DNA of 64,000 nt from Collimonas fungivorans Ter331 (lineage in GTDB: Bacteria > Pseudomonadota > Gammaproteobacteria > Burkholderiales > Burkholderiaceae_D): assembly GCF_000221045.1 (NCBI RefSeq), contig NC_015856.1, positions 2,350,986 through 2,414,985 of the forward strand, in the 5' to 3' direction. Each line of letters begins with the position of its first letter. Positions within the stretch are counted from its first letter, which is position 1. Of the stretch, positions 1-64,000 are shown piece by piece. The notes beneath the pieces are model-generated. The model ran no database searches. It was not told the origin of the DNA and worked only from the letters and a program-made list of their open reading frames with translations. A program made the position numbers and the translations under genes.

Positions 1-485
1 TGATCGCCGCCATCAATGGCTGCGCCGTGGCGGGCGGACTGGAGCTGGCGCTGCTGGCCGATTTGCGGGTGGCTGACGAAGACGCCGTGCTCGGCGTGTT
101 TTGCCGGCGCTGGGGCGTGCCCCTGATCGACGGCGGCACGGTGCGCCTGCCGCGCCTGGTCGGCATGGGCCGTGCGCTCGACCTGATCCTCACCGGCCGG
201 CCGGTAACGGCGGCGGAAGCCCTGGCCATGGGGCTGGTCAATCGCGTCACCCCGCCAGGCGCCGCGCTGGCGGCGGCGCAGGAGCTGGCGCGCGAGGTCG
301 CCGGTTTTCCGCAGCAATGCATGCTGGCCGACCGCCGTTCCGCGTATGAGCAGTGGGACCTGCCGCTGGCCGAGGCGCTGCGCCGCGAAGGCGTTCAAGG
401 CGTGCCGATTGTATTCGCCGAAGGCGAGGCGGGGGCCGCCAGGTTCACGCACGGCGCCGGCCGTCATGGCCGTTCCGAGGACTGA
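1..485 (+). CDS. Enoyl-CoA hydratase/isomerase family protein (5' truncated)
   Basis: The reading frame is open from base 3 and the gene is cut by the window edge. About 160 C-terminal residues remain. The visible part carries the crotonase oxyanion-hole segment (NGCAVAGGLELALLADLRVA) and the later GMGRALDLILTGRPVTAAEALAMGLVNRV stretch, written here in two pieces of one conserved region. These are the usual crotonase landmarks. The family hydrates or isomerises acyl-CoA thioesters; the substrate cannot be told from this fragment. It ends 116 bp before the repeated decarboxylase promoter and is probably not part of that operon. Confidence 0.85.
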   Translation, partial: IAAINGCAVAGGLELALLADLRVADEDAVLGVFCRRWGVPLIDGGTVRLPRLVGMGRALDLILTGRPVTAAEALAMGLVNRVTPPGAALAAAQELAREVAGFPQQCMLADRRSAYEQWDLPLAEALRREGVQGVPIVFAEGEAGAARFTHGAGRHGRSED

Positions 486-601
486 CCAGTCTTTACATCT
501 CAAACCGATAAGATCCGTTTGTTGTCAAATACACCTTGCTTCGCGCCTGCCGGCCTGTGTTGCGGGGATCGCTGCGCCTGGAGAAACAAAAGGAAGGAAA
601 C

Positions 602-644
602 TTGACTGGGGTCAATGCCGTCCTCTCTATGAGCTGGCTAAGAT
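602..644 (+). promoter_or_regulatory. Crp/Fnr-type operator and promoter of decarboxylase copy 1
   Basis: TTGAC-TGGG-GTCAA at 602-615 is a perfect palindrome of the Crp/Fnr family type. A -10-like TAAGAT lies at 639-644. The palindrome centre is about 30 bp upstream of the -10 box, so it would sit near -42 from the start point. This is the class II activator geometry known for FNR and CRP. The same layout is found upstream of the second copy and of both carrier genes. The likely ligand-controlled activator is the Crp/Fnr protein encoded at 16331-16939. Confidence 0.65.
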
Positions 645-707
645 GGCATCAAGCTAAAGCAATGCAAGAGGTATTGCGGCGGCAGATAACCGATAACAGG
701 AGGAGCA

Positions 708-2474
708 ATGGCAGCAGTGATATCCGAGTCGAAGGTCGCGTCTGTGTCAAGTACGACCGCCGACGATACGCTCAAACGCAAGAGCCGCGACGCCGGCGTG
801 GTGTCAGGCGGGCATCTGGTGGCGCGCGCGCTGAAGAATGAAGGCGTGGACACGATCTTTACGCTGTGCGGCGGCCATATTATCGATATTTACGATGGCT
901 GCATCGATGAAGGCATCCGCATCATCGATGTGCGCCATGAGCAGGTCGCAGCCCATGCCGCCGACGGTTATGCGCGCCAGACCGGCAAGCTGGGCGTGGT
1001 GGTGACGACGGCCGGTCCCGGCTGCACCAATGCCGTGACCGGGATTGCGACAGCGTTCCGTTCGGAAAGCCCGGTATTGCATATCGGCGGCCAGGGCGGC
1101 ATCACCCAGCACATGATGGGTTCGCTGCAAGACTTGCCGCATACCGAAATGATGCGGCCGATCACCAAATTCTCCGAAGGCGTGCGTTCCACCGAACGGG
1201 TGGCCGACATGGTGTCGATGGCGATCCGGGCCTGCTTTGCCGGCGCGCCCGGCCCGGCTTACCTGGAAATTCCGCGCGATGTGCTGGACCGCGAAATCGA
1301 GATCAGTAAAGCAGTGATTCCGGCGGCCGGCCAATACCGTGCTTCGGTCCGCTCCTTGGGCGATGTCGCCGATATCGAGAAACTGGCCGACATCCTGGTG
1401 CAGGCGGAGCGTCCGGTGGTCTTGTACGGCGGCCAGGTCTGGTCCTCGCGCGGCCACAAGGAAGCGATCGACCTGGTGCGCGGCCTGGACATCCCGGCGT
1501 ATTTCAACGGCGCCTCGCGCGGCTTGCTGCCGCCGGGCGATCCGCATCACTTCGACCGCACCCGGCGCGAAGGTTTCGACAAGGCCGACGTGATCCTGAT
1601 CGTCGGCACGCCGTTCGACTTCCGCATGGGCTACGGCAAACGGCTGGGCCTGAACGCCAAGGTGATCCAGATCGACCAGGATTACCGTACGGTCGGCAAG
1701 AACCGCGACATCACGCTGGGCCTGGTGGGCGATCCCGGCGCGATCCTGGGGGCTGTCTTGCAGGCCGCCAGCGGTCGCATCAACAAGACAGCGCAAGAGA
1801 AGCGCCGGTCCTGGATGAAACAGTTGCAGCAGCAGGAAGCGATTGCGACCGAGAAGCTGATGCCCTTGTTCAAGTCGAACAGCTCGCCGATCCATCCCTA
1901 CCGGGTGGCGTATGAAATCAACGAGTTCCTGAACGACGACACGATCTACATCGGCGACGGCGGCGACGTGGTGACGATTTCGGCGCAGGCGGTGCGTCCG
2001 CGCAATCCGGGCCAATGGATGGATCCGGGCGCGCTGGGCAGCCTGGGCGTGGGCACCGGTTTTGCGATTGCAGCCGGCTTGGCCAATCCGGAGAAGGAAG
2101 TGATGTGTTACTACGGCGACGGCGCATTCAGCATGACGTCGTTCGACATGGAAACGGCGAACCGTTTCGGGGTGCCGTACATCGCGGTGATCGGCAACAA
2201 CTCGGCGATGAACCAGATCCGTTACGGCCAGCTGGCGAAATACGGCGAAGAACGCGGCAATGTGGGCAATTTGCTGAGCGATATCCCTTACGGCAAGTTT
2301 GCCGAGATGCTGGGCGGGCATGGCGAAGAGGTGCGCGATCCGGCGCAGATCGCTGGGGCGTTGCAGCGGGCGCGGGAAGCGGTGCGCAAGACACGGCGTT
2401 GTGCGGTGGTCAATATCTGGGTCGATCCTGCGGTGTATGCCCCGGGAACCATGGCCCAGACCATGTACAAATAA
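708..2474 (+). CDS. ThDP-dependent decarboxylase, probable oxalyl-CoA decarboxylase (copy 1)
   Basis: This 588-residue protein has the three-domain layout of the acetolactate synthase/oxalyl-CoA decarboxylase family. The catalytic glutamate of the RHE motif is Glu78. The ThDP-binding motif runs from GDG at 470-472 to NN at 497-498. A Shine-Dalgarno AGGAGG lies just before the ATG. Formyl-CoA transferases, OxlT-like carriers and formate dehydrogenase nearby point to oxalyl-CoA to formyl-CoA plus CO2. The sequence is not close to the classical Oxc of Oxalobacter (GDG instead of GDS, a different N-domain and an extra N-terminal 30 residues), so 2-hydroxyacyl-CoA lyase or glyoxylate carboligase activity remains possible. 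The protein is identical to the copy at 17117-18883. Confidence 0.7.
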   Translation: MAAVISESKVASVSSTTADDTLKRKSRDAGVVSGGHLVARALKNEGVDTIFTLCGGHIIDIYDGCIDEGIRIIDVRHEQVAAHAADGYARQTGKLGVVVTTAGPGCTNAVTGIATAFRSESPVLHIGGQGGITQHMMGSLQDLPHTEMMRPITKFSEGVRSTERVADMVSMAIRACFAGAPGPAYLEIPRDVLDREIEISKAVIPAAGQYRASVRSLGDVADIEKLADILVQAERPVVLYGGQVWSSRGHKEAIDLVRGLDIPAYFNGASRGLLPPGDPHHFDRTRREGFDKADVILIVGTPFDFRMGYGKRLGLNAKVIQIDQDYRTVGKNRDITLGLVGDPGAILGAVLQAASGRINKTAQEKRRSWMKQLQQQEAIATEKLMPLFKSNSSPIHPYRVAYEINEFLNDDTIYIGDGGDVVTISAQAVRPRNPGQWMDPGALGSLGVGTGFAIAAGLANPEKEVMCYYGDGAFSMTSFDMETANRFGVPYIAVIGNNSAMNQIRYGQLAKYGEERGNVGNLLSDIPYGKFAEMLGGHGEEVRDPAQIAGALQRAREAVRKTRRCAVVNIWVDPAVYAPGTMAQTMYK

Positions 2475-2512
2475 GCCGCTTAATAAGCCACTGAGCATCA
2501 TGTTGCAGACCG

Positions 2513-2544
2513 ATGCATCCGGATGAGCAGTCATCCGGATGCAT
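2513..2544 (+). other. Perfect 14-bp hairpin between decarboxylase and fdsG
   Basis: ATGCATCCGGATGA and its exact reverse complement flank a 4-base loop (GCAG). No U tract follows, so it is not a standard terminator. It lies inside the operon, 38 bp after the decarboxylase stop and 17 bp before the fdsG start. The second decarboxylase copy has no such element. It may set different expression or mRNA stability for the two halves of the operon. Confidence 0.7.
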
Positions 2545-2561
2545 TGGCACGGAGAGCCGCA

Positions 2562-3041
2562 ATGGGAAAGCATCAAGTTGTAGACATGGAACACATCGCC
2601 TCGCTCATCGCTGCGCAAAAAACGCTGCCTGGGGCGCTGTTGCCTATCCTCCATGCGATCCAGGAGTCGGCCGGTTATATCCCGGCCGAAAGCGTGCCTG
2701 TGATCGCGCAAGAGCTGAACCTCTCGCGCGCGGAAGTGCACGGCGTGATCAGCTTTTATCATTATTTCCGCCAGCATCCGGCCGGCCGCCATGTAGTGCA
2801 GATCTGCCGCGCCGAGGCTTGCCAGGCGCGCGGTTCGGCGGCGCTGGAAGCACACGCCAAGACAGTGCTGGGCTGCGATTTCCACGGCACTGCCAAGGAT
2901 GGCGAGTTCAGCCTGGAAGCCGTGTATTGCCTGGGCCAGTGCGCCTGCGGCCCGGCCATCATGATCAACGACGAATTGCACGCCAGGGTCAGCCACGGCA
3001 AGCTGGATCGGTTGTTGCAAGCCAAGCGAGGTGTGTCATGA
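2562..3041 (+). CDS. fdsG: Formate dehydrogenase gamma subunit FdsG (NuoE-like, [2Fe-2S])
   Basis: This is the small subunit of the soluble NAD-dependent formate dehydrogenase. It resembles NuoE and passes electrons toward the flavin subunit. The thioredoxin-like [2Fe-2S] site is seen as CRAEAC (C-X4-C) and CLGQC (C-X3-C). I start it at 2562 (159 residues) because GGAG stands 7 bases upstream and the length fits the family. An in-frame ATG at 2523 lies inside the hairpin and has no Shine-Dalgarno. The stop overlaps the fdsB start (ATGA), so the two genes are translationally coupled. Confidence 0.92.
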   Translation: MGKHQVVDMEHIASLIAAQKTLPGALLPILHAIQESAGYIPAESVPVIAQELNLSRAEVHGVISFYHYFRQHPAGRHVVQICRAEACQARGSAALEAHAKTVLGCDFHGTAKDGEFSLEAVYCLGQCACGPAIMINDELHARVSHGKLDRLLQAKRGVS

Positions 3042-4630
3042 GCATTACCGTCTATGTACCGCGTGATTCCACCGCGCTGGCGCTGGGCGCCAATGAGGTT
3101 GCCGCGGCAATCGTGGCCGAAGCGGCGAAGCGCGGCCAGCAAATCACCCTGGTGCGCAACGGTTCGCGCGGCATGTTCTGGCTGGAGCCGCTGGTCGAAG
3201 TGGCTACCGCCGCCGGCCGCATCGGCTACGGACCGGTTGCGCCGGAGGACGTTGCCGGCCTGTTCGACGCGGACTTGTTCAATGCTGATGTCCTGGCCGG
3301 CGGCCAGCATCGCCTGGCTTTGGGGCTGGTCGACGAAATTCCCTATCTGAAGAACCAGGAACGCCTGACTTTTGCGCGCGTAGGCATTACCGATCCGGTA
3401 TCGCTGGACGACTACCTGGCGCATGAAGGTTACCTGGGCCTGCAAAACGCCCTCGCCATGCAGAGCGCCGATATCGTCCAGGAAGTGCTGGATTCCGGCC
3501 TGCGCGGACGCGGCGGCGCGGCTTTCCCGACCGGCATCAAATGGAAGACGGTGCTGGGTGCCCAGGGTGCGCAAAAATACATCGTCTGCAATGCCGACGA
3601 AGGCGACTCCGGCACATTTTCCGACCGCATGATCATGGAAGACGATCCCTTCGTGCTGATCGAAGGCATGACCATCGCCGGCCTGGCTGTCAACGCCGAC
3701 TATGGCTACATCTACGTGCGCTCGGAATATCCGCATGCGATTGCGGTATTGAACGAAGCGATCGCCACCGCCAATGCGCGCGGTTTCCTGGGTAAAAACA
3801 TCCTCGGTTTCGGCAAGGATTTCCAGCTGGAAGTGCGCAAGGGCGCCGGCGCCTATGTGTGCGGCGAAGAAACCGCCTTGCTGGAAAGCCTGGAAGGCAA
3901 GCGCGGCGTGGTGCGCGCCAAGCCGCCGCTGCCGGCGATCGAAGGCCTGTTTGGCAAACCGACCGTGATCAACAATGTGATCACCCTGGCTAGCGTGCCG
4001 ATAGTGCTGGCGCGCGGCGCGGCGTTCTACAAGAATTTCGGGCAAGGGCGTTCGATGGGCACCTTGCCGATGCAACTGGCAGGCAACATCAAATACGGCG
4101 GCCTGGTGGAGAAAGCGTTTGGCGTCACCTTGCGCGAACTGCTGTTCGACTTCGGCGGCGGCACCGAAAGCGGCCGCACCATGCGCGCGGTGCAGGTCGG
4201 CGGCCCGCTGGGACCGTACCTGCCGCCGGCGCTGTTTGATACGCCGCTGGATTACGAAGCCTTTGCCGCCGTCGGCGGCACGGTCGGCCATGGCGGCATG
4301 GTGGTGTTCGACGACAGCGTCGACATGGCGCAGCAGGCGCGCTACTCGATGGAATTCTGCGTGGTCGAATCCTGCGGGAAATGCACGCCTTGCCGCATCG
4401 GCTCGACCCGCGGCGTGGAAGTGATCGACAAGATCATCGCCAATGCAAATCCGGCGAACACTGGCCAGCGCCAGCAGCAGATCCACCTGCTGCGCGATTT
4501 GTGCGACACCATGATCAACGGCTCCCTGTGTGCAATGGGCAGCATGACGCCGTTGCCGGTGTTGTCGGCCCTGAACCATTTTCCGGAAGATTTTGGCGCG
4601 CCGCCTGCGGCAGTCGGCAAGGCGGCATAA
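3038..4630 (+). CDS. fdsB: Formate dehydrogenase beta subunit FdsB (NuoF-like, FMN/NADH)
   Basis: This 530-residue flavin subunit transfers electrons from the iron-sulfur chain to NAD+. An N-terminal thioredoxin-like region (about 1-110) is followed by the NuoF domain. That domain has the glycine-rich NADH/FMN segment GRGGAAFPTG near residues 157-166, and a [4Fe-4S] site with Cys446, Cys449 and Cys452 (ESCGKCTPCRIG) plus a later cysteine in SLCAMG. The ATG overlaps the fdsG stop. Together with FdsG and FdsA it forms the cytosolic NADH-producing formate dehydrogenase that disposes of formate from oxalate. Confidence 0.95.
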   Translation: MSITVYVPRDSTALALGANEVAAAIVAEAAKRGQQITLVRNGSRGMFWLEPLVEVATAAGRIGYGPVAPEDVAGLFDADLFNADVLAGGQHRLALGLVDEIPYLKNQERLTFARVGITDPVSLDDYLAHEGYLGLQNALAMQSADIVQEVLDSGLRGRGGAAFPTGIKWKTVLGAQGAQKYIVCNADEGDSGTFSDRMIMEDDPFVLIEGMTIAGLAVNADYGYIYVRSEYPHAIAVLNEAIATANARGFLGKNILGFGKDFQLEVRKGAGAYVCGEETALLESLEGKRGVVRAKPPLPAIEGLFGKPTVINNVITLASVPIVLARGAAFYKNFGQGRSMGTLPMQLAGNIKYGGLVEKAFGVTLRELLFDFGGGTESGRTMRAVQVGGPLGPYLPPALFDTPLDYEAFAAVGGTVGHGGMVVFDDSVDMAQQARYSMEFCVVESCGKCTPCRIGSTRGVEVIDKIIANANPANTGQRQQQIHLLRDLCDTMINGSLCAMGSMTPLPVLSALNHFPEDFGAPPAAVGKAA

Positions 4631-4719
4631 AGAAACAATAAAGCGCAGGCCTATGCGCGAACAAAGAATCAAGCTGCAGCGTGCGACCCGGTCGCATCGG
4701 CCAACAGGAGAAACAGAGA

Positions 4720-7584
4720 ATGAACCAGCTCAATGAAATAGATTACGGCACGCCGGAGCGGCTGTCGGAACGGATGATCACTCTGGAAATCGACGGCGTC
4801 AATGTCGACGTGCCGGCCGGCACCTCGGTGATGCGCGCGGCCATGGATGCCGGCATCAGCGTTCCCAAATTGTGCGCTACCGACAGCCTGGAGCCGTTCG
4901 GTTCCTGCCGCCTGTGCCTGGTCGAAATCGAAGGACGTAGGGGTTATCCGGCGTCTTGCACCACGCCGTGCGAGCCGGGCATGAAGGTCAGGACGCAGAC
5001 ACCTAAGCTGGCCGATATCCGGCGCGGCGTGATGGAGCTGTACATTTCCGACCACCCGCTCGATTGCCTGACTTGCCCGACCAACGGTAATTGCGAACTG
5101 CAGGATATGGCTGGCGTGACCGGATTGCGTGAAGTCCGCTACGGCTATGAAGGCGATAACCACCTGAAGATGAAGAAGGATGAATCGAATCCTTACTTCA
5201 CCTACGACCCGTCCAAGTGCATCGTCTGCAATCGCTGCGTGCGCGCCTGTGAAGAGACCCAGGGAACGTTTGCCTTGACGATTGACGGCCGCGGTTTCGA
5301 ATCGCGCGTGTCGGCCGGGCAGATGGATAGTTTCATGGAATCGGAATGCGTGTCCTGCGGCGCTTGCGTGCAAGCCTGCCCGACGGCGACGCTGACCGAA
5401 AAGACCGTGATCATGATGGGCCAGGCCGAGCACAGCAAGATCACCACTTGCGCCTATTGCGGCGTCGGCTGCTCGTTCAAGGCCGAGATGAAGGGCAATG
5501 AAGTAGTGCGCATGGTGCCGCACAAGGATGGCAAGGCCAACCACGGTCACTCCTGCGTCAAGGGTCGTTTTGCCTGGGGTTACGCGACCCACAAGGACCG
5601 CATCACCAAGCCGATGATACGCAGCAAGATCACCGATCCATGGCGCGAAGTGTCCTGGGATGAAGCGCTGACGTACGCCGCCAGCGAATTCCGCCGCATC
5701 CAGGCCAAGCATGGCAAGGATTCGATAGGCGGCATTACGTCCTCCCGCTGCACCAATGAAGAAACCTATCTGGTGCAAAAACTGGTGCGCGCCGCTTTCG
5801 GCAACAACAATGTCGATACCTGCGCCCGCGTTTGCCATTCGCCTACCGGTTATGGCTTGAAACAAACGCTGGGCGAATCGGCCGGCACCCAGACTTTCGA
5901 TTCGGTCATGCAATCGGACGTGATCATGATCATTGGCGCCAACCCAGCCTCGGGCCATCCGGTGTTCGCTTCGCAGATGAAGCGCCGTCTGCGCCAGGGC
6001 GCCAAGCTGATCGTGGTCGATCCGCGCACCACTGAAATGGTGAAGTCGCCACACGTTGAAGCCGATTACCACCTGAAACTGCGCCCCGGCACCAATGTCG
6101 CGGTAGTGACGGCCTTGGCCCATGTGATCCTGTCGGAAGGCCTGGAACAGGTCGATTTCATCGCTGAGCGCTGCGACCGGCAATCGTATGCCGACTGGAA
6201 AGCCTTCGTGCTGCGCCCGGACAATTCGCCGGAAGCGATGGAAGCTATTACCGGCATACCGGCTGCAGAGATGCGCGGCGCCGCACGTTTGTTTGCTACT
6301 GCCGGCAACGGCGCGATCTATTACGGCCTCGGCGTCACCGAGCATGCACAGGGTTCGACTACCGTGATCGGCATCGCCAACCTGGCCATGGCCACCGGCA
6401 ATGTCGGACGCGAAGGCGTCGGCGTCAATCCGCTGCGCGGCCAGAACAATGTGCAAGGCGCCTGCGACATGGGTTCTTTCCCGCATGAATTGCCGGGCTA
6501 CCGCCATATCTCTGACAGCATCGCCCGCGCCCAGTTTGAGCAGGCATGGGGCGTGACACTGGCCGCAGAACCAGGCTTGCGTATCCCCAACATGTTCGAT
6601 GCCGCCATGGACGGCAGTTTCATGGGCCTGTATTGCGAAGGCGAGGACATCGTGCAGTCCGATCCGAATACCCAGCACGTGACAGCGGCGCTGTCGAACA
6701 TGGAATGCATCGTGGTGCAAGACATTTTCCTCAACGAGACCGCCAAGTACGCCCACGTATTCCTGCCGGGTTCGTCGTTCCTGGAAAAGGATGGCACTTT
6801 CACCAATGCCGAGCGGCGGATTTCGCGCGTGCGCAAGGTGATGCCTGCCAAGGCCGGCCTGTCCGACTGGGAAGTCACGATTGCCCTGGCCAAGGCGCTG
6901 GGATATGAAATGCCGTACAAGCATCCGTCCGAAATCATGGATGAAATCGCGGCCCTGACGCCAACCTTCCATGGCGTCAGCTACGCCAAGCTGGAAAAGC
7001 TGGGCAGCATCCAATGGCCATGCAATGACGCGGCGCCGGACGGCACGCCTATCATGCACATCGACGAGTTTGTGCGCGGCAAAGGCAAGTTCATCAATAC
7101 GCAATACATCGCTACCGATGAAAAGGTCACGCAGAAATATCCGCTGATTCTCACCACCGGCCGCATCCTGTCGCAATACAATGTCGGCGCCCAGACCCGG
7201 CGCACCGAGAATGTCGAGTGGCATAGCGAAGACCGGCTGGAAATCCATCCGCATGACGCCGAGGACCGCGGCATACGCGAAGACGACTGGGTCGGCATCG
7301 AATCGCGCGCAGGGCAGACCGTGCTGCGCGCGACGGTGACCGAGCGGGTGCAGCCGGGCGTGGTATACACCACCTTCCACTTCCCGGAATCGGGCGCGAA
7401 CGTGATCACCACCGACAATTCCGACTGGGCCACCAACTGTCCGGAGTACAAGGTGACGGCAGTGCAGGTGATGCCGGTGGCGCAGCCGTCCGAGTGGCAG
7501 CAGCAGTACAGCCGTTTCAACCGCGAGCAGCTGGGGTTGCTGGCGGGCGAGGCTGCGCAGCTAGCGGATGCCGTAAGCAAATGA
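4720..7584 (+). CDS. fdsA: Formate dehydrogenase alpha subunit FdsA (molybdenum/tungsten bis-MGD, cysteine type)
   Basis: This 954-residue catalytic subunit oxidises formate to CO2. The N-terminus has a [2Fe-2S] ferredoxin domain (CATDSLEPFGSCRLC), a histidine/cysteine cluster (DHPLDCLTCPTNGNC) and two [4Fe-4S] ferredoxin motifs (CIVCNRC and CVSCGAC). The molybdopterin domain starts with CAYCGVGC. The metal ligand is Cys372 in RVCHSPTG, so this is a cysteine and not a selenocysteine enzyme. The start at 4720 follows AGGAG by 9 bases; a GTG at 4681 in the same frame is less likely. The size matches the Cupriavidus FdsA. Confidence 0.95.
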   Translation: MNQLNEIDYGTPERLSERMITLEIDGVNVDVPAGTSVMRAAMDAGISVPKLCATDSLEPFGSCRLCLVEIEGRRGYPASCTTPCEPGMKVRTQTPKLADIRRGVMELYISDHPLDCLTCPTNGNCELQDMAGVTGLREVRYGYEGDNHLKMKKDESNPYFTYDPSKCIVCNRCVRACEETQGTFALTIDGRGFESRVSAGQMDSFMESECVSCGACVQACPTATLTEKTVIMMGQAEHSKITTCAYCGVGCSFKAEMKGNEVVRMVPHKDGKANHGHSCVKGRFAWGYATHKDRITKPMIRSKITDPWREVSWDEALTYAASEFRRIQAKHGKDSIGGITSSRCTNEETYLVQKLVRAAFGNNNVDTCARVCHSPTGYGLKQTLGESAGTQTFDSVMQSDVIMIIGANPASGHPVFASQMKRRLRQGAKLIVVDPRTTEMVKSPHVEADYHLKLRPGTNVAVVTALAHVILSEGLEQVDFIAERCDRQSYADWKAFVLRPDNSPEAMEAITGIPAAEMRGAARLFATAGNGAIYYGLGVTEHAQGSTTVIGIANLAMATGNVGREGVGVNPLRGQNNVQGACDMGSFPHELPGYRHISDSIARAQFEQAWGVTLAAEPGLRIPNMFDAAMDGSFMGLYCEGEDIVQSDPNTQHVTAALSNMECIVVQDIFLNETAKYAHVFLPGSSFLEKDGTFTNAERRISRVRKVMPAKAGLSDWEVTIALAKALGYEMPYKHPSEIMDEIAALTPTFHGVSYAKLEKLGSIQWPCNDAAPDGTPIMHIDEFVRGKGKFINTQYIATDEKVTQKYPLILTTGRILSQYNVGAQTRRTENVEWHSEDRLEIHPHDAEDRGIREDDWVGIESRAGQTVLRATVTERVQPGVVYTTFHFPESGANVITTDNSDWATNCPEYKVTAVQVMPVAQPSEWQQQYSRFNREQLGLLAGEAAQLADAVSK

Positions 7585-7606
7585 ATCGAACTATCAAGGG
7601 AAAAAA

Positions 7607-7831
7607 ATGAATCCGGGCAATCTTATAAAAATGGCGAACCAGATCGGCAGTTTCTTTGAAACCATGCCTGACAGGGAACAGGCGCAAAGCGATATCGCCA
7701 GCCACATCAAGCGCTTCTGGGAGCCGCGCATGCGGCGCTCCTTGCTGCAGTATGTGGATCAGCACGACGGCGTCGACCTGATGGAGATTGTGCTGGAGAC
7801 CTTGCGTAGTCATCGTGCCGCAGTGCTCTGA
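7607..7831 (+). CDS. fdsD: Formate dehydrogenase delta subunit FdsD
   Basis: This 74-residue protein with the typical DIASHIKRFWEPRMR segment belongs to the FdsD/delta family, which ends fds operons and supports assembly or stability of the enzyme. It starts 22 bases after fdsA behind AGGGAAAAAA. In Cupriavidus the order is fdsGBACD; here fdsC, the FdhD-like sulfurtransferase chaperone, is missing between A and D. The chaperone must be encoded elsewhere if the enzyme is active. Confidence 0.9.
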   Translation: MNPGNLIKMANQIGSFFETMPDREQAQSDIASHIKRFWEPRMRRSLLQYVDQHDGVDLMEIVLETLRSHRAAVL

Positions 7832-7902
7832 CAGGCGGCTGCGATTTTGTGATTTTCCTTATATCAACTTGGAGTAAAGTTAAATTTCTGATAAATAAAA
7901 AT

Positions 7903-7924
7903 AACCCAACTCGCTTGGGTTTTT
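7903..7924 (+). terminator. Rho-independent terminator of the fds operon
   Basis: AACCCAA and TTGGGTT form a 7-bp stem around a 5-base loop and run directly into a T tract (7920-7924). It lies 71 bp after fdsD. The T tract abuts an extended -10-like TGCTATAAT at 7924-7932. Confidence 0.8.
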
Positions 7925-7930
7925 GCTATA

Positions 7931-8137
7931 ATGCCCACTGTACTGGCAATTCTCGGACTGCGCGTAACCATTTATCCAAACGATCATCGTCCAGCCCATG
8001 TTCATGTTATCGGGCACGGATGCGAGGCAGTGTTTAACCTGCACTGCCCGGATGGACCAGCCGAATTGCGAGAGAATTATGATTTTTCCCAGAGAGCTGA
8101 ACAAGATCGCGAGCGGGCTAAACGCTTGCCTGGCTGA
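7931..8137 (+). CDS. DUF4160 domain protein
   Basis: This 68-residue protein begins MPTVLAILGLRVTIYPNDH and continues with RPAHVHV, the hallmark of the DUF4160 family. It is followed 26 bases later by a DUF2442 protein. Such pairs are common, small and mobile, and are sometimes listed as toxin-antitoxin-like, but no function is established. No Shine-Dalgarno precedes the ATG. A TATAAT at 7927-7932 overlaps the start codon, which is odd: either the TATAAT is not used or translation depends on read-through past the fds terminator. Confidence 0.7.
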   Translation: MPTVLAILGLRVTIYPNDHRPAHVHVIGHGCEAVFNLHCPDGPAELRENYDFSQRAEQDRERAKRLPG

Positions 8138-8163
8138 TCTTTGCGGCAAGTGGAGTCAGATAC

Positions 8164-8589
8164 ATGGACATTACTGATAAGGTTTTTGAAGCGGCCAACC
8201 AGCGCGCCGCCGCTGCCAGGAAAACATTCCCCGCGGCGGTGGAGGTGCGTTACGACCGCCGCGTAGCGCGCATCGTCATTGTGCTTGTCTCCGGCCTGGA
8301 GCTGGCATTTTCTCCCAAGCAGGTGCAAGGGCTGGAGCATGCGCATCCAGCCGAGCTTGCCGACGCGGAAATTACTCCTTCCGGTCTGGGAATTCACTTT
8401 CCGCAGCTGGACGCCGATTTGTACCTGCCGGCATTGCTTGAAGGTTTTCTCGGCTCAAAACGCTGGATGGCCTCCGAGATCGGCAAAATGGGCGGCAAGA
8501 TATCCACTGAGGCAAAGGCCAAGGCCGCACGCGAAAACGGCAAGCTGGGCGGACGGCCCAGGAAAACCAAAGAATTGAAGGCTGCTTAA
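8164..8589 (+). CDS. DUF2442 domain protein
   Basis: This is a 141-residue protein. Residues about 20-90 match the DUF2442 pattern (a strand-rich region with LELAFSPKQVQGLEHA and the LGIHFPQLDADLYLPALLEG segment). The C-terminal tail is basic and glycine-rich (KMGGKISTEAKAKAARENGKLGGRPRK), a form seen in several members and perhaps DNA-binding. It pairs with the DUF4160 gene upstream. Its TAA overlaps the stop codon of the convergent LysR gene. Confidence 0.75.
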   Translation: MDITDKVFEAANQRAAAARKTFPAAVEVRYDRRVARIVIVLVSGLELAFSPKQVQGLEHAHPAELADAEITPSGLGIHFPQLDADLYLPALLEGFLGSKRWMASEIGKMGGKISTEAKAKAARENGKLGGRPRKTKELKAA

Positions 8590-9515
8590 GATTTCAATTT
8601 GAAACGGGTAAACGTTTCAATCAGCTGAGCCCCGTCGCTCATCAAGAAATTCTCGAAGGCGATCGCCACCGGCGGCAGCTGCTTGTGCTGACGATGCACC
8701 ACGTACCAGTTCAGCATCGCCGGAAAACCCTGGACGTCCAGCACCACCAGGTTGCCGACCTGCAGCTCCAGGCTGATGGTATGCACCGACAGGAAGCTGA
8801 TGCCCATGCCTGCGATCACCGCCTGCTTGATGGTTTCAAAGCTCTTGATCTCCATGGCCACATTGAGCTGCGCCAGGTGGTCGCCAAAACTCTCCTGCAT
8901 GGAATTCCAGGTATCCGAACCTCTTTCGCGCACGATGAACGGTTCGCGCATCAAGCGCGCCATCGGAATCCGCTTCTTGCCGGCCAGCGGATGCTGGGGT
9001 GAAGCCACGATGACGTAAGGGTGGGGTGCGAACGCGCGCCGGACCATGCCGGGATCTTCCGGCGGCCTGACCATGATCGCCAGGTCGGTCTGGTTCTCCT
9101 GCAGGTTGCGCAACAATTCTTCGCGGTTATGCACGGTCAGCTTGAGGCTGACGTTTTCATGGCGGCGCTGGAACTCGGCCAGCAGGCGCGGGAAAAAATA
9201 ATCGCCGGCGCTGATCACGGCGACATTCAACCGGCCGCCGGAGACGCCTTTCAGCTGCGCCATCGCATCTTCCGCTTCACGGAACTGCTGGATGATCATG
9301 CGTCCATGCCGCAGCATTTCCACGCCTGCGGCAGTCAGGTAGATTTTCTTTCCCAGCTGCTCGAACAAGGGCAGGCCTGCGTGTTCCTCAAGCTGCTTGA
9401 CCTGCAGCGACACCGCCGGCTGCGTCAGGTGCAATTCTTCCGCCGCCCGCGAATAACTCAGGTGGCGTGCCACGGTCTCGAAGGTTTTCAGCTGCCGCAA
9501 CGTAGCGTTTTTCAT
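8586..9515 (-). CDS. LysR-family regulator, CbbR/FdsR-like
   Basis: This 309-residue LysR regulator has an N-terminal winged helix (about 1-60, RQLKTFETVARHLSYSRAAEE and then LHLTQPAVSLQVKQLE) and a substrate-binding domain (90-300). The N-terminus is very close in style to CbbR. In Cupriavidus an FdsR of this family controls the fds operon, which makes control of formate genes likely here, although this gene lies downstream of fds and diverges from the small gene at 9706. The spacer contains two copies of ACTAATGATT 32 bp apart that could be its operators. Confidence 0.85.
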   Translation of the reverse strand: MKNATLRQLKTFETVARHLSYSRAAEELHLTQPAVSLQVKQLEEHAGLPLFEQLGKKIYLTAAGVEMLRHGRMIIQQFREAEDAMAQLKGVSGGRLNVAVISAGDYFFPRLLAEFQRRHENVSLKLTVHNREELLRNLQENQTDLAIMVRPPEDPGMVRRAFAPHPYVIVASPQHPLAGKKRIPMARLMREPFIVRERGSDTWNSMQESFGDHLAQLNVAMEIKSFETIKQAVIAGMGISFLSVHTISLELQVGNLVVLDVQGFPAMLNWYVVHRQHKQLPPVAIAFENFLMSDGAQLIETFTRFKLKS

Positions 9516-9543
9516 TCTTGTCTCGTTTTTATAATAAGTATGT

Positions 9544-9585
9544 ACTAATGATTATGCACAAAAACTTTAACTATGACTAATGATT
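9544..9585. promoter_or_regulatory. Two direct repeats ACTAATGATT in the LysR divergent spacer
   Basis: ACTAATGATT occurs at 9544-9553 and again at 9576-9585, exactly 32 bp apart, about three helical turns. They lie within 70 bp of the LysR start codon and 120 bp from the divergent gene. Position and phasing suit an operator pair, but they are not the classical T-N11-A palindrome. Confidence 0.35.
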
Positions 9586-9705
9586 TATTTTCCCTACCAT
9601 GGCTTCAAGTCTGGAGATAAACGCAGAGCAGGCGCAGATGAATCCTGCAGATGAGTCCACCCGTAATTCCGATCACTGAAACCTGTATTTAGGAGGAAAT
9701 GAATC

Positions 9706-10041
9706 ATGGCCAGCATCACCATCGAGCGCACTTTTTTTGACCCTGCCGAAGAAACATCCCTGTTTGCCTACAACGCGGCTTTCCACGAGCTGGGCTTGAG
9801 CTGGCACTGGGATTACGATACCTACCGTTCGCTGCTGGCCGGCGCCAGCGAGAAGAACGTGATTTGCACCTATATAGAAACGCATCAGCGCCACTTGCTG
9901 AATGCCTACGACGCCGATTTCCTGATCAAGGCGATCGAAAGCGCCCGGGCGCAATGCCTGGAAAATATCAAGGCATCCGGCAGCCAGCCTGGCTTCAGCG
10001 TCAACTGGGCGGAAGTGCAGCGCGCCGAAGTCGGCATCTGA
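9706..10041 (+). CDS. Small conserved protein resembling the cap domain of a CbbY-like HAD phosphatase
   Basis: This is a 111-residue protein behind a good Shine-Dalgarno (AGGAGG). Residues about 18-60 (YNAAFHELGLSWHWDYDTYRSLL) look like the helical cap of CbbY/phosphoglucomutase-like HAD enzymes. The catalytic DxD core and the rest of the HAD fold are absent, so it is unlikely to be a phosphatase. It diverges from the LysR gene and precedes the first carrier gene. Its function is unknown and the HAD link rests on recognition by eye. Confidence 0.6.
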   Translation: MASITIERTFFDPAEETSLFAYNAAFHELGLSWHWDYDTYRSLLAGASEKNVICTYIETHQRHLLNAYDADFLIKAIESARAQCLENIKASGSQPGFSVNWAEVQRAEVGI

Positions 10042-10182
10042 CGCAGCGTTGTTTTTGACCCAGGCGCCAGGCTGCAAAGACAGCCGCGCTTAGTTGTATG
10101 TGACTCGGTTTCATGAGAATCAATGAATTGGACTTTTTCCTGGCAGATCCGGCATTTTTTCGAGAACAGAAAATTACTAATC

Positions 10183-10224
10183 TTGACCGTAGTCAAGGAT
10201 CGCTCGAACAAGTCCTCGCACAAT
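10183..10224 (+). promoter_or_regulatory. Crp/Fnr-type operator and promoter of the first OxlT-like carrier
   Basis: TTGAC-CGTA-GTCAA at 10183-10196 is a perfect palindrome. A CACAAT -10-like box follows at 10219-10224, with the palindrome centre 29.5 bp upstream of it. The remaining sequence of the 344-bp gap 10042-10385 shows no credible gene. The leader from the predicted start point to the carrier ATG would be about 155 bases. Confidence 0.65.
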
Positions 10225-10385
10225 CAGTGCGACCATGCATTTTCCGCGATGGCTGCAAAAGACGGCGACGCGGACGGATAAGAGATGCAGGGTGGACATA
10301 CAACTCATGGTCGCCCATGCGCAATGCTAGGCACAATGCAGTGTTCATGGCGACGTAGAAAACCAACCATAATGGAGACGGAGAC

Positions 10386-11726
10386 ATGAATCAAGACAGT
10401 GCACTAGGGGGCAAGGTATCGAATTCCCATCGATGGTGGCAGCTCATCATGGGAATTGTCTGCATGGCCATGATTGCCAACCTGCAGTACGGCTGGACCT
10501 TGTTCGTTAATCCTATTTCTGAAAAATACGGCTGGAGCAAGGCTGCGATCCAGATTGCCTTTACCGTGTTCGTGCTGACCGAAACCTGGCTGGTGCCTAT
10601 CGAAGGCTACCTGGTCGACAAGCTGGGCCCGCGCCCGGTGGTATTGGTGGGCGGCATCCTGTGCGGCCTTGGCTGGGTACTGAATTCCTACGCATCTTCC
10701 TTGCCGATGTTATACATCGCGGCGGCCATCAGCGGCGTCGGTGCTGGCGCTGTATACGGCACCTGCGTCGGCAATGCGCTGAAGTGGTTCCCGGACCGGC
10801 GAGGGCTGGCGGCGGGGCTTACCGCGGCCGGCTTCGGCGCCGGTTCGGCGATTACCATCATCCCGATTTCGGCAATGATCAAGAGCAGCGGCTATGAATC
10901 GGCGTTCTTCTACTTCGGCATCGGCCAAGGTGTGATCGTGTTCCTGATCGCGCTGGGCCTGAAGACGGCGCCAAGCTACCTGAAGAAGGGAGCCGCAGCC
11001 TTGAAAATCAAGGTGCAGCAGGGACGGCGCGACTACCGGCCGAGCGAAGTGCTGCGGCAGCCGGTGTTCTGGATCATGTACCTGATGTTCGTCACGGTAG
11101 CTGCCGGCGGCCTGATGGCGACCGCGCAGCTGGGACCGATCGCCAAGGACTTCAAGGTGATGGACGTGCCGGTCAACATCATGGGCCTGGTCTTGCCTGC
11201 GCTGACTTTTGCACTGGCGATCGACCGTGTCCTGAACGGATTGACGCGGCCGTTTTTCGGCTGGGTATCGGACCAGATCGGACGCGAGCAAACCATGTTC
11301 ATCTGCTTCGCGCTGGAATCGTTCGGCATCCTGATGCTGTATAAATTCGGCGCCGATCCGCTGCTGTTCGTGGTCCTGACGGGGCTGGTGTTCTTTGCCT
11401 GGGGTGAAATCTACAGCTTGTTTCCATCCACCTGCGCGGACACCTTCGGCAGCAAATATGCGGCAGCCAACGCCGGTCTCTTGTATACCGCGAAAGGCAC
11501 AGCGGCCTTGCTGGTGCCGTTTTCCAGCATGCTGACCGCCGCTACCGGCAGCTGGGAGGCGGTGTTTGTGGTCAGCAGCGTGATGAATGCGGTGGCTGCC
11601 TTGCTGGCATGGTTTGTATTGAAACCGATGCGAAAGGCGCTCATGGATCAATCGATTCCGGAACACGAACTTAACAAAGAAGCTGAACTGAAAGCGCTAG
11701 GCCGCGTTCCTGACCGCCTGGTCTGA
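10386..11726 (+). CDS. MFS carrier of the oxalate:formate antiporter (OFA/OxlT-like) family, first copy
   Basis: This 446-residue membrane protein has about 12 hydrophobic segments. The MFS signature between TM2 and TM3 reads DKLGPRP, and TAKGTAALLVP near residues 368-378 places Lys370 in TM11, where OxlT has its essential lysine. The likely role is oxalate uptake in exchange for formate, or another dicarboxylate/monocarboxylate exchange. A Shine-Dalgarno (GGAGACGGAG) precedes the ATG. A paralogue with the same operator upstream lies at 14025-15326. Confidence 0.85.
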   Translation: MNQDSALGGKVSNSHRWWQLIMGIVCMAMIANLQYGWTLFVNPISEKYGWSKAAIQIAFTVFVLTETWLVPIEGYLVDKLGPRPVVLVGGILCGLGWVLNSYASSLPMLYIAAAISGVGAGAVYGTCVGNALKWFPDRRGLAAGLTAAGFGAGSAITIIPISAMIKSSGYESAFFYFGIGQGVIVFLIALGLKTAPSYLKKGAAALKIKVQQGRRDYRPSEVLRQPVFWIMYLMFVTVAAGGLMATAQLGPIAKDFKVMDVPVNIMGLVLPALTFALAIDRVLNGLTRPFFGWVSDQIGREQTMFICFALESFGILMLYKFGADPLLFVVLTGLVFFAWGEIYSLFPSTCADTFGSKYAAANAGLLYTAKGTAALLVPFSSMLTAATGSWEAVFVVSSVMNAVAALLAWFVLKPMRKALMDQSIPEHELNKEAELKALGRVPDRLV

Positions 11727-11746
11727 CCATCATCGGATTTTACCCT

Positions 11747-11779
11747 TGGATTCTTGTGGGCGATCCCCTCAAGAATCCA
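11747..11779. other. 10-bp inverted repeat after the first carrier gene
   Basis: TGGATTCTTG (11747-11756) and CAAGAATCCA (11770-11779) are exact reverse complements around a 13-base loop in which GGG and CCC can pair further. No U tract follows on either strand. It may act as a weak terminator or mRNA end stabiliser. Confidence 0.5.
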
Positions 11780-11969
11780 GGCGGTCTTGGCTAAAGTAAG
11801 GCAGTCCGCATCGGCGCTCCGGTTTTCGAGCCATTCATTCACACAGCAGCAGCTTGCCGGCGCCCGCAACCGGGTGCGACGGGACAGGTGCGCGGCAAAT
11901 ATTTACATGGCTTGCCCGGCGTCCAGGGCAAGTCTTTCAAATTCTTGACAGGTCGGGGAAAGATTAAAA

Positions 11970-12737
11970 ATGATACAGCGCTGGCTACGGTTCACATACC
12001 AGAATACAGTCCGCTTCGGCACCTTGGAAGGCAAGCGGGTGCAGATATGGGAAGGCGACATGTTCGCCGCGCCTAAGCCGTCCGGCTTGTTTGTCGACCT
12101 GGCTGAGGTAAAGGTGCTGATGCCGACCCGGCCGAGCAAGATCCTGGCCCTGTGGAACAACTTCGGCGCGCTCGGCGCCAAGCTGAACCTGGCGCGGCCG
12201 GTCGAACCGCTGTACCTGATCAAAGCGCCGAATTCTTACCTGAATCCGCAGGAAACCATCCGCCAGCCGGCGGCAGGCGGCAAAGTGGTGTTCGAGGGCG
12301 AACTGGGCATCGTGATCGGCAAAACCGCCAGCCGGGTGGCCGAAGCCGAGGCCGGCAAATACATTTTCGGTTATACCTGCGCCAACGACGTCACGGTAGC
12401 CGACATCCTGAACCGCGATCCGTCGTTTGTGCAGTGGGTGCGCGCCAAGGGTTGCGACACCTTCTGTCCGTTCGGACCGGTAGTAGCGAGCGGGCTGGAT
12501 CCGAGCACGCTGACAGTGCGGACCATCCTGAACGGCGAAGTGCGGCAGGATTACCCGGTCAGCGACATGCTGTTTTCAGCGGCGCAGCTGGTGAGCCTGA
12601 TTTCCCAGGACATGACGCTTTATTCCGGCGACATCATCTTGTGCGGCACCTCGGTCGGGGTCGGCTCGATGAAACCGGGCAGCACGGTGGAAATCGAGAT
12701 CGAAGGCATAGGCAAGCTCAGCAACCGTTTTGAGTAG
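11970..12737 (+). CDS. Fumarylacetoacetate hydrolase family protein
   Basis: This 255-residue protein has the FAH fold. The metal ligands are visible as Glu109 and Glu111 in FEGELG and Asp140 in ANDVTVAD. Family members hydrolyse or decarboxylate beta-keto acids such as oxaloacetate and acylpyruvates. The exact substrate is unknown. It precedes a PanE-family reductase by 58 bp and sits between two OxlT-like carriers, so a role with oxalate- or oxaloacetate-like compounds is plausible. Confidence 0.85.
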   Translation: MIQRWLRFTYQNTVRFGTLEGKRVQIWEGDMFAAPKPSGLFVDLAEVKVLMPTRPSKILALWNNFGALGAKLNLARPVEPLYLIKAPNSYLNPQETIRQPAAGGKVVFEGELGIVIGKTASRVAEAEAGKYIFGYTCANDVTVADILNRDPSFVQWVRAKGCDTFCPFGPVVASGLDPSTLTVRTILNGEVRQDYPVSDMLFSAAQLVSLISQDMTLYSGDIILCGTSVGVGSMKPGSTVEIEIEGIGKLSNRFE

Positions 12738-12795
12738 GAGCGAGTTGCGGCTGCAGCGGCGCTTCCAGGTTTTTTATTACTAGTACGGAGCAATC

Positions 12796-13806
12796 ATGAA
12801 AATCGCAATTGTGGGAGCGGGGGCCATCGGCGGCTATGTCGGCGCCAAGCTGTCGCTGGCTGGCGAAGACGTTACCTTTATCGTGCGCGGCGCCAACCTC
12901 GAGGCCATACGCCGCAACGGCATGAAGCTGATCCTGGAGGATGGCTCGGAACACATCGCCGACCAGGTCAAGGCCACCGACAACTACCGGCTGGCCGGCC
13001 GCCAGGACCTGGTCATCCTGGCGCTCAAGGCGCACCAGCTGGAAAGCATCGCCGACCAGCTGCATCATCTGCTGGGGCCGGAGACGGCGATCGTGACCAT
13101 GCAGAACGGCATTCCTTATTGGTATTTCTACAAGCATGGCGGCGCCCTGGAAGGCAGTCATCTGAAAATGGTGGACCCGACCGGCGAGATCAGCGAAAAA
13201 ATCCCGGCGTCGCGGGTGATCGGCTGCGTGGTGTATCCGGCGTCCGAGCTGATTGCGCCGGGCGTGGTGCGTCATTTTGAAGGCGAACGTTTTCCTTTGG
13301 GAGAGCTGGATGGTTCCAGCAGCGAACGGGTTACGCGCATCTCGGCATGTTTTGTAAACGCCGGCTTCAAGGCGCCGGTGCTGGACGACATCCGTTCCGA
13401 AATCTGGCTCAAGCTGTGGGGCAACCTGAGTTTCAATCCGATCAGCGCGCTGACCCATTCGACGCTGGTCGACATCTGCCAGTTTCCCTTGTCGCGCGAG
13501 CTGGCGGCGGCGCTGATGACCGAGGCGCAGACGATCGCCCACAAGCTCGGGATCAGCTTCCGGGTGCCGCTCGACAAGCGGATTGCCGGCGCCGAAAAAA
13601 TAGGCAAGCATAAAACGTCAATGCTGAAAGATGTGGAAGCAGGGCGCGCATTGGAAATCGATGCGCTGGTCGGCTCGGTGATCGAATTGGCGCGCCTCAC
13701 CCACACGCCGACGCCGCACCTGGATACGGTCTATGCCCTGGTGAAACTGCTGGCCAAGACCTTCGAGGAAGAACGCGGGCAAGTGCAATTGCAGCGCGTG
13801 GCCTGA
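12796..13806 (+). CDS. 2-dehydropantoate 2-reductase (PanE/ApbA) family protein, possible oxalyl-CoA reductase
   Basis: This is a 336-residue NAD(P)H-dependent reductase. The N-terminus has the Rossmann motif GAGAIGG (residues 7-13). LALKAHQ carries the conserved lysine, and IWLKLWGNLSFNPISALT is the family's C-domain entry. In Methylobacterium a PanE-like enzyme (PanE2) reduces oxalyl-CoA to glyoxylate. The oxalate gene context here makes the same activity a reasonable guess; ketopantoate reduction cannot be excluded. It lies 218 bp upstream of the second carrier. Confidence 0.8.
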   Translation: MKIAIVGAGAIGGYVGAKLSLAGEDVTFIVRGANLEAIRRNGMKLILEDGSEHIADQVKATDNYRLAGRQDLVILALKAHQLESIADQLHHLLGPETAIVTMQNGIPYWYFYKHGGALEGSHLKMVDPTGEISEKIPASRVIGCVVYPASELIAPGVVRHFEGERFPLGELDGSSSERVTRISACFVNAGFKAPVLDDIRSEIWLKLWGNLSFNPISALTHSTLVDICQFPLSRELAAALMTEAQTIAHKLGISFRVPLDKRIAGAEKIGKHKTSMLKDVEAGRALEIDALVGSVIELARLTHTPTPHLDTVYALVKLLAKTFEEERGQVQLQRVA

Positions 13807-13856
13807 GCTGAGCGGCGGCGCATAGCGAATCCGGTTCGGCGGCAAAGTGCGCAATC

Positions 13857-13898
13857 TTAACCTTCGTCAAGGATTAAGCGAGGAAATTCTCGCAGAAT
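13857..13898 (+). promoter_or_regulatory. Crp/Fnr-type operator and promoter of the second OxlT-like carrier
   Basis: TTAAC-CTTC-GTCAA at 13857-13870 matches the palindrome with one base changed in the left half-site. A CAGAAT -10-like box follows at 13893-13898. The centre-to-box distance is 29.5 bp, identical to the first carrier promoter. Confidence 0.55.
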
Positions 13899-14024
13899 GA
13901 ATCATGGCGCAAGTTCCGCGTATTGCCGCCACAGGGATATTTGCGGTAGCACCAAAATAATATGTATTCAATAACGCGCACCCATAATAAATAAGCATCC
14001 TAAAATCATCAGGAGACAAGATAC

Positions 14025-15326
14025 ATGGACACCAGTAACGCCAAGCGAGCTCCTAATCGTTGGATTCAACTGATTATCGGCATCATCTGCATGGGCTTGG
14101 TCGCCAATCTGCAATATGCCTGGACATTGTTCGTCAACCCCATGGACGCTAAACACCACTGGGGCCAGGCAGCAATTCAATTATCGTTTTCCATTTTCAT
14201 CGTGACTGAAACCTGGCTGGTGCCGATCGAAGGCTGGCTGGTCGACAAATTCGGGCCGCGCCCGGTGATTGCCATGGGTGCGCTGTTTGCCGGCGCCGGC
14301 TGGGTGATCAATTCGATGGCGACCAACCTGATCGAACTGTATGCCGCCGCGATCATTGCCGGCATAGGCGCCGGCTGCGTGTACGGCACATGCGTCGGCA
14401 ATGCGCTGAAATGGTTTCCGGACCGCCGCGGCCTGGCGGCAGGGCTGACCGCTGCCGGCTTTGGCGCCGGCGCCGCGGTGACGGTGATCCCGATCGCCAA
14501 CATGATCCAGTCGTCCGGCTACGAACGGGCTTTCCTGTTCTTCGGCATCCTGCAAGGCGTGTGCATTTTCCTGCTGGCCTTGCTGATGGTGAGGCCGGTG
14601 CCGCCCAAGGGCGTGGTGGTATCGAAGAAGATCACCATGACAAAAATCGATTACACGGCTGGGCAGATGATCAAGACCCCGGTGTTCTGGCTGATCTATG
14701 TGCTGTTCGTCGCGGTCGCCGCCGGCGGCCTGATGGCCACTGCGCAGCTGGCGCCGATCGCCAAGGATTTCGGCATCGCCAAGCTGCCGATGACGATGCT
14801 GGGCGTGACACTGCCGTTGCTCACCATGACGCTTTCCATCGACAATCTTTGCAATGGCTTTACACGGCCGCTGTGTGGTTTCATCTCCGACAAGATCGGC
14901 CGCGAAAACACCATGTTCATTGTCTTCATAGGCGAAGGCCTGGCCTTGCTGGGATTGATGGAATACGGCCATAACCCGTATGCCTTCATGCTGTTCGCAG
15001 CGTTGGTGTTCCTGTTCTGGGGCGAGATATTTTCGATCTTCCCGGCGATCTGCGCCGACACCTTCGGCAGCAAGTTCGCGGCCGGCAACGCGGGCACGCT
15101 TTACACCGCGAAGGGCACCGCAGCCTTGCTGGTGCCGCTGACTTCGGTGCTGTCCGCAGGCGGCGCCTGGAACCGGGTATTCCTGGCCGCTTCCATCATC
15201 ACCATCGGCGCCGGCCTGGTCGCCAAGTTCATACTGGCGCCGATGCGCAAGCGCTGGGTGGATAAAGGCGTGCCGGCTTATTCGCCCGGGTTCGATCCGC
15301 ATGCAGCGGCTGCGGTCAAGCGCTAA
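14025..15326 (+). CDS. MFS carrier of the oxalate:formate antiporter (OFA/OxlT-like) family, second copy
   Basis: This 433-residue paralogue of the carrier at 10386 shares long stretches around VYGTCVGNALKWFPDRRG and LAAGLTAAGFGAG. Lys363 in TAKGTAALLVP again falls in TM11, the OxlT-type position. SD-like AGGAGAC precedes the ATG. Two such carriers may divide the work, for example high- and low-affinity uptake, or oxalate/formate versus oxalate/other anion exchange. Confidence 0.85.
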   Translation: MDTSNAKRAPNRWIQLIIGIICMGLVANLQYAWTLFVNPMDAKHHWGQAAIQLSFSIFIVTETWLVPIEGWLVDKFGPRPVIAMGALFAGAGWVINSMATNLIELYAAAIIAGIGAGCVYGTCVGNALKWFPDRRGLAAGLTAAGFGAGAAVTVIPIANMIQSSGYERAFLFFGILQGVCIFLLALLMVRPVPPKGVVVSKKITMTKIDYTAGQMIKTPVFWLIYVLFVAVAAGGLMATAQLAPIAKDFGIAKLPMTMLGVTLPLLTMTLSIDNLCNGFTRPLCGFISDKIGRENTMFIVFIGEGLALLGLMEYGHNPYAFMLFAALVFLFWGEIFSIFPAICADTFGSKFAAGNAGTLYTAKGTAALLVPLTSVLSAGGAWNRVFLAASIITIGAGLVAKFILAPMRKRWVDKGVPAYSPGFDPHAAAAVKR

Positions 15327-15336
15327 GACCGATTCA

Positions 15337-15627
15337 TCACGCGGGATGGTGGCCTTGAACGGCCACCGGCCTGGGCCGCAAGGGTGAGCCGGCGATGGTC
15401 AGCCGGTGCAGCAGGACCTGGGCGAAATGGATGTGTGCCTTGGCGCCGCCAAGCATGGCGATGAACACCAGTCTGCCGTCGTCCGCCAGGCAGTTCAGTT
15501 CACGCTGGATATAATCCCCCGCCGCTATGTCGAGAATCACATCCTTGCCTTTGCCTTTGCCTTGGGCAGTGCAGAGGCGGTGGGCGGCACCGGATAGTGG
15601 CCGGCGCGCTGCGTTGATGGCGCGCAT
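15337..15627 (-). pseudogene. Remnant of an NAD(P)H:quinone oxidoreductase (PIG3/Qor-like) gene
   Basis: On the minus strand about 68 residues (roughly 15358-15561) read KDVILDIAAGDYIQRELNC, then LADDGRLVFIAMLGGAKA, then HRLTIAGSPLRPRPVA. This is the C-terminal half of the cofactor domain of PIG3-type quinone oxidoreductases. Both the N-terminal two thirds and the last 30-40 residues are missing or out of frame. It is a decayed fragment, not a working gene. Confidence 0.65.
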
Positions 15628-15838
15628 GGAATTCGATCCCGGTAGTTGGCGATCGAATCAGTCTACGAAGATGTCCCGGGCCGCGCATTGATCGGGCTCA
15701 ATCTTCCTGCGCATTTTTTCTTAATTAGACCTGGGTTTTACCTGCTGATATAACCTGACCGGATATCTATATTATGTTGCAGCACGGTAGCGCCGTCCTG
15801 GGGAGATTGCCGGAGGCTTTGAATCGGCCGCCAAAAAT

Positions 15839-15869
15839 AAAACAGCCGATCAATGATCGGCTGTTTTTT
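15839..15869. terminator. Bidirectional rho-independent terminator
   Basis: AAAACAGCCGATC and GATCGGCTGTTTT pair perfectly (13 bp) around a 3-base loop, with T runs at the end on both strands. On the minus strand it ends the small gene at 15913-16086. The stretch 15628-15838 shows no gene. Confidence 0.85.
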
Positions 15870-15912
15870 GCGCTATCTGCAGTATCACCGGAGTGACCTG
15901 CAATACCGGGAA

Positions 15913-16086
15913 TTACAGGCCCCAGGTGTAGGTGGCGTCTGCCTTGTCGCCGGTAGTTGCCGCGTCAAGGGACTCGCGCAGGTTGACTGCCAGAAGGGTC
16001 GCGGCTACAGCATAGGCGATGCCTGCCACTTTTGCGGAAAAACCAGTGCTGCTTGCCGAGGTGTAGCTGTTGGTTGCTGTAGTCAC
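15913..16086 (-). CDS. Small hydrophobic protein (57 aa), single predicted membrane helix
   Basis: The reading frame extends further upstream, but GGAG stands 7 bases before a GTG at 16086, which gives a 57-residue protein. Its centre (AKVAGIAYAVAATLLAVNL) is one hydrophobic helix, with a serine/threonine-rich N-terminus and a polar end. A perfect terminator follows at 46 bp and a TATAAT lies upstream. No family is recognised. The clean transcription unit argues that it is real. Confidence 0.5.
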   Translation of the reverse strand: MTTATNSYTSASSTGFSAKVAGIAYAVAATLLAVNLRESLDAATTGDKADATYTWGL

Positions 16087-16158
16087 GGTAGTGCTCCTGT
16101 CAAAGTAAGAATCTCTTATGCTGCTTTGCATTATATATTTCCAATAATGACTTTTCTA

Positions 16159-16187
16159 ATGACATTATCCAATAACAGGTATGTCAT
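16159..16187. promoter_or_regulatory. Inverted repeat ATGACAT-N15-ATGTCAT upstream of the small hydrophobic gene
   Basis: Seven-base arms at 16159-16165 and 16181-16187 are exact reverse complements in an AT-rich stretch about 75-100 bp upstream of the GTG start. It could be an operator, but no regulator can be assigned. Confidence 0.3.
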
Positions 16188-16289
16188 CTGTCAATATCTT
16201 GCGCTGCAATAGAAGAAGATTCTGCCAGGAATACAACAGTATTCGGGCGATTTGACCAGCTTGGGCGGCTGTGACGGCTGGTTTCGGAA

Positions 16290-16320
16290 GCATCGTGTAT
16301 ACACAACGTATACACGATGC
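16290..16320. other. Perfect 13-bp palindrome downstream of the Crp/Fnr gene
   Basis: GCATCGTGTATAC, a 5-base loop ACAAC, and GTATACACGATGC form a perfect stem. It lies 10 bp after the Crp/Fnr stop codon. There is no U tract, so it could be a U-less terminator, an mRNA 3' stabiliser or a protein-binding site. Confidence 0.6.
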
Positions 16321-16330
16321 CGGCTGCTGT

Positions 16331-16939
16331 TTAGATTTTCCCTTGGTGTTTGAGCCTGCTCAGGGTCTCGGGGGAAATATTCAGGTAAGTCGCAAGCTCT
16401 TTTTTCGGCATGCGGTCGTAGAGATCCGGATGCTTGCGCAAGAAGCGGTGCACGCGGCCGGGCGCATCCAGCAGGTGCAGGGTGATGGTATGCGCCATGA
16501 TTTCGCTCATCAGGCGCATCACTTCGTATTCGAATGCTTGCTTCAGTTTCGGGTGCTTGTCCATGAATGCCGCCCATTGCTGCAAGGGTAGTTTGGCAAC
16601 CCGCGCCTTGGATACGCAGACGATGCTGTAGGGTGTCGGCGTTTTCAGGCGCCATGCGGCGTAGCTGGTCTCCATGTCGCGCTCGTCGGCAAAGCGCAGG
16701 ATCATTTCCTTGGCTTGCTGGTTTGTCACCACGCGCTTGAGTATGCCGTCCAGGATGAAATATTGCTCCATCTCATGGATGCCCTGGTGCAGCAGAATTT
16801 CTCCTTTACCGCCATCGACTACGATCAAATGCGATTCCAACTCGAGCATTTCGCTCTCGTCCAAGTCTTTTAAAACATTATTTTGCCTGAGCTGAACACG
16901 AATGATGTTTTTCTCTGGGTGGTTTTCTATGAGAGTCAT
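16331..16939 (-). CDS. Crp/Fnr-family transcriptional regulator, likely regulator of the oxalate genes
   Basis: This 202-residue protein has an N-terminal cyclic-nucleotide-binding-type beta barrel (about 30-125), a dimer helix, and a C-terminal helix-turn-helix. The recognition helix reads SPETLSRLKHQ, with Glu191, Ser194 and Arg195 matching the ExxSR triad by which FNR reads TTGA. It has one cysteine only (Cys108), so it lacks an FNR iron-sulfur sensor; the effector is unknown. It is divergent from decarboxylase copy 2, whose promoter holds a perfect TTGACC-N2-GGTCAA site. Three more such sites in the window precede oxalate genes. Confidence 0.85.
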   Translation of the reverse strand: MTLIENHPEKNIIRVQLRQNNVLKDLDESEMLELESHLIVVDGGKGEILLHQGIHEMEQYFILDGILKRVVTNQQAKEMILRFADERDMETSYAAWRLKTPTPYSIVCVSKARVAKLPLQQWAAFMDKHPKLKQAFEYEVMRLMSEIMAHTITLHLLDAPGRVHRFLRKHPDLYDRMPKKELATYLNISPETLSRLKHQGKI

Positions 16940-17010
16940 GTAGGCGTTTTAAGGGATGGTCGACAGTCTAAGGCCCCGTTAAGGACCCTGCGAAGATGAT
17001 GCGTGAAAAC

Positions 17011-17053
17011 TTGACCAAGGTCAATGCCGTCCTCTCTATGAGCTGGCTAAGAT
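17011..17053 (+). promoter_or_regulatory. Crp/Fnr-type operator and promoter of decarboxylase copy 2
   Basis: TTGACCAAGGTCAA at 17011-17024 is palindromic over its whole length, and TAAGAT at 17048-17053 is the -10-like box. The spacing is identical to copy 1, while the four central bases differ (CAAG against TGGG). It lies 71 bp from the start codon of the divergent Crp/Fnr gene, so autoregulation is possible. Confidence 0.7.
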
Positions 17054-17116
17054 GGCATCAAGCTGAAGCAATGCAAGAGGTATTGCGGCGGCAGATAACC
17101 GATAACAGGAGGAGCA

Positions 17117-18883
17117 ATGGCAGCAGTGATATCCGAGTCGAAGGTCGCGTCTGTGTCAAGTACGACCGCCGACGATACGCTCAAACGCAAGAGCCGCGAC
17201 GCCGGCGTGGTGTCAGGCGGGCATCTGGTGGCGCGCGCGCTGAAGAATGAAGGCGTGGACACGATCTTTACGCTGTGCGGCGGCCATATTATCGATATTT
17301 ACGATGGCTGCATCGATGAAGGCATCCGCATCATCGATGTGCGTCATGAGCAGGTCGCAGCGCATGCTGCCGACGGTTATGCACGCCAGACCGGCAAGCT
17401 GGGCGTGGTGGTGACGACGGCCGGTCCCGGCTGCACCAACGCCGTGACCGGGATTGCGACAGCGTTCCGTTCGGAAAGCCCGGTATTGCATATCGGCGGC
17501 CAGGGCGGCATCACCCAGCACATGATGGGTTCGCTGCAAGACTTGCCGCATACCGAAATGATGCGGCCGATCACCAAATTCTCCGAAGGCGTGCGTTCCA
17601 CCGAACGGGTGGCCGACATGGTGTCGATGGCGATCCGGGCCTGCTTTGCCGGCGCGCCTGGCCCGGCCTACCTGGAAATTCCGCGCGATGTGCTGGACCG
17701 CGAAATCGAGATCAGTAAAGCAGTGATTCCGGCGGCCGGCCAATACCGTGCTTCGGTCCGGTCCTTGGGCGATGTCGCCGATATCGAGAAACTGGCCGAC
17801 ATCCTGGTGCAGGCGGAGCGTCCGGTGGTCTTGTACGGCGGCCAGGTCTGGTCCTCGCGCGGCCACAAGGAAGCGATCGACCTGGTGCGCGGCCTGGATA
17901 TCCCGGCGTATTTCAATGGCGCCTCGCGCGGCTTGCTGCCGCCGGGCGATCCGCATCACTTCGACCGCACCCGGCGCGAAGGTTTCGACAAGGCCGACGT
18001 GATCCTGATCGTCGGCACGCCGTTCGACTTCCGCATGGGTTACGGCAAACGCCTGGGCCTGAATGCCAAGGTAATCCAGATCGACCAGGATTACCGTACG
18101 GTCGGCAAGAACCGCGACATCACGCTGGGCCTGGTGGGCGATCCCGGCGCGATCCTGGGGGCTGTCTTGCAGGCCGCCAGCGGCCGCATCAACAAGACAG
18201 CGCAAGAGAAGCGCCGGTCCTGGATGAAACAGTTGCAGCAGCAGGAAGCGATTGCGACCGAGAAGCTGATGCCCTTGTTCAAGTCGAACAGCTCGCCGAT
18301 CCATCCCTACCGGGTGGCGTATGAAATCAACGAGTTCCTGAACGACGACACGATCTACATCGGCGATGGCGGCGACGTGGTGACGATTTCGGCGCAGGCG
18401 GTGCGTCCGCGCAATCCGGGTCAATGGATGGATCCGGGCGCGCTGGGCAGCCTGGGCGTGGGCACCGGTTTTGCGATTGCGGCCGGCTTGGCCAATCCGG
18501 AGAAGGAAGTGATGTGTTACTACGGCGACGGCGCGTTCAGCATGACGTCGTTCGACATGGAAACGGCGAACCGTTTCGGCGTGCCGTACATCGCGGTGAT
18601 CGGCAACAACTCGGCGATGAACCAGATCCGTTACGGCCAGCTGGCGAAGTATGGTGAGGAGCGCGGCAATGTGGGCAACCTGCTGAGCGATATCCCTTAC
18701 GGCAAGTTTGCCGAGATGCTGGGCGGGCATGGCGAAGAGGTGCGCGATCCGGCGCAGATCGCTGGGGCGTTGCAGCGGGCGCGGGAAGCGGTGCGCAAGA
18801 CACGGCGTTGTGCGGTGGTCAATATCTGGGTCGATCCTGCGGTGTATGCCCCGGGAACCATGGCCCAGACCATGTACAAATAA
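17117..18883 (+). CDS. ThDP-dependent decarboxylase, probable oxalyl-CoA decarboxylase (copy 2)
   Basis: The 588-residue product appears identical to that of 708-2474, including Glu78 and the GDG(470)-NN(498) ThDP motif. The formyl-CoA:oxalate CoA-transferase gene follows 50 bp later, which is the classical pair for oxalate breakdown: the transferase makes oxalyl-CoA and the decarboxylase yields formyl-CoA. This context is the main support for the oxalyl-CoA decarboxylase call. Divergence from classical Oxc sequences leaves 2-hydroxyacyl-CoA lyase as the alternative. Confidence 0.7.
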
Positions 18884-18933
18884 GCCGCTTGGCCACTATA
18901 AAAAATTCGATCAAGTTGAACAGGAGATTTGAA

Positions 18934-20205
18934 ATGAGTACCGAAAAAAGCAAGGTAAAACCACTGGACGGCATCCGCATCATCGACTTCACGCACGTGC
19001 AAGCCGGTCCTGCATGCACGCAACTGCTGGCATGGTTTGGCGCCGACGTGATCAAGGTCGAACGTCCGGGTTCCGGCGACGTGACGCGTTCGCAGCTGCG
19101 CGATATCCCTGATGTCGATGCCCTGTATTTCACCATGTTGAACAGCAACAAGCGCTCGCTCACACTCGACACCAAAAAGCCTGAAGGCAAGCTGGTGCTG
19201 GAAAAACTGATCAAGGAATCCGACGTGCTGGTCGAGAACTTCGGACCGGGCGCACTGGACCGCATGGGCTTTTCATGGGAACGCATCAACGAACTGAATC
19301 CGAAGATGATCGTGGCCTCGGTCAAGGGTTTCAGCGACGGCCATCATTACGATGACCTGAAAGTTTACGAAAACGTCGCCCAGTGCGCCGGCGGCGCGGC
19401 TTCCACTACCGGTTTCTGGGACGGCCCGCCGACTGTCAGCGCCGCCGCCCTGGGCGACAGCAACACTGGCATGCACCTGGCAATCGGCATCCTGACCGCC
19501 TTGATCGGCCGCGACAAGAGCGGCAAGGGACAGCGCGTTGCGGTGTCGATGCAGGACAGCGTGCTGAACCTGTGCCGCGTCAAGCTGCGCGACCAGCAGC
19601 GCCTGGACAAGCTGGGCTTCCTGGAAGAGTATCCGCAATACCCGCACGGCACATTCAGCGATGTGGTGCCGCGCGGCGGCAATGCCGGCGGCGGCGGCCA
19701 GCCAGGCTGGGTGCTCAAGTGCAAGGGCTGGGAAAACGATCCGAACGCCTATATCTACTTCACCATCCAGGGCCATGCCTGGGCGCCTATCTGCAAGGCG
19801 ATCGGCAAGGATGAATGGATAGATGATCCTGCCTACAGCACGCCGAAGGCGCGCCAGCCGCACATCACCGAAATTTTCGACACGATAGAAGTGTGGCTGA
19901 AGGACAAGACCAAGTTCGAAGCGGTCGACATTCTGCGCAAATTCGACATTCCTTGCGCACCGGTGCTGACCATGAAAGAACTGGCCAACGATCCGTCGTT
20001 GCGCGCCAGCGGCACCATCACCGAAGTCGACCACAAGGAACGCGGCAAATACCTGACCGTCGGCAGCCCGATCAAGTTCTCCGACCTGACGCCGGAAATC
20101 ACCGGATCGCCGTTGCTGGGCGAGCACACCGACGAAGTGCTGGCGGACGTGCTGGGCTACAGCGCCGGACAGATTGCCGAACTGCATAAAGCAGAAGCAG
20201 TCTGA
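18934..20205 (+). CDS. frc: Formyl-CoA:oxalate CoA-transferase (first paralogue)
   Basis: This is a 423-residue class III CoA-transferase. The catalytic aspartate is Asp175 in LGDSN, equivalent to Asp169 of the Oxalobacter enzyme. The tetraglycine loop that closes over the active site is intact (GGGGQ, 252-256). The position of Oxalobacter Trp48 is Gln54, as in E. coli YfdW. It transfers CoA from formyl-CoA to oxalate. The start at 18934 has AGGAG 7 bases upstream. A terminator follows 50 bp downstream. Confidence 0.93.
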
Positions 20206-20255
20206 GGATGACGATAGGCGAGTAATTGCCACATGAGTCGTCCCAAGGACGATTG

Positions 20256-20282
20256 ACGGCGTCCGCCCAGGACGCCGTTTTT
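20256..20282 (+). terminator. Rho-independent terminator after frc
   Basis: ACGGCGTCC and GGACGCCGT form a 9-bp stem with a 5-base loop, followed by five T residues. It separates the decarboxylase-frc unit from the PAS-frc unit. Confidence 0.9.
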
Positions 20283-20329
20283 ACATGCGGGCCGCGGATA
20301 TCAACAAGTTCTTAGCAAGGAGCAGGGAT

Positions 20330-20779
20330 ATGTCAACCGAACTCGATCTCAGGCAGCTGGTGCAAGCCGTCGGCGACGCCATCGTGATTTCCGACGCCAA
20401 GGGCGCCATCACCTTGTGGAATCCGGCGGCCGAACGCATGTTCGGCTTTACCCAGGGCGAAGCGCTAGGGCAGTCGCTCGACCTGATCATCCCCGAACGC
20501 CAGCGCCAGCGGCACTGGGACGGTTATCAAAAGACCATGGATACCGGCATCACCCGCTACGGCAACGACGTGCTGCGGGTGCCGGCGGTACACAAGGACG
20601 GCCATACCTTGTCGATCGCGTTTACAGTAGCGCTGCTGCATACGGCGGACAACAAGGTGGCGGCGATCGTTGCCGTCATCCGCGACGAAAGCAGCCGCTT
20701 TGCCGAGGATCGCGCCTTGCGTAAACGCCTGGCGGAAATGGAAGCCAGACTGACAGCGCTGGCGAACGAATCCAGTTAA
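20330..20779 (+). CDS. Single PAS-domain protein
   Basis: This 149-residue protein consists of one PAS domain (about 5-125: AVGDAIVISDAKGAITLWN, then PAAERMFGFTQGEALGQSL) and a short charged helix at the end. It has no kinase, cyclase or DNA-binding output. AAGGAG lies 6 bases before the ATG at 20330; an in-frame ATG at 20285 overlaps the terminator region. It stands 56 bp before the second CoA-transferase. Free-standing PAS proteins may sense a small ligand or redox state and act through a partner; here the partner is unknown. Confidence 0.8.
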   Translation: MSTELDLRQLVQAVGDAIVISDAKGAITLWNPAAERMFGFTQGEALGQSLDLIIPERQRQRHWDGYQKTMDTGITRYGNDVLRVPAVHKDGHTLSIAFTVALLHTADNKVAAIVAVIRDESSRFAEDRALRKRLAEMEARLTALANESS

Positions 20780-20835
20780 GATCGTGATGGAACCGGGCAC
20801 ACGGTACCTATGATAAATATAAACAGGAGATTTTC

Positions 20836-22083
20836 ATGAGCAAAGCACTGGATGGCGTGCGCATTCTAGATTTCACCCATGTCCAGTCAGGGCCGACCTG
20901 CACCCAGCTGCTGGCCTGGTTCGGCGCCGATGTGATCAAGGTCGAACGCGCCGGCGAAGGCGACGCCACGCGCGGGCAGCTGCGCGACATTCCCGGGGTC
21001 GACAGCCTGTATTTCACGATGCTGAACCATAACAAGCGCTCCATCACGCTCGACACCAAGAACCCCAAGGGCAAGGAAGTGCTGGAAACGCTGATCAAGG
21101 ATTGCGACGTGCTGGTGGAGAATTTTGCACCGGGCGCGCTGGACCGCATGGGATTTACCTGGGAACGCATCCAGGAACTGAATCCGAAAATGATCGTGGC
21201 CTCGGTCAAGGGTTTCGGTCCCGGCAAATACGAAGATTGCAAGGTCTATGAAAACGTCGCCCAGTGTGCCGGCGGCGCGGCTTCCACCACCGGCTTCGAC
21301 GACGGTCCGCCGATGGTGACCGGAGCCCAGATCGGCGACAGCGGCACCGGCCTGCATTTGGCGCTCGGCATCGTCAGCGCGCTGTTCCAGCGCCACACGT
21401 CGGGCCGCGGCCAGAAGGTGCTGGCGCCGATGCAGGACGCCGTACTGAACTTGTGCCGCGTCAAGCTGCGCGACCAGCAGCGCCTGGAACGCACCGGCAC
21501 CATGCACGAATATCCGCAATACCCGGACAGCAAGTTCGGCGAGGCCGTGCCGCGCGCCGGCAACGCTTCCGGCGGCGGCCAGCCGGGCTCGATCCTGAAA
21601 TGCAAGGGCTGGGAAACCGATCCTAACGCGTATATCTATTTCATCACCCAGGGCGCGGTCTGGCCGGCGGTCTGCAAGGTAATAGGCGAGGAGGGCTGGA
21701 TCACCGACGAGGCTTACGCCACGCCGGCGGCGCGCCTGCTGCACCTGAAGCCGATCTTTGCCCGCATCGAGCAATGGACCATGAGCAAGACCAAGTTCGA
21801 AGCCATGGATATCCTGAACCAGCACGACATTCCGTGCGGACCGATCCTGTCGATGAAGGAAATCGCCGAAGACGAGTCGCTGCGCCAGAGCGGCACCATC
21901 GTCGAAATCGACCACCCGGCGCGCGGCAAGTACCTGACGGTAGGCAATCCGATCAAGATGTCGGACAGCCCGACCGAGGTCACGCGTTCTCCCTTGCTGG
22001 GCGAACATACCGAAGAAGTGCTGGCGCAGCTCGGCTACGGCAAGGATTACATCGCCGCGCTGCGTGAAGAGAAGGTGATCTGA
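20836..22083 (+). CDS. Formyl-CoA:oxalate CoA-transferase family protein (second paralogue)
   Basis: This 415-residue class III CoA-transferase is strongly similar to the protein at 18934. The catalytic residue is Asp168 in IGDSG, and Gln48 takes the Trp48 place. The closing loop reads ASGGGQ, so the first of the four glycines is Ser245, and the following Gly-Trp is Gly-Ser. These changes may shift acyl-CoA preference (for example to acetyl-CoA or another dicarboxylate). A Shine-Dalgarno (AGGAG) precedes the ATG. The AraC-type regulator begins 18 bp after its stop. Confidence 0.88.
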
Positions 22084-22101
22084 AAAAAACGGGCCGACGA
22101 C

Positions 22102-22893
22102 ATGACAGCAGAATTAGATTATCAGGCATTGAATTGCGCCGGTGCCTCGGTTGTGACGTCGGCAACGGACTATCCGGACGGCCACGTCATCCCGCTGCAC
22201 CGCCATTCCTGCGCCCAGCTGCTGTATGCGACCAGGGGCGTGATGACGGTCGATGCGGCGGCCGGACGCTGGATGGTGCCGCCGGGCCGTGCGGTCTGGC
22301 TGCAGGCGCATGTCGACCACCAGATTCGCATGCACGGCGAGGTCGGCTTGCGCACGCTGCTGCTGGATGTCGCCATGTCGCCGCACCTGCCTGCGCGCAG
22401 CTGCGTGCTGGATATCTCGCCCTTGCTGCGCGAACTGATCGCCGCCGCCCATGGCAATCCGGCCGGGTATGACGCCAATAAGGACGCCAATACGGACGCC
22501 GACGCCCGCAACTGGCACATGCTGCAATTGTTGCTGCACGAACTGGCGTCGGTGACCGTGCTTCCTCTTTATTTGCCGTTGCCACTGGCGGCGCGCCTGC
22601 GCAGCCTGTGCGAACTGCTGATGGCGACTCCCGGCAAGCAGGTAACAATCGAAACCTGGGCCGGCCAGCTCGGCATCTCCACCAGCACCTTGCACCGCCT
22701 GTTCCTGCGCCAGACCGGCATGCGTTTCGGCCATTGGCGCCAGCAAGCCAGGCTGCTGCAGGCCATGGAACAGCTGGCGCGCGGCGGCAAGGTCGCCGCC
22801 GCAGCGCAAGACCAGGGCTACAGCAGCCAGAGCGCGTTCAGCGCCATGTTCAAGAAACACTTCGGCAGCACCCCCACTGCGTTTTATCGCTAG
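22102..22893 (+). CDS. AraC-family transcriptional regulator with cupin N-domain
   Basis: This 263-residue protein has an N-terminal cupin-like sensor (HVIPLHRHSCAQLLYATRG, about 20-100) and two helix-turn-helix motifs in the last 100 residues (WAGQLGISTSTLHRLFLRQ; QDQGYSSQSAFSAMFKKHFG). An aspartate-rich insert (near 125-135, DANKDANTDADA) links the two parts. It probably shares a transcript with the second CoA-transferase and may control it. The ligand is not known. Confidence 0.85.
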   Translation: MTAELDYQALNCAGASVVTSATDYPDGHVIPLHRHSCAQLLYATRGVMTVDAAAGRWMVPPGRAVWLQAHVDHQIRMHGEVGLRTLLLDVAMSPHLPARSCVLDISPLLRELIAAAHGNPAGYDANKDANTDADARNWHMLQLLLHELASVTVLPLYLPLPLAARLRSLCELLMATPGKQVTIETWAGQLGISTSTLHRLFLRQTGMRFGHWRQQARLLQAMEQLARGGKVAAAAQDQGYSSQSAFSAMFKKHFGSTPTAFYR

Positions 22894-23080
22894 ACCCTCC
22901 TGCGTTTTCTTTCCTGCCGCTGATAATTCCCGAAGAATCAAGGCCTTAGCTCGTCCTGGCGATTCCTGCCAGGCGTCCGGCTGTCGAATCGAACTGGTTG
23001 GCGGTATCATGCAGGGCGTTTCGGTCGTAAAATTCGGATAAGTCATTTGAATATCATGGTTTTTTATAAAGGAGATGGGC

Positions 23081-23476
23081 ATGGGTCAGGAAAACAAGGG
23101 GCAAGAAAAATATACGGTCGAGCATGAGTGGTTGCGTGTCGAAGATGGCGGCCTGGTGACGGTCGGCATTACCGCTTACGCGCAAGACCATCTGGGCGAC
23201 CTGGTTTTTGTGCAGTTGCCTGAAGTCGGCGCAACTATCGCCAAGGGCGAAGAAGCCGCGGTGATCGAGTCGGTCAAGGCCGCAAGTGAAATCAACATGC
23301 CGGTTGCCGGCACGGTGGTCGAAATCAACCAAGCGCTGGCGGACGCGCCTGAAAAGGTGAACGAAGACCCGCTGGGCGAAGGCTGGTTCTTCAAGATGAA
23401 AATAGACGATGCGGCCGAGTTGAACGGTCTGATGGACAAAGCGGCTTATGACGAGCTGATCAAAGGCCTGGCTTAA
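23081..23476 (+). CDS. gcvH: Glycine cleavage system H protein
   Basis: This 131-residue lipoyl carrier shuttles the aminomethyl group between the P, T and L proteins. The lipoylated lysine is Lys66 in ESVKAASE. The start at 23081 has AAAGGAG 6 bases upstream; the ATG at 23075 touches the Shine-Dalgarno and is unlikely. No glycine riboswitch fold is seen in the 187-bp upstream region. The order H-P-T differs from the common T-H-P. Confidence 0.96.
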   Translation: MGQENKGQEKYTVEHEWLRVEDGGLVTVGITAYAQDHLGDLVFVQLPEVGATIAKGEEAAVIESVKAASEINMPVAGTVVEINQALADAPEKVNEDPLGEGWFFKMKIDDAAELNGLMDKAAYDELIKGLA

Positions 23477-23517
23477 ATAAGCGCAACTCTACTGTTCATT
23501 AAATGAAGGAAGCACCC

Positions 23518-26382
<2,865 letters not shown>

Positions 26383-26410
26383 GGCAAAGGCGGGCGCCGC
26401 ATGCATACCG

Positions 26411-26486
26411 GTAGGGTGGGCACCCGTGCCCACGCGGATATGGATGATGCGACCACCGCGTGGGCAAAAAAACCTGCCCACCCTAC
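26411..26486. repeat. Nested palindromic repeat element between gcvP and gcvT
   Basis: Outer arms GTAGGGTGGGCA (26411-26422) and TGCCCACCCTAC (26475-26486) enclose inner arms TGCCCACGCGG (26427-26437) and CCGCGTGGGCA (26456-26466). All pair perfectly. This GTGGGCA-type unit is a dispersed extragenic palindrome seen in many proteobacterial genomes. In the gcv transcript it would form a long hairpin just before gcvT. Confidence 0.75.
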
Positions 26487-26509
26487 AACTGATAAAAAGG
26501 ACAATTTTC

Positions 26510-27640
26510 ATGAGTGACGCAAGCAACGCCGCAGCAGCGGCGCGTACACCGCTATACCAGCTGCACCTGGAGCTAGGCGCCAAGATGGTGCCGTTTGCAG
26601 GCTACGACATGCCGTTGCAGTATCCGACCGGCATCCTGAAAGAACACAACCACACCCGCAGCCAGGCCGGCCTGTTCGACGTTTCGCACATGGGGCAATT
26701 GCGCCTGAGCGGTGCGGACGCCGCTGCCGCGCTGGAATCGCTGGTGCCGGTCGACATCGTCGACCTGCCAGTGAACCGCCAGCGCTATGCGGTATTCACC
26801 AATCCGCAAGGTGGCATCCTGGACGATCTGATGGTCGCCAATGCCGGCGATCACCTGTTCCTGGTGGTGAACGCAGCTTGCAAGCAGCAGGATACCGAAC
26901 ACCTGCGCCAGCATCTGTCCAGCCGTTGCCAGATCGACGAGCTGAGCGACCGTTCCTTGCTGGCTTTGCAGGGACCGGCTGCAGCCGCGGTCATGGCGCG
27001 CCTGGCGCCGGATACTGCGCAGATGGTGTTCATGCAGACCGCCAAGTTCACGCTGGCGGGCAGCGGCTGTTTTGTCAGCCGCTCCGGCTACACCGGCGAA
27101 GACGGCTTTGAAATTTCAGTGCCGAATGCCGCTGCGGAAACCCTGGCGCGGCTGCTGCTGGCGCAGCCCGAGGTGGCGCCCATCGGTCTCGGCGCGCGCG
27201 ATTCCTTGCGGCTGGAAGCAGGCCTGTGCCTGTACGGCCACGACATGGATGGCAGCACCACGCCGGTCGAAGCCAGCCTGGGCTGGGCTTTGTCGAAGGC
27301 GCGCCGTACCGGCGGCGTCCGTGCCGGCGGTTATCCCGGCGCGGAACTGATCCAGCGCCAGCTTGAGCAGGGCGTCGGCCGCAAGCGGGTCGGCCTGCTG
27401 CTCAAGGATCGCATGCCGGCGCGCGAAGGCGCCGAGCTGGTCGATGCCGACGGCAAGCAGGTCGGCAAGATCACCAGCGGCGGTTTCGGACCGACGGTGG
27501 GCGGCCCGGTGGCGCTGGGTTATGTTGACAGCGCCCATGCGCAGGTCGGCACGCTGCTGCAAGCCGTGGTGCGCGGCAAATCGGTGCCCATCGAAGTGGT
27601 CAAGACGCCGTTTACTCCAACCCGCTATTTCCGCGGCTGA
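26510..27640 (+). CDS. gcvT: Glycine cleavage system T protein (aminomethyltransferase)
   Basis: This 376-residue protein releases ammonia from the lipoyl-bound aminomethyl group and forms methylene-tetrahydrofolate. FDVSHMGQLRLSG (about 60-72) and the later SGYTGEDGFEISVP are family marks. The ATG at 26510 follows AAAAAGGAC. It is separated from gcvP by 127 bp that contain the repeat element, so its expression may be lower than that of gcvHP. Confidence 0.95.
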   Translation: MSDASNAAAAARTPLYQLHLELGAKMVPFAGYDMPLQYPTGILKEHNHTRSQAGLFDVSHMGQLRLSGADAAAALESLVPVDIVDLPVNRQRYAVFTNPQGGILDDLMVANAGDHLFLVVNAACKQQDTEHLRQHLSSRCQIDELSDRSLLALQGPAAAAVMARLAPDTAQMVFMQTAKFTLAGSGCFVSRSGYTGEDGFEISVPNAAAETLARLLLAQPEVAPIGLGARDSLRLEAGLCLYGHDMDGSTTPVEASLGWALSKARRTGGVRAGGYPGAELIQRQLEQGVGRKRVGLLLKDRMPAREGAELVDADGKQVGKITSGGFGPTVGGPVALGYVDSAHAQVGTLLQAVVRGKSVPIEVVKTPFTPTRYFRG

Positions 27641-27871
27641 AGCACGCCGGGCTCCCGGCATCAGCGTTAGCCTGGTGCCGGCGGCAGAAAAAATGACGCA
27701 TGGTTTGCCCGTGGCAGGAGGCGCAAGCCAGCTTGCCCGGCTTCCGCTTATCTGAATTCCAACTATCCCGAGAAGATTTTATTCGTTCTTTTTGTTTTTC
27801 CTTCTTATTAAGATCGGGCTGGGTGCTGCTTGCAGCTTGACCAGGGAAATCGATTTCATCGGAAAGACAAT

Positions 27872-28861
27872 ATGAGCGACAACAAGCCAGGCAACCATAA
27901 AAACCGGGCAGGCCGGCGCCGCCGTCTGCTGCAGGCCGGCATCGGCATGGCTGCCGTTGCGGCCCTTACGCCATTCGCAGTTCGCGCGGCGCAGCGCGAA
28001 CTGCGCGTCGGTTACCAGAAAGGCTTGCTGAGCCTGCTGAAAAAGCGCGGCACGCTGGAGCAGCGCCTGGCGCCGCTTGGCGTGGCGGTCAAGTGGATAG
28101 AGTTCAGCGCCGGGCCGGTGCAGCTGGAAGCGCTGAATGTCGGTTCCATCGATTTCGGCGATGTCGGCGAAGCGCCGCCGATTTTCGCCCAGGCCAACGG
28201 CACGCCGATTGTCTATGTCGCGGCGACCGTGCCGCGGCCGGCGGTGGAGGCGGTGCTGGTCCCGGCAACTTCGGCGATCAGGGCAGTGGCCGACCTGAAA
28301 GGGAAAAAGATCGCTCTGAACAAAGGCTCGAACGTCCATTATTTCCTGGTCAAGCTACTGCAGAAGAATGGCTTGAACTATAGCGACGTCAACCTGGTGT
28401 GGCTGGCGCCGGCCGATGCCCGCGCCGCGTTCGAGAAAGGCGTGGTCGACGCCTGGGTGATCTGGGAGCCGTTCTTTGCGGCCGCCGAACAGACTCTGGC
28501 GGCGCGCATCCTGGCCGATGCCGGCGGCGTCGTCAAGAACCGGGCCTATTACTTTTCATCGAAGGATTACGCGCAGAAGAATGGCGACGTCCTGAGCATC
28601 GCCGTCGAAGAACTCAACAAGATCGACATCTGGGGCAAAGCCAACCGCAGCGAGCTGGCGGCGGAACTGTCGGCGGTGTGGGGCTTGCCGAAGCCCGTGG
28701 TCGATGTCCTGGTGGCCCGTTCTTCGTTCGGCACCGAGCCGATCAACAGGTCGATATTGGCGGAACAGCAGGTCATCGCCGACACTTTCTTCGAATTGAA
28801 GCTGATTCCCCGCCAGATCGACGTGCGCGACGCCGCGCCCGCGGCTCTGGGGCGGTCATAG
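27872..28861 (+). CDS. Sulfonate/aliphatic sulfonate-binding periplasmic protein (SsuA-like), Tat signal
   Basis: This 329-residue ABC transporter substrate-binding protein of the SsuA/NMT1 type has a twin-arginine signal (RRRRLLQAGIGMAAVAAL) with likely cleavage near AVRA-A. Mature motifs include VGYQKG, VGSIDFGDVGEAPPIFAQA and DAWVIWEPF. A GGAAAG precedes the ATG at 27872; an upstream in-frame ATG at 27830 is less likely. No permease or ATPase gene is adjacent. Its place before serine acetyltransferase and the encapsulin locus suggests supply of organic sulfur. Confidence 0.85.
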   Translation: MSDNKPGNHKNRAGRRRRLLQAGIGMAAVAALTPFAVRAAQRELRVGYQKGLLSLLKKRGTLEQRLAPLGVAVKWIEFSAGPVQLEALNVGSIDFGDVGEAPPIFAQANGTPIVYVAATVPRPAVEAVLVPATSAIRAVADLKGKKIALNKGSNVHYFLVKLLQKNGLNYSDVNLVWLAPADARAAFEKGVVDAWVIWEPFFAAAEQTLAARILADAGGVVKNRAYYFSSKDYAQKNGDVLSIAVEELNKIDIWGKANRSELAAELSAVWGLPKPVVDVLVARSSFGTEPINRSILAEQQVIADTFFELKLIPRQIDVRDAAPAALGRS

Positions 28862-29048
28862 GCGCGGACCGGCAATAACCGCTGCGCATATGAGATTAGC
28901 GAACTAGCTTATGCGTTTTTCGTCATAAAAATTCGTAGTCAATTTTTCCGCCTGCCGACAAAATGAGCAGGCATTCAAGGATTCAGGATTCGCATCTTCT
29001 TCGCTGCAATAGTGATTTCGCTGTTTTTAACAATGAGCATCTGCACGC

Positions 29049-29975
29049 ATGAGTAGCCGCAATTTTTCCGAACAACAGGCGCTGACCGACAGTTCCGGCC
29101 TGGGCCTGGAGCAGGTGGTTTCCGCTTTGCGCACCTCGCGCGAGGTGACCAACAAGATCCGGCACCGCGGCGATATCCGCGAACTGCCGTCGCGCCAGGC
29201 GCTGGCGGAGGTGCTGCAGGGCTTGTCGGCGGCGCTGTTTCCGACCCACTACGGCCGCACCGACCTGAACGACGAGAACATCGACCATTTCGTCGGCAAC
29301 ACCCTCAGTTTCACCTTGAACATCCTGGCCGAGCAGATCCGCCGCGGCTTGCTGTTCGTGCTCGAAGAAAGCACGCCGGAAGCCGACCTCAACCGCCAGG
29401 CGATCGCTGTCACCCGCCAGTTCGCGGCAGGCTTGCCGGCCATCCGCGACCTGCTGGCGAGCGACATCCAGGCTGCTTACAGCGGCGATCCTGCCGCCAC
29501 CAGCATTTCCGAAATCTTGCTGTGTTATCCCGGCACCACGGCCATCATCTACCACCGCCTGGCGCACGCCTTGCATGGCCTGGGGGCGCCGCTGCTGGCG
29601 CGCCTGATCGCCGACATCGCGCACTCCGCGACCGGCATCGACATCCATCCGGCGGCGCGGATCGGCGCCAGTTTTTTCATCGACCATGGCACCGGCGTGG
29701 TGATCGGCGAGACCACCATCATCGGCCAGCGGGTGCGCCTGTACCAGGCCGTGACGCTGGGCGCCAAGCGCTTTCCCGCCGATCAGGACGGCGCCCTGAT
29801 CAAGGGCAACGAACGCCATCCTATCGTCGAAGACGACGTTGTCATCTATGCCGGCGCCACCGTGCTCGGCCGCGTCACCATCGGCAAGGGATCGACCATA
29901 GGCGGCAATGTCTGGCTGACCCGCAGCGTGCCGCCCGGCAGCAACATTTCGCAGGCGCAGATGCGCGACGACTGA
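29049..29975 (+). CDS. Serine O-acetyltransferase, EpsC-type
   Basis: This 308-residue protein makes O-acetylserine, the acceptor for cysteine synthesis. The helical N-domain (about 1-190) is followed by a left-handed beta-helix of hexapeptide repeats (IDIHPAARIGASFFIDHGTG, then VVIGETTIIGQRVRLYQ) and ends in QAQMRDD. SrpH of the Synechococcus sulfur-responsive srp locus has the same role. It precedes the encapsulin gene by 37 bp, in the arrangement known for family 2A encapsulin loci. Confidence 0.9.
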   Translation: MSSRNFSEQQALTDSSGLGLEQVVSALRTSREVTNKIRHRGDIRELPSRQALAEVLQGLSAALFPTHYGRTDLNDENIDHFVGNTLSFTLNILAEQIRRGLLFVLEESTPEADLNRQAIAVTRQFAAGLPAIRDLLASDIQAAYSGDPAATSISEILLCYPGTTAIIYHRLAHALHGLGAPLLARLIADIAHSATGIDIHPAARIGASFFIDHGTGVVIGETTIIGQRVRLYQAVTLGAKRFPADQDGALIKGNERHPIVEDDVVIYAGATVLGRVTIGKGSTIGGNVWLTRSVPPGSNISQAQMRDD

Positions 29976-30012
29976 ATCTCCACCCCTCAACCTTCGATCA
30001 CAGGAAATGTAA

Positions 30013-30930
30013 ATGGCCAGCAAACCAGAAGTGAATACCGCCCTTGGCGATGTAGCAGCACGCCAGCTGGCAATTGCGACGCGCACCGTACCGCAGATGT
30101 CGTCCATCACGCCGCGCTGGCTGACCCACCTGCTGCAATGGGTGCCGGTGGAGTCCGGCATCTATCGCTTGAACAAGGTGAAAGACGCCTCCAGCGTCGA
30201 GGTCGACTGTTCCGGCCGCGACGAGCGCGAACTGCCGCAGACCTTTGTGGACTACATCGAGAACCCGCGCGAATACATGCTGAGCGCGGTCAATACGGTG
30301 CTCGATGTGCATACCCGGGTGTCCGACCTGTACAGCAAACCGTATAACCAGATCGCCGAGCAGCTGCGCCTGATCATAGAAACCATCAAGGAGCGCCAGG
30401 AAAGCGAACTGATCAACAACAAGGAATACGGACTGCTGCACAGCATTGTCGCCTCGCAGCGGATCAAGACACGCAGCGGCGCGCCGACCCCCGACGACCT
30501 CGACGAGCTGCTGGTGAAGGTCTGGAAAGAACCCGGTTTTTTCCTCGCCCATCCGGTGACGATCGCCGCCTTCGGCCGTGAATGCACGCGGCGCGGTGTG
30601 CCGCCGCCGACGGTATCGCTGTTCGGCTCGCAATTCATCACCTGGCGCGGCGTGCCGCTGATCCCCAGCGATAAGATCCTGATCGAGAAGGGCAAGTCGA
30701 AGATCATCCTGATCCGCACCGGCGAAAGCCGCCAGGGCGTGGTCGGCCTGTACCAGCCGGACCTGCCGGGCGAACAGAGCCCGGGCCTGTCGGTCCGTTT
30801 CATGGGCATCAACCACAAGGCGATCGCTTCCTACCTGGTCTCACTGTATTGCTCGCTGGCGGTGCTGACCGACGACGCCATCGCCGTCCTCGAAGACGTG
30901 GAAGTGGGCAAGTACCATGAGTACAAGTGA
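30013..30930 (+). CDS. Family 2A encapsulin shell protein (SrpI-like)
   Basis: This 305-residue HK97-fold shell protein belongs to the SrpI group. Typical stretches are GDVAARQLAIATRTVPQM near the N-terminus and SITPRWLTHLLQWVPVE just after, and VEVGKYHEYK at the end. Such proteins self-assemble into icosahedral compartments and, in family 2A, enclose a cysteine desulfurase; elemental sulfur storage has been shown for a relative in Acinetobacter. AGGAAATGTAA precedes the ATG. The 3' end overlaps the desulfurase gene by 14 bp, so shell and cargo are made together. Confidence 0.92.
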   Translation: MASKPEVNTALGDVAARQLAIATRTVPQMSSITPRWLTHLLQWVPVESGIYRLNKVKDASSVEVDCSGRDERELPQTFVDYIENPREYMLSAVNTVLDVHTRVSDLYSKPYNQIAEQLRLIIETIKERQESELINNKEYGLLHSIVASQRIKTRSGAPTPDDLDELLVKVWKEPGFFLAHPVTIAAFGRECTRRGVPPPTVSLFGSQFITWRGVPLIPSDKILIEKGKSKIILIRTGESRQGVVGLYQPDLPGEQSPGLSVRFMGINHKAIASYLVSLYCSLAVLTDDAIAVLEDVEVGKYHEYK

Positions 30931-32635
30931 TTTCTCCGGAAACGGCTTGCCCGACATTGCGGCATTGGCGCAGCTGGCGAACCAGTTTTTCACGGCATTG
31001 CCATCAGCCAGCCAGGGTCAAGCCGGCATCGGCTTGCCGGCCGGTTTGTCGCATCTCAACGCGGCGCCGCCAAGCGTTCCAGGCGGCGTCTCCGCCCTGG
31101 GCGGCGGCCTGGGATTTTCTCCCGGGGGAAGTCCGAGCGCAGTGTCGGGTGTGCCGGCTTCGCTGACCGGCGACCTGCCGCTGAGCGGCGCTTCGCCTGC
31201 GGCGTTCGGCCTGCCCGGCGAAGCCGAGCTGAAAGCGTTGTTGGCGGCGCCGGCAAGCAGCCAGTCGCAGCCGCCGGCGACAGCGGCCGGCCCAGGTAGT
31301 GGCGCCGCATATTATTTCCTCGACTTCGCCAAGCCATATCCTGCCGGCCTCAAGGTTCCCGGCCTGGCGACCGACAGCCTGCATGCCGGCAGCGTACCGG
31401 CGGCGCGCGCGCCGTTTGACATCAACCTGGTGCGGCGCGATTTCCCGATCCTGCAAGAGCGCGTCAACGGCAAGCAACTGGTCTGGCTGGACAACGCGGC
31501 GACCACCCACAAGCCGCAATCGGTGATCGACCGCCTGGCGTATTTCTACGCGCATGAAAATTCGAATATCCACCGCGCCGCCCACGAACTGGCGGCGCGC
31601 GCCACCGATGCGTACGAAGGCGCGCGCGAGAAAGTGCGCGGTTTCCTCAATGCGCGTTCGGCCAACGAATGCGTGTTCGTGCGCGGCGCCACCGAAGCCA
31701 TCAACCTGGTGGCGCAAAGCTGGGGTAGGGCGAACATCGGGCGCGACGATGAAATCATCGTCAGCCACCTGGAGCACCACGCCAACATCGTGCCGTGGCA
31801 GATGTTGTGCGCGGAAAAGGGCGCCCGCCTGCGCGTGATCCCGGTGGACGACGACGGCCAGCTGCAGCTGGAGGAATACGCCAAGCTGCTGGGGCCGAAG
31901 ACTAGGCTGGTAGCGTTTACCCAGATATCCAACGCCCTTGGCACAGTCACCCCGGCCAGGCAGATCATCGAGATGGCGCACAGCGCCGGCGCCAAGGTCT
32001 TGCTGGACGGCGCGCAGTCGGTATCCCATCTGCGCGCCGATGTGCAGGCGCTGGATTGCGACTGGTTCGTATTTTCCGGCCACAAGGTATTTGCACCGAC
32101 CGGCATCGGCGTGTTGTACGGCAAGGAAGCGCTGCTGAACGAGATGCCGCCGTGGCAGGGTGGCGGCAACATGATCCGCGACGTTACTTTCGAATCGACC
32201 CAGTACCACGATGCTCCAGGACGTTTCGAAGCCGGCACCGGCAACATCGCCGATGCGGTAGGACTGGGAGCCGCTATCGATTATGTCAATCGGATAGGCA
32301 TCGAGAATATCGGCGCCTACGAGCATCAGCTGCTGCTGTACGCGACCCACCGGCTCAAGGAAATCCCCGGCCTGCGCCTGATTGGCACGGCGCCCGACAA
32401 GGCTGCGGTGCTGTCTTTCGTGCTGGAAGGTTATAAGACCGAAGAAGTCGGCGCGGCGCTGAACCGGGAAGGCATCGCGGTGCGCTCGGGCCATCATTGT
32501 GCGCAGCCGATCTTGCGGCGCTTCGGGCTGGAAAGCACGGTGCGGCCGTCGCTGGCGTTTTATAACAACTGCGCCGACGTTGATGCACTGATTGCGGCGC
32601 TGGCCCGATTGAAAGGCGGGCGCAGCAGTTTCTGA
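30917..32635 (+). CDS. Encapsulin cargo cysteine desulfurase (SufS-like) with disordered targeting N-terminus
   Basis: This is a 572-residue protein. Residues 1-165 are low-complexity (Pro, Gly, Ala, Ser) with two short conserved-looking islands, LPDIAALAQLANQFF (11-25) and AYYFLDF (131-137), as expected for the cargo-loading domain of family 2A encapsulins. Residues 168-572 form a group II desulfurase: PLP lysine Lys390 in SGHKVF and catalytic cysteine Cys528 in RSGHHCAQP. It removes sulfur from cysteine as persulfide, giving alanine. Usual SufS proteins have about 405 residues, so the extension is the special feature. It overlaps the shell gene. Confidence 0.93.
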   Translation: MSTSDFSGNGLPDIAALAQLANQFFTALPSASQGQAGIGLPAGLSHLNAAPPSVPGGVSALGGGLGFSPGGSPSAVSGVPASLTGDLPLSGASPAAFGLPGEAELKALLAAPASSQSQPPATAAGPGSGAAYYFLDFAKPYPAGLKVPGLATDSLHAGSVPAARAPFDINLVRRDFPILQERVNGKQLVWLDNAATTHKPQSVIDRLAYFYAHENSNIHRAAHELAARATDAYEGAREKVRGFLNARSANECVFVRGATEAINLVAQSWGRANIGRDDEIIVSHLEHHANIVPWQMLCAEKGARLRVIPVDDDGQLQLEEYAKLLGPKTRLVAFTQISNALGTVTPARQIIEMAHSAGAKVLLDGAQSVSHLRADVQALDCDWFVFSGHKVFAPTGIGVLYGKEALLNEMPPWQGGGNMIRDVTFESTQYHDAPGRFEAGTGNIADAVGLGAAIDYVNRIGIENIGAYEHQLLLYATHRLKEIPGLRLIGTAPDKAAVLSFVLEGYKTEEVGAALNREGIAVRSGHHCAQPILRRFGLESTVRPSLAFYNNCADVDALIAALARLKGGRSSF

Positions 32636-32659
32636 TAACGCTCGATTGTTTCACCCGCG

Positions 32660-32696
32660 GCCGGCAAGGGGAGTTCTTTGCCGGCTTTTATTTTTT
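32660..32696 (+). terminator. Rho-independent terminator of the encapsulin operon
   Basis: GCCGGCAA and TTGCCGGC pair around a 10-base loop and are followed by TTTTATTTTTT. It lies 25 bp after the desulfurase stop. Confidence 0.9.
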
Positions 32697-33207
32697 CGAA
32701 AACGTGAGTGCAGGAGCCGGTTACGTCAGTAATCCGTCGCTAAAAACAACAGCCGCATCGGCATGCCAGGGCCGAGCCAAAGATAGAAACGCAGACTGTC
32801 AATCTTGGCAGGCTATTGAACCTTATCCACCGCCGCATTTACACGTCCCACAAAGTGCTGCACAGATCCGTTGGGCACCATGCGCGCCGCTTCTTTCCAA
32901 TCGCTCCCTGTGAAATTGCATGTCCGCCGAAATCTGCGCGGCTGCCAAAATTTCCTCCATTCGAAAATTTAAAAAACAAAAAAGATCAACCTACCATCAA
33001 AAATTTTGCTTAGAACCTGTCACTTTTGATAGGTTGCTTTGTAGAAATGGAGTGCGTATTGTCGACATGCAATAGAAGAAAATCCCTCACCAAAAACAGG
33101 CGCTTGCTTCGCTGGTTTGTCGTTTTTTCCCGACGAATAATCGAGGGCATGAACTTGCTCGAGGGCAGATGATGTCAACCAATTCTCTTTAGAAAGGTTT
33201 TTCAATC
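32697..33207 (+). other. Non-coding stretch upstream of the injection-system cluster
   Basis: No credible gene is seen; short open frames here lack ribosome sites and family features. From about 32930 it turns AT-rich. An imperfect inverted repeat joins CAACCTACCATCAAAA (32987-33002) and TTTTGATAGGTTG (33024-33036). A weak promoter candidate is TTGCTT (33034-33039), 17 bp, TATTGT (33057-33062). It probably holds the control region for the whole eCIS operon. Confidence 0.4.
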
Positions 33208-33624
33208 ATGAGCGAAACTGTCTATCAACAAGTGCAGCTGCAAATCACCAATGCCCAGGCCGGCCAGAATATCTGGATCGATTTGCAGAAAGTGACCGAA
33301 CCGGTGGCTTGGAGCACCGGCCCGGCTTTCGACGGTTCAGGCGGCATCAATATCACGGTGCCTGGCTCCAGCAGCGCCTTGCCGCTGAATTCCTTCATCA
33401 TCACCGCCTCTTCGGTAAAAGTCTCGACCGTTTCTTCCGGCGGCGGCGGTGGCGGCGGCGCCTTGTCTTTCAATGTCACGCTGTATCTGGTGGCGCAGCC
33501 GGGCATCCAGAATTTCAGCCTGCGCTCGCTGTCCGATCCTGGCGTGACGGTGCAAGCCCAGGTTGGTTTTGCCCAGCCGCAGGCGGTCAACCAGACCTTC
33601 TCGCAATTCCCTTGGGGTAAGTAA
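33208..33624 (+). CDS. eCIS-associated beta-sandwich protein A (unknown)
   Basis: This 138-residue protein has no signal peptide and is rich in beta-strand patterns. It contains VAWSTGPAF (about 33-41), a run of seven glycines near residue 78, and VTVQAQVGFAQPQ near 115. The WS-x-GP and VTV-x-AQ-x-G marks recur in the C-terminal half of the protein at 34760, so it is a single-domain relative. It is the first gene of the injection-system cluster, behind an AAAGG ribosome site. No known family is recognised. Confidence 0.7.
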   Translation: MSETVYQQVQLQITNAQAGQNIWIDLQKVTEPVAWSTGPAFDGSGGINITVPGSSSALPLNSFIITASSVKVSTVSSGGGGGGGALSFNVTLYLVAQPGIQNFSLRSLSDPGVTVQAQVGFAQPQAVNQTFSQFPWGK

Positions 33625-33662
33625 CAACCCTGACGTTCCCGGCGGTCCGCAGTATCGCTGCG

Positions 33663-33696
33663 CGGCCGGGTTCCGTATGGATGCGGAGCCCGGCCG
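33663..33696 (+). other. GC-rich hairpin between the first two eCIS genes
   Basis: CGGCCGGG and CCCGGCCG pair over 8 bp, and TTCCG with CGGAG extend the stem, around an 8-base loop. No U tract follows. It could block exonucleases and raise the level of the first cistron relative to the rest. Confidence 0.55.
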
Positions 33697-33714
33697 ACTT
33701 AGAGGAGATTGGTT

Positions 33715-34092
33715 ATGGAATTCACCATTGCATTCAGTTTCACCACGCAGAACGACACCGACACGCTGTCGGCGCAGCTCACCATCACCGACAACAACCT
33801 GATTTCGCTGGAGAACAAGCAGCCAGTCCAGATCAGTCCGGTATGGAGCGCCACGCCACCGTTGACGGCTGTGAGCCTCGAGCAAAAGTCACTGGCGCTG
33901 ACGGCAGCGCAAAACACCAGCGGCAGCCCGCAGTCGATCAAGGTCACGCTGCCGATCAAGGCGGTGGGCACCAGCTTGTCCGGCAAGTTCGAGTCGGCCG
34001 GCGTCATTGTCAATGCGCAATACCAGTTTCTCGGCTACTCGAATTCCGGCCGCATCGCGGTTGGCAACTTCACGATCCCGTTTCCAAACTGA
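33715..34092 (+). CDS. eCIS-associated small beta-rich protein B (unknown)
   Basis: This 125-residue protein has alternating strand patterns throughout (FTIAFSFTTQNDTDTLSAQL; VIVNAQYQFLGYSNSGRIAV). AGAGGAG lies 7 bases before the ATG. It has no signal peptide, membrane helix or cysteine. It shares only a weak PVWS feature with its neighbours, so relation to the WS-x-G family is uncertain. Confidence 0.65.
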   Translation: MEFTIAFSFTTQNDTDTLSAQLTITDNNLISLENKQPVQISPVWSATPPLTAVSLEQKSLALTAAQNTSGSPQSIKVTLPIKAVGTSLSGKFESAGVIVNAQYQFLGYSNSGRIAVGNFTIPFPN

Positions 34093-34104
34093 TTTCCGAC
34101 CGAT

Positions 34105-34737
34105 GTGCAACTGATGGCGGCCGCTATGGATGCTAAAGAGAAAAACAATATCAAGGATGCGGTAGCGGCTGGCGCCAGCCCGTCGAACCCCAAGCCGGCG
34201 CCCGGGCCGGCGGCACCCGCGGCTATGCCGGCGCCGCTCCTGAGTGCGGCCCAGATGATCAGCAACGACCGCAAGACGCTGCCCGAGCAGGCGCGCCAGT
34301 ACCTCGGCGCGCATCTGCTTGCCAATCCCAGCCATGCGCTGAATGAACAACTCTTTCGTAGCTGCCATTCATTCAAGCCGATCACGCTGACTTTCACCAA
34401 CCTGCGCGCCAACAGCAAGGCGTTCCTGTCGCTGCAACCCGGCCAGGATGCCATCTGGAGCGACGGCGGTGAAAGCGAAAGGCTGGTCGGCCTGAGTTTT
34501 TCCAGTCGTGTCGACCCGGTTATCTATGTCCGCAATTTCCTGATCAACGCGCGTGAAATGTATCTGCAGACATACAAGGATTGCAATGAGATACAGGTCA
34601 ACCTGTACCTGCGCACTGACCAGCACGGCGTCAAGGGCAAGGTAGACCTGCCGCCCGGCGCCAGCGTTACCCTGCAGTCGAGCAACGACCGCAGCACCGT
34701 CATTGGACTGAGTTCCTTTGCCATCGACCTGGAATGA
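34105..34737 (+). CDS. eCIS-associated beta-sandwich protein C (unknown)
   Basis: This protein has 210 residues from a GTG at 34105; ATGs at 34114 and 34126 are possible starts, and none has a clear ribosome site. The N-terminal 45 residues are Pro/Ala-rich. The C-terminal part (ITLTFTNLRANSKAFLSL ... IWSDGGE) has the strand and WS-x-G features of proteins A and D. Function unknown. Confidence 0.65.
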   Translation: MQLMAAAMDAKEKNNIKDAVAAGASPSNPKPAPGPAAPAAMPAPLLSAAQMISNDRKTLPEQARQYLGAHLLANPSHALNEQLFRSCHSFKPITLTFTNLRANSKAFLSLQPGQDAIWSDGGESERLVGLSFSSRVDPVIYVRNFLINAREMYLQTYKDCNEIQVNLYLRTDQHGVKGKVDLPPGASVTLQSSNDRSTVIGLSSFAIDLE

Positions 34738-34759
34738 TACTTACCTGTGAAAGGCCGTC

Positions 34760-35656
34760 ATGATTACTGCACTGCCAGTTGAACCGATTGAGCCTGCCGC
34801 GGCCACCGTGCCCGATGTGGCATTGTCGATTCCAGAATCGCTCCCTTTGCTGCCGGTGGTATTGCAATTCCAGAATGTCGCCGCCAACTCGAACCTCAAC
34901 TTTACCTTCACTACCGCCGGTGCATACTGGTCGTTAGGCGCGATGTCGGGCGACAGCCTGGGTTTTTCGTATAACGTCACGCCGCAAAGCGCCGAAAGCG
35001 AATCGTGCATCCAGCAGATCGAATTCAACAATGCGGTGCTATCGATACGCACCGGGGAAATAGACCAGGCCAGCAGCGGCTTTACCTTGACGCTGTTCCT
35101 GCAGGTGCGGCCGGGCGTCGACTACCTGCAAGGATATTGCACGCTCAACAACGAGGCTGTGGTCACTGCAAGGATCGGCGCCCAAAGCCCGGTGCAATGG
35201 CGTAACGGCCGCATCAGTGCGGTGCTGGTGGGTTCGGAAAACATTTACCGCAACATCAGCTTCACGGTCCGGGGCGCCTATGTCGGCAACAAGATCGACC
35301 TGATCCTGACCACAAAGAAGGGCCTGGGCAAGGTCAGCTGGTCGCTGGGGCCTCCATTTGCCGAGGCCAGCGGGGTCCAGCTGGCCAGCATGCTGGGCAC
35401 GATTCCGCTGGCGGCCATGTCGTACGGAGTCAACACACTCTCGTTCATCACCTCGATGATGGCCGACGATACCGCGAACAGGAGCGCCGGCAGTTCTCTG
35501 GAGTTTTACCTGAACGCTTATATCGTCTACGCTGCCAGCGACCTGAACTACGTTTACCTGAGGACTACCTGCAACAGCGATATCACGGTATATGCCCAGA
35601 TCGGCAACCGTCAGCCGCAGATCGTCAGCCAGTCCGACACCGTGTTTACCTTGTAG
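34760..35656 (+). CDS. eCIS-associated tandem beta-sandwich protein D (unknown)
   Basis: This 298-residue protein consists of two related domains. The first (about 30-150) has YWSLGAM and VVTARIGAQSPVQ; the second (160-298) has VSWSLGPPF and ITVYAQIGNRQPQ. The single-domain protein A aligns with the second. No signal peptide is present, so export, if any, would be by the particle itself. Three bases separate it from the DUF4255 gene, so it belongs to the eCIS operon. Function unknown. Confidence 0.68.
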   Translation: MITALPVEPIEPAAATVPDVALSIPESLPLLPVVLQFQNVAANSNLNFTFTTAGAYWSLGAMSGDSLGFSYNVTPQSAESESCIQQIEFNNAVLSIRTGEIDQASSGFTLTLFLQVRPGVDYLQGYCTLNNEAVVTARIGAQSPVQWRNGRISAVLVGSENIYRNISFTVRGAYVGNKIDLILTTKKGLGKVSWSLGPPFAEASGVQLASMLGTIPLAAMSYGVNTLSFITSMMADDTANRSAGSSLEFYLNAYIVYAASDLNYVYLRTTCNSDITVYAQIGNRQPQIVSQSDTVFTL

Positions 35657-35658
35657 CG

Positions 35659-36270
35659 ATGAGCCAGCCAAACAGCGATGGCGGACGGGTCCTGCGCAGC
35701 GTCAGCGAGTCGCTGCGGCGGCTGATCCGCCACCATATTCCCGAGCTGCAGGCAGAATCGGCGGTGGTGTTCGATTCGCCGGGCGAGATCGACAGCCAGG
35801 AGGAAACCAGGCTGTCGCTCTACCTGTACCAGACCGAACTTAATCCCTACCTGCGCAACCTGGCGCCCAGCCTGACCCGACAGGCCGGGGCAGAGCGGCA
35901 GCCGACCGCGCTGAAGCTGACGCCCGCCCCGCTGGTGGTCGACCTGCTGTACCTGATGGTGCCGTACGCCAGGTCGGCCGAACTGGAACTGGTGCTGGTG
36001 GACCAGCTGGTGCGGCTGTTCCATGACGTCGCCCAGCTGTCCGGGGAATGGCTGGATCCGGTGCTGAAACGGAGCGGCAACGACAACATCGCCATCGTGC
36101 CGGATTCCGGTTCCATCGATACCTTGCGCAATATCTGGGCCGGTTTTCCCAACAAGACTTACAAGTTGACCAAGCTATACACGCTATCGCCGGTGCGGAT
36201 TCCATCTGGCCTGGACCTGCAGGCGGACATGGTGACCCAGGTCGATCCGGCCTACCTGGAACTGCCATGA
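35659..36270 (+). CDS. DUF4255 protein, tail terminator/cap of Pvc16/Afp16 type
   Basis: This 203-residue protein has the DUF4255 pattern: an N-terminal region with LRRLIRHHIP and then LSLYLYQTELNPYLRN, followed by VVDLLYLMVPYARSAELELVL. In PVC and Afp particles the family member (Pvc16/Afp16) ends the tube and sheath. It is a standard marker of extracellular contractile injection systems. Its stop overlaps the start of the next gene. Confidence 0.9.
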   Translation: MSQPNSDGGRVLRSVSESLRRLIRHHIPELQAESAVVFDSPGEIDSQEETRLSLYLYQTELNPYLRNLAPSLTRQAGAERQPTALKLTPAPLVVDLLYLMVPYARSAELELVLVDQLVRLFHDVAQLSGEWLDPVLKRSGNDNIAIVPDSGSIDTLRNIWAGFPNKTYKLTKLYTLSPVRIPSGLDLQADMVTQVDPAYLELP

Positions 36271-36842
36271 AGCTGAGTGCCGTAGTGCAGCTGATTGACG
36301 GCTTCAGCCAGGCGCCTGCGGTCGGGTTCCAGCCGCGCTTCCTGCTGAACCAGAAGCCGTTCATGCCGCTCGCCAAGCCACAGGCGTTTTATGCGTTCAG
36401 CGACCTCGATGACGGCGATTACCGGCTTACCGCCCTGGCGCCGCAGTTCTTTGCGCAAGAGGTGGCGTTCCGGGTGCCGCTGCGCTTGCCGTTGGCTGCC
36501 GCCATCGTTCCTTGCTACCTGGCGCCCAGTCCGCTGTATCCCTACCCGCCGGGGACCACACTGATCCGCGGCCAGGTGCTGCAGGCCGGAACCAGGCTGC
36601 CGCTGGCCGGTGTCAGTGTCAGCGCCAGTTATCCGAACTGGCAGGAAAAACCGAAGAGCGCTGCCACGCTGAGTTCGGATTACGGCAAATACGATGGCCG
36701 CTATGCGCTGGCCCTGGGCGGCAAGCTGGCTCCGGACACGCAGGTCGTGCTGAGCTTTAGCAAGGCTGGTTATGCAAGCGTAGAAAAACAGTTGCTGCTG
36801 CAACCCGCAACCACGCAGTTTGTGGACATTGAAATGCGTTAA
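36267..36842 (+). CDS. Carboxypeptidase-regulatory-like beta-sandwich protein in eCIS
   Basis: This is a 191-residue protein. The C-terminal 90 residues (TLIRGQVLQAGTRLPLAGVS ... DGRYALALGG) match the carboxypeptidase regulatory (transthyretin-like) fold; the N-terminal part is uncharacterised. Proteins of this type often sit next to DUF4255 in eCIS clusters, with unknown role. ATGA overlap with the DUF4255 gene gives translational coupling. Confidence 0.75.
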   Translation: MKLSAVVQLIDGFSQAPAVGFQPRFLLNQKPFMPLAKPQAFYAFSDLDDGDYRLTALAPQFFAQEVAFRVPLRLPLAAAIVPCYLAPSPLYPYPPGTTLIRGQVLQAGTRLPLAGVSVSASYPNWQEKPKSAATLSSDYGKYDGRYALALGGKLAPDTQVVLSFSKAGYASVEKQLLLQPATTQFVDIEMR

Positions 36843-36861
36843 CTGTTAAGAAGGAATCATC

Positions 36862-38466
36862 TTGGCAACCACCTATCGTCACCCCGGCATTTACATCGAA
36901 GAATTGCCGAGCGCCCGCAACATCCAGGGCGCATCGACCTCCACCGCAGCCTTCGTCGGCGTCACCGAGTTCGGCCCGTTGGCGCAGCCGACCCTGATCA
37001 CCAGCTGGAACGCCTACCAGCGCCAGTTCGGCGGACTGGTCTGGTACGGCATGGTGTCGTGGGCAGTGTTCGAATTCTTCAACGAGGGCGGCACCGCCTG
37101 CTACGTGGTGCGCGCCGTCGACAGCAAAGGCAACGGCAAGGCGGCTACCGGATCGGCCAGCGGCATCAAGATGACCGCGGTCACGCCCGGCACCTGGGCC
37201 AATATCCTGAATTTTGCGGTCAGCAACGCCAGCGGCCCTGACAGCGCAGTTTCCCTGGTATTCAATCTGAGCGTGGTGGTCGATCCGGCGGCGCTCAAGG
37301 CCCTGCCTGCAGGGTCGTCCGGCGCCACCTTGCAAGCCTATGTGGCGCAGAACAACCTGCAGCCGACCGCGATCGGCGGCAAGGCTTATTACGTGCTCGA
37401 GTCGTTCAACGGCTACACCGCAGCCAGCATGGGCGCAGGCGGCGCACTGGCGAACGCGGTCAACACTACCTCGATGTTTGTGCGGGCGGAGACCAGCGGC
37501 ACCACGCGCCCGCCCAACAGCGGCAAGAGCGCGACGCCGCTGGCAGGGGGCGCAGCCGCCACCTGGGATTTCGAGAGCGCCACCACTACGCTCAGCACGG
37601 TGCAAGGCATCAGCCTGCTGGCCATCCCGGATACGGTCAACGCTGCCGACGCCAGCGGCAATCCAAGCCAGGCCTCGCAAGCGACCAGCATCAACGGCGG
37701 CCTACTATTCTGCGAAGGCGCACAGAACCTGTTCTATGTCAGCGATCCGCCGTTCGGCCTGGACGTCCAGGGGATCGGCAATTTCAAGTCGGGCAGCGCT
37801 ACATCGCCGGCGCTCAATTCCAGCTACGGCGCCATCTACTATCCCTGGGTATGGATCTACAACCCGATTGCCGGCGCCAATGTGCCGATGCCGCCGTCCG
37901 GTCCTTCGCTCGGCCGTTACGCCTATACCGACAACAATGTCGGTGTCTGGAAATCGCCGGCCGGGGTCAACGATGGCGCGCTGCTAAGCGTGGTGCAGCT
38001 GCAGACCCAGCTCACCGATTCGGACCAGGACATCCTGAATCCCAACGGCATCAATGCGGTCCGCAATTTCCTCAATTACGGCAACGTGATCTGGGGCGCC
38101 CGCACGCTGGCTGCGAACGGCAGTGAATGGACTTATGTCAGCGTCAGGCGCCTGTTCATCTATGTCGAGCAAAGCCTGAAGCAGAGCTTGCAATGGGTGG
38201 TGTTCGAACCCAACGACCAGCAGACCTGGGCCTCGGTGACGCGCGACATCAGTGCTTTCCTGACCACCTTGTGGCAGTCCGGCGGCCTGTTCGGCGCCAG
38301 TGCGGCGGAGGCGTTCTTCGTGACTTGCGACGCTTCGAACAATCCGCCCGAGACACGTTCGCTAGGGCAGCTGTATATCGATGTCGGCCTGGCTCCGGTG
38401 TTTCCTGCCGAGTTCGTCATCATCCGCATGACGCAGAAAATCGCTGGCCCGGATTCCGGTTCATAA
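36862..38466 (+). CDS. Contractile tail sheath protein
   Basis: This 534-residue sheath subunit begins MATTYRHPGIYIEELPSARN, the typical sheath N-terminus. The C-terminal domain carries GARTLAANGSEWTYVSVRRL and FVIIRMTQKI. It forms the contractile outer cylinder; contraction drives the tube into the target. The start is TTG at 36862, 6 bases after AAGGA. Only one sheath gene is present, whereas Afp and PVC have three. Confidence 0.95.
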   Translation: MATTYRHPGIYIEELPSARNIQGASTSTAAFVGVTEFGPLAQPTLITSWNAYQRQFGGLVWYGMVSWAVFEFFNEGGTACYVVRAVDSKGNGKAATGSASGIKMTAVTPGTWANILNFAVSNASGPDSAVSLVFNLSVVVDPAALKALPAGSSGATLQAYVAQNNLQPTAIGGKAYYVLESFNGYTAASMGAGGALANAVNTTSMFVRAETSGTTRPPNSGKSATPLAGGAAATWDFESATTTLSTVQGISLLAIPDTVNAADASGNPSQASQATSINGGLLFCEGAQNLFYVSDPPFGLDVQGIGNFKSGSATSPALNSSYGAIYYPWVWIYNPIAGANVPMPPSGPSLGRYAYTDNNVGVWKSPAGVNDGALLSVVQLQTQLTDSDQDILNPNGINAVRNFLNYGNVIWGARTLAANGSEWTYVSVRRLFIYVEQSLKQSLQWVVFEPNDQQTWASVTRDISAFLTTLWQSGGLFGASAAEAFFVTCDASNNPPETRSLGQLYIDVGLAPVFPAEFVIIRMTQKIAGPDSGS

Positions 38467-38524
38467 CGGAAATGGGGAAACGGACCTGCCTCTTTCCAAA
38501 CCAATTTGACTGCGGAGAATCACG

Positions 38525-38971
38525 ATGGCCACACAACTAACCAATCCCTACCGAGGTTTCCGCTTCCAGGTGGAGATCTCGGGCATCCAGGTCGCGGCGT
38601 TTTCGGAAGCCACGATCCCGGACAGCACGGTCGAGACGGTCGAGTACCGGGAGGGCACCGATCCGGTCTACAAGCGCTCGTTTTCCGGCTTGACCACTTT
38701 CGGCAAGCTGAGCCTGAAAAAAGGCTTGACCGATTCGATGGAACTGTACAACTGGCACCAGCTGGTGGCCTTGCAGGGTTCCACTGCCAAAGGCGCGCAG
38801 AAAAACATTTCGCTGATACTGCTCGACGCCGGCGGCGCGGCCAAGGCGCGCTGGAATGTCATCAACGCCTGGCCCAGCAAGTACGAGAGCACCGGCCTGA
38901 ACGCATCGAGCAGCGACGTGATGGTGGAAACCTTCGAGCTGACCATCGAATACATGACCAGAGTGTCTTAA
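38525..38971 (+). CDS. Inner tube protein (gp19/Hcp-like), first copy
   Basis: This 148-residue protein of the T4 gp19-like tube family begins MATQLTNPYRGFRFQVEI and has VETVEYREGTDPVYKRSFSG and then LTTFGKLSLKKG. It forms the inner tube through which effectors travel. It is preceded by GGAG and follows the sheath by 58 bp. Confidence 0.92.
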   Translation: MATQLTNPYRGFRFQVEISGIQVAAFSEATIPDSTVETVEYREGTDPVYKRSFSGLTTFGKLSLKKGLTDSMELYNWHQLVALQGSTAKGAQKNISLILLDAGGAAKARWNVINAWPSKYESTGLNASSSDVMVETFELTIEYMTRVS

Positions 38972-38986
38972 CCGGGAGCAGCCAGC

Positions 38987-39343
38987 ATGAACGCAATCAG
39001 CACCGAAATCGAATTTACCCTGCCGCTAGGCTACCGCGACGGCGACGGCAACCTGCACAAGAACGGCGTGATGCGGCTGGCCACCGCCGGCGACGAAATC
39101 CTGCCGCTGAAAGACCACCGGGTGCAGAGCAACCCGGCCTACCTGACCATTATCGTTCTGTCGCGGGTGATTGTGCGGCTGGGCAATCTGGACATGATCA
39201 ACACCAAGGTCATCGAAGACCTGTTCGCCGCCGATTTTTCTTACCTGCAGAACCTGTACAACCGCATCAACCAGGTCGACGGCGAAGACAAGGTGGTGCA
39301 GATCGAGAGTTTCGAAGCGGCGGGAAAGCGCGCTTCCCTGTAG
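38987..39343 (+). CDS. Tail assembly chaperone-like protein, frame-0 product
   Basis: This 118-residue protein lies between the two tube genes (EFTLPLGYRDGDGNLHKNGVMRL ... in part, with NPAYLTIIVLSRVIVRLG). Position and size match gpG-type tail assembly chaperones and the phage tail assembly family of eCIS clusters. Five codons before its stop is the heptamer G GGA AAG in the exact frame for -1 slippage. Slippage would replace the last four residues by 63 residues that include a DUF6760 motif, giving a 177-residue protein. Confidence 0.85.
   Translation: MNAISTEIEFTLPLGYRDGDGNLHKNGVMRLATAGDEILPLKDHRVQSNPAYLTIIVLSRVIVRLGNLDMINTKVIEDLFAADFSYLQNLYNRINQVDGEDKVVQIESFEAAGKRASL
39322..39328 (+). 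promoter_or_regulatory. Programmed -1 ribosomal frameshift site GGGAAAG
   Basis: In frame 0 the codons are GCG GGA AAG, so the heptamer reads X XXY YYZ. After slippage it reads GGG AAA GCG and continues open to 39519. Phage lambda uses the same heptamer to make gpGT from gpG. A GAGAG sequence 13 bases upstream could act as an internal Shine-Dalgarno stimulator. Confidence 0.8.
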
Positions 39344-39519
39344 CGCCCGACCAGCTGTATGCGGAAATTGCTTTTCTGGCATATCACTTTCACTGGTCGT
39401 ACGGGGAAATCCTGGCAATGGAACACGCAGAGCGCCGTCGCTGGTGCGGGGAGATCAGCAAGATCAACCAGACCATGAACAGCGACGATCGGCACAAAAG
39501 CCTAACTTTGGGAGCATGA
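39328..39519 (+). CDS. DUF6760-like segment expressed by -1 frameshift (gpGT-type extension)
   Basis: This 63-residue segment (LYAEIAFLAYHFHWSYGEIL followed by AMEHAERRRWCGEI) matches the short DUF6760 pattern common after eCIS tail-assembly genes. In this frame there is no ATG, GTG or TTG between the upstream gene and the conserved part; the first ATG (39418) falls after it. It is therefore most simply made as the C-terminal extension of the protein at 38987. The stop is one base before the ATG of the second tube gene. Confidence 0.75.
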   Translation, partial: ARFPVAPDQLYAEIAFLAYHFHWSYGEILAMEHAERRRWCGEISKINQTMNSDDRHKSLTLGA

Positions 39520-39520
39520 C

Positions 39521-40009
39521 ATGGCTACCGGCCGCAATCCATCCGGCGGAATATCGCAGCGCAAATCCGGGCCGCCGGCGAACCCGTTCAAGTCGTACAA
39601 TTTTTATGTCGAGGTAGGCGGCATCGTGGTCGGCGGCTTCACCACGGTCGAGGGACTGCAGTCCAAAATCGAAGTCAAGAGCCTGCGCCAGGGTGGCGTC
39701 AACGATCTCGAATACAAGCTTGGCGGGCAAGTGACGTATGTCGACCTGGTGCTGAAGGCCGGCATCACCGCGCTGGATCCGATGTGGCTGTGGTACCAGG
39801 CCGCCTTGAACGGAAAGATCAAACGCCAGAACGGCTCGATCTACCTGCTGAACGACGAGGGCAATCCCACCGTCAGCTGGAATTTCTACAATGCCTGGCC
39901 GATCGAGTGGCAAGGGCCGAACCTGGACGCCGGCCAGAACCTGGTGGCCAGCCAGAGCTTTACGCTGGCGCACGAGGGGATCAAGAAAAACAGCGGGAGC
40001 GGCGGCTGA
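39521..40009 (+). CDS. Inner tube protein (gp19/Hcp-like), second copy, probable tube initiator
   Basis: This 162-residue gp19-family protein (NPFKSYNFYVEVGGIVVGGF, LQSKIEVKSLRQGGVNDLEY) has an extended basic N-terminus and a Gly/Ser tail. In PVC and Afp a divergent tube paralogue (Afp5) joins the tube to the baseplate. GGAG stands 6 bases before the ATG. Its TGA overlaps the ATG of the next gene. Confidence 0.9.
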   Translation: MATGRNPSGGISQRKSGPPANPFKSYNFYVEVGGIVVGGFTTVEGLQSKIEVKSLRQGGVNDLEYKLGGQVTYVDLVLKAGITALDPMWLWYQAALNGKIKRQNGSIYLLNDEGNPTVSWNFYNAWPIEWQGPNLDAGQNLVASQSFTLAHEGIKKNSGSGG

Positions 40010-41565
40010 TGGCCAGGCGCACGCCAGTTTCCCCGGGGCGGCGAAGCCCGGTCTTGCGCACGGCCTGCGCCAGCGCCGCCATGGATTTCCAGGCTGGTGT
40101 TGCTGCCGGTCGACGCATGGCATGGCCGGAAAATTATCCGGGACTGGACCTGGCGTTCCTGCAAATGCCGCGTCCGCCTTCCGCAGCAAAGAATACGCAA
40201 TACATCTCGCAGCATCATCATTGGCTGCGCCTGGTGCAGCAATACATCCATCCGGCAGTCTTGCGCGACGTCCGGCAAGAGGTATTGCAAGGGGTGTTGC
40301 AAGATGCCCAGCGGCAGATCGAGAGTCGTTTCGAAAAATACCATATGCCGCGTTTGCAGCAGGCGTTGTTGCTTGCCGTCCCGGCAAAAATGCCTGGCAG
40401 CGGCAGCCTGCCTGCACCGGCGGGAAAATCAGGTTCGCAGGCAACTGGGCAAAACCGCAACATCCTGCAAAGGATGGTGCAGAATCAGATCCGTCATTTT
40501 CGGGACACCCAGGCTGATGTAACACTTGGCCAGGCAGGCGGCATTATTGCCCATCCATTGACGCTGCTGATGCCGCGCACGCAGGTAGCACAGCCACAGC
40601 AATCGACGCGGCGTCGGGATAACGAAGTCGACAGCCGGACCTCGATGACAATTGTGACGGCACGTCTCGCCGGTTTTGTCAGGCAAACCTTGCTGTCGGC
40701 GCCAGGGAAGTTGCGGCAGCCCGTTCCGCAGCGGCATAGTGCGCCGCAGTTCGCAAAACAAGCGGCGCCCGCCAGTATTGCCTCACGTTCGTCGCAAGCC
40801 GGCCATCCTTCCAGCAAGCTCTTGTGGTTCAAGTTTCATGCAAAGACAGCGCAGCGCATGACATCCGGGATGCACCTGCATCAGCGGCATTTCCACCATC
40901 TAGACAGGTGCGATATAGATCAGACGCAGGAACAGCATTTCAACATGCGGCAAAACCTGGCGTTGCCCCGCCAGGAAACAGCGCAGCGCCGCGATGTACC
41001 GGCGTTGCAGCTGGCAAGCCGAAACCGTAGCCGTGACTTCAGAACCGCGGGCAGCCGGCTCGCCTGGCGTAGCCAAGTGCGGCGCTGGGCCGGACGCGCC
41101 CCAGGGACGCTTGCTTATGCATATAAATCGACGTTCCCTGCGTTGCAGGCAACCGGAGCCGAGGCTGGCAGCAAGCGGTTGCAGCGCCTGACAACGCCTT
41201 CCTTGCCGCCGCCAATTGTGGCCGCTGCTCCATCACCAATGAGCAATCCGGGTGTGGCCGGTCCTGTCGGCAGTGACCAGGTCTCGCTCCGGCATTACCA
41301 GGCGGGGTTCACCGCCGCACTGGCTTACCGGCAGCAGCCGCAAGCCAGGCAAGCAGAAGTGCAGCGGCAACTGGAGCGTATCGAGCATACGGTGCACACC
41401 AAGGTGGTGCGCGAGATCATGCACAGTAACCATAATCAGCAGCACATCCGCAGCGTGGTGACGGCGGCGATGCTGTCGCCGCAGGTGGTGCAGGCGCTGG
41501 CGCGGCAGGTGCACGCCAGCATAGAGCAGCGTGCCGGCATCGAACGTTACCGCAGGGGGCGCTGA
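40009..41565 (+). CDS. Basic, low-complexity eCIS protein of unknown function
   Basis: This is a 518-residue protein rich in Arg, Gln, His, Ala and Pro, with no membrane helix and no recognised domain. Helical segments appear at about 70-125 and again in the last 90 residues (RQAEVQRQLERIEHTVHTKV). Its place after the tube genes is where lambda-like phages have the tape measure gene. No other tape-measure-like gene is visible in this cluster, so it is the best candidate, though its composition is unusual for that role. Start and stop overlap both neighbours by a few bases. Confidence 0.65.
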   Translation: MARRTPVSPGRRSPVLRTACASAAMDFQAGVAAGRRMAWPENYPGLDLAFLQMPRPPSAAKNTQYISQHHHWLRLVQQYIHPAVLRDVRQEVLQGVLQDAQRQIESRFEKYHMPRLQQALLLAVPAKMPGSGSLPAPAGKSGSQATGQNRNILQRMVQNQIRHFRDTQADVTLGQAGGIIAHPLTLLMPRTQVAQPQQSTRRRDNEVDSRTSMTIVTARLAGFVRQTLLSAPGKLRQPVPQRHSAPQFAKQAAPASIASRSSQAGHPSSKLLWFKFHAKTAQRMTSGMHLHQRHFHHLDRCDIDQTQEQHFNMRQNLALPRQETAQRRDVPALQLASRNRSRDFRTAGSRLAWRSQVRRWAGRAPGTLAYAYKSTFPALQATGAEAGSKRLQRLTTPSLPPPIVAAAPSPMSNPGVAGPVGSDQVSLRHYQAGFTAALAYRQQPQARQAEVQRQLERIEHTVHTKVVREIMHSNHNQQHIRSVVTAAMLSPQVVQALARQVHASIEQRAGIERYRRGR

Positions 41566-42212
41566 TGCTGGAAATGGCCAAGATCGTGGTGCAGCAGACC
41601 CAGGAAGAAATCCCGGTCATGTACAACCCGACCGAACTGTCCCTGAACAAGACGGTGGTGCTGCTGGGACAAGGTTCGAACATCCAGTTCCAGCGGGTCG
41701 ACGACGACGACCTGACGGTGTCCCTGTTTTTCGATACCTACGAACAGCAGACCGATGTGCGCGCCAAGACCAACAAGATCGTGGCGCTGACCCAGCCGAC
41801 GGTCGGCAACGCCGAACGGCGCGAACCGCCGGTAGTGGTGTTCACCTGGGCCGGTCCGCTGTTCGTCGGCATGATCAGCAAGCTTGACCAGAAGTTCACG
41901 ATGTTCCTCAGTTCCGGCGTGCCGGTGCGGGCGGAGCTGTCGGTCACCTTCAAATCCGTGCTGACCAAGGAAGAAGACCAGCGCGCGCAGGGAAAATTCA
42001 ATTGCCGCCAGTTATGGCGCGTGAAGGAAAACGACCGCCTGTACCTGATTGCGCAGCAGGCCCTGGGCGACGCCAGCCAGTGGCGCCTGATCGCGGAAGG
42101 CAACAATATCTACGATCCGCTGAATTTCCCCGGTCGCCATGACATCGGACGCATGCTGGTGATCATCGATGTCCACGACGAAACGTACAACAACGGGGGC
42201 GGCAATGCCTAG
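41565..42212 (+). CDS. LysM-domain tube/baseplate connector (Afp7/Pvc7-like)
   Basis: This is a 215-residue protein. The N-terminal region (VMYNPTELSLNKTVVLLGQG) and the C-terminal LysM-like domain (WRVKENDRLYLIAQQALGD ... WRLIAEGNNI) match the CIS tube protein family that links inner tube and spike hub, as gp53/gp54-like proteins do in phages. It overlaps the next gene by 8 bp. Confidence 0.9.
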   Translation: MLEMAKIVVQQTQEEIPVMYNPTELSLNKTVVLLGQGSNIQFQRVDDDDLTVSLFFDTYEQQTDVRAKTNKIVALTQPTVGNAERREPPVVVFTWAGPLFVGMISKLDQKFTMFLSSGVPVRAELSVTFKSVLTKEEDQRAQGKFNCRQLWRVKENDRLYLIAQQALGDASQWRLIAEGNNIYDPLNFPGRHDIGRMLVIIDVHDETYNNGGGNA

Positions 42213-43248
42213 CGTCCAGACCGGCGGTTTCCGCATATTAAAGAACCGCAGCGCCTTGCCGACCTCGGTGACTGCGGCGATCCAGAGCGTGCGCGTGGAA
42301 GACGAGATAAACATCCCCACCATGTTTAGTTTTACCTTGAATATCGTCTCATCCGGCGGCGCCTGGCAGGACGTCAACCTGGATATTTTCAAGCCGGGCG
42401 ACGAAATCACGGTATTCCTCGGCCTCGACAGCCTGCAGCAGATGGTCAGCGCGGAAATCACGGCGATCGAACCGCATTTCAGCGATTACTCTACCGCCAC
42501 CATCCGCGGATTCGACCGCATGTACTGGCTGAAATTCGGCACCCGCACCAGGACCTACCTCAACTTGGACGACAATGAAATCGTTTCACAGGTAGCGCGC
42601 GCAGCCGGCCTGACCGTGAAATTGCCCGGCAGTCCGGCCATGGTCAACGACTATGTGTTGCAAAACAATTCCTCAGACTACGATTTCCTGATGCGCCGTT
42701 GTGCGCAGCTCAACTACGAGCTGCTGATGGACGATACCACCCTGGTGTTCCGGCCGTCGGCAGAGGGCGAGAGCCCGGTCAAGACCATGAACTATCCAAC
42801 GGATATCAGCGACCTCAAGCTCAGCCTGAAATTGCCGACCATGGGCAAACAGGTCACGGTGAAAGGATACGACATCACATCGAACAAGGTGCTGACGGCG
42901 GTGGCGTCTTCCGGCAGTTCGCAGGACAAGATGGGCGGCAAGGAAAGCGGCTACCAGCTGGCGCAGGCTTTTCCGGATTCGGACATCCAGCTGGAGCGGC
43001 CCGACCTCAGCACCCCGGAAGCCCTGCAAGCAATCGCCAACGCCCAATACAAGCGCAACCTGAACCAGTTCATCGAGGGCAGCACCAGCGTGCTGGGCGA
43101 TCCGGACATGGTGGCCGGCGTCAACGTCAAGCTGAGCGGTCTGAGCCAGCGTTTCAACGGCATTTATTACATCACTTCCAGCGTCCACAGCTACGACGTC
43201 AATGAAGGCTACCAGACTGAATTCAAACTTAGAAGGACAGGCGTATGA
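42205..43248 (+). CDS. Spike hub protein, phage late control D/gp27-like
   Basis: This 347-residue protein has the gpD/VgrG N-terminal fold (FSFTLNIVSSGGAWQDVNLD; FDRMYWLKFGTRTRTYLNLD; SDYDFLMRRCAQLNYELL). It makes the trimeric hub of the baseplate. In Afp8 and Pvc8 hub and spike are one chain; here they are two genes with ATGA overlap. A GTG at 42169 in frame is rejected because the ATG at 42205 has a GGGGGC site and fits the family start. Confidence 0.9.
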   Translation: MPSVQTGGFRILKNRSALPTSVTAAIQSVRVEDEINIPTMFSFTLNIVSSGGAWQDVNLDIFKPGDEITVFLGLDSLQQMVSAEITAIEPHFSDYSTATIRGFDRMYWLKFGTRTRTYLNLDDNEIVSQVARAAGLTVKLPGSPAMVNDYVLQNNSSDYDFLMRRCAQLNYELLMDDTTLVFRPSAEGESPVKTMNYPTDISDLKLSLKLPTMGKQVTVKGYDITSNKVLTAVASSGSSQDKMGGKESGYQLAQAFPDSDIQLERPDLSTPEALQAIANAQYKRNLNQFIEGSTSVLGDPDMVAGVNVKLSGLSQRFNGIYYITSSVHSYDVNEGYQTEFKLRRTGV

Positions 43249-43865
43249 ATCCAGACGAAGGATTTTCCTCGGGCAGCATGACGCTGGGCGTGACCTTGGG
43301 TACGGTCAGCGATACCAAGGACGATAAAGGGTGGGGCCGGGTCAAGGTCAATTTCGTCCTGAAGGGACAGGAAATCGAATCCGGCTGGCTGCAAGTCATG
43401 AGCTTTTTCGCCGGTCCCGGCTACGGCGCTTTTTTCCTGCCGCAGCCAGGCGATTCGGCGCTGCTGGCGTTTGCCGACGGCGACGCCAGCCAGGCATACG
43501 TGCTGGGCTTCATGTGGAATGGCGTGCAAAAGCCGCCGCTGGAAGTTGCGCAGCAACAGGACGTGCGCGTGATCAAGACCAAGGGCGGGAAAACCATCAC
43601 GCTGGATGATTCTGAAAAGGAAAACATCACCATTGCCGACAGCAAGAATAACCGCATCGTGATCGATACCGCCAACAACAAGATATCCATCAGCAGCGAG
43701 GGCGATTTCGCCATCAGCGCCAAGGGCACGCTGACCATCAGCGGGGCGCAGGTGGTGGTGCAGAACACTGCCGGCAGCGTCATGGCGGATTTGTCGAGCT
43801 CCGCCATGCAATTGCAGGGCGGACAGAGCATCAAGCTGTCGGCCGCCATGATCGACTTGAATTAG
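43245..43865 (+). CDS. Spike protein, baseplate assembly protein V/gp5-like
   Basis: This is a 206-residue protein. An OB-fold (about 12-90, LGVTLGTVSDTKDDKGWGRV, then SFFAGPGYGAFFLPQPGD) is followed by a repetitive beta-helix (115-200, with KTITLDDSEKENITIADSKN). It is the VgrG-like needle under the PAAR tip. It forms a pair with the hub gene upstream. Confidence 0.92.
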   Translation: MNPDEGFSSGSMTLGVTLGTVSDTKDDKGWGRVKVNFVLKGQEIESGWLQVMSFFAGPGYGAFFLPQPGDSALLAFADGDASQAYVLGFMWNGVQKPPLEVAQQQDVRVIKTKGGKTITLDDSEKENITIADSKNNRIVIDTANNKISISSEGDFAISAKGTLTISGAQVVVQNTAGSVMADLSSSAMQLQGGQSIKLSAAMIDLN

Positions 43866-43873
43866 GAGGAGAC

Positions 43874-44287
43874 ATGGCACAAGGCGCCGCCAAGCAGGGC
43901 GACAGCATCGTCAACGCGGCCGATATCCATATCGTGCTGGTGCCGAGCCCGGGCGGGCCGGTACCGACGCCGCAGCCGTTTCCGTTCAACGGCAAGATCA
44001 CGCTTAACACCAGCCTGAACGTGCGCGTCAACAGCCGGCCGGCGGCGACCGTGGGTTCGATGGCGCAAAACCTGCCGCCGCATATTCCTGCCAGCGGCGC
44101 CTTCCAGGTTCCGCCCACCAACCTGGGCCAGGTAGTGATGGGCAGCATGACTGTGCGTATCAACGGCAAGGGGGCGGCGCGTGCCGGCGATTTCTGCGAA
44201 ACCTGCCACGACATTCCGCCGGCCGGGCCGCAGGCGCCGCCGCCCATGGTGCAGGTGCTGGGTCTGAGCACGGTGAACATAGGATGA
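43874..44287 (+). CDS. PAAR-like spike tip protein
   Basis: This 137-residue protein of the PAAR/DUF4150-like type (SIVNAADIHIVLVPSPGGPV; MGSMTVRINGKGAARAGDFC; CETCHDIPP) has histidine and cysteine positions suited to metal binding. It caps the spike and may carry effectors. The stop overlaps the gp25 gene start. Confidence 0.9.
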   Translation: MAQGAAKQGDSIVNAADIHIVLVPSPGGPVPTPQPFPFNGKITLNTSLNVRVNSRPAATVGSMAQNLPPHIPASGAFQVPPTNLGQVVMGSMTVRINGKGAARAGDFCETCHDIPPAGPQAPPPMVQVLGLSTVNIG

Positions 44288-44679
44288 ACAACCCGGCAGA
44301 CAGCGATTTTCTCGGCCAGGGCTGGGCCTTCCCGGTGACGGCCAGCGGCGGCAAGGTGCAGCTGGCGGCCGGCGCCGACGATATCCAGCAGGCGCTGCTG
44401 ATCATCCTGCAAACCGCGCCTGGCGAGCGGGTGATGCTGCCGGCCTTCGGCTGCCGCATCAACGAACTGGTGTTCGCGGCCGGCAACGCCACCGCTGTCA
44501 GCCTGGCACAGCTGTATGTGAAGCAGGCGCTGGACCGCTGGGAACCTCGCATCCAGACCTTGCAGGTGAACGTGACGATTACGCCGCAGCAGCCGAACTG
44601 CCTGCAGATCGCGGTCGACTACCTGATCCGCGACCGCAACCAGCCGGCCAACCTGGTGTTTCCTTTTTATCTTAAATAA
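44284..44679 (+). CDS. Baseplate wedge protein, GPW/gp25 family
   Basis: This 131-residue protein has the gp25 layout: GWAFPVTASGGKVQLAAGAD, then IQQALLIILQTAPGERVML and PAFGCRINELVF. The family starts sheath polymerisation at the baseplate. It couples to the PAAR gene by ATGA overlap. Confidence 0.93.
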   Translation: MNNPADSDFLGQGWAFPVTASGGKVQLAAGADDIQQALLIILQTAPGERVMLPAFGCRINELVFAAGNATAVSLAQLYVKQALDRWEPRIQTLQVNVTITPQQPNCLQIAVDYLIRDRNQPANLVFPFYLK

Positions 44680-44693
44680 ACCCGGAGCAAAGC

Positions 44694-44912
44694 ATGAACC
44701 GCGAAGTCATCGAAGCCAGAATCAGAGAACTGAAAGACAATTACCAGGCCGGACAAGCGCAACTGCGCAGTCTCGAAGCGCAGCAAAAGGACTTGCAGCA
44801 AACCCTGCTCAGGATCAGCGGCGCGATCCAGGTGCTGCAAGAGCTGATCGACGTGACGTTGCAGGCCGAGGGGCCGGATACCCAGGCTAACGTCATGCAT
44901 TTCGCCAGGTAA
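44694..44912 (+). CDS. Small coiled-coil protein in the baseplate gene block
   Basis: This 72-residue protein is mostly a single long amphipathic helix (EARIRELKDNYQAGQAQLRS, then LEAQQKDLQQTLLRISGAIQ). A clear GGAG stands before the ATG. Small coiled-coil genes often sit between gp25 and baseplate J in eCIS clusters, with unknown role. Confidence 0.8.
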   Translation: MNREVIEARIRELKDNYQAGQAQLRSLEAQQKDLQQTLLRISGAIQVLQELIDVTLQAEGPDTQANVMHFAR

Positions 44913-44923
44913 TCCGCGACGCC

Positions 44924-47900
44924 ATGGCTGACCCGATCCTGGACTTCCGCACTGCCGAACAGTTCTATCAGCAGGCGCTGAAGCTGGCCCAGACCTACAC
45001 TCCCGAATGGAGCGCCTACTGGCCGGCGGTATTGACCGCGGCCACGCCCGATCCGGTTGGCGCGGCGCAAGCGGTCAACCAGGATCCGGGCCTGGTCTTG
45101 CTGAACCTGTTCGCCCAGCTGGCGGCATACACGGCAGGCATTGAAAACCAGATGCCGAACCAAAGGCGTCAGGCTTTTTTCCAGTCGATGGGCATGCAGC
45201 TGCGGCCGCCGCTGGCAGCACAGGCGCCGCTGCAATTCATGCTCAAGCCGGAGCAGCCGGCAAAGGCGGTGCCGGCGCAGACCGCAGTGCTCGACGCCGA
45301 TGCCCAGCTCAATCGCTTCCAGACCAACCAGGATTTGCTGGTGGTGCCGGCCACTCTCTGCGCCGCCATGACCATCATGCCGGCGCAAGACCAGTACATC
45401 GACGCCATGCCGGCCCTTGCTTCGAGCGCCGCCAGCACACAGGGAGTGCCGTTGTTCGTCGCCGACGAAACCGCTGATCCGGCCGAGCAAGCGCTGGGCC
45501 ACTGGTTCATCATGGGCGACAGCCAGCTGTTCAAGCCTGATCCGGCTCTGCAAAGCATCACCATTACCTTGTACGGCAAGCAGCTCTACAGCGATTATTT
45601 CGGACAGTGGTTCGACGGTGCGCTGACGCCGCTGAGCGCACAGCTGACGCAATCGGCCGACGCCCAGCGGCTGGAAATCCAGCTCAGCCAGAAACCGCAG
45701 GCGGCAGCACTGACAATTGCCCAGGTGCAGCAGGAAATCTACCGGCAGGAAGACCCCGGCGCCGGTTTTACCGACGATGTCTTGCTGACCGAGCCGGATC
45801 AGCAGCCGGAATACTGGCTACTGGTCAAGCCCAGCCCGCAGGTCAAGGTGCTGGCGTCGCTGGCGCAACAGCTGCCGGTCGTCACCGGCATCCAGTGCAC
45901 CTTCAAGGGAGATGCCATCCAGCCGCAGCAAGCCGCGTTCAACGTGGTGCTGCTCGACATCTCGAACGGCGCCTATCCTTTCGGCCAGTCGCCGCAAGTC
46001 GGCGATGCCTTTTATATCCGCAGCGACAGTGTCTTTTCGCGCAAGGGCGCGTTGATCAACATTTCCTTCCAGCTAACCGCGGTCGCGGTAGAGTACCCGG
46101 TTACCTTGTACTGGCAATTCTGGGACGGCAAGCAGTGGCAGTCGTTCAACCAGACCTTGGCCCAGGCCAGCCAGTACCAGTTTGTCGACAGCACCAGCAA
46201 CCTGCAGCACGACAATCCTGACGGTCCGACCCGGATCCAGTTCCAGTGCCCGGCGCTGGGTGAAACCACGGTCGCCGGCGGCGCCGGCTTGTGGATACGC
46301 GCGGTAATCGCCGCCGGCGGTTATGGCGAGGCTGGCGGCTTCACCACCACCAGCGTGGCCGATACGATAGACAGCATCCCCGCCACGATCCTGACGCCGG
46401 AGCAGAAAAACAGCGTGATTGCCTACCTGAACAATGTCGAGGGCGTCAATTTTTCCTATCAGTTCAACCAGTCGCAGTTTTATCCGCCGTATATCCAGTC
46501 TTTGCAGATCGGCTACAGCTATGCGGCGCCGCCGACCCGCTACTGGAGCTACAACGCCTTCACCATGAGCCGCTTCCTGTTCAGCCCGTTCAAGCCGGTG
46601 GAAGAAGTGTTGACCGGTTTTTATTTTGCCTTCGGCACCGCCGATTTCGGCAACTACACGCTGGGCAACAAGCTGACCCTGTATTTCTACCTGCAGCAGG
46701 AAAGCGCGGCTCCAGGCGGCAGCCTGCAGTGGGATTACTACGACGGCCAGGCATGGCAGGCGCTGTCGGTGGACGACGGCAGTTACGGCCTGAGCCGTTC
46801 GGGCATCGTCAGCTTCACCGTGCCGGCAAGCATGCCGGCGTCCTACCTGTATTCGCAGACAGCGTACTGGTTCCGCATCAACAATCCGCATGTCGACCGC
46901 ACCATCCGGGTCTACGGTATATATCCGAATACGGTCATGGCCAGCAATATCACCAGCGTCGAAGACGAAGTGCTGGGCTCAAGCAACGAGCAGCCGTCGC
47001 AGAGTTTCACGCTGGATTACACGCCGGCGCTGCCGAACCTGGAGCTGCAGGTGATCGAAGCGCGTGGGCTCGATACGGTTGCCCAGAACGACGCCGCGCA
47101 AGACAGCGCCGGAGGTACCACTGCGGCTACTGCGGGCAGCGAGGTCAGCCGGCAATGGCTACAGGTAGACAATTTCACCTTCTGCGGTCCGACCGACCGC
47201 GTCTATACGCTGGATTGCCAGAACGGCCTGGTGACCTTCGGCGACGGCTACAACGGCATGATCCCGCCGCGTGGCTACAACAACATCATCGCCGCCCGTT
47301 ACGACTACACGCAGGGCCTGGCGGGCAATGTCGGCGCCCATCGCCTGACCATGCTGCGGCCTGGCATCAGCAATATCGATGGCGTCGACAATCCAGCGCC
47401 GGCTGCCGGCGGCGTCGACGGCGATACGGTCGCTGACATAGCCGCACACAGCCCGGCGCTGGTGAAGGCGGGCGGTTATGCGGTGGAGCTGAGCGAGTTG
47501 AGCGCATTGGCGGCGCAGTCTTGCCAGCAGGTGGCGCAGGCGCGTGCACTGGAAACGCCGCAACAAGACATCAGCATCGTATTGCTGGCGCTCAGCAGCG
47601 CGCCGGTGCCTTACACCAGCCCGGAGATCCTGAACCAGGTGGCGGCCGCCATCAAGCAGGTGTGCCTGGCGCCGTTGGCGCCGCGCATCAGCACCCGGGC
47701 GCCGGATTTCGTGGCGATCAACGTCACTGCGCAGCTTGCGGTCAGCTGTGCGCCAGATCAGAAGAACGCCTTGCAGCAAAACATCGGACGCCAACTGCAG
47801 GCGTTTTTTCAGCCGGTGTTCGGCGGCCCGGGGCAGCAGGGATGGCGTTTCGGGCAAACCGTGCAGGCATCCGCCGTCAGCCGTTTCCTGCGCACGCTGC

Positions 47901-48019
47901 CGCAGGTTGAAACGGTGCTGGGCCTGAACCTGAACGGCCACCTGAACGGCAACATTGCGCTGCTGCCGGCGCAGCTGCCGGTGGCCGGCCAGATGACGCT
48001 GTTACTTTACCTGGAGTAG
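44924..48019 (+). CDS. Baseplate J-like protein (Afp11/Pvc11-like)
   Basis: This 1031-residue large baseplate component begins with a region typical of putative baseplate assembly proteins (DPGLVLLNLFAQLAAYTAGI). It ends in a gpJ-like domain with FGDGYNGMIPPRGYNNIIAA near residues 768-787 and AGNVGAHRLTMLR, then QQDISIVLLALSSAPVPY. It is expected to form the baseplate wedges. It begins 11 bp after the coiled-coil gene. Confidence 0.92.
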   Translation: MADPILDFRTAEQFYQQALKLAQTYTPEWSAYWPAVLTAATPDPVGAAQAVNQDPGLVLLNLFAQLAAYTAGIENQMPNQRRQAFFQSMGMQLRPPLAAQAPLQFMLKPEQPAKAVPAQTAVLDADAQLNRFQTNQDLLVVPATLCAAMTIMPAQDQYIDAMPALASSAASTQGVPLFVADETADPAEQALGHWFIMGDSQLFKPDPALQSITITLYGKQLYSDYFGQWFDGALTPLSAQLTQSADAQRLEIQLSQKPQAAALTIAQVQQEIYRQEDPGAGFTDDVLLTEPDQQPEYWLLVKPSPQVKVLASLAQQLPVVTGIQCTFKGDAIQPQQAAFNVVLLDISNGAYPFGQSPQVGDAFYIRSDSVFSRKGALINISFQLTAVAVEYPVTLYWQFWDGKQWQSFNQTLAQASQYQFVDSTSNLQHDNPDGPTRIQFQCPALGETTVAGGAGLWIRAVIAAGGYGEAGGFTTTSVADTIDSIPATILTPEQKNSVIAYLNNVEGVNFSYQFNQSQFYPPYIQSLQIGYSYAAPPTRYWSYNAFTMSRFLFSPFKPVEEVLTGFYFAFGTADFGNYTLGNKLTLYFYLQQESAAPGGSLQWDYYDGQAWQALSVDDGSYGLSRSGIVSFTVPASMPASYLYSQTAYWFRINNPHVDRTIRVYGIYPNTVMASNITSVEDEVLGSSNEQPSQSFTLDYTPALPNLELQVIEARGLDTVAQNDAAQDSAGGTTAATAGSEVSRQWLQVDNFTFCGPTDRVYTLDCQNGLVTFGDGYNGMIPPRGYNNIIAARYDYTQGLAGNVGAHRLTMLRPGISNIDGVDNPAPAAGGVDGDTVADIAAHSPALVKAGGYAVELSELSALAAQSCQQVAQARALETPQQDISIVLLALSSAPVPYTSPEILNQVAAAIKQVCLAPLAPRISTRAPDFVAINVTAQLAVSCAPDQKNALQQNIGRQLQAFFQPVFGGPGQQGWRFGQTVQASAVSRFLRTLPQVETVLGLNLNGHLNGNIALLPAQLPVAGQMTLLLYLE

Positions 48020-48023
48020 GGCG

Positions 48024-49169
48024 ATGAGCTTCGAATTGCCCGACCTTGACCTCAAGACCTACCAGCAGCTGGTGGTCGAGCTGGTGCGCAGGATTCCGCA
48101 ATACACCAAGCTGTGGACCGACTATAACGATAGCGATCCCGGCATCACCTTGTTGCAGCTGCTGGCCTGGCTGGACGAATCGCTGCTGTACCAGGCCAAC
48201 CAGATCCCGACCCTGACCGACGAAAATTTCCTGCGCTGGGTGCTGGGCCTCGCCTTCAGCAACAACCAGACCGAATACAGCAAGGCTGCCCAGACCTACT
48301 ACGATTTCGATTTCCTCGCCCTGCAGGCGGCGCTGGCGCAAATCGAGCAAGGGCAGGCGGCCAGCAAGGCGACGCTGCAAAAAGAGATCTTGCTTTACCT
48401 GCAAAGCCCGTACCTGGCGCTGACCTTGCCGAACATCGAGGTGGTAGCGATGCAGAGCAACCGCATGATCGAATTGCTGTATGAACAAGCCGTGGCGCAG
48501 CAAAAGAAAAACCACTCCAGCATTCCGGTGCCGGTTCCACTGTATGTGCAGCAAGCGTACGCGCAGGCTGCGGAACAGGCCAGCACTGCTTATCTCCTGA
48601 GCGACGCCATCTGGAACTATGTTTATCCGCTGTATCCCAACAAGCAGCAATATGCCTATTCCAGCACTACCATGCGCCGGCTGCTGCTGTTGCAAGGAAA
48701 AGACGAACGCGCGCGGGAGCAGACTTTGCTGAACCAGGTGAACTATTATCTGCAGCCGCGCGTGATTGCGGGCAGCGCCGTGCGGGTGCAAATGGCGCAG
48801 CTGACCGCGATCGACCTGACCCTGTCGATCCGGTGCAGTGCGGCCACGGTCATGTCGGTCACGCTGGATGCGCTGGTGAACCTGCTGTTCGGCTACCTGT
48901 TGCCGGCCGGCGGCCCCGATGGCCGCGGCTGGTCCTATGGCCAGGCGCCGCAGGCCGACGATCTGCTGCACCTGATCCTGAGCGTGCCGGGCGTTGCCGG
49001 GCTGGAAAGCATGGACTATAACTTCATTCCGACCATTGTCCTCGACCAGATGGCGCAGCTCGGCGCCAACACCACGCTGGCCGATTTGCCGGCAGGACGC
49101 AGCGCCATGCTGTACCGGGGCTTGCCGCGTCTGCGCTGCCTTGACATCACCGCGAGCAGCCAGCCATGA
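48024..49169 (+). CDS. Second baseplate J/gp6-related protein
   Basis: This is a 381-residue protein. The N-terminus (YTKLWTDYNDSDPGITLLQL followed by LAWLDESLLYQANQIP) is the conserved entry of baseplate assembly proteins. A long charged/helical insert follows (about 90-220), then a gpJ-like end (VDLTLS-type strand region). It is likely a wedge partner of the 1031-residue protein. Four bases separate the two genes. Confidence 0.82.
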   Translation: MSFELPDLDLKTYQQLVVELVRRIPQYTKLWTDYNDSDPGITLLQLLAWLDESLLYQANQIPTLTDENFLRWVLGLAFSNNQTEYSKAAQTYYDFDFLALQAALAQIEQGQAASKATLQKEILLYLQSPYLALTLPNIEVVAMQSNRMIELLYEQAVAQQKKNHSSIPVPVPLYVQQAYAQAAEQASTAYLLSDAIWNYVYPLYPNKQQYAYSSTTMRRLLLLQGKDERAREQTLLNQVNYYLQPRVIAGSAVRVQMAQLTAIDLTLSIRCSAATVMSVTLDALVNLLFGYLLPAGGPDGRGWSYGQAPQADDLLHLILSVPGVAGLESMDYNFIPTIVLDQMAQLGANTTLADLPAGRSAMLYRGLPRLRCLDITASSQP

Positions 49170-50176
49170 GCCTGCCGCCATCCAGCTACCTGCGTTACCT
49201 GCCGGCGGTCTTCAGCGGCAAGGATTCAGCGTTTGTCGGCGACTATCTCAAAATATTCGAGAAACTGCTGACGGGCATCGGCGACGGCGCCCTGGACGGC
49301 CGCCGCGGCATCCAGGAACTGCTGAATACGGATGTGGCCGGCAACCTGTTTTATCCGCGCCTCAGTTTCCTGTTCGATCCAGCCGGCACGGATTTCATGC
49401 CGCCAATTTCGGCCGCGAAGCCGAACCAGCAGCAGGCCATCCTGGCTAATCTTGACAGTTACATCGGGGTGCCGGCAGTCACCAATCCGCTGGCCGCCTA
49501 TGTCGCCGGGCAGTCAGCCACGGGCTCGGCCCAAAGCGGCATCGAAGCCTGGCTCAACAGCTTCCTGAACTGGCTGGGCGGATGGGTCGACCTGACGCTG
49601 GACAACAGCTGGAGCATCGACAAGAAACGCATGGTGACGGCGCAGATCCTGGCCCTGTACCGGCTGCGCGGCACGCCGCTGGGGCTGGGCTACATGCTCA
49701 ACTTGCTGCTAGACCTGCCCTTGATGATCGAAGGCGTGCAGTACCAGGAGGCAGGAGACGGATTCCCGGCCAAGGCGGTGCCGGTCAAGGGCCAGATCAC
49801 GGTAACGGTCAGCAATCCGAAGGCGCCTTGCATCGGCGTCTCCGACCAGGTGCAGACGGCATTTATCCTGCAAGAGCGCTACCACGCCGGCAGCCAGGTG
49901 GTGTCGGGCTATTTTCCCTGGCTGTTCAATGTGCAGATCACGCTGCCCAATGCGCACAACAGCGGTTTCGTCCTCACCAGCCAGAATACGCAGCAGGTGC
50001 TGCGCTTGCAGCAGCAATTGCAGCAGCTGCTAGCCGCCATCAAGCCAGCCGCCAGCCGCTTCGCCATCACCATTTTCCCCAGCATGCAGTTGCAGGCGGT
50101 CACGCCGCAGACGCAAATATGCAATGCCGCAACGCTGGGAATCAATACTTTGCTTGGCCTTCAAGGAATCCCATAA
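49166..50176 (+). CDS. Tail protein I-like baseplate protein (Afp12-like)
   Basis: This 336-residue protein has SYLRYLPAVFSGKDSAFVGD at the start and the later RMVTAQILALYRLRGTPLGL and then GYMLNLLLDLP. This is the typical signature of tail protein I-type eCIS proteins that link baseplate to fibres. ATGA overlap with the preceding gene. Confidence 0.88.
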   Translation: MSLPPSSYLRYLPAVFSGKDSAFVGDYLKIFEKLLTGIGDGALDGRRGIQELLNTDVAGNLFYPRLSFLFDPAGTDFMPPISAAKPNQQQAILANLDSYIGVPAVTNPLAAYVAGQSATGSAQSGIEAWLNSFLNWLGGWVDLTLDNSWSIDKKRMVTAQILALYRLRGTPLGLGYMLNLLLDLPLMIEGVQYQEAGDGFPAKAVPVKGQITVTVSNPKAPCIGVSDQVQTAFILQERYHAGSQVVSGYFPWLFNVQITLPNAHNSGFVLTSQNTQQVLRLQQQLQQLLAAIKPAASRFAITIFPSMQLQAVTPQTQICNAATLGINTLLGLQGIP

Positions 50177-51019
50177 ATGAGCGCGTTCATCCCACCCATT
50201 CCATCCGATATCGCGGTGCGTCTTAATTATCATGACGGCATGTTCCTTACTGCGCAAAACATGACGCTGGAACAGAATTATTTTTCCAACTGGATCAAGC
50301 TGCAGAACCAGTGCCTGTATACCCCAGGCGTGCTGAACGGTTTCGACGTCGTGCTGCAGAACAATACCCTGGTGGTGGCGCCCGGCGTCGGCTTTGACTC
50401 AAGCGGCGATTTCCTGGTGTTTCCCGGCATCAGCGGCAACATGGTGCCGGCGGCCACCAATCTGGGCGACAGCTACGGACTGTACGCGGTATATCCTCCC
50501 ACTCCCAACGTTTCCACCGACACCCTGGACCAGGCCGCCGTGTTGCAAAGCGCTTCGTTGACCTACCCGCCGAGCTATTCGATCATCCTCGCCACGGTTA
50601 CGATGGACAGCGCCAATCCCGGCATCATCAAAAGCATTGCCGACAGCCGGATACCGGTCACCAGCCGTTTGCCGGCTGTGCTGGGCAAGCTGGCGGTAAT
50701 CCAGTCGAGCCTGAAACAGGGGCTGGATGGTGCGCGCCACGGCAACGTCACGTTCGATACCCGCACGCTGCTGAAAGTCGGCGACCGGGTGTCGCAGCAA
50801 GTGTTTTACGTGGCCGGGCAGGGACCGGCTTTCAACGTGCCGCCCAGCGTCAACGCCACCGTGACCGGCTCCTTCCCATATGCGATCAGCGTCAGCAATG
50901 TCGGCACTTCGCAGTTCACCCTGGACCTGGTGGCAATAGAAACCCGCGCCACCAGCGAGCCGTCGGCGCAGGTGAACTGGCTGGCCTTGTCCAACTCTTC
51001 CACGCTTGAAAACGCCTGA
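50177..51019 (+). CDS. Baseplate/fibre-associated protein with H-type lectin-like C-terminus
   Basis: This is a 280-residue protein. The N-terminal 150 residues (VRLNYHDGMFLTAQNMTLEQ; GVLNGFDVVLQNNTLVVAPG) resemble phage-like baseplate adaptor proteins. The last 80 residues (VFYVAGQGPAFNVPPSVNAT ... ISVSNVGTSQFTLDLVAIET ... QVNWLAL) look like an H-type lectin domain, suggesting sugar binding at the target. It starts directly after the previous stop and precedes the fibre gene by 13 bp. Confidence 0.7.
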   Translation: MSAFIPPIPSDIAVRLNYHDGMFLTAQNMTLEQNYFSNWIKLQNQCLYTPGVLNGFDVVLQNNTLVVAPGVGFDSSGDFLVFPGISGNMVPAATNLGDSYGLYAVYPPTPNVSTDTLDQAAVLQSASLTYPPSYSIILATVTMDSANPGIIKSIADSRIPVTSRLPAVLGKLAVIQSSLKQGLDGARHGNVTFDTRTLLKVGDRVSQQVFYVAGQGPAFNVPPSVNATVTGSFPYAISVSNVGTSQFTLDLVAIETRATSEPSAQVNWLALSNSSTLENA

Positions 51020-51032
51020 CAGGAATCGCACC

Positions 51033-54000
51033 ATGAGCAGTTCATTGATTCAACGTCCAAATTATTTCGCCGGCGAAGCCCTGCTGACCGCCGATTTCGC
51101 TTGCGAGCAGCAGTACCACATGGATATCCAGAGTTTCAACAACCAAAGCCTGTATATCTGCGGCATCGCCACCGGACTTGAAGTGTTCTGGGACGCCGAG
51201 AGCAGCGCCAGCCAGGTCGAGGTCAGTCCGGGCATGGCGATCGACGGCCTGGGTCGCCAGATCATCCTGCTGCAGCCGCAGATAGTCAGGTTGGACAATG
51301 TGGTAGCGGGAGCGACCTATTTCCTCAGCATCAGCTACAACCAGGTGTATGCCGATTACAGCGACGAGACCGGCGTCGCCGGCTACAAGCGGATCGTGGA
51401 GCAGCCGCTGATCCAGTATGTGCGCAACCTGCAGCAGCCGGCCATGAACGTCCTGCTGGCCGTGATCAGCTTTACCACCCAGGGTGCCATCAATCAGCTG
51501 ACTTATCGCTCGGGCAATATCGAGCGGCGCTATGTCGGTTCAACCCTGGGCGCCTTGAATTTTGTCACCGAAGGTGCCGGCGTCCACCGCATCAACTTGC
51601 CGGATGCGCTCGCCGGTTTCCTAGGCAACGCGGACAGCGACGGTTATCCCAGCATCAGTGCAAAAAAGGAAAGCAGCGGCGACCAGGCTTACCTGGAGGT
51701 GGATGCGCCGCGCAGCCAGTTCATGGGATTGCTGACCACCCGCAATAATCTCGGCGTCGGCGCCGACCAGCCGCTGGCCAACCTGCAGGTCGACGCCATT
51801 ACCTTCAAGGGCCCTGGGGTATTGTCTTCAGACGGCTCACTGGTGACTTTATCGAAGACGCTGGCGCCGTATTTCCAGGTCGGCGACGTGCTGATCTCGG
51901 ATCCGCCGGTGATCACCATGAACAACGGCCAGACCAGCTTTGGCATAGCCCAGCGGCGCACTATCGTCAGCATTAACCCGGGCAGCCTGCAAGTGACGGT
52001 GGACACGGCATTCAATCCGGTCCTGCAAAGCATCAGCTACACCTATGTGCGTTCGACGCTGGCGCGCTTCGCCGTCAGCAGCGACAGCAGCCTTTTGCGC
52101 ATCAATATCGACGGCACGGTCGGCCTTGGCATGCAGGCCGCCACCAGCGCCGGCCTGGCCGCCAGCGGTCCGAATGCGCTGGTGATCACCGCCGACCGCA
52201 AGGTCGGCATCGCCTTGACCGACCGCAGCCCTGCGGCGGCGCTCGACGTCAACGGCAAGATCCAGAGCGACGACCTGAAAGTGCAGGGCCAGATCCAGAC
52301 CGGCTCGATGATAGCCAGCGGCGCCATCCAGGCCCAAAGTTTCGAAGGCAACGGCTCCAAGCTGCAAGGGTTGCCTATCCTTAGCTACTGGGTCCGAGAG
52401 ACCATCGGCACGCCGACCAGCAACCTGTATTACACCGACGGCAATGTCGGCATCCGCGACAAGAAACCGCTAGCCTCGCTCAGCGTCGGCGGCGGCCAGT
52501 CTTTCATCGGCAAGGGACACATCACTGCCATCAGCAACAATGTCTTGCAAGGTTATCAGACGGCGTTCCAGGATGAAATCACGGTCGGCGACACAATCAC
52601 CGTCGGCATGTTGATCGAGCAGGTCGGCATCATCGCGGAAATCCTCAGCGACACCCAGCTGCGGCTGCAGGAACAGCTGCCGCTTGCAGTGCTGAATTCA
52701 GCCTACAGCTACCAGGCGCCCGGCGCCGACAGGAAATCCGGGCAAGGGCAGATCAGCAGCGACGGCAGCATCGTCACCGGCCAGGCCAGCAATTTCAAGA
52801 GCACCACGGTTGCCGGCGGCAAAATCATCATCGGCCGTTTCGAGCCCAAGACCAGCATCAGCCAGAGCAGCGCCGTCGCTGCTGTCGCCAGCGCTACCGC
52901 GCTTACCCTGAAGACGGCGTTTGCGGTCGACGTCAGCGCCTCTCCATACAAATACCAATCGGGCGGCGGTCCGGTCCAGGACGGCGTAGGCACGATCACC
53001 ACCAAAGGCGTGCAAGTGACCGGCGACAAGACGGATTTCAGCGGATACAAGGAAGGCGATACCTTGATCATTCCGCCATCCTCGTCGCTGCCGCAGACCA
53101 TGTTCGTGCAGTCGGTCATCAGCCAGACCGAACTGACGCTGATTCTGCCGGACGGCAAGGGCAAGCTGACAGGAACCTTTCCGGCCGCGGTGTCGGCTTA
53201 TGTGGTGACGCCCTCGCTGCTGGCCTACATCGCCGCCAAGAACGACAACGGCGTGCTGCCGTCCGGCAGCCTGGACATTCCGCCGGCGATGATCGTCGCT
53301 ACCAACAACATGGTCGACACGCCCAACACCGTGGCCATCAATTGCCGCCCCGAGGAAATCCAGAGCCAGTACGCGCTGCAGGTCAACGGCAACGTCTATT
53401 TGGGCGGCAGCACCGTGGATATCAAGGACTTGCATGTGCAGACCCTTACCGCCAGCAAAAGCATCACGGTGGCAGGCGACGGCAGCGCCGACAAGCTGCT
53501 GGATGTGGGCGAAAGCGGTTCCTCGCTGCTGACTGTGAGCAAGACCAACGTTACGGTGGGCGCAAGCGTTGCGCCATACCAGCTCGAAACGGCCGGCAAC
53601 ATCCACGCCAGCGGCGATATCGTCAGCGCAAAGACAGTGCGCGGCGCCAGCCTGGAGGGAGCGGCGCTGAAGGCGGCCGGCACCAGGATCAACAGCGACG
53701 GCAGCGTGCAGATCATGGGCACCCGGGTGCCCTATGACCAGTCAGCCCTGACCGACGGCGGCACTTTCTTCGAGCAGGTGGCGAGCACCGACGGTTATGT
53801 CGTGGCGACGGTCGGCCAGCCGGCCTGGGCGGTCAATTACTGCGGCTGCTTGTCCGGCGCTACCAGCGACAGCAACGGCACCCAGACCAGCTTCATGTAT
53901 GCGACAGGACTTGCTTATCAATATGTCGTGCCGGAGGGTAAAAAGAAGGCGGCCGTATATTACATCCCGGTGCCGGGCTCTTTCACCATGCCGGTAAAAC

Positions 54001-54674
54001 AGGGCGAGACCTGGAGCCTGACTTTGACCTGGAATGTCGATTTTGGCGGCGCGCCGCAGGTCGAGTTCTACTGGGTGCCGCTGGGGCCGACGCCCAGCAG
54101 CCTGGCAGAAGTCGCGGAACCGGCCCCGGCCACGCTGGCCGGGGGCGGCATGGCGGCATCTTTGCGGCGCCTGCGTGACGACCTCGCAGCGGGCCGCATC
54201 GGCAGCAGCATACGCGCCACCGTGCAGGAAGCCATCCAGCACCGGGTCGACGACCTGGCCCAGGTGTTCGGCGATGCAACCCGCATGAGCAGCAAGCCGG
54301 AAGACCGGGAGCAATTCATCCGCGACCTGCAAAAGATCGTCTGCGGGCCGGGCGCAACGGCGCAGGCATCGATGCAGCCCGGTTTCGAACAAGATGTCCA
54401 GGCCTTGATCGACACCTTCGGCAGCGTCACCGCTCATGTTTTCAGCGAATCGCAGCACGGCCTGCTGGCTGCCGGAGTCAAAGCGCTGGTGCAGATCAAC
54501 GACAGCCCGGCCAACCGGCACGACCTGAGCCTGATCAAGAACAATATCAATCTGTTTCTCGACAATGTGCAGCAGGTGCTGCAGACAGAATTCGGCAGCA
54601 ACGAGCGGCGCTTGCTGACGCGGGCGCTGGTGCGCCTGGTCGGCGACGGATCGGGAGGCGCTGACGGCAGTTAG
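51033..54674 (+). CDS. Large tail fibre protein
   Basis: This is a 1213-residue protein. The N-terminus (QRPNYFAGEALLTADFACEQ) is related to its upstream neighbour and probably attaches to the baseplate. The middle has four related units, near residues 259, 492, 569 and 650, of the pattern G-x-G-x-I-S-x-D-G-x-x-V-T-G followed by GD-x-I. A stretch with PAAALDVNGKIQSDDLKVQG is typical of fibre shafts before a receptor part. Residues from about 898 to the end form a module repeated as a separate gene at 54746. The start at 51033 follows AGGAA; the frame also opens at 51006 without a ribosome site. Confidence 0.82.
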   Translation: MSSSLIQRPNYFAGEALLTADFACEQQYHMDIQSFNNQSLYICGIATGLEVFWDAESSASQVEVSPGMAIDGLGRQIILLQPQIVRLDNVVAGATYFLSISYNQVYADYSDETGVAGYKRIVEQPLIQYVRNLQQPAMNVLLAVISFTTQGAINQLTYRSGNIERRYVGSTLGALNFVTEGAGVHRINLPDALAGFLGNADSDGYPSISAKKESSGDQAYLEVDAPRSQFMGLLTTRNNLGVGADQPLANLQVDAITFKGPGVLSSDGSLVTLSKTLAPYFQVGDVLISDPPVITMNNGQTSFGIAQRRTIVSINPGSLQVTVDTAFNPVLQSISYTYVRSTLARFAVSSDSSLLRINIDGTVGLGMQAATSAGLAASGPNALVITADRKVGIALTDRSPAAALDVNGKIQSDDLKVQGQIQTGSMIASGAIQAQSFEGNGSKLQGLPILSYWVRETIGTPTSNLYYTDGNVGIRDKKPLASLSVGGGQSFIGKGHITAISNNVLQGYQTAFQDEITVGDTITVGMLIEQVGIIAEILSDTQLRLQEQLPLAVLNSAYSYQAPGADRKSGQGQISSDGSIVTGQASNFKSTTVAGGKIIIGRFEPKTSISQSSAVAAVASATALTLKTAFAVDVSASPYKYQSGGGPVQDGVGTITTKGVQVTGDKTDFSGYKEGDTLIIPPSSSLPQTMFVQSVISQTELTLILPDGKGKLTGTFPAAVSAYVVTPSLLAYIAAKNDNGVLPSGSLDIPPAMIVATNNMVDTPNTVAINCRPEEIQSQYALQVNGNVYLGGSTVDIKDLHVQTLTASKSITVAGDGSADKLLDVGESGSSLLTVSKTNVTVGASVAPYQLETAGNIHASGDIVSAKTVRGASLEGAALKAAGTRINSDGSVQIMGTRVPYDQSALTDGGTFFEQVASTDGYVVATVGQPAWAVNYCGCLSGATSDSNGTQTSFMYATGLAYQYVVPEGKKKAAVYYIPVPGSFTMPVKQGETWSLTLTWNVDFGGAPQVEFYWVPLGPTPSSLAEVAEPAPATLAGGGMAASLRRLRDDLAAGRIGSSIRATVQEAIQHRVDDLAQVFGDATRMSSKPEDREQFIRDLQKIVCGPGATAQASMQPGFEQDVQALIDTFGSVTAHVFSESQHGLLAAGVKALVQINDSPANRHDLSLIKNNINLFLDNVQQVLQTEFGSNERRLLTRALVRLVGDGSGGADGS

Positions 54675-54745
54675 GGCGGGGTGGCCGCCCGCAATCCGGT
54701 TTGACAGTCGCAATTCTTATCGATGTTCACCCATGAGGAATGATC

Positions 54746-55705
54746 ATGAATACCATTGTAAACAGTACTTTCGGAACGCGCACCGCTTACAACCAGTCCA
54801 ACCTGACCGACGGCAACTTCAGCCAGGTTGCCAGCAGCGACGGTTTTGTCATGGCGACGGTCGGCCAGCCGACCTTCAGCACCAACTATCTTGGCACGCT
54901 GGAAGGTTTCACCGTCGACAGCAGTGGCAGCAACACCAGTTTTGTCTACGCTACCGGACTGGCATACAGCTACAACGTGCCGAACGGGAAAAAGGGCGCG
55001 ACCACGATCCTGATTCCCATGCCCGGCTCGTTTACCATGCCGGTGCGGCGGGGCGAGACCTGGAATCTGCGGCTGACCTGGAATCCTGAAATCGGCGTGG
55101 CGCCGCAAGTGGAGTTTTATTGGATCCCCGACCTGAATACTGCGCAGGGGCAGCCGGGCGCGCCGGCGAGCCAGCAGGCCAGCATCATGAAGCAGGCCAT
55201 GAACACGCTGCGCGATGAATTGCAGTCCGGCAAGGTGCAAGGCAGCATGCTGCTGTCGGCCCAGCAGGCGATCGACAGCAGGGTGCACGACCTCGCACAT
55301 ATCCTTGGCGACAGCGTCAGCCACGGCAGCAGCGAACAGGATCGCCAGCAATTCGTCGGACGCTTGCAAAAGATCGTCTGCTCGGCGGCGCCGCAGGGAC
55401 AGAAAACCGACAATACCGTCGATCCGCAAGTCCTGCAGGAATTGATTGCCAGTTTCGGCAAGCTCAGCGGCCATACATTCAACACCCAGCAAAGCGGCCT
55501 GATCGAAGCCGGCGTGCGCGCGCTGGTGCAGATCAACGATAACGACGCCAACCGCCGCGACCTGTCGCTGATCAACCGCAACATCGGCCTGTTCATCGAC
55601 AATATGCAACAGGTGCTGGACAAGCAGTTCAGCAACAATGAGCGTCGCCTGCTGACAAGGGCGCTGGTGCGCATCGTCGGCGACGGCACCCGCGGCGACC
55701 TATGA
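54746..55705 (+). CDS. Stand-alone copy of the fibre C-terminal module
   Basis: This 319-residue protein matches the last 315 residues of the fibre almost end to end: a beta-rich part (YNQSNLTDGNFSQVASSDGF; GSFTMPVRRGETWNLRLTWN), then a helical part with AGVRALVQINDNDANRRDLS and FSNNERRLLTRALVRIVGDG. GAGGA stands 6 bases before the ATG at 54746. It may join the fibre as a subunit, act as an alternative tip, or serve as a chaperone. Function unknown. Confidence 0.75.
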   Translation: MNTIVNSTFGTRTAYNQSNLTDGNFSQVASSDGFVMATVGQPTFSTNYLGTLEGFTVDSSGSNTSFVYATGLAYSYNVPNGKKGATTILIPMPGSFTMPVRRGETWNLRLTWNPEIGVAPQVEFYWIPDLNTAQGQPGAPASQQASIMKQAMNTLRDELQSGKVQGSMLLSAQQAIDSRVHDLAHILGDSVSHGSSEQDRQQFVGRLQKIVCSAAPQGQKTDNTVDPQVLQELIASFGKLSGHTFNTQQSGLIEAGVRALVQINDNDANRRDLSLINRNIGLFIDNMQQVLDKQFSNNERRLLTRALVRIVGDGTRGDL

Positions 55706-55736
55706 AGCACGGCCAACCAGCCTCGGCGGACCGGCC

Positions 55737-56399
55737 GTGCTAGCCGCCGCCAGTCGCACCCGGTTGGCAACCTTCGACTTGCTGGATGAAGCCGGCTGCG
55801 AAGACTGGGTGCTGCGCACGCTGCTGCTGCGGCGCCACTGGCGCCCGCGGCACGCCGCGGCGCCGTTCTTTACGCTTGGCCTGGCGGCGTACCTGGATTG
55901 CGGTGCAGGAGGAGTCTATCATGACCTGGCGTTGCGCAGCCAGAACAACCGCATGCTGGAAAACCATTTCGGCCCGCTGCTGCAAGCGCTGGCGATGCTG
56001 CTGGGCGATTATTTCGGCGCGCCGGCCGGCATGACGGACGGCGCGGCATGGCCCGGTTTCCATATCTACCTGCCGCACCCGGCGTTCAGCCTGCCGGTCG
56101 CCAGCGTGCACCGCGACCTGCAGTACCGGGATGTCTTTCCCGGGCAGGCGTTCGCCGAGGACGACATGTTCAGCTTCACGCTGCCGCTCAGCACGCCCGA
56201 AGGCAGCGGGCTGAATATCTGGAGCGATGACGCGGCAGCCGCCGCTCCCGATTTCCATCCCTACCGCAGCGGACAGCTGGTGGTCCACAGCGGCCTGGCG
56301 ACACACCAGGCCGTGCTCAGGTGCGACGGCGATCTTGAACGCATCACGCTGCAAGGCCATGGTGTAAGGCTTGGGCAGCGCATCCTGCTGTACTGGTAA
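55737..56399 (+). CDS. Fe(II)/2-oxoglutarate oxygenase-like protein 1 (eCIS-encoded)
   Basis: This protein has 220 residues from a GTG start. The core resembles the double-stranded beta-helix of 2-oxoglutarate oxygenases: HRD at 125-127 as H-x-D, a distal histidine at 184 or 190 (HSGLATH), and Arg202 in ERITLQGHG as the co-substrate anchor. It shares the ITLQGHG end and overall layout with the next protein. It lies within the eCIS operon. Hydroxylation of a particle or effector protein is a guess; no target is known. Confidence 0.6.
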   Translation: MLAAASRTRLATFDLLDEAGCEDWVLRTLLLRRHWRPRHAAAPFFTLGLAAYLDCGAGGVYHDLALRSQNNRMLENHFGPLLQALAMLLGDYFGAPAGMTDGAAWPGFHIYLPHPAFSLPVASVHRDLQYRDVFPGQAFAEDDMFSFTLPLSTPEGSGLNIWSDDAAAAAPDFHPYRSGQLVVHSGLATHQAVLRCDGDLERITLQGHGVRLGQRILLYW

Positions 56400-56403
56400 G
56401 AGC

Positions 56404-57180
56404 ATGCCGACTACCGCCATCCATCCTGAATTCCATCTGCGCCTGTTCAGCCAGGCCGCGGCCGACGACATCGTCCAGCGCCTGCTCAACCTCGATGCTT
56501 TCTGGCTGCCGCGTCATCCGCAGCTGCCGTTTTATACATTAGGCGCGACCAATTACTACGACATCACCGGCAACCCGGCCAAGCCATACCTGCGCCTGGC
56601 GCGGCAATACAATCCGTTCTTGCTTGAAAATTTCAGCGACGTATATCGAGCCTTGCTGGCCGGCCTGCAAGAACAACTGGGGCAGCCCGTCGATTTCCTG
56701 GCGGACGCTGCGCTGCCGGGCTTCCATATTTTCGGCGGCCATGCCGATTTCACCGCCCGCGACGAACACGATGTCCTGCATGGCGAATGGTTCCAGCGGC
56801 GCGACGGCCATGGTTTCCCCGGCAATCCGATCCATGTCGATACGGCGCACCTGGCGCTCGGGCTGCCAGCCGCGGTGGCTGGCGTGCCGTTGCCCACCTT
56901 GTCGTTTACCCTGGCGCTATGTTTGCCCGAGGAGGGCGCCGGCATGAAGATCTGGCCGCTGCGCCTGGCCAACATCGCCGATCTTGGCGGCCAGCAGCAG
57001 ATGCAATTGCTGCAAGACTGCGCCAGCCGCCTGGTTGCCTACCAGGCCGGCGGTTTGTTCGTCCATTCTGGCGACTATTATCATCAGGCGCGCGGCCTGC
57101 CGGTGCAGGACGGGCAATACCGCATCACGCTGCAAGGCCACGGCGCCTGGCTGGATGGCCAGTGGCGTCTGTTCTGGTAA
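56404..57180 (+). CDS. Fe(II)/2-oxoglutarate oxygenase-like protein 2 (eCIS-encoded)
   Basis: This 258-residue paralogue of the preceding protein has H-x-D at 144-146 (PIHVDTAH), a distal histidine at 221 or 227 (VHSGDYYH) and Arg240 in RITLQGHG. It starts 5 bases after the previous stop, so the two are probably made together. The repeated architecture suggests a heterodimer or two related substrates. Confidence 0.6.
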   Translation: MPTTAIHPEFHLRLFSQAAADDIVQRLLNLDAFWLPRHPQLPFYTLGATNYYDITGNPAKPYLRLARQYNPFLLENFSDVYRALLAGLQEQLGQPVDFLADAALPGFHIFGGHADFTARDEHDVLHGEWFQRRDGHGFPGNPIHVDTAHLALGLPAAVAGVPLPTLSFTLALCLPEEGAGMKIWPLRLANIADLGGQQQMQLLQDCASRLVAYQAGGLFVHSGDYYHQARGLPVQDGQYRITLQGHGAWLDGQWRLFW

Positions 57181-57206
57181 CGCCTGCCAACCCGAGGAAT
57201 GACGCC

Positions 57207-57716
57207 ATGTTTTTCGCCCCAAGCCAATTTGCCTTTACCCAGCTGCTGAGCCGCCACTGGCAAGCGATCCTGGCGGAATGCCTGGCGTTGCCCGGACAGG
57301 AGTTTGACGCCTGGCCGGAAAGGCAGCTGTACAATCACGGCTGGGATGTATACGGGCTGTATGTCGGCCAGCAGCCGCTGCTGGAAAACTGCATCTTCTG
57401 TCCGCATACTGCGGAACTGCTGCAGCAGGTTCCCGGGTTGTCGCATGCCGGCTTTTCTCGGCTAGCCGCCGGTGCCGAAATTTCGCCGCACGTCGGCTAC
57501 AGCGACCAGGTGCTGCGGCTGCATCTCGGTTTGCGCGCCGGCGAGGATTGCGGCATCCGCGTCGGCGCGCAGGTGCGGCGCTGGATTCCGGGAGAATGCC
57601 TGGTTTTCGACGACACCGTCGAACATGAAGCCTGGAACCGCGGCAGTTCGGAAAGGCTGGTGCTGCTGGTGGATTTCACCAAGCCAGAGGGAGCGCGGGC
57701 CGATGAACCCAGCTGA
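57207..57716 (+). CDS. Aspartyl/asparaginyl beta-hydroxylase-like protein (eCIS-encoded)
   Basis: This 169-residue protein shows the AspH pattern: EISPHVGYSDQVLRLHLGLR with His95 and Gly97 (the family's H-x-G variant), IPGECLVFDDTVEHEAWNRG with His140, and Arg150 in SERLVLLVDF. AspH enzymes hydroxylate Asp or Asn side chains. GAGGA lies 8 bases before the ATG. It overlaps the AAA+ ATPase gene by 14 bp, which ties it to the injection-system operon. Confidence 0.75.
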   Translation: MFFAPSQFAFTQLLSRHWQAILAECLALPGQEFDAWPERQLYNHGWDVYGLYVGQQPLLENCIFCPHTAELLQQVPGLSHAGFSRLAAGAEISPHVGYSDQVLRLHLGLRAGEDCGIRVGAQVRRWIPGECLVFDDTVEHEAWNRGSSERLVLLVDFTKPEGARADEPS

Positions 57717-59937
57717 AACCGCCGCTTACGCCGATAACCAGGAATTGCTGCATGAGCTGCGCCAGATTGGCGACGGCATGATTGAGCGCGCCTTGCTGCT
57801 GCGCCAGCTGGCGGACGGAGTGGCACTTGACCAGGCGGAAACGGATGACCGGCTGGCGGCGCTGTACCGCCAGGCCAGCCGCCGGCAAGCTCCGTCCGGC
57901 CAGTTGCAGCAACAGCTGGCGCAGCTGGGATCGGCCCTGCAGCGCCGCTGGGACCGGCTGGTCCAGCGCAGCGCGGCAAGCATCCGCTCCCAGGTGTTTT
58001 TGCCCTGGGTACACCTGGCGCTGCTGTTCCAGCTCAGCCAGCGCGACCAGGAATTATTGCTGTGCGCCTTCCTGGCTGAACTGGACCAGCGCTATCACGC
58101 CATCTTGCAGGCAGTGAGCAGCGATCCGGACGCCGCCGTCGACGCTGGCCAGGGTTTCACATCCCTGGCCAGCGCCGCAGTCATGCTGGGCGGCACCCTT
58201 GCGGATCGCATCGACATGCAGCAGAGCCTGATGAGTAATGCCGCCTTGCGTCAGTGGGACCTGGTCGAACTGGCCGGCGGCAGCCGCCTTGGCGCGCTGA
58301 GCGGCGGTTATCGCTTGAACGCCGCGATCGCCTCCTACCTGCTGGCGCGCGCTGCGCCGCAGCTGCGCCTGGAACAGCCGCTGCACGATATCGATGGCCG
58401 GCTGGAACTGGAGGAACACCTGGTGGAAGAAGCGGTGAAGCAACAGCTTTCCAGTTTCATTGCCCGCACCGCCAAGGAGGATGGCGGGCATTCCAGCTTC
58501 GTACTGCATCTGCAAGGTCCCGACCTGTCCCTGCAGGAAAGCCTGTGCGCCGCCAGTTTCAGGCAAATCGGCATGCGCTGCGTGCGGCTGGACGGCAAAG
58601 CTGTCTGGCAGTCTTATCTCAACGGCCAGAAAAACCGGGCCGCGCTGGCGACGCGCTTGCGCTTGCTGTGCCGCGATGCGTTGTTGTGCAACCGGGTGCT
58701 GGTGCTGGTCCATTGCCAGTGGCTGAGCGCGCAGGATGGCGCCGACGATTTGCTGGACGAGGTCTGCAACACCTTGTTCGACAGCCAACGCTATCTGGCC
58801 GCGCTGAACGGTCCGGCCCGGCGCCTGAGCGACCTGGCGCACCAGTACGGCGGCCATCCGGTGATCCCGGCGCTGATCAAGAGCAAAACCCCCGATAGCC
58901 AGCTGCGGCTGCGTATCTGGCAGCGTCATCTGCCGGCCTCGGGATTTCACCCGACAGAGCCGGAGCTGGCGCAGCTGGTGAACAGCTATCTGTTTACGGA
59001 ACAGCAGACCTTGATGGCACTGAAAGAGGCCGCCAGCCGCCGCCTGCTCAATCCCGATGCCGAGAGCGACCGGGAACTGCTGCTCGACGCCTGTCGCGAG
59101 CAAAGCCATCGCGAGCAGCTGAGCGTCGCGCAGGAGGTAAAAAGCGCCTATCGCTTCGACGACATCATCTTGCCTGCCAAAACCAAGGGCTGGCTGCAAG
59201 AGGTTTTGCAATATGCGCAAAACCGTCACCAGGTAATAGAGAACTGGGGTTTTGATCAAAAAAACCAGAACAGCAAGAATCTCTGTGTGCTGTTTTACGG
59301 TCCGTCCGGCACCGGCAAGACCATGGCCGCCTCGATCATTGCCAATGAACTCAACCTTGGCCTCTACAAGATAGACCTCGCCAACATCGTCAGCAAATAC
59401 ATAGGCGAAACCGAGAAGCACCTGGCGCAGCTGTTCGACCAGGCTGAAGCGATGAATATCGTATTGTTTTTCGATGAAGCGGAAAGCCTGTTTTCCAAGC
59501 GTACCGAAACCAAGGATGCGCACGACCGCTACGCCAACCTGCAGACCGGCTACCTGCTGCAGCGCATAGAGACCTATCCCGGCATCGTGATTCTTTCGAC
59601 CAACCTGCTGAAAAACATGGACAAGGCGTTTACGCGACGTTTCAAGTTCATGATCGAATACCCGTTCCCGGGCGCCGAACAACGCCTGCAGTTATGGCGC
59701 AACGCGTTTCCGGCGGCAACCCCGCTCGACGCCGGCCTGGACTTGCCTTTGCTGGCGGAAAAAGCCGCGCTCAGCGGCGGCAACATCAACAACATCGCGG
59801 TCAGCGCCGCGTTCCTGGCAGCCGCGCAGCAACAGGCGGTGACGCAGGCACACCTGCTGCAAGCCACAGAGCGGGAATATCACAAGCTGGGCAAGGTATT
59901 CAGCTTGAACGATTTCAGCTGGGGCGACGATGACTAG
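57703..59937 (+). CDS. AAA+ ATPase (Afp15/Pvc15-like)
   Basis: This is a 744-residue protein. A helical N-terminal half (about 1-480) contains a degenerate nucleotide-binding-like region. The C-terminal AAA+ domain has Walker A GPSGTGKT (533-540), Walker B VLFFDEAE (587-594), and an arginine finger region (FTRRFKFMIEYPFP). This ATPase is the hallmark of eCIS loci and is thought to help particle assembly or effector loading. The start at 57703 lies inside the end of the hydroxylase gene. Confidence 0.93.
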   Translation: MNPAETAAYADNQELLHELRQIGDGMIERALLLRQLADGVALDQAETDDRLAALYRQASRRQAPSGQLQQQLAQLGSALQRRWDRLVQRSAASIRSQVFLPWVHLALLFQLSQRDQELLLCAFLAELDQRYHAILQAVSSDPDAAVDAGQGFTSLASAAVMLGGTLADRIDMQQSLMSNAALRQWDLVELAGGSRLGALSGGYRLNAAIASYLLARAAPQLRLEQPLHDIDGRLELEEHLVEEAVKQQLSSFIARTAKEDGGHSSFVLHLQGPDLSLQESLCAASFRQIGMRCVRLDGKAVWQSYLNGQKNRAALATRLRLLCRDALLCNRVLVLVHCQWLSAQDGADDLLDEVCNTLFDSQRYLAALNGPARRLSDLAHQYGGHPVIPALIKSKTPDSQLRLRIWQRHLPASGFHPTEPELAQLVNSYLFTEQQTLMALKEAASRRLLNPDAESDRELLLDACREQSHREQLSVAQEVKSAYRFDDIILPAKTKGWLQEVLQYAQNRHQVIENWGFDQKNQNSKNLCVLFYGPSGTGKTMAASIIANELNLGLYKIDLANIVSKYIGETEKHLAQLFDQAEAMNIVLFFDEAESLFSKRTETKDAHDRYANLQTGYLLQRIETYPGIVILSTNLLKNMDKAFTRRFKFMIEYPFPGAEQRLQLWRNAFPAATPLDAGLDLPLLAEKAALSGGNINNIAVSAAFLAAAQQQAVTQAHLLQATEREYHKLGKVFSLNDFSWGDDD

Positions 59938-59964
59938 GCAGCACCGCCATGTCGCGGGAACGAC

Positions 59965-62511
59965 ATGCGCAAGATGAATGTCCTGGCAGCGCCGCCGGCC
60001 AGCCATGACAATATGCCGGCGCCTGCCGGACCGGCCGCGGACCAAGGCGGCGATGTCACCGCGATGGGCAGCTATCACTATGCCGCCACCGGCGCGCTGC
60101 CGGCCAGCCTGCAGGCAGGGATCGCCGCATTGTCGGGGATCAGCCTGGATCATGTGCAGGTCCACTACAGTTCGTCCATGCCGGCCCAGTTGAAGGCGCA
60201 CGCCTATGCGCGAGGCAGCGACATTCACCTGGCGCCGGGACAGGAGCGGCGCCTGCCGCACGAAGCCTGGCACCTGGTGCAGCAGGCGCAAGGCCGGGTG
60301 GCGGCCAGTGCGCAAACCAGGGGAGTGGCGCTCAACGACGACCGCCGGCTGGAACAGGAAGCCGATGTCATGGGCGCACGCGCCATGCGCCACGGCCCGG
60401 CGGCGCCGGAGCCGGAGCCGGATGAGTACGGCGCCGTGCCAGCCGCCGCGCGGCCGGTGACCCAGCTTTACCGGATCGAACGCGAACCCGACACACAGCA
60501 GGTTTATTCGGTCTCCGACGATAATTCCATGGTGACCGGGATGGCAACGCCCAATCACGAATTCTATGTGAATAACGCAACCCGGATCGGCGCCATGAAC
60601 AATGCCATCGCTACCTCGCCGCTGATGTTTTACGCCGCAGGCACGGCCAGCCTGTTCGGGCGCGACTATTTCCGGGTTGGCTTGAGTTTTGACACCGCCA
60701 GGGTACGCGGCGACCATCGGGACGATTTGCAGGCGCAGTACCGGAACCAGGTGCTGCCCGAGATACGCTCGTTCCGCGAAGGGCGCCGCGCAGGAAAAAC
60801 CGCCGAAATAGACGCCGCCACGGTGGTATCCGAGGGACGGATCAAACCGGCTTTGATCAATCCTGCACTGTCGGCCTCGGTACGCAAGCTTGAGCTGTTC
60901 AAGAAACTCATCCTCAGCCAGCTGGCGCTGGCCTCTTACCGCGACGATGAAACCGCGGCGATAGCCGATGCCGGCCGCATCGTCAGTACGCTGGAGAGCG
61001 CGCTGTATTCCGCCGACATTACCCGGGGCGCCATCGCAGCGCGGCTGGAAGAGCTGGCTCCTTATTTCAGGGAGGAAGACAATCCGGCGCGATTCCCCCT
61101 CGCTCCGATTTTGAGCGCCACCTTGCTCGAATTGCGGGCTGCCTTCGTGACGCTGGCGGCAGCATTACCGGAAGACCTGCCGGTCGACCTGATGTCGTTT
61201 CATAACGCCAGCTTCCAGGCGCGCCAGGTCGAAGCCGTCGACGGCCCGGACAACGTGCTCTTGTATCGCGCCTGCGACGTCACTACCTCCACCTTGCTCG
61301 GCAACAAGATCACAGATGAGAATGCGCAGCGGCTCAAGACCTATGTCGCAGGTTCCGGCGGCGCTTTCCATTACGCTACCAAGATACTGCAATCGGGCGG
61401 CGACTGGGTCACCCTGGAAGGTTTCGCCGCCAGCGACCGCGAACGCGGCATCATCGGCATCGAGGACGATGATTCGGCAAAAAACATCGACGATACCTGG
61501 CAATACATCATGTACGGTGCGCTGGCCGGCGGCGGCTCGCCGCTGTCGGACGAAGACCGCTATTTTGCGCTGTACACAAAACTGCGCTACTACCTGAAAG
61601 GCATCACGGCGCCAGGCGTCTTCGGGCCGACGCAACGCGCCAAGCTGATACCCGAACCGATTGATATCGCACGGCTGAAGGCGCTGTTTCCGGCTCCGGT
61701 TGCAACGGGTATCGGCGGCTTTTTTTCGCGGCTGATTGCGGACACGCCCCAGGAAAAGGCGCAAGCGTTGTTTGCGCAGTTGCAGGTGACCGGGTTGCTG
61801 GACAGGCACGGAAGCGTAGCCGACCGCGAGACGCTGACGGCGCAACAAGTGCGCGAGCGGTTGCCGAGCCTGCCTGAAGGTATTGCGGTGAAGGTTTTTC
61901 GTATCCTGCGTGAGTCGCTCAAGTCGCCGCATATCCAGATCGGCTTGAGCAGCGATCTTGCCAACGCCATAGCCTGGCGCGCCTACCTTGGCGCAAACGA
62001 CGACGCGCAACAGGCGCTGCTGGAGCAGCAATCCGACGCCATCATGGAGCAGGGCATTGATCCGCGGGCGCAGTCGGGAGCCATGTGGAGCGACCTGGCG
62101 CAGACCGTTGGCAGCCTGCCGCCAAGGCCGGTTCCTACAGTTGCCCTGGCGCCCACGCTCGCAACAGAACCTGTGACGCCGCTGGTTGAGCCGGAGTCGC
62201 CGGTGCTGGGAGGGCAGGCCGAAACATCGCTGGCCGTCAGCACGCCGGTGAAAGATGAAGGCAAGCCAAAAGGCAAGAAGGCGTCCACACGGGATGAACT
62301 GATTACGATGGGCTTGAACGAACTGGACCGCCTGCGCGATCTGTGGCGCAGCCGGCAGCCACAGCCGGCATTGGGCAGTCCGCCGGGTTATGCTGACTGG
62401 AGCGGCGCGATCCGGTCGATTCAGCTAGCTCCGGAAGACATGCCTATCGGCGCTATCCACGAAGACATGATGCAGTGGCTGAGAAATGCCGAGGAAAGAT
62501 GGGGCGTATGA
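59965..62511 (+). CDS. DUF4157 eCIS effector candidate with unknown C-terminal domains
   Basis: This is an 848-residue protein. The DUF4157 domain is seen at about 45-115 (LPASLQAGIAALSGISLDHV; HLAPGQERRLPHEAWHLVQQ) with the HExxH motif His99-Glu100-His103. DUF4157 marks eCIS cargo and may act as a protease-like targeting domain. Residues 180-720 are unassigned; a segment near 430-520 (NVLLYRACDVTTSTLLGNKI; GGDWVTLEGFAASDRERGII) recalls other DUF4157 effectors. A Pro/Val-rich linker precedes a helical tail. It is the last gene of the cluster. Confidence 0.8.
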   Translation: MRKMNVLAAPPASHDNMPAPAGPAADQGGDVTAMGSYHYAATGALPASLQAGIAALSGISLDHVQVHYSSSMPAQLKAHAYARGSDIHLAPGQERRLPHEAWHLVQQAQGRVAASAQTRGVALNDDRRLEQEADVMGARAMRHGPAAPEPEPDEYGAVPAAARPVTQLYRIEREPDTQQVYSVSDDNSMVTGMATPNHEFYVNNATRIGAMNNAIATSPLMFYAAGTASLFGRDYFRVGLSFDTARVRGDHRDDLQAQYRNQVLPEIRSFREGRRAGKTAEIDAATVVSEGRIKPALINPALSASVRKLELFKKLILSQLALASYRDDETAAIADAGRIVSTLESALYSADITRGAIAARLEELAPYFREEDNPARFPLAPILSATLLELRAAFVTLAAALPEDLPVDLMSFHNASFQARQVEAVDGPDNVLLYRACDVTTSTLLGNKITDENAQRLKTYVAGSGGAFHYATKILQSGGDWVTLEGFAASDRERGIIGIEDDDSAKNIDDTWQYIMYGALAGGGSPLSDEDRYFALYTKLRYYLKGITAPGVFGPTQRAKLIPEPIDIARLKALFPAPVATGIGGFFSRLIADTPQEKAQALFAQLQVTGLLDRHGSVADRETLTAQQVRERLPSLPEGIAVKVFRILRESLKSPHIQIGLSSDLANAIAWRAYLGANDDAQQALLEQQSDAIMEQGIDPRAQSGAMWSDLAQTVGSLPPRPVPTVALAPTLATEPVTPLVEPESPVLGGQAETSLAVSTPVKDEGKPKGKKASTRDELITMGLNELDRLRDLWRSRQPQPALGSPPGYADWSGAIRSIQLAPEDMPIGAIHEDMMQWLRNAEERWGV

Positions 62512-62526
62512 GCGATCGTGACGGAT

Positions 62527-63435
62527 TCAGGCCGGCACGTCGCCTTCGACGGTGGTACGGTACAAGGTGCGCCGCAAATGCTGCGGCGTGATGGGCGCAT
62601 AGTGCACGGTGCTGCGGTTGTCCCAGAACACCATGTCGTGCGCGCGCCATTGGTGGCGGTAGACGTTTTCGGCGCGTATGGTGTGCTCATGCAGGTAGCG
62701 CAGCAGGGCGTCGCTCTCGTCCTTGGGCAAGCCGACGATGTGCGAAGTGAATCCTTCGCTGACAAACAACGCCTTGCGGCCGCTTTCCGGATGCACGCGG
62801 ATCACCGGATGTTCGACTTCAGGCACTTCGTCGATTTGCTTTTGCGTCAGGTCGGCGCGCCAGGGCGACAGCTTCTGCAAGCGCCGGTAGCGATACACAT
62901 AGGAATGCACGGCGCGCCGGCCTTCCAAGGTCTGCCTGACATCGGCGGGCAGGGTTTCGTAGGCCAGGAACATGTTGGCGAAAGAGGTGTCGCCTTGTTC
63001 CGCCGGCAGCTCCTGCGCATGCAGCAGCGAACCCAGGCTCGGCTTGGGCATGTAGGACAGGTCGGAATGCCAGTCGGCGCCGGCGTCCACCAGGCCGATT
63101 GGCTTGCCGTCCTCGATGACATTGGAGACGATCAGGATTTCCGGATAGCCTTGCAGGTGGAAGCGGTTCAGCACGTGCACCTGCAGCGGGCCGAAGCGGC
63201 GGCTGAACGCCACGTGCTGCTGCGGCGTGATGCGCTGCTCGCGGAACACCAGCAGGCCGTGCCTGACCAGGGCCGCGCGGATACGCGCCAGGTCCTCGGC
63301 GGATACCGGCAGCTGCAAGTCGAGGCCGGTGATTTCCGCGCCCAGCGGTCCTTCGATCGGGCGGATGTCAAATAGCTGGGAAGCGGCTGCGGGCGATGGC
63401 GATGGCAATAACGATAGCGTGCTGGCGATGGGCAT
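62527..63435 (-). CDS. TauD/TfdA-family Fe(II)/2-oxoglutarate dioxygenase
   Basis: This 302-residue protein has H-x-D in DWHSDLSY, the distal histidine in RSTVHYAP and the anchoring arginine in RRTLYRTTVEG. The family includes taurine and alkylsulfonate dioxygenases that release sulfite, and related herbicide or amino acid hydroxylases. It is convergent with the effector gene and separated by 15 bp, so it is not part of the eCIS operon. A sulfonate role would fit the SsuA-like protein at 27872, but this is only suggestive. Confidence 0.88.
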   Translation of the reverse strand: MPIASTLSLLPSPSPAAASQLFDIRPIEGPLGAEITGLDLQLPVSAEDLARIRAALVRHGLLVFREQRITPQQHVAFSRRFGPLQVHVLNRFHLQGYPEILIVSNVIEDGKPIGLVDAGADWHSDLSYMPKPSLGSLLHAQELPAEQGDTSFANMFLAYETLPADVRQTLEGRRAVHSYVYRYRRLQKLSPWRADLTQKQIDEVPEVEHPVIRVHPESGRKALFVSEGFTSHIVGLPKDESDALLRYLHEHTIRAENVYRHQWRAHDMVFWDNRSTVHYAPITPQHLRRTLYRTTVEGDVPA

Positions 63436-63598
63436 GAGAGGACTCGGATAGCGGAAAGGCCTTGCCTGCCGTCACACAACAGGCCGGGCCATCCTGAAAA
63501 CAACATTACACCTGTCCATTACACCTCCTTAAGCATGGGCGCCGCAAATAATGGATTGTCATATCCTTATGCGGTTTGCGGCGCATTGCCGCCCAGCG

Positions 63599-64000
63599 TC
63601 AGCGGTGCGCCGAAACCAGGGCGAACATGGCGCCTTGCGGATCCAGTCCTTGCACGATCCAGCTGCCGCCGGGCACCTGGTGAGGACCCATCAGGACCTT
63701 GCCGCCGCCGTGGCTGATGCGGGCAATGGCGGCGTCGACCGATTCCACGTTGACGTAATACAGCCAGCAGGTCGCCGGCATGTCCGCGGTCTTGGTCATC
63801 ATGCCTCCCACCGCCGCACCGCCGGTAGAAAATGTCTGGTAGATGCCGAGCGGACCCATGTCGAGCGCTTCGTCCTTGGTCCAGCCGAACAGGTCGGCAT
63901 AGAAGGTAAACGCCTGCTCGCCGTCGCCGGCATGCAGCTCATGCCAGCCGACATGGCCCGGGGTGCCGGCCGCAACCGGCGCCGGCTGCTGGTCGCTATT
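63599..64000 (-). CDS. VOC-family protein (N-terminally truncated by the window edge)
   Basis: On the minus strand the frame is open from the window end to a stop at 63599. HVGWHELHAGDGEQAFTFYA, then DLFGWTKDEALDMGPLGIY and GSWIVQGLDPQGAMFALVS are typical of the second vicinal-oxygen-chelate half of glyoxalase-like proteins. The substrate is unknown. The 163-bp gap to the TauD gene shows no further gene. Confidence 0.8.
   Translation of the reverse strand, partial: NSDQQPAPVAAGTPGHVGWHELHAGDGEQAFTFYADLFGWTKDEALDMGPLGIYQTFSTGGAAVGGMMTKTADMPATCWLYYVNVESVDAAIARISHGGGKVLMGPHQVPGGSWIVQGLDPQGAMFALVSAHR

What the first reader, a model, noticed from the sequence alone, without database searches (positions are those of the whole stretch)
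55737..57716. Three consecutive Fe(II)/2-oxoglutarate oxygenase-like genes inside the eCIS operon
Two paralogues with H-x-D...H...R features and one AspH-like protein stand between the fibre genes and the AAA+ ATPase, with tight spacing and a 14-bp overlap with the ATPase gene. Known PVC, Afp and MAC cores have no such set. They may hydroxylate Asp/Asn or other residues on fibres, on the effector, or on target proteins, or they may be loaded as cargo.
Basis: partly seen in the sequence, partly recalled or inferred. Interest (0 to 1): 0.85.

Follow-up and report, generated by a model that had tools for sequence, protein, structure and literature searches.

The report
Oxygenase trio inside an injection-particle operon
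A soil bacterium carries three iron-dependent oxygenase-like genes inside the operon for a phage-tail-like injection particle, next to its fibre genes, and related genes elsewhere suggest that they chemically mature long surface proteins.

The parts
36862..38466 (+). eCIS sheath protein (PF17482/PF04984)
39521..40009 (+). inner tube protein (T4 gp19 family, CIS5/CIS1-like)
44924..48019 (+). baseplate protein (Baseplate_J, TIGR02243)
50177..51019 (+). 280-aa protein without a Pfam match, present in the other trio loci that cover this place
51033..54674 (+). long fibre protein (1213 aa): CIS13-like N-terminus (below NCBIfam cut-off), weak tail-fibre PHROG matches, C-terminal fibre module; proposed substrate
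54740..55705 (+). second fibre-module protein (321 aa), about 55% identical to the end of the long fibre; proposed substrate
55737..56399 (+). oxygenase A: WelO5-fold (predicted), H125-x-D127...H190...R202
56404..57180 (+). oxygenase B: paralogue of A, H144-x-D146...H227...R240
57207..57716 (+). oxygenase C: single-domain AspH family (PF05118), H95/H140 (iron), S84/H106/R150 (2OG), D136
57703..59937 (+). AAA+ ATPase of the eCIS; its start overlaps the end of C by 14 bp
59965..62511 (+). cargo/effector with eCIS_core leader (PF13699)

Best explanation
A, B and C form a cytosolic Fe(II)/2-oxoglutarate oxygenase cassette of one eCIS subtype. They most likely hydroxylate side chains of the particle's own long fibre polypeptides (51033-54674 and 54740-55705, possibly 50177-51019) before or during assembly, C acting on Asp/Asn and A and B on other sites; the modification would tune fibre folding, stability or receptor binding. 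Shown here: gene order, conservation, purifying selection, predicted folds, conserved active-site residues, recurrence of A+C beside an export cluster with a giant repeat protein and in a phage. Inferred: catalytic activity, cytosolic site, that the substrate is a protein, and that it is the fibre.
Against: No activity or substrate was tested. Fibre, ATPase and trio may co-occur only because they mark one eCIS subclade. No residue motif shared by the proposed substrates was found: Asp-Gly is enriched in the window's long fibre (14 vs 6.8 expected, 0.004) but also mildly in two controls (baseplate 0.030, ATPase 0.034) and in none of the 6 giant proteins. In G447 the A homologue lies in two reading frames, so A may be dispensable there, or this is a sequencing error. 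PF05118 genes are common: 72 of 145 family genomes match C at 1e-8, nearly all at 30-44%, so C alone is not specific to eCIS; its closest non-eCIS relative found (48%) lies beside genes that read like NRPS. WelO5 and SadA, the nearest solved folds, act on small molecules (recalled). The ATP-grasp match is far below its cut-off (103.7 vs 350 bits). Two other A-like loci (L031, L044) have neither eCIS nor the export cluster in the sequence held.
Confidence: 0.45

Rival explanations
1. The trio modifies the cargo/effector or its leader to license loading or activity.
For: Cargo genes follow the ATPase directly; the N-terminal part of the window's cargo matches the gene region after the ATPase in 5 other trio loci, and a gene 70% identical to the window's cargo over 9-802 lies further downstream in Collimonas sp. 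OK412 (L027).
Against: The body of the gene directly after the ATPase differs between loci while the trio stays; Trinickia has no match to the window's cargo and a Peptidase_C80 gene there; the trio-less locus G130 carries leader regions 60-64% identical to the window's.
Confidence: 0.15
2. The oxygenases are themselves loaded and injected to hydroxylate target-cell proteins.
For: Small proteins inside the operon; eCIS operons may hold cargo genes (general knowledge).
Against: No eCIS_core match on A, B or C; they lie upstream of the ATPase with the structural genes; A and C also occur without eCIS.
Confidence: 0.08
3. The trio tailors a small molecule or short peptide, and its place in the eCIS operon is incidental or regulatory.
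For: The nearest solved folds are small-molecule enzymes; C-like genes occur beside NRPS-like genes (read from sequence, not scanned); an A-like pair lies in a peptide-maturation-like cluster.
Against: No biosynthetic gene lies between the fibre genes and the cargo gene; the order with the eCIS genes is kept in 8 of 8 loci; A+C has a second strict link, to an export cluster.
Confidence: 0.15
4. The enzymes act on another particle component (baseplate, sheath, ATPase) or on a chaperone.
For: The 14-bp overlap with the ATPase and the operon position.
Against: More distant eCIS-type loci have an ATPase, and some of them sheath or baseplate genes, without the trio; in the 399 genomes the fibre gene matched only genomes that also have the trio.
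Confidence: 0.15

Closest known systems
WelO5 / Wi-WelO15 Fe/2OG halogenases (PDB 5iqv, 5t22, 6gem)
   Different: 13-17% identity; A and B keep Asp in HxD (32 of 32), while WelO5 has Gly166 (PDB 5iqu title names a G166D variant; that this is the ligand place is recalled); no PF22814 match for A or B.
Human AspH and Pfam PF05118
   Same: C residues 3-161 align with the AspH oxygenase domain (phmmer E 1e-17) and keep its Fe- and 2OG-binding residues and the D721 equivalent.
   Different: 169 aa with no room for the TPR domain; no EGF-like substrate seen.
LpxO / OlsC lipid hydroxylases (NCBIfam)
   Same: C scores 72.5 (LpxO) and 89.9 bits (OlsC).
   Different: Far below the cut-offs (500 and 450); the genome has a second PF05118 gene elsewhere.
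Secondary SecA_DEAD / type I secretion module (Kamneva et al. 2015, PMC4452313)
   Same: The freshwater A+C loci face a cluster of this make-up (SecA-like, HlyD, M50-like).
   Different: 'hydroxylase' and 'aspartyl' do not occur in the paper's main text (find; abstract and one passage seen); no part of this cluster was recognised in the eCIS operon.
Cyanophage proteins phrog_24927 and phrog_25472 (function unknown)
   Same: A and B match phrog_24927, C matches phrog_25472; P-HM2 has a member of each about 2 kb apart.
   Different: About 28% identity to A; no function known.

Membership tests
Fe(II)/2OG oxygenase superfamily (A, B) | Double-stranded beta-helix fold | tested here: met
Fe(II)/2OG oxygenase superfamily (A, B) | HxD...H iron triad and distal Arg for 2OG | tested here: met
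   32 of 32 aligned homologues, one a fragment; the split A of G447 was not in the set
Fe(II)/2OG oxygenase superfamily (A, B, C) | 2OG-dependent turnover | not testable with these tools
   needs an enzyme assay
WelO5 halogenase family | Overall fold | tested here: met
WelO5 halogenase family | Missing Asp ligand (halide site) | tested here: not met
   Asp present in 32 of 32
WelO5 halogenase family | Pfam PF22814 match over cut-off | tested here: not met
   not among the matches of A or B at E 1; the phage homologue matches at 16.5 bits, cut-off 27
AspH family PF05118 (C) | Profile match over gathering score | tested here: met
   143.8 bits vs 22.6
AspH family PF05118 (C) | Two-His iron site and 2OG-binding Ser/His/Arg | tested here: met
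   H95, H140, S84, H106, R150 by alignment to AspH and residues named in PMC13168262; kept in 21 of 22 homologues
Human-type AspH | TPR domain | tested here: not met
   PF05118 spans residues 16-160 of 169; no TPR match
Human-type AspH | EGF-domain substrate | not testable with these tools
   needs an enzyme assay
eCIS | Sheath, tube, spike, gp25, baseplate and AAA+ ATPase in one operon | tested here: met
eCIS | Released extracellular particle | not testable with these tools
   needs microscopy of purified particles

The most novel reading that the evidence does not exclude
A+C is a general maturation module for long extracellular fibrous proteins, used by an injection particle (with B added), by a SecA/HlyD-type exporter of giant surface proteins and by a tailed phage, so that side-chain hydroxylation is an unrecorded step in making surface fibres in bacteria and phages.
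Probability: 0.3. Interest if true: 0.85.

Novelty: new variant of a known kind. Interest (0 to 1): 0.68.

Why it matters
Hydroxylation of an injection particle's fibres would be a new layer of control over target recognition, and would matter to anyone expressing such particles in a host that lacks the modifying enzymes. It would also give a first substrate class to the A/B family, which no Pfam or NCBIfam model matches and which is 'unknown function' in PHROGs. In the paper searches I saw no listed title or abstract reporting oxygenases in an eCIS operon; the listings show only 20 of 3,917 and 20 of 411 papers, and the library holds open-licence papers only. In two eCIS papers searched by term, 'oxygenase' occurs 0 times in the main text (PMC8213781; PMC11297309); their supplements were not seen.

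Tried and rejected
Chance insertion: rejected, as the trio is syntenic in 8 loci and under purifying selection. A and B as halogenases: disfavoured by the Asp ligand. C as LpxO or OlsC: far below cut-offs. Plasmid-borne trio: no match for A or B (C not searched). Viral contigs: 16 pattern matches, none a relative, although tblastn with A found 6 phage records (3 phages) of 50,697 (B not searched there). Wider hunt: the 26-row profile hit only the window's own genome in 398 phylum-level genomes. A profile search of A2 against PDB sequences gave one irrelevant match. Shared Asp-Gly motif as substrate signature: not supported; Asp-Gly-Asp is mildly over-represented in 3 of 6 giant proteins (0.034, 0.020, 0.004) but absent from the eCIS fibres. 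DUF4347 proteins as the export substrate: 3 of 8 genomes hit, 2 of the 6 freshwater ones, none on the A+C contig, so dropped. In the tree the phage and Paractinoplanes branches are long and their places unsure.

Full report
What is there. The window is part of a 5.19-Mb single-contig genome; the closest named contigs are titled Collimonas. The operon encodes an eCIS: sheath, tube, hub, spike, gp25 and baseplate and a fibre protein with a weak CIS13 match, then the trio, then an AAA+ ATPase with a winged-helix domain and a cargo with the eCIS_core domain. In close relatives the A start lines up with Met, which supports the GTG start.

What the proteins are. C is a PF05118 protein (143.8 bits) that aligns with human AspH. 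PMC13168262 (passages) names H679 and H725 for iron, S668, H690 and R735 for 2OG, and D721 in the second sphere; the aligned residues of C are H95, H140, S84, H106, R150 and D136. Of 22 C homologues aligned, 21 keep all seven positions checked (these six and R104); the exception is PHM2_185, a distant PF05118 protein of phage P-HM2. A has no Pfam match and B one sub-threshold, unrelated match; neither has an NCBIfam match. Their AlphaFold models are confident (pLDDT 91.9 and 88.4). WelO5 structures head both lists, the best rows 5 to 6 Z units above the next fold (SnoN or SadA). H-x-D...H...R is invariant in 32 of 32 homologues, one a fragment. WelO5 is a halogenase with Gly at the Asp place (PDB 5iqu title; mechanism recalled), so A and B should hydroxylate or otherwise oxygenate.

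Conservation. The trio occurs in the same order in eCIS loci of four other genomes of the genus (G143, G164, G186, G196), in Trinickia fusca (L029), in a Burkholderiales MAG (L030) and in G447: 8 of 8 counting the window; the G196 contig ends inside the ATPase, and in G447 A is in two frames. G164, G186 and G196 are taken to be the records of L027, L028 and L026 from equal contig lengths. Identity to the window in the two farthest loci is 52-64% for A, B and C (one short piece of A at 69%), against 50-57% for the ATPase. dN/dS against two relatives (L015, L016) is 0.17 and 0.20 (A), 0.13 and 0.15 (B), 0.10 and 0.15 (C), 0.11 and 0.18 (ATPase). In the genus, 5 of 15 genomes have an ATPase at 67% or more and these 5 have the trio; 8 of the other 10 were searched for B and none has it. 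In the order, 51 of 399 genomes have an ATPase match at 1e-40, but the A/B profile and the second fibre gene hit only the same 2. Eight more distant ATPase loci (L055, L056; L087, L088, L089, L092, L093, L096) show no A, B or C match at 1e-4 or 1e-3; L056 is a 3.7-kb contig, and four further fetched loci were not scanned. G577 (L087), with 38% over most of the ATPase, has a 325-aa CIS13-like protein and no long fibre.

Beyond eCIS. The A1 scan of the GTDB contig collection gave 19 loci, a lower bound because only two peptide patterns were used. Eleven (L033-L043) hold A followed by C and no B, convergent with a cluster: GNAT, an 86-aa protein and a SecA-like gene in 11 of 11, and M50-like, HlyD and outer-membrane-factor genes where the contig reaches (9, 8 and 6 of 11; Pfam names from L036). 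Six were extended: each has at the operon head a repeat protein of at least 822 to 2131 aa, cut by the contig end and without a Pfam match in the two scanned; a SapC-like gene was called in 5, while in the sixth (L107) my gene caller chose an opposite-strand ORF. This resembles the secondary-SecA/type I module of Kamneva et al. (PMC4452313; abstract and one passage seen). Six phage records, three Prochlorococcus phages each deposited twice, encode an A homologue; in P-HM2 a PF05118 gene matching C (33% over 97 aa) lies about 2 kb upstream, with a gene annotated as virion structural protein among those between. In MED4-213 the neighbours were only listed; P-HM1 was not looked at. In Paractinoplanes two A-like genes lie with an ATP-grasp gene matching TIGR04187 (103.7 bits, cut-off 350), a Lys-Asp-Gly-rich ORF, another 2OG oxygenase and an MFS gene. 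L031 has a GNAT gene next to A, and L044 is a fragment at a contig start. In the tree eCIS A is one clade (98/93, with the L044 fragment inside), eCIS B another (100/100), and eCIS A joins the freshwater A rows (98/95) rather than B, which fits A and B being old paralogues (midpoint root).

How specific is C. PF05118 is common: 72 of 145 genomes of the family match C at 1e-8, nearly all at 30-44%, and the window's genome has a second PF05118 gene. The best match outside trio loci (48%, G115) lies beside genes that read like NRPS; this was seen from sequence and not scanned. So the specific signal is A with C, and A, B and C with this eCIS, not C alone.

Mechanism. The common factor of the three main contexts is a long extracellular or virion polypeptide. 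With C in a family whose human member hydroxylates Asp/Asn in proteins, the simplest reading is that the cassette hydroxylates the fibre polypeptides encoded just upstream while the particle assembles. Cargo is a weaker candidate: the gene after the ATPase varies while the trio is constant, and a trio-less eCIS locus of the genus carries a similar cargo leader; against this, OK412 has a full-length relative of the window's cargo further downstream. A small-molecule role stays open because of WelO5, SadA and the NRPS-like neighbours. No motif shared by the proposed substrates was found, and two control proteins showed mild Asp-Gly enrichment as well.

Verdict.

Noticed in passing
L033-L043: A+C pair convergent with a SecA-like/M50/HlyD/outer-membrane-factor/GNAT cluster; giant repeat protein at the operon head in the six extended loci.
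   Followed up: partly
L102 10988-14642 and 24300-24788 (P-HM2): Cyanophage with a PF05118 gene, a gene annotated virion structural protein and an A homologue close together; a second PF05118 gene about 10 kb on lacks several of the conserved residues.
   Followed up: partly
L032 6656-13787: Paractinoplanes cluster that looks like a ribosomal-peptide pathway: Lys-Asp-Gly-rich ORF, ATP-grasp gene, two A-like oxygenases, a third 2OG oxygenase, MFS gene.
   Followed up: partly
L054 7495-8150 (G447): The A homologue lies in two reading frames while the B and C matches are each in one frame.
   Followed up: no
L055 (G130): A second, distant type of eCIS locus in the genus, with two leader regions 60-64% identical to the window's cargo and no trio.
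   Followed up: partly
L029 14365-15798: A Peptidase_C80-domain gene lies two genes after the ATPase in Trinickia.
   Followed up: no
L027 18375-20774: A gene 70% identical to residues 9-802 of the window's cargo lies downstream in Collimonas sp. OK412, after another gene that shares only the leader.
   Followed up: no
BFVD A0A481Z343: A Pithovirus LCPAC102 protein is the best viral structural match to A (TM 0.81 by query length, 22% identity).
   Followed up: no
L124 and L127: PF05118 genes related to C lie near genes that read like NRPS modules (condensation-type sequence).
   Followed up: no
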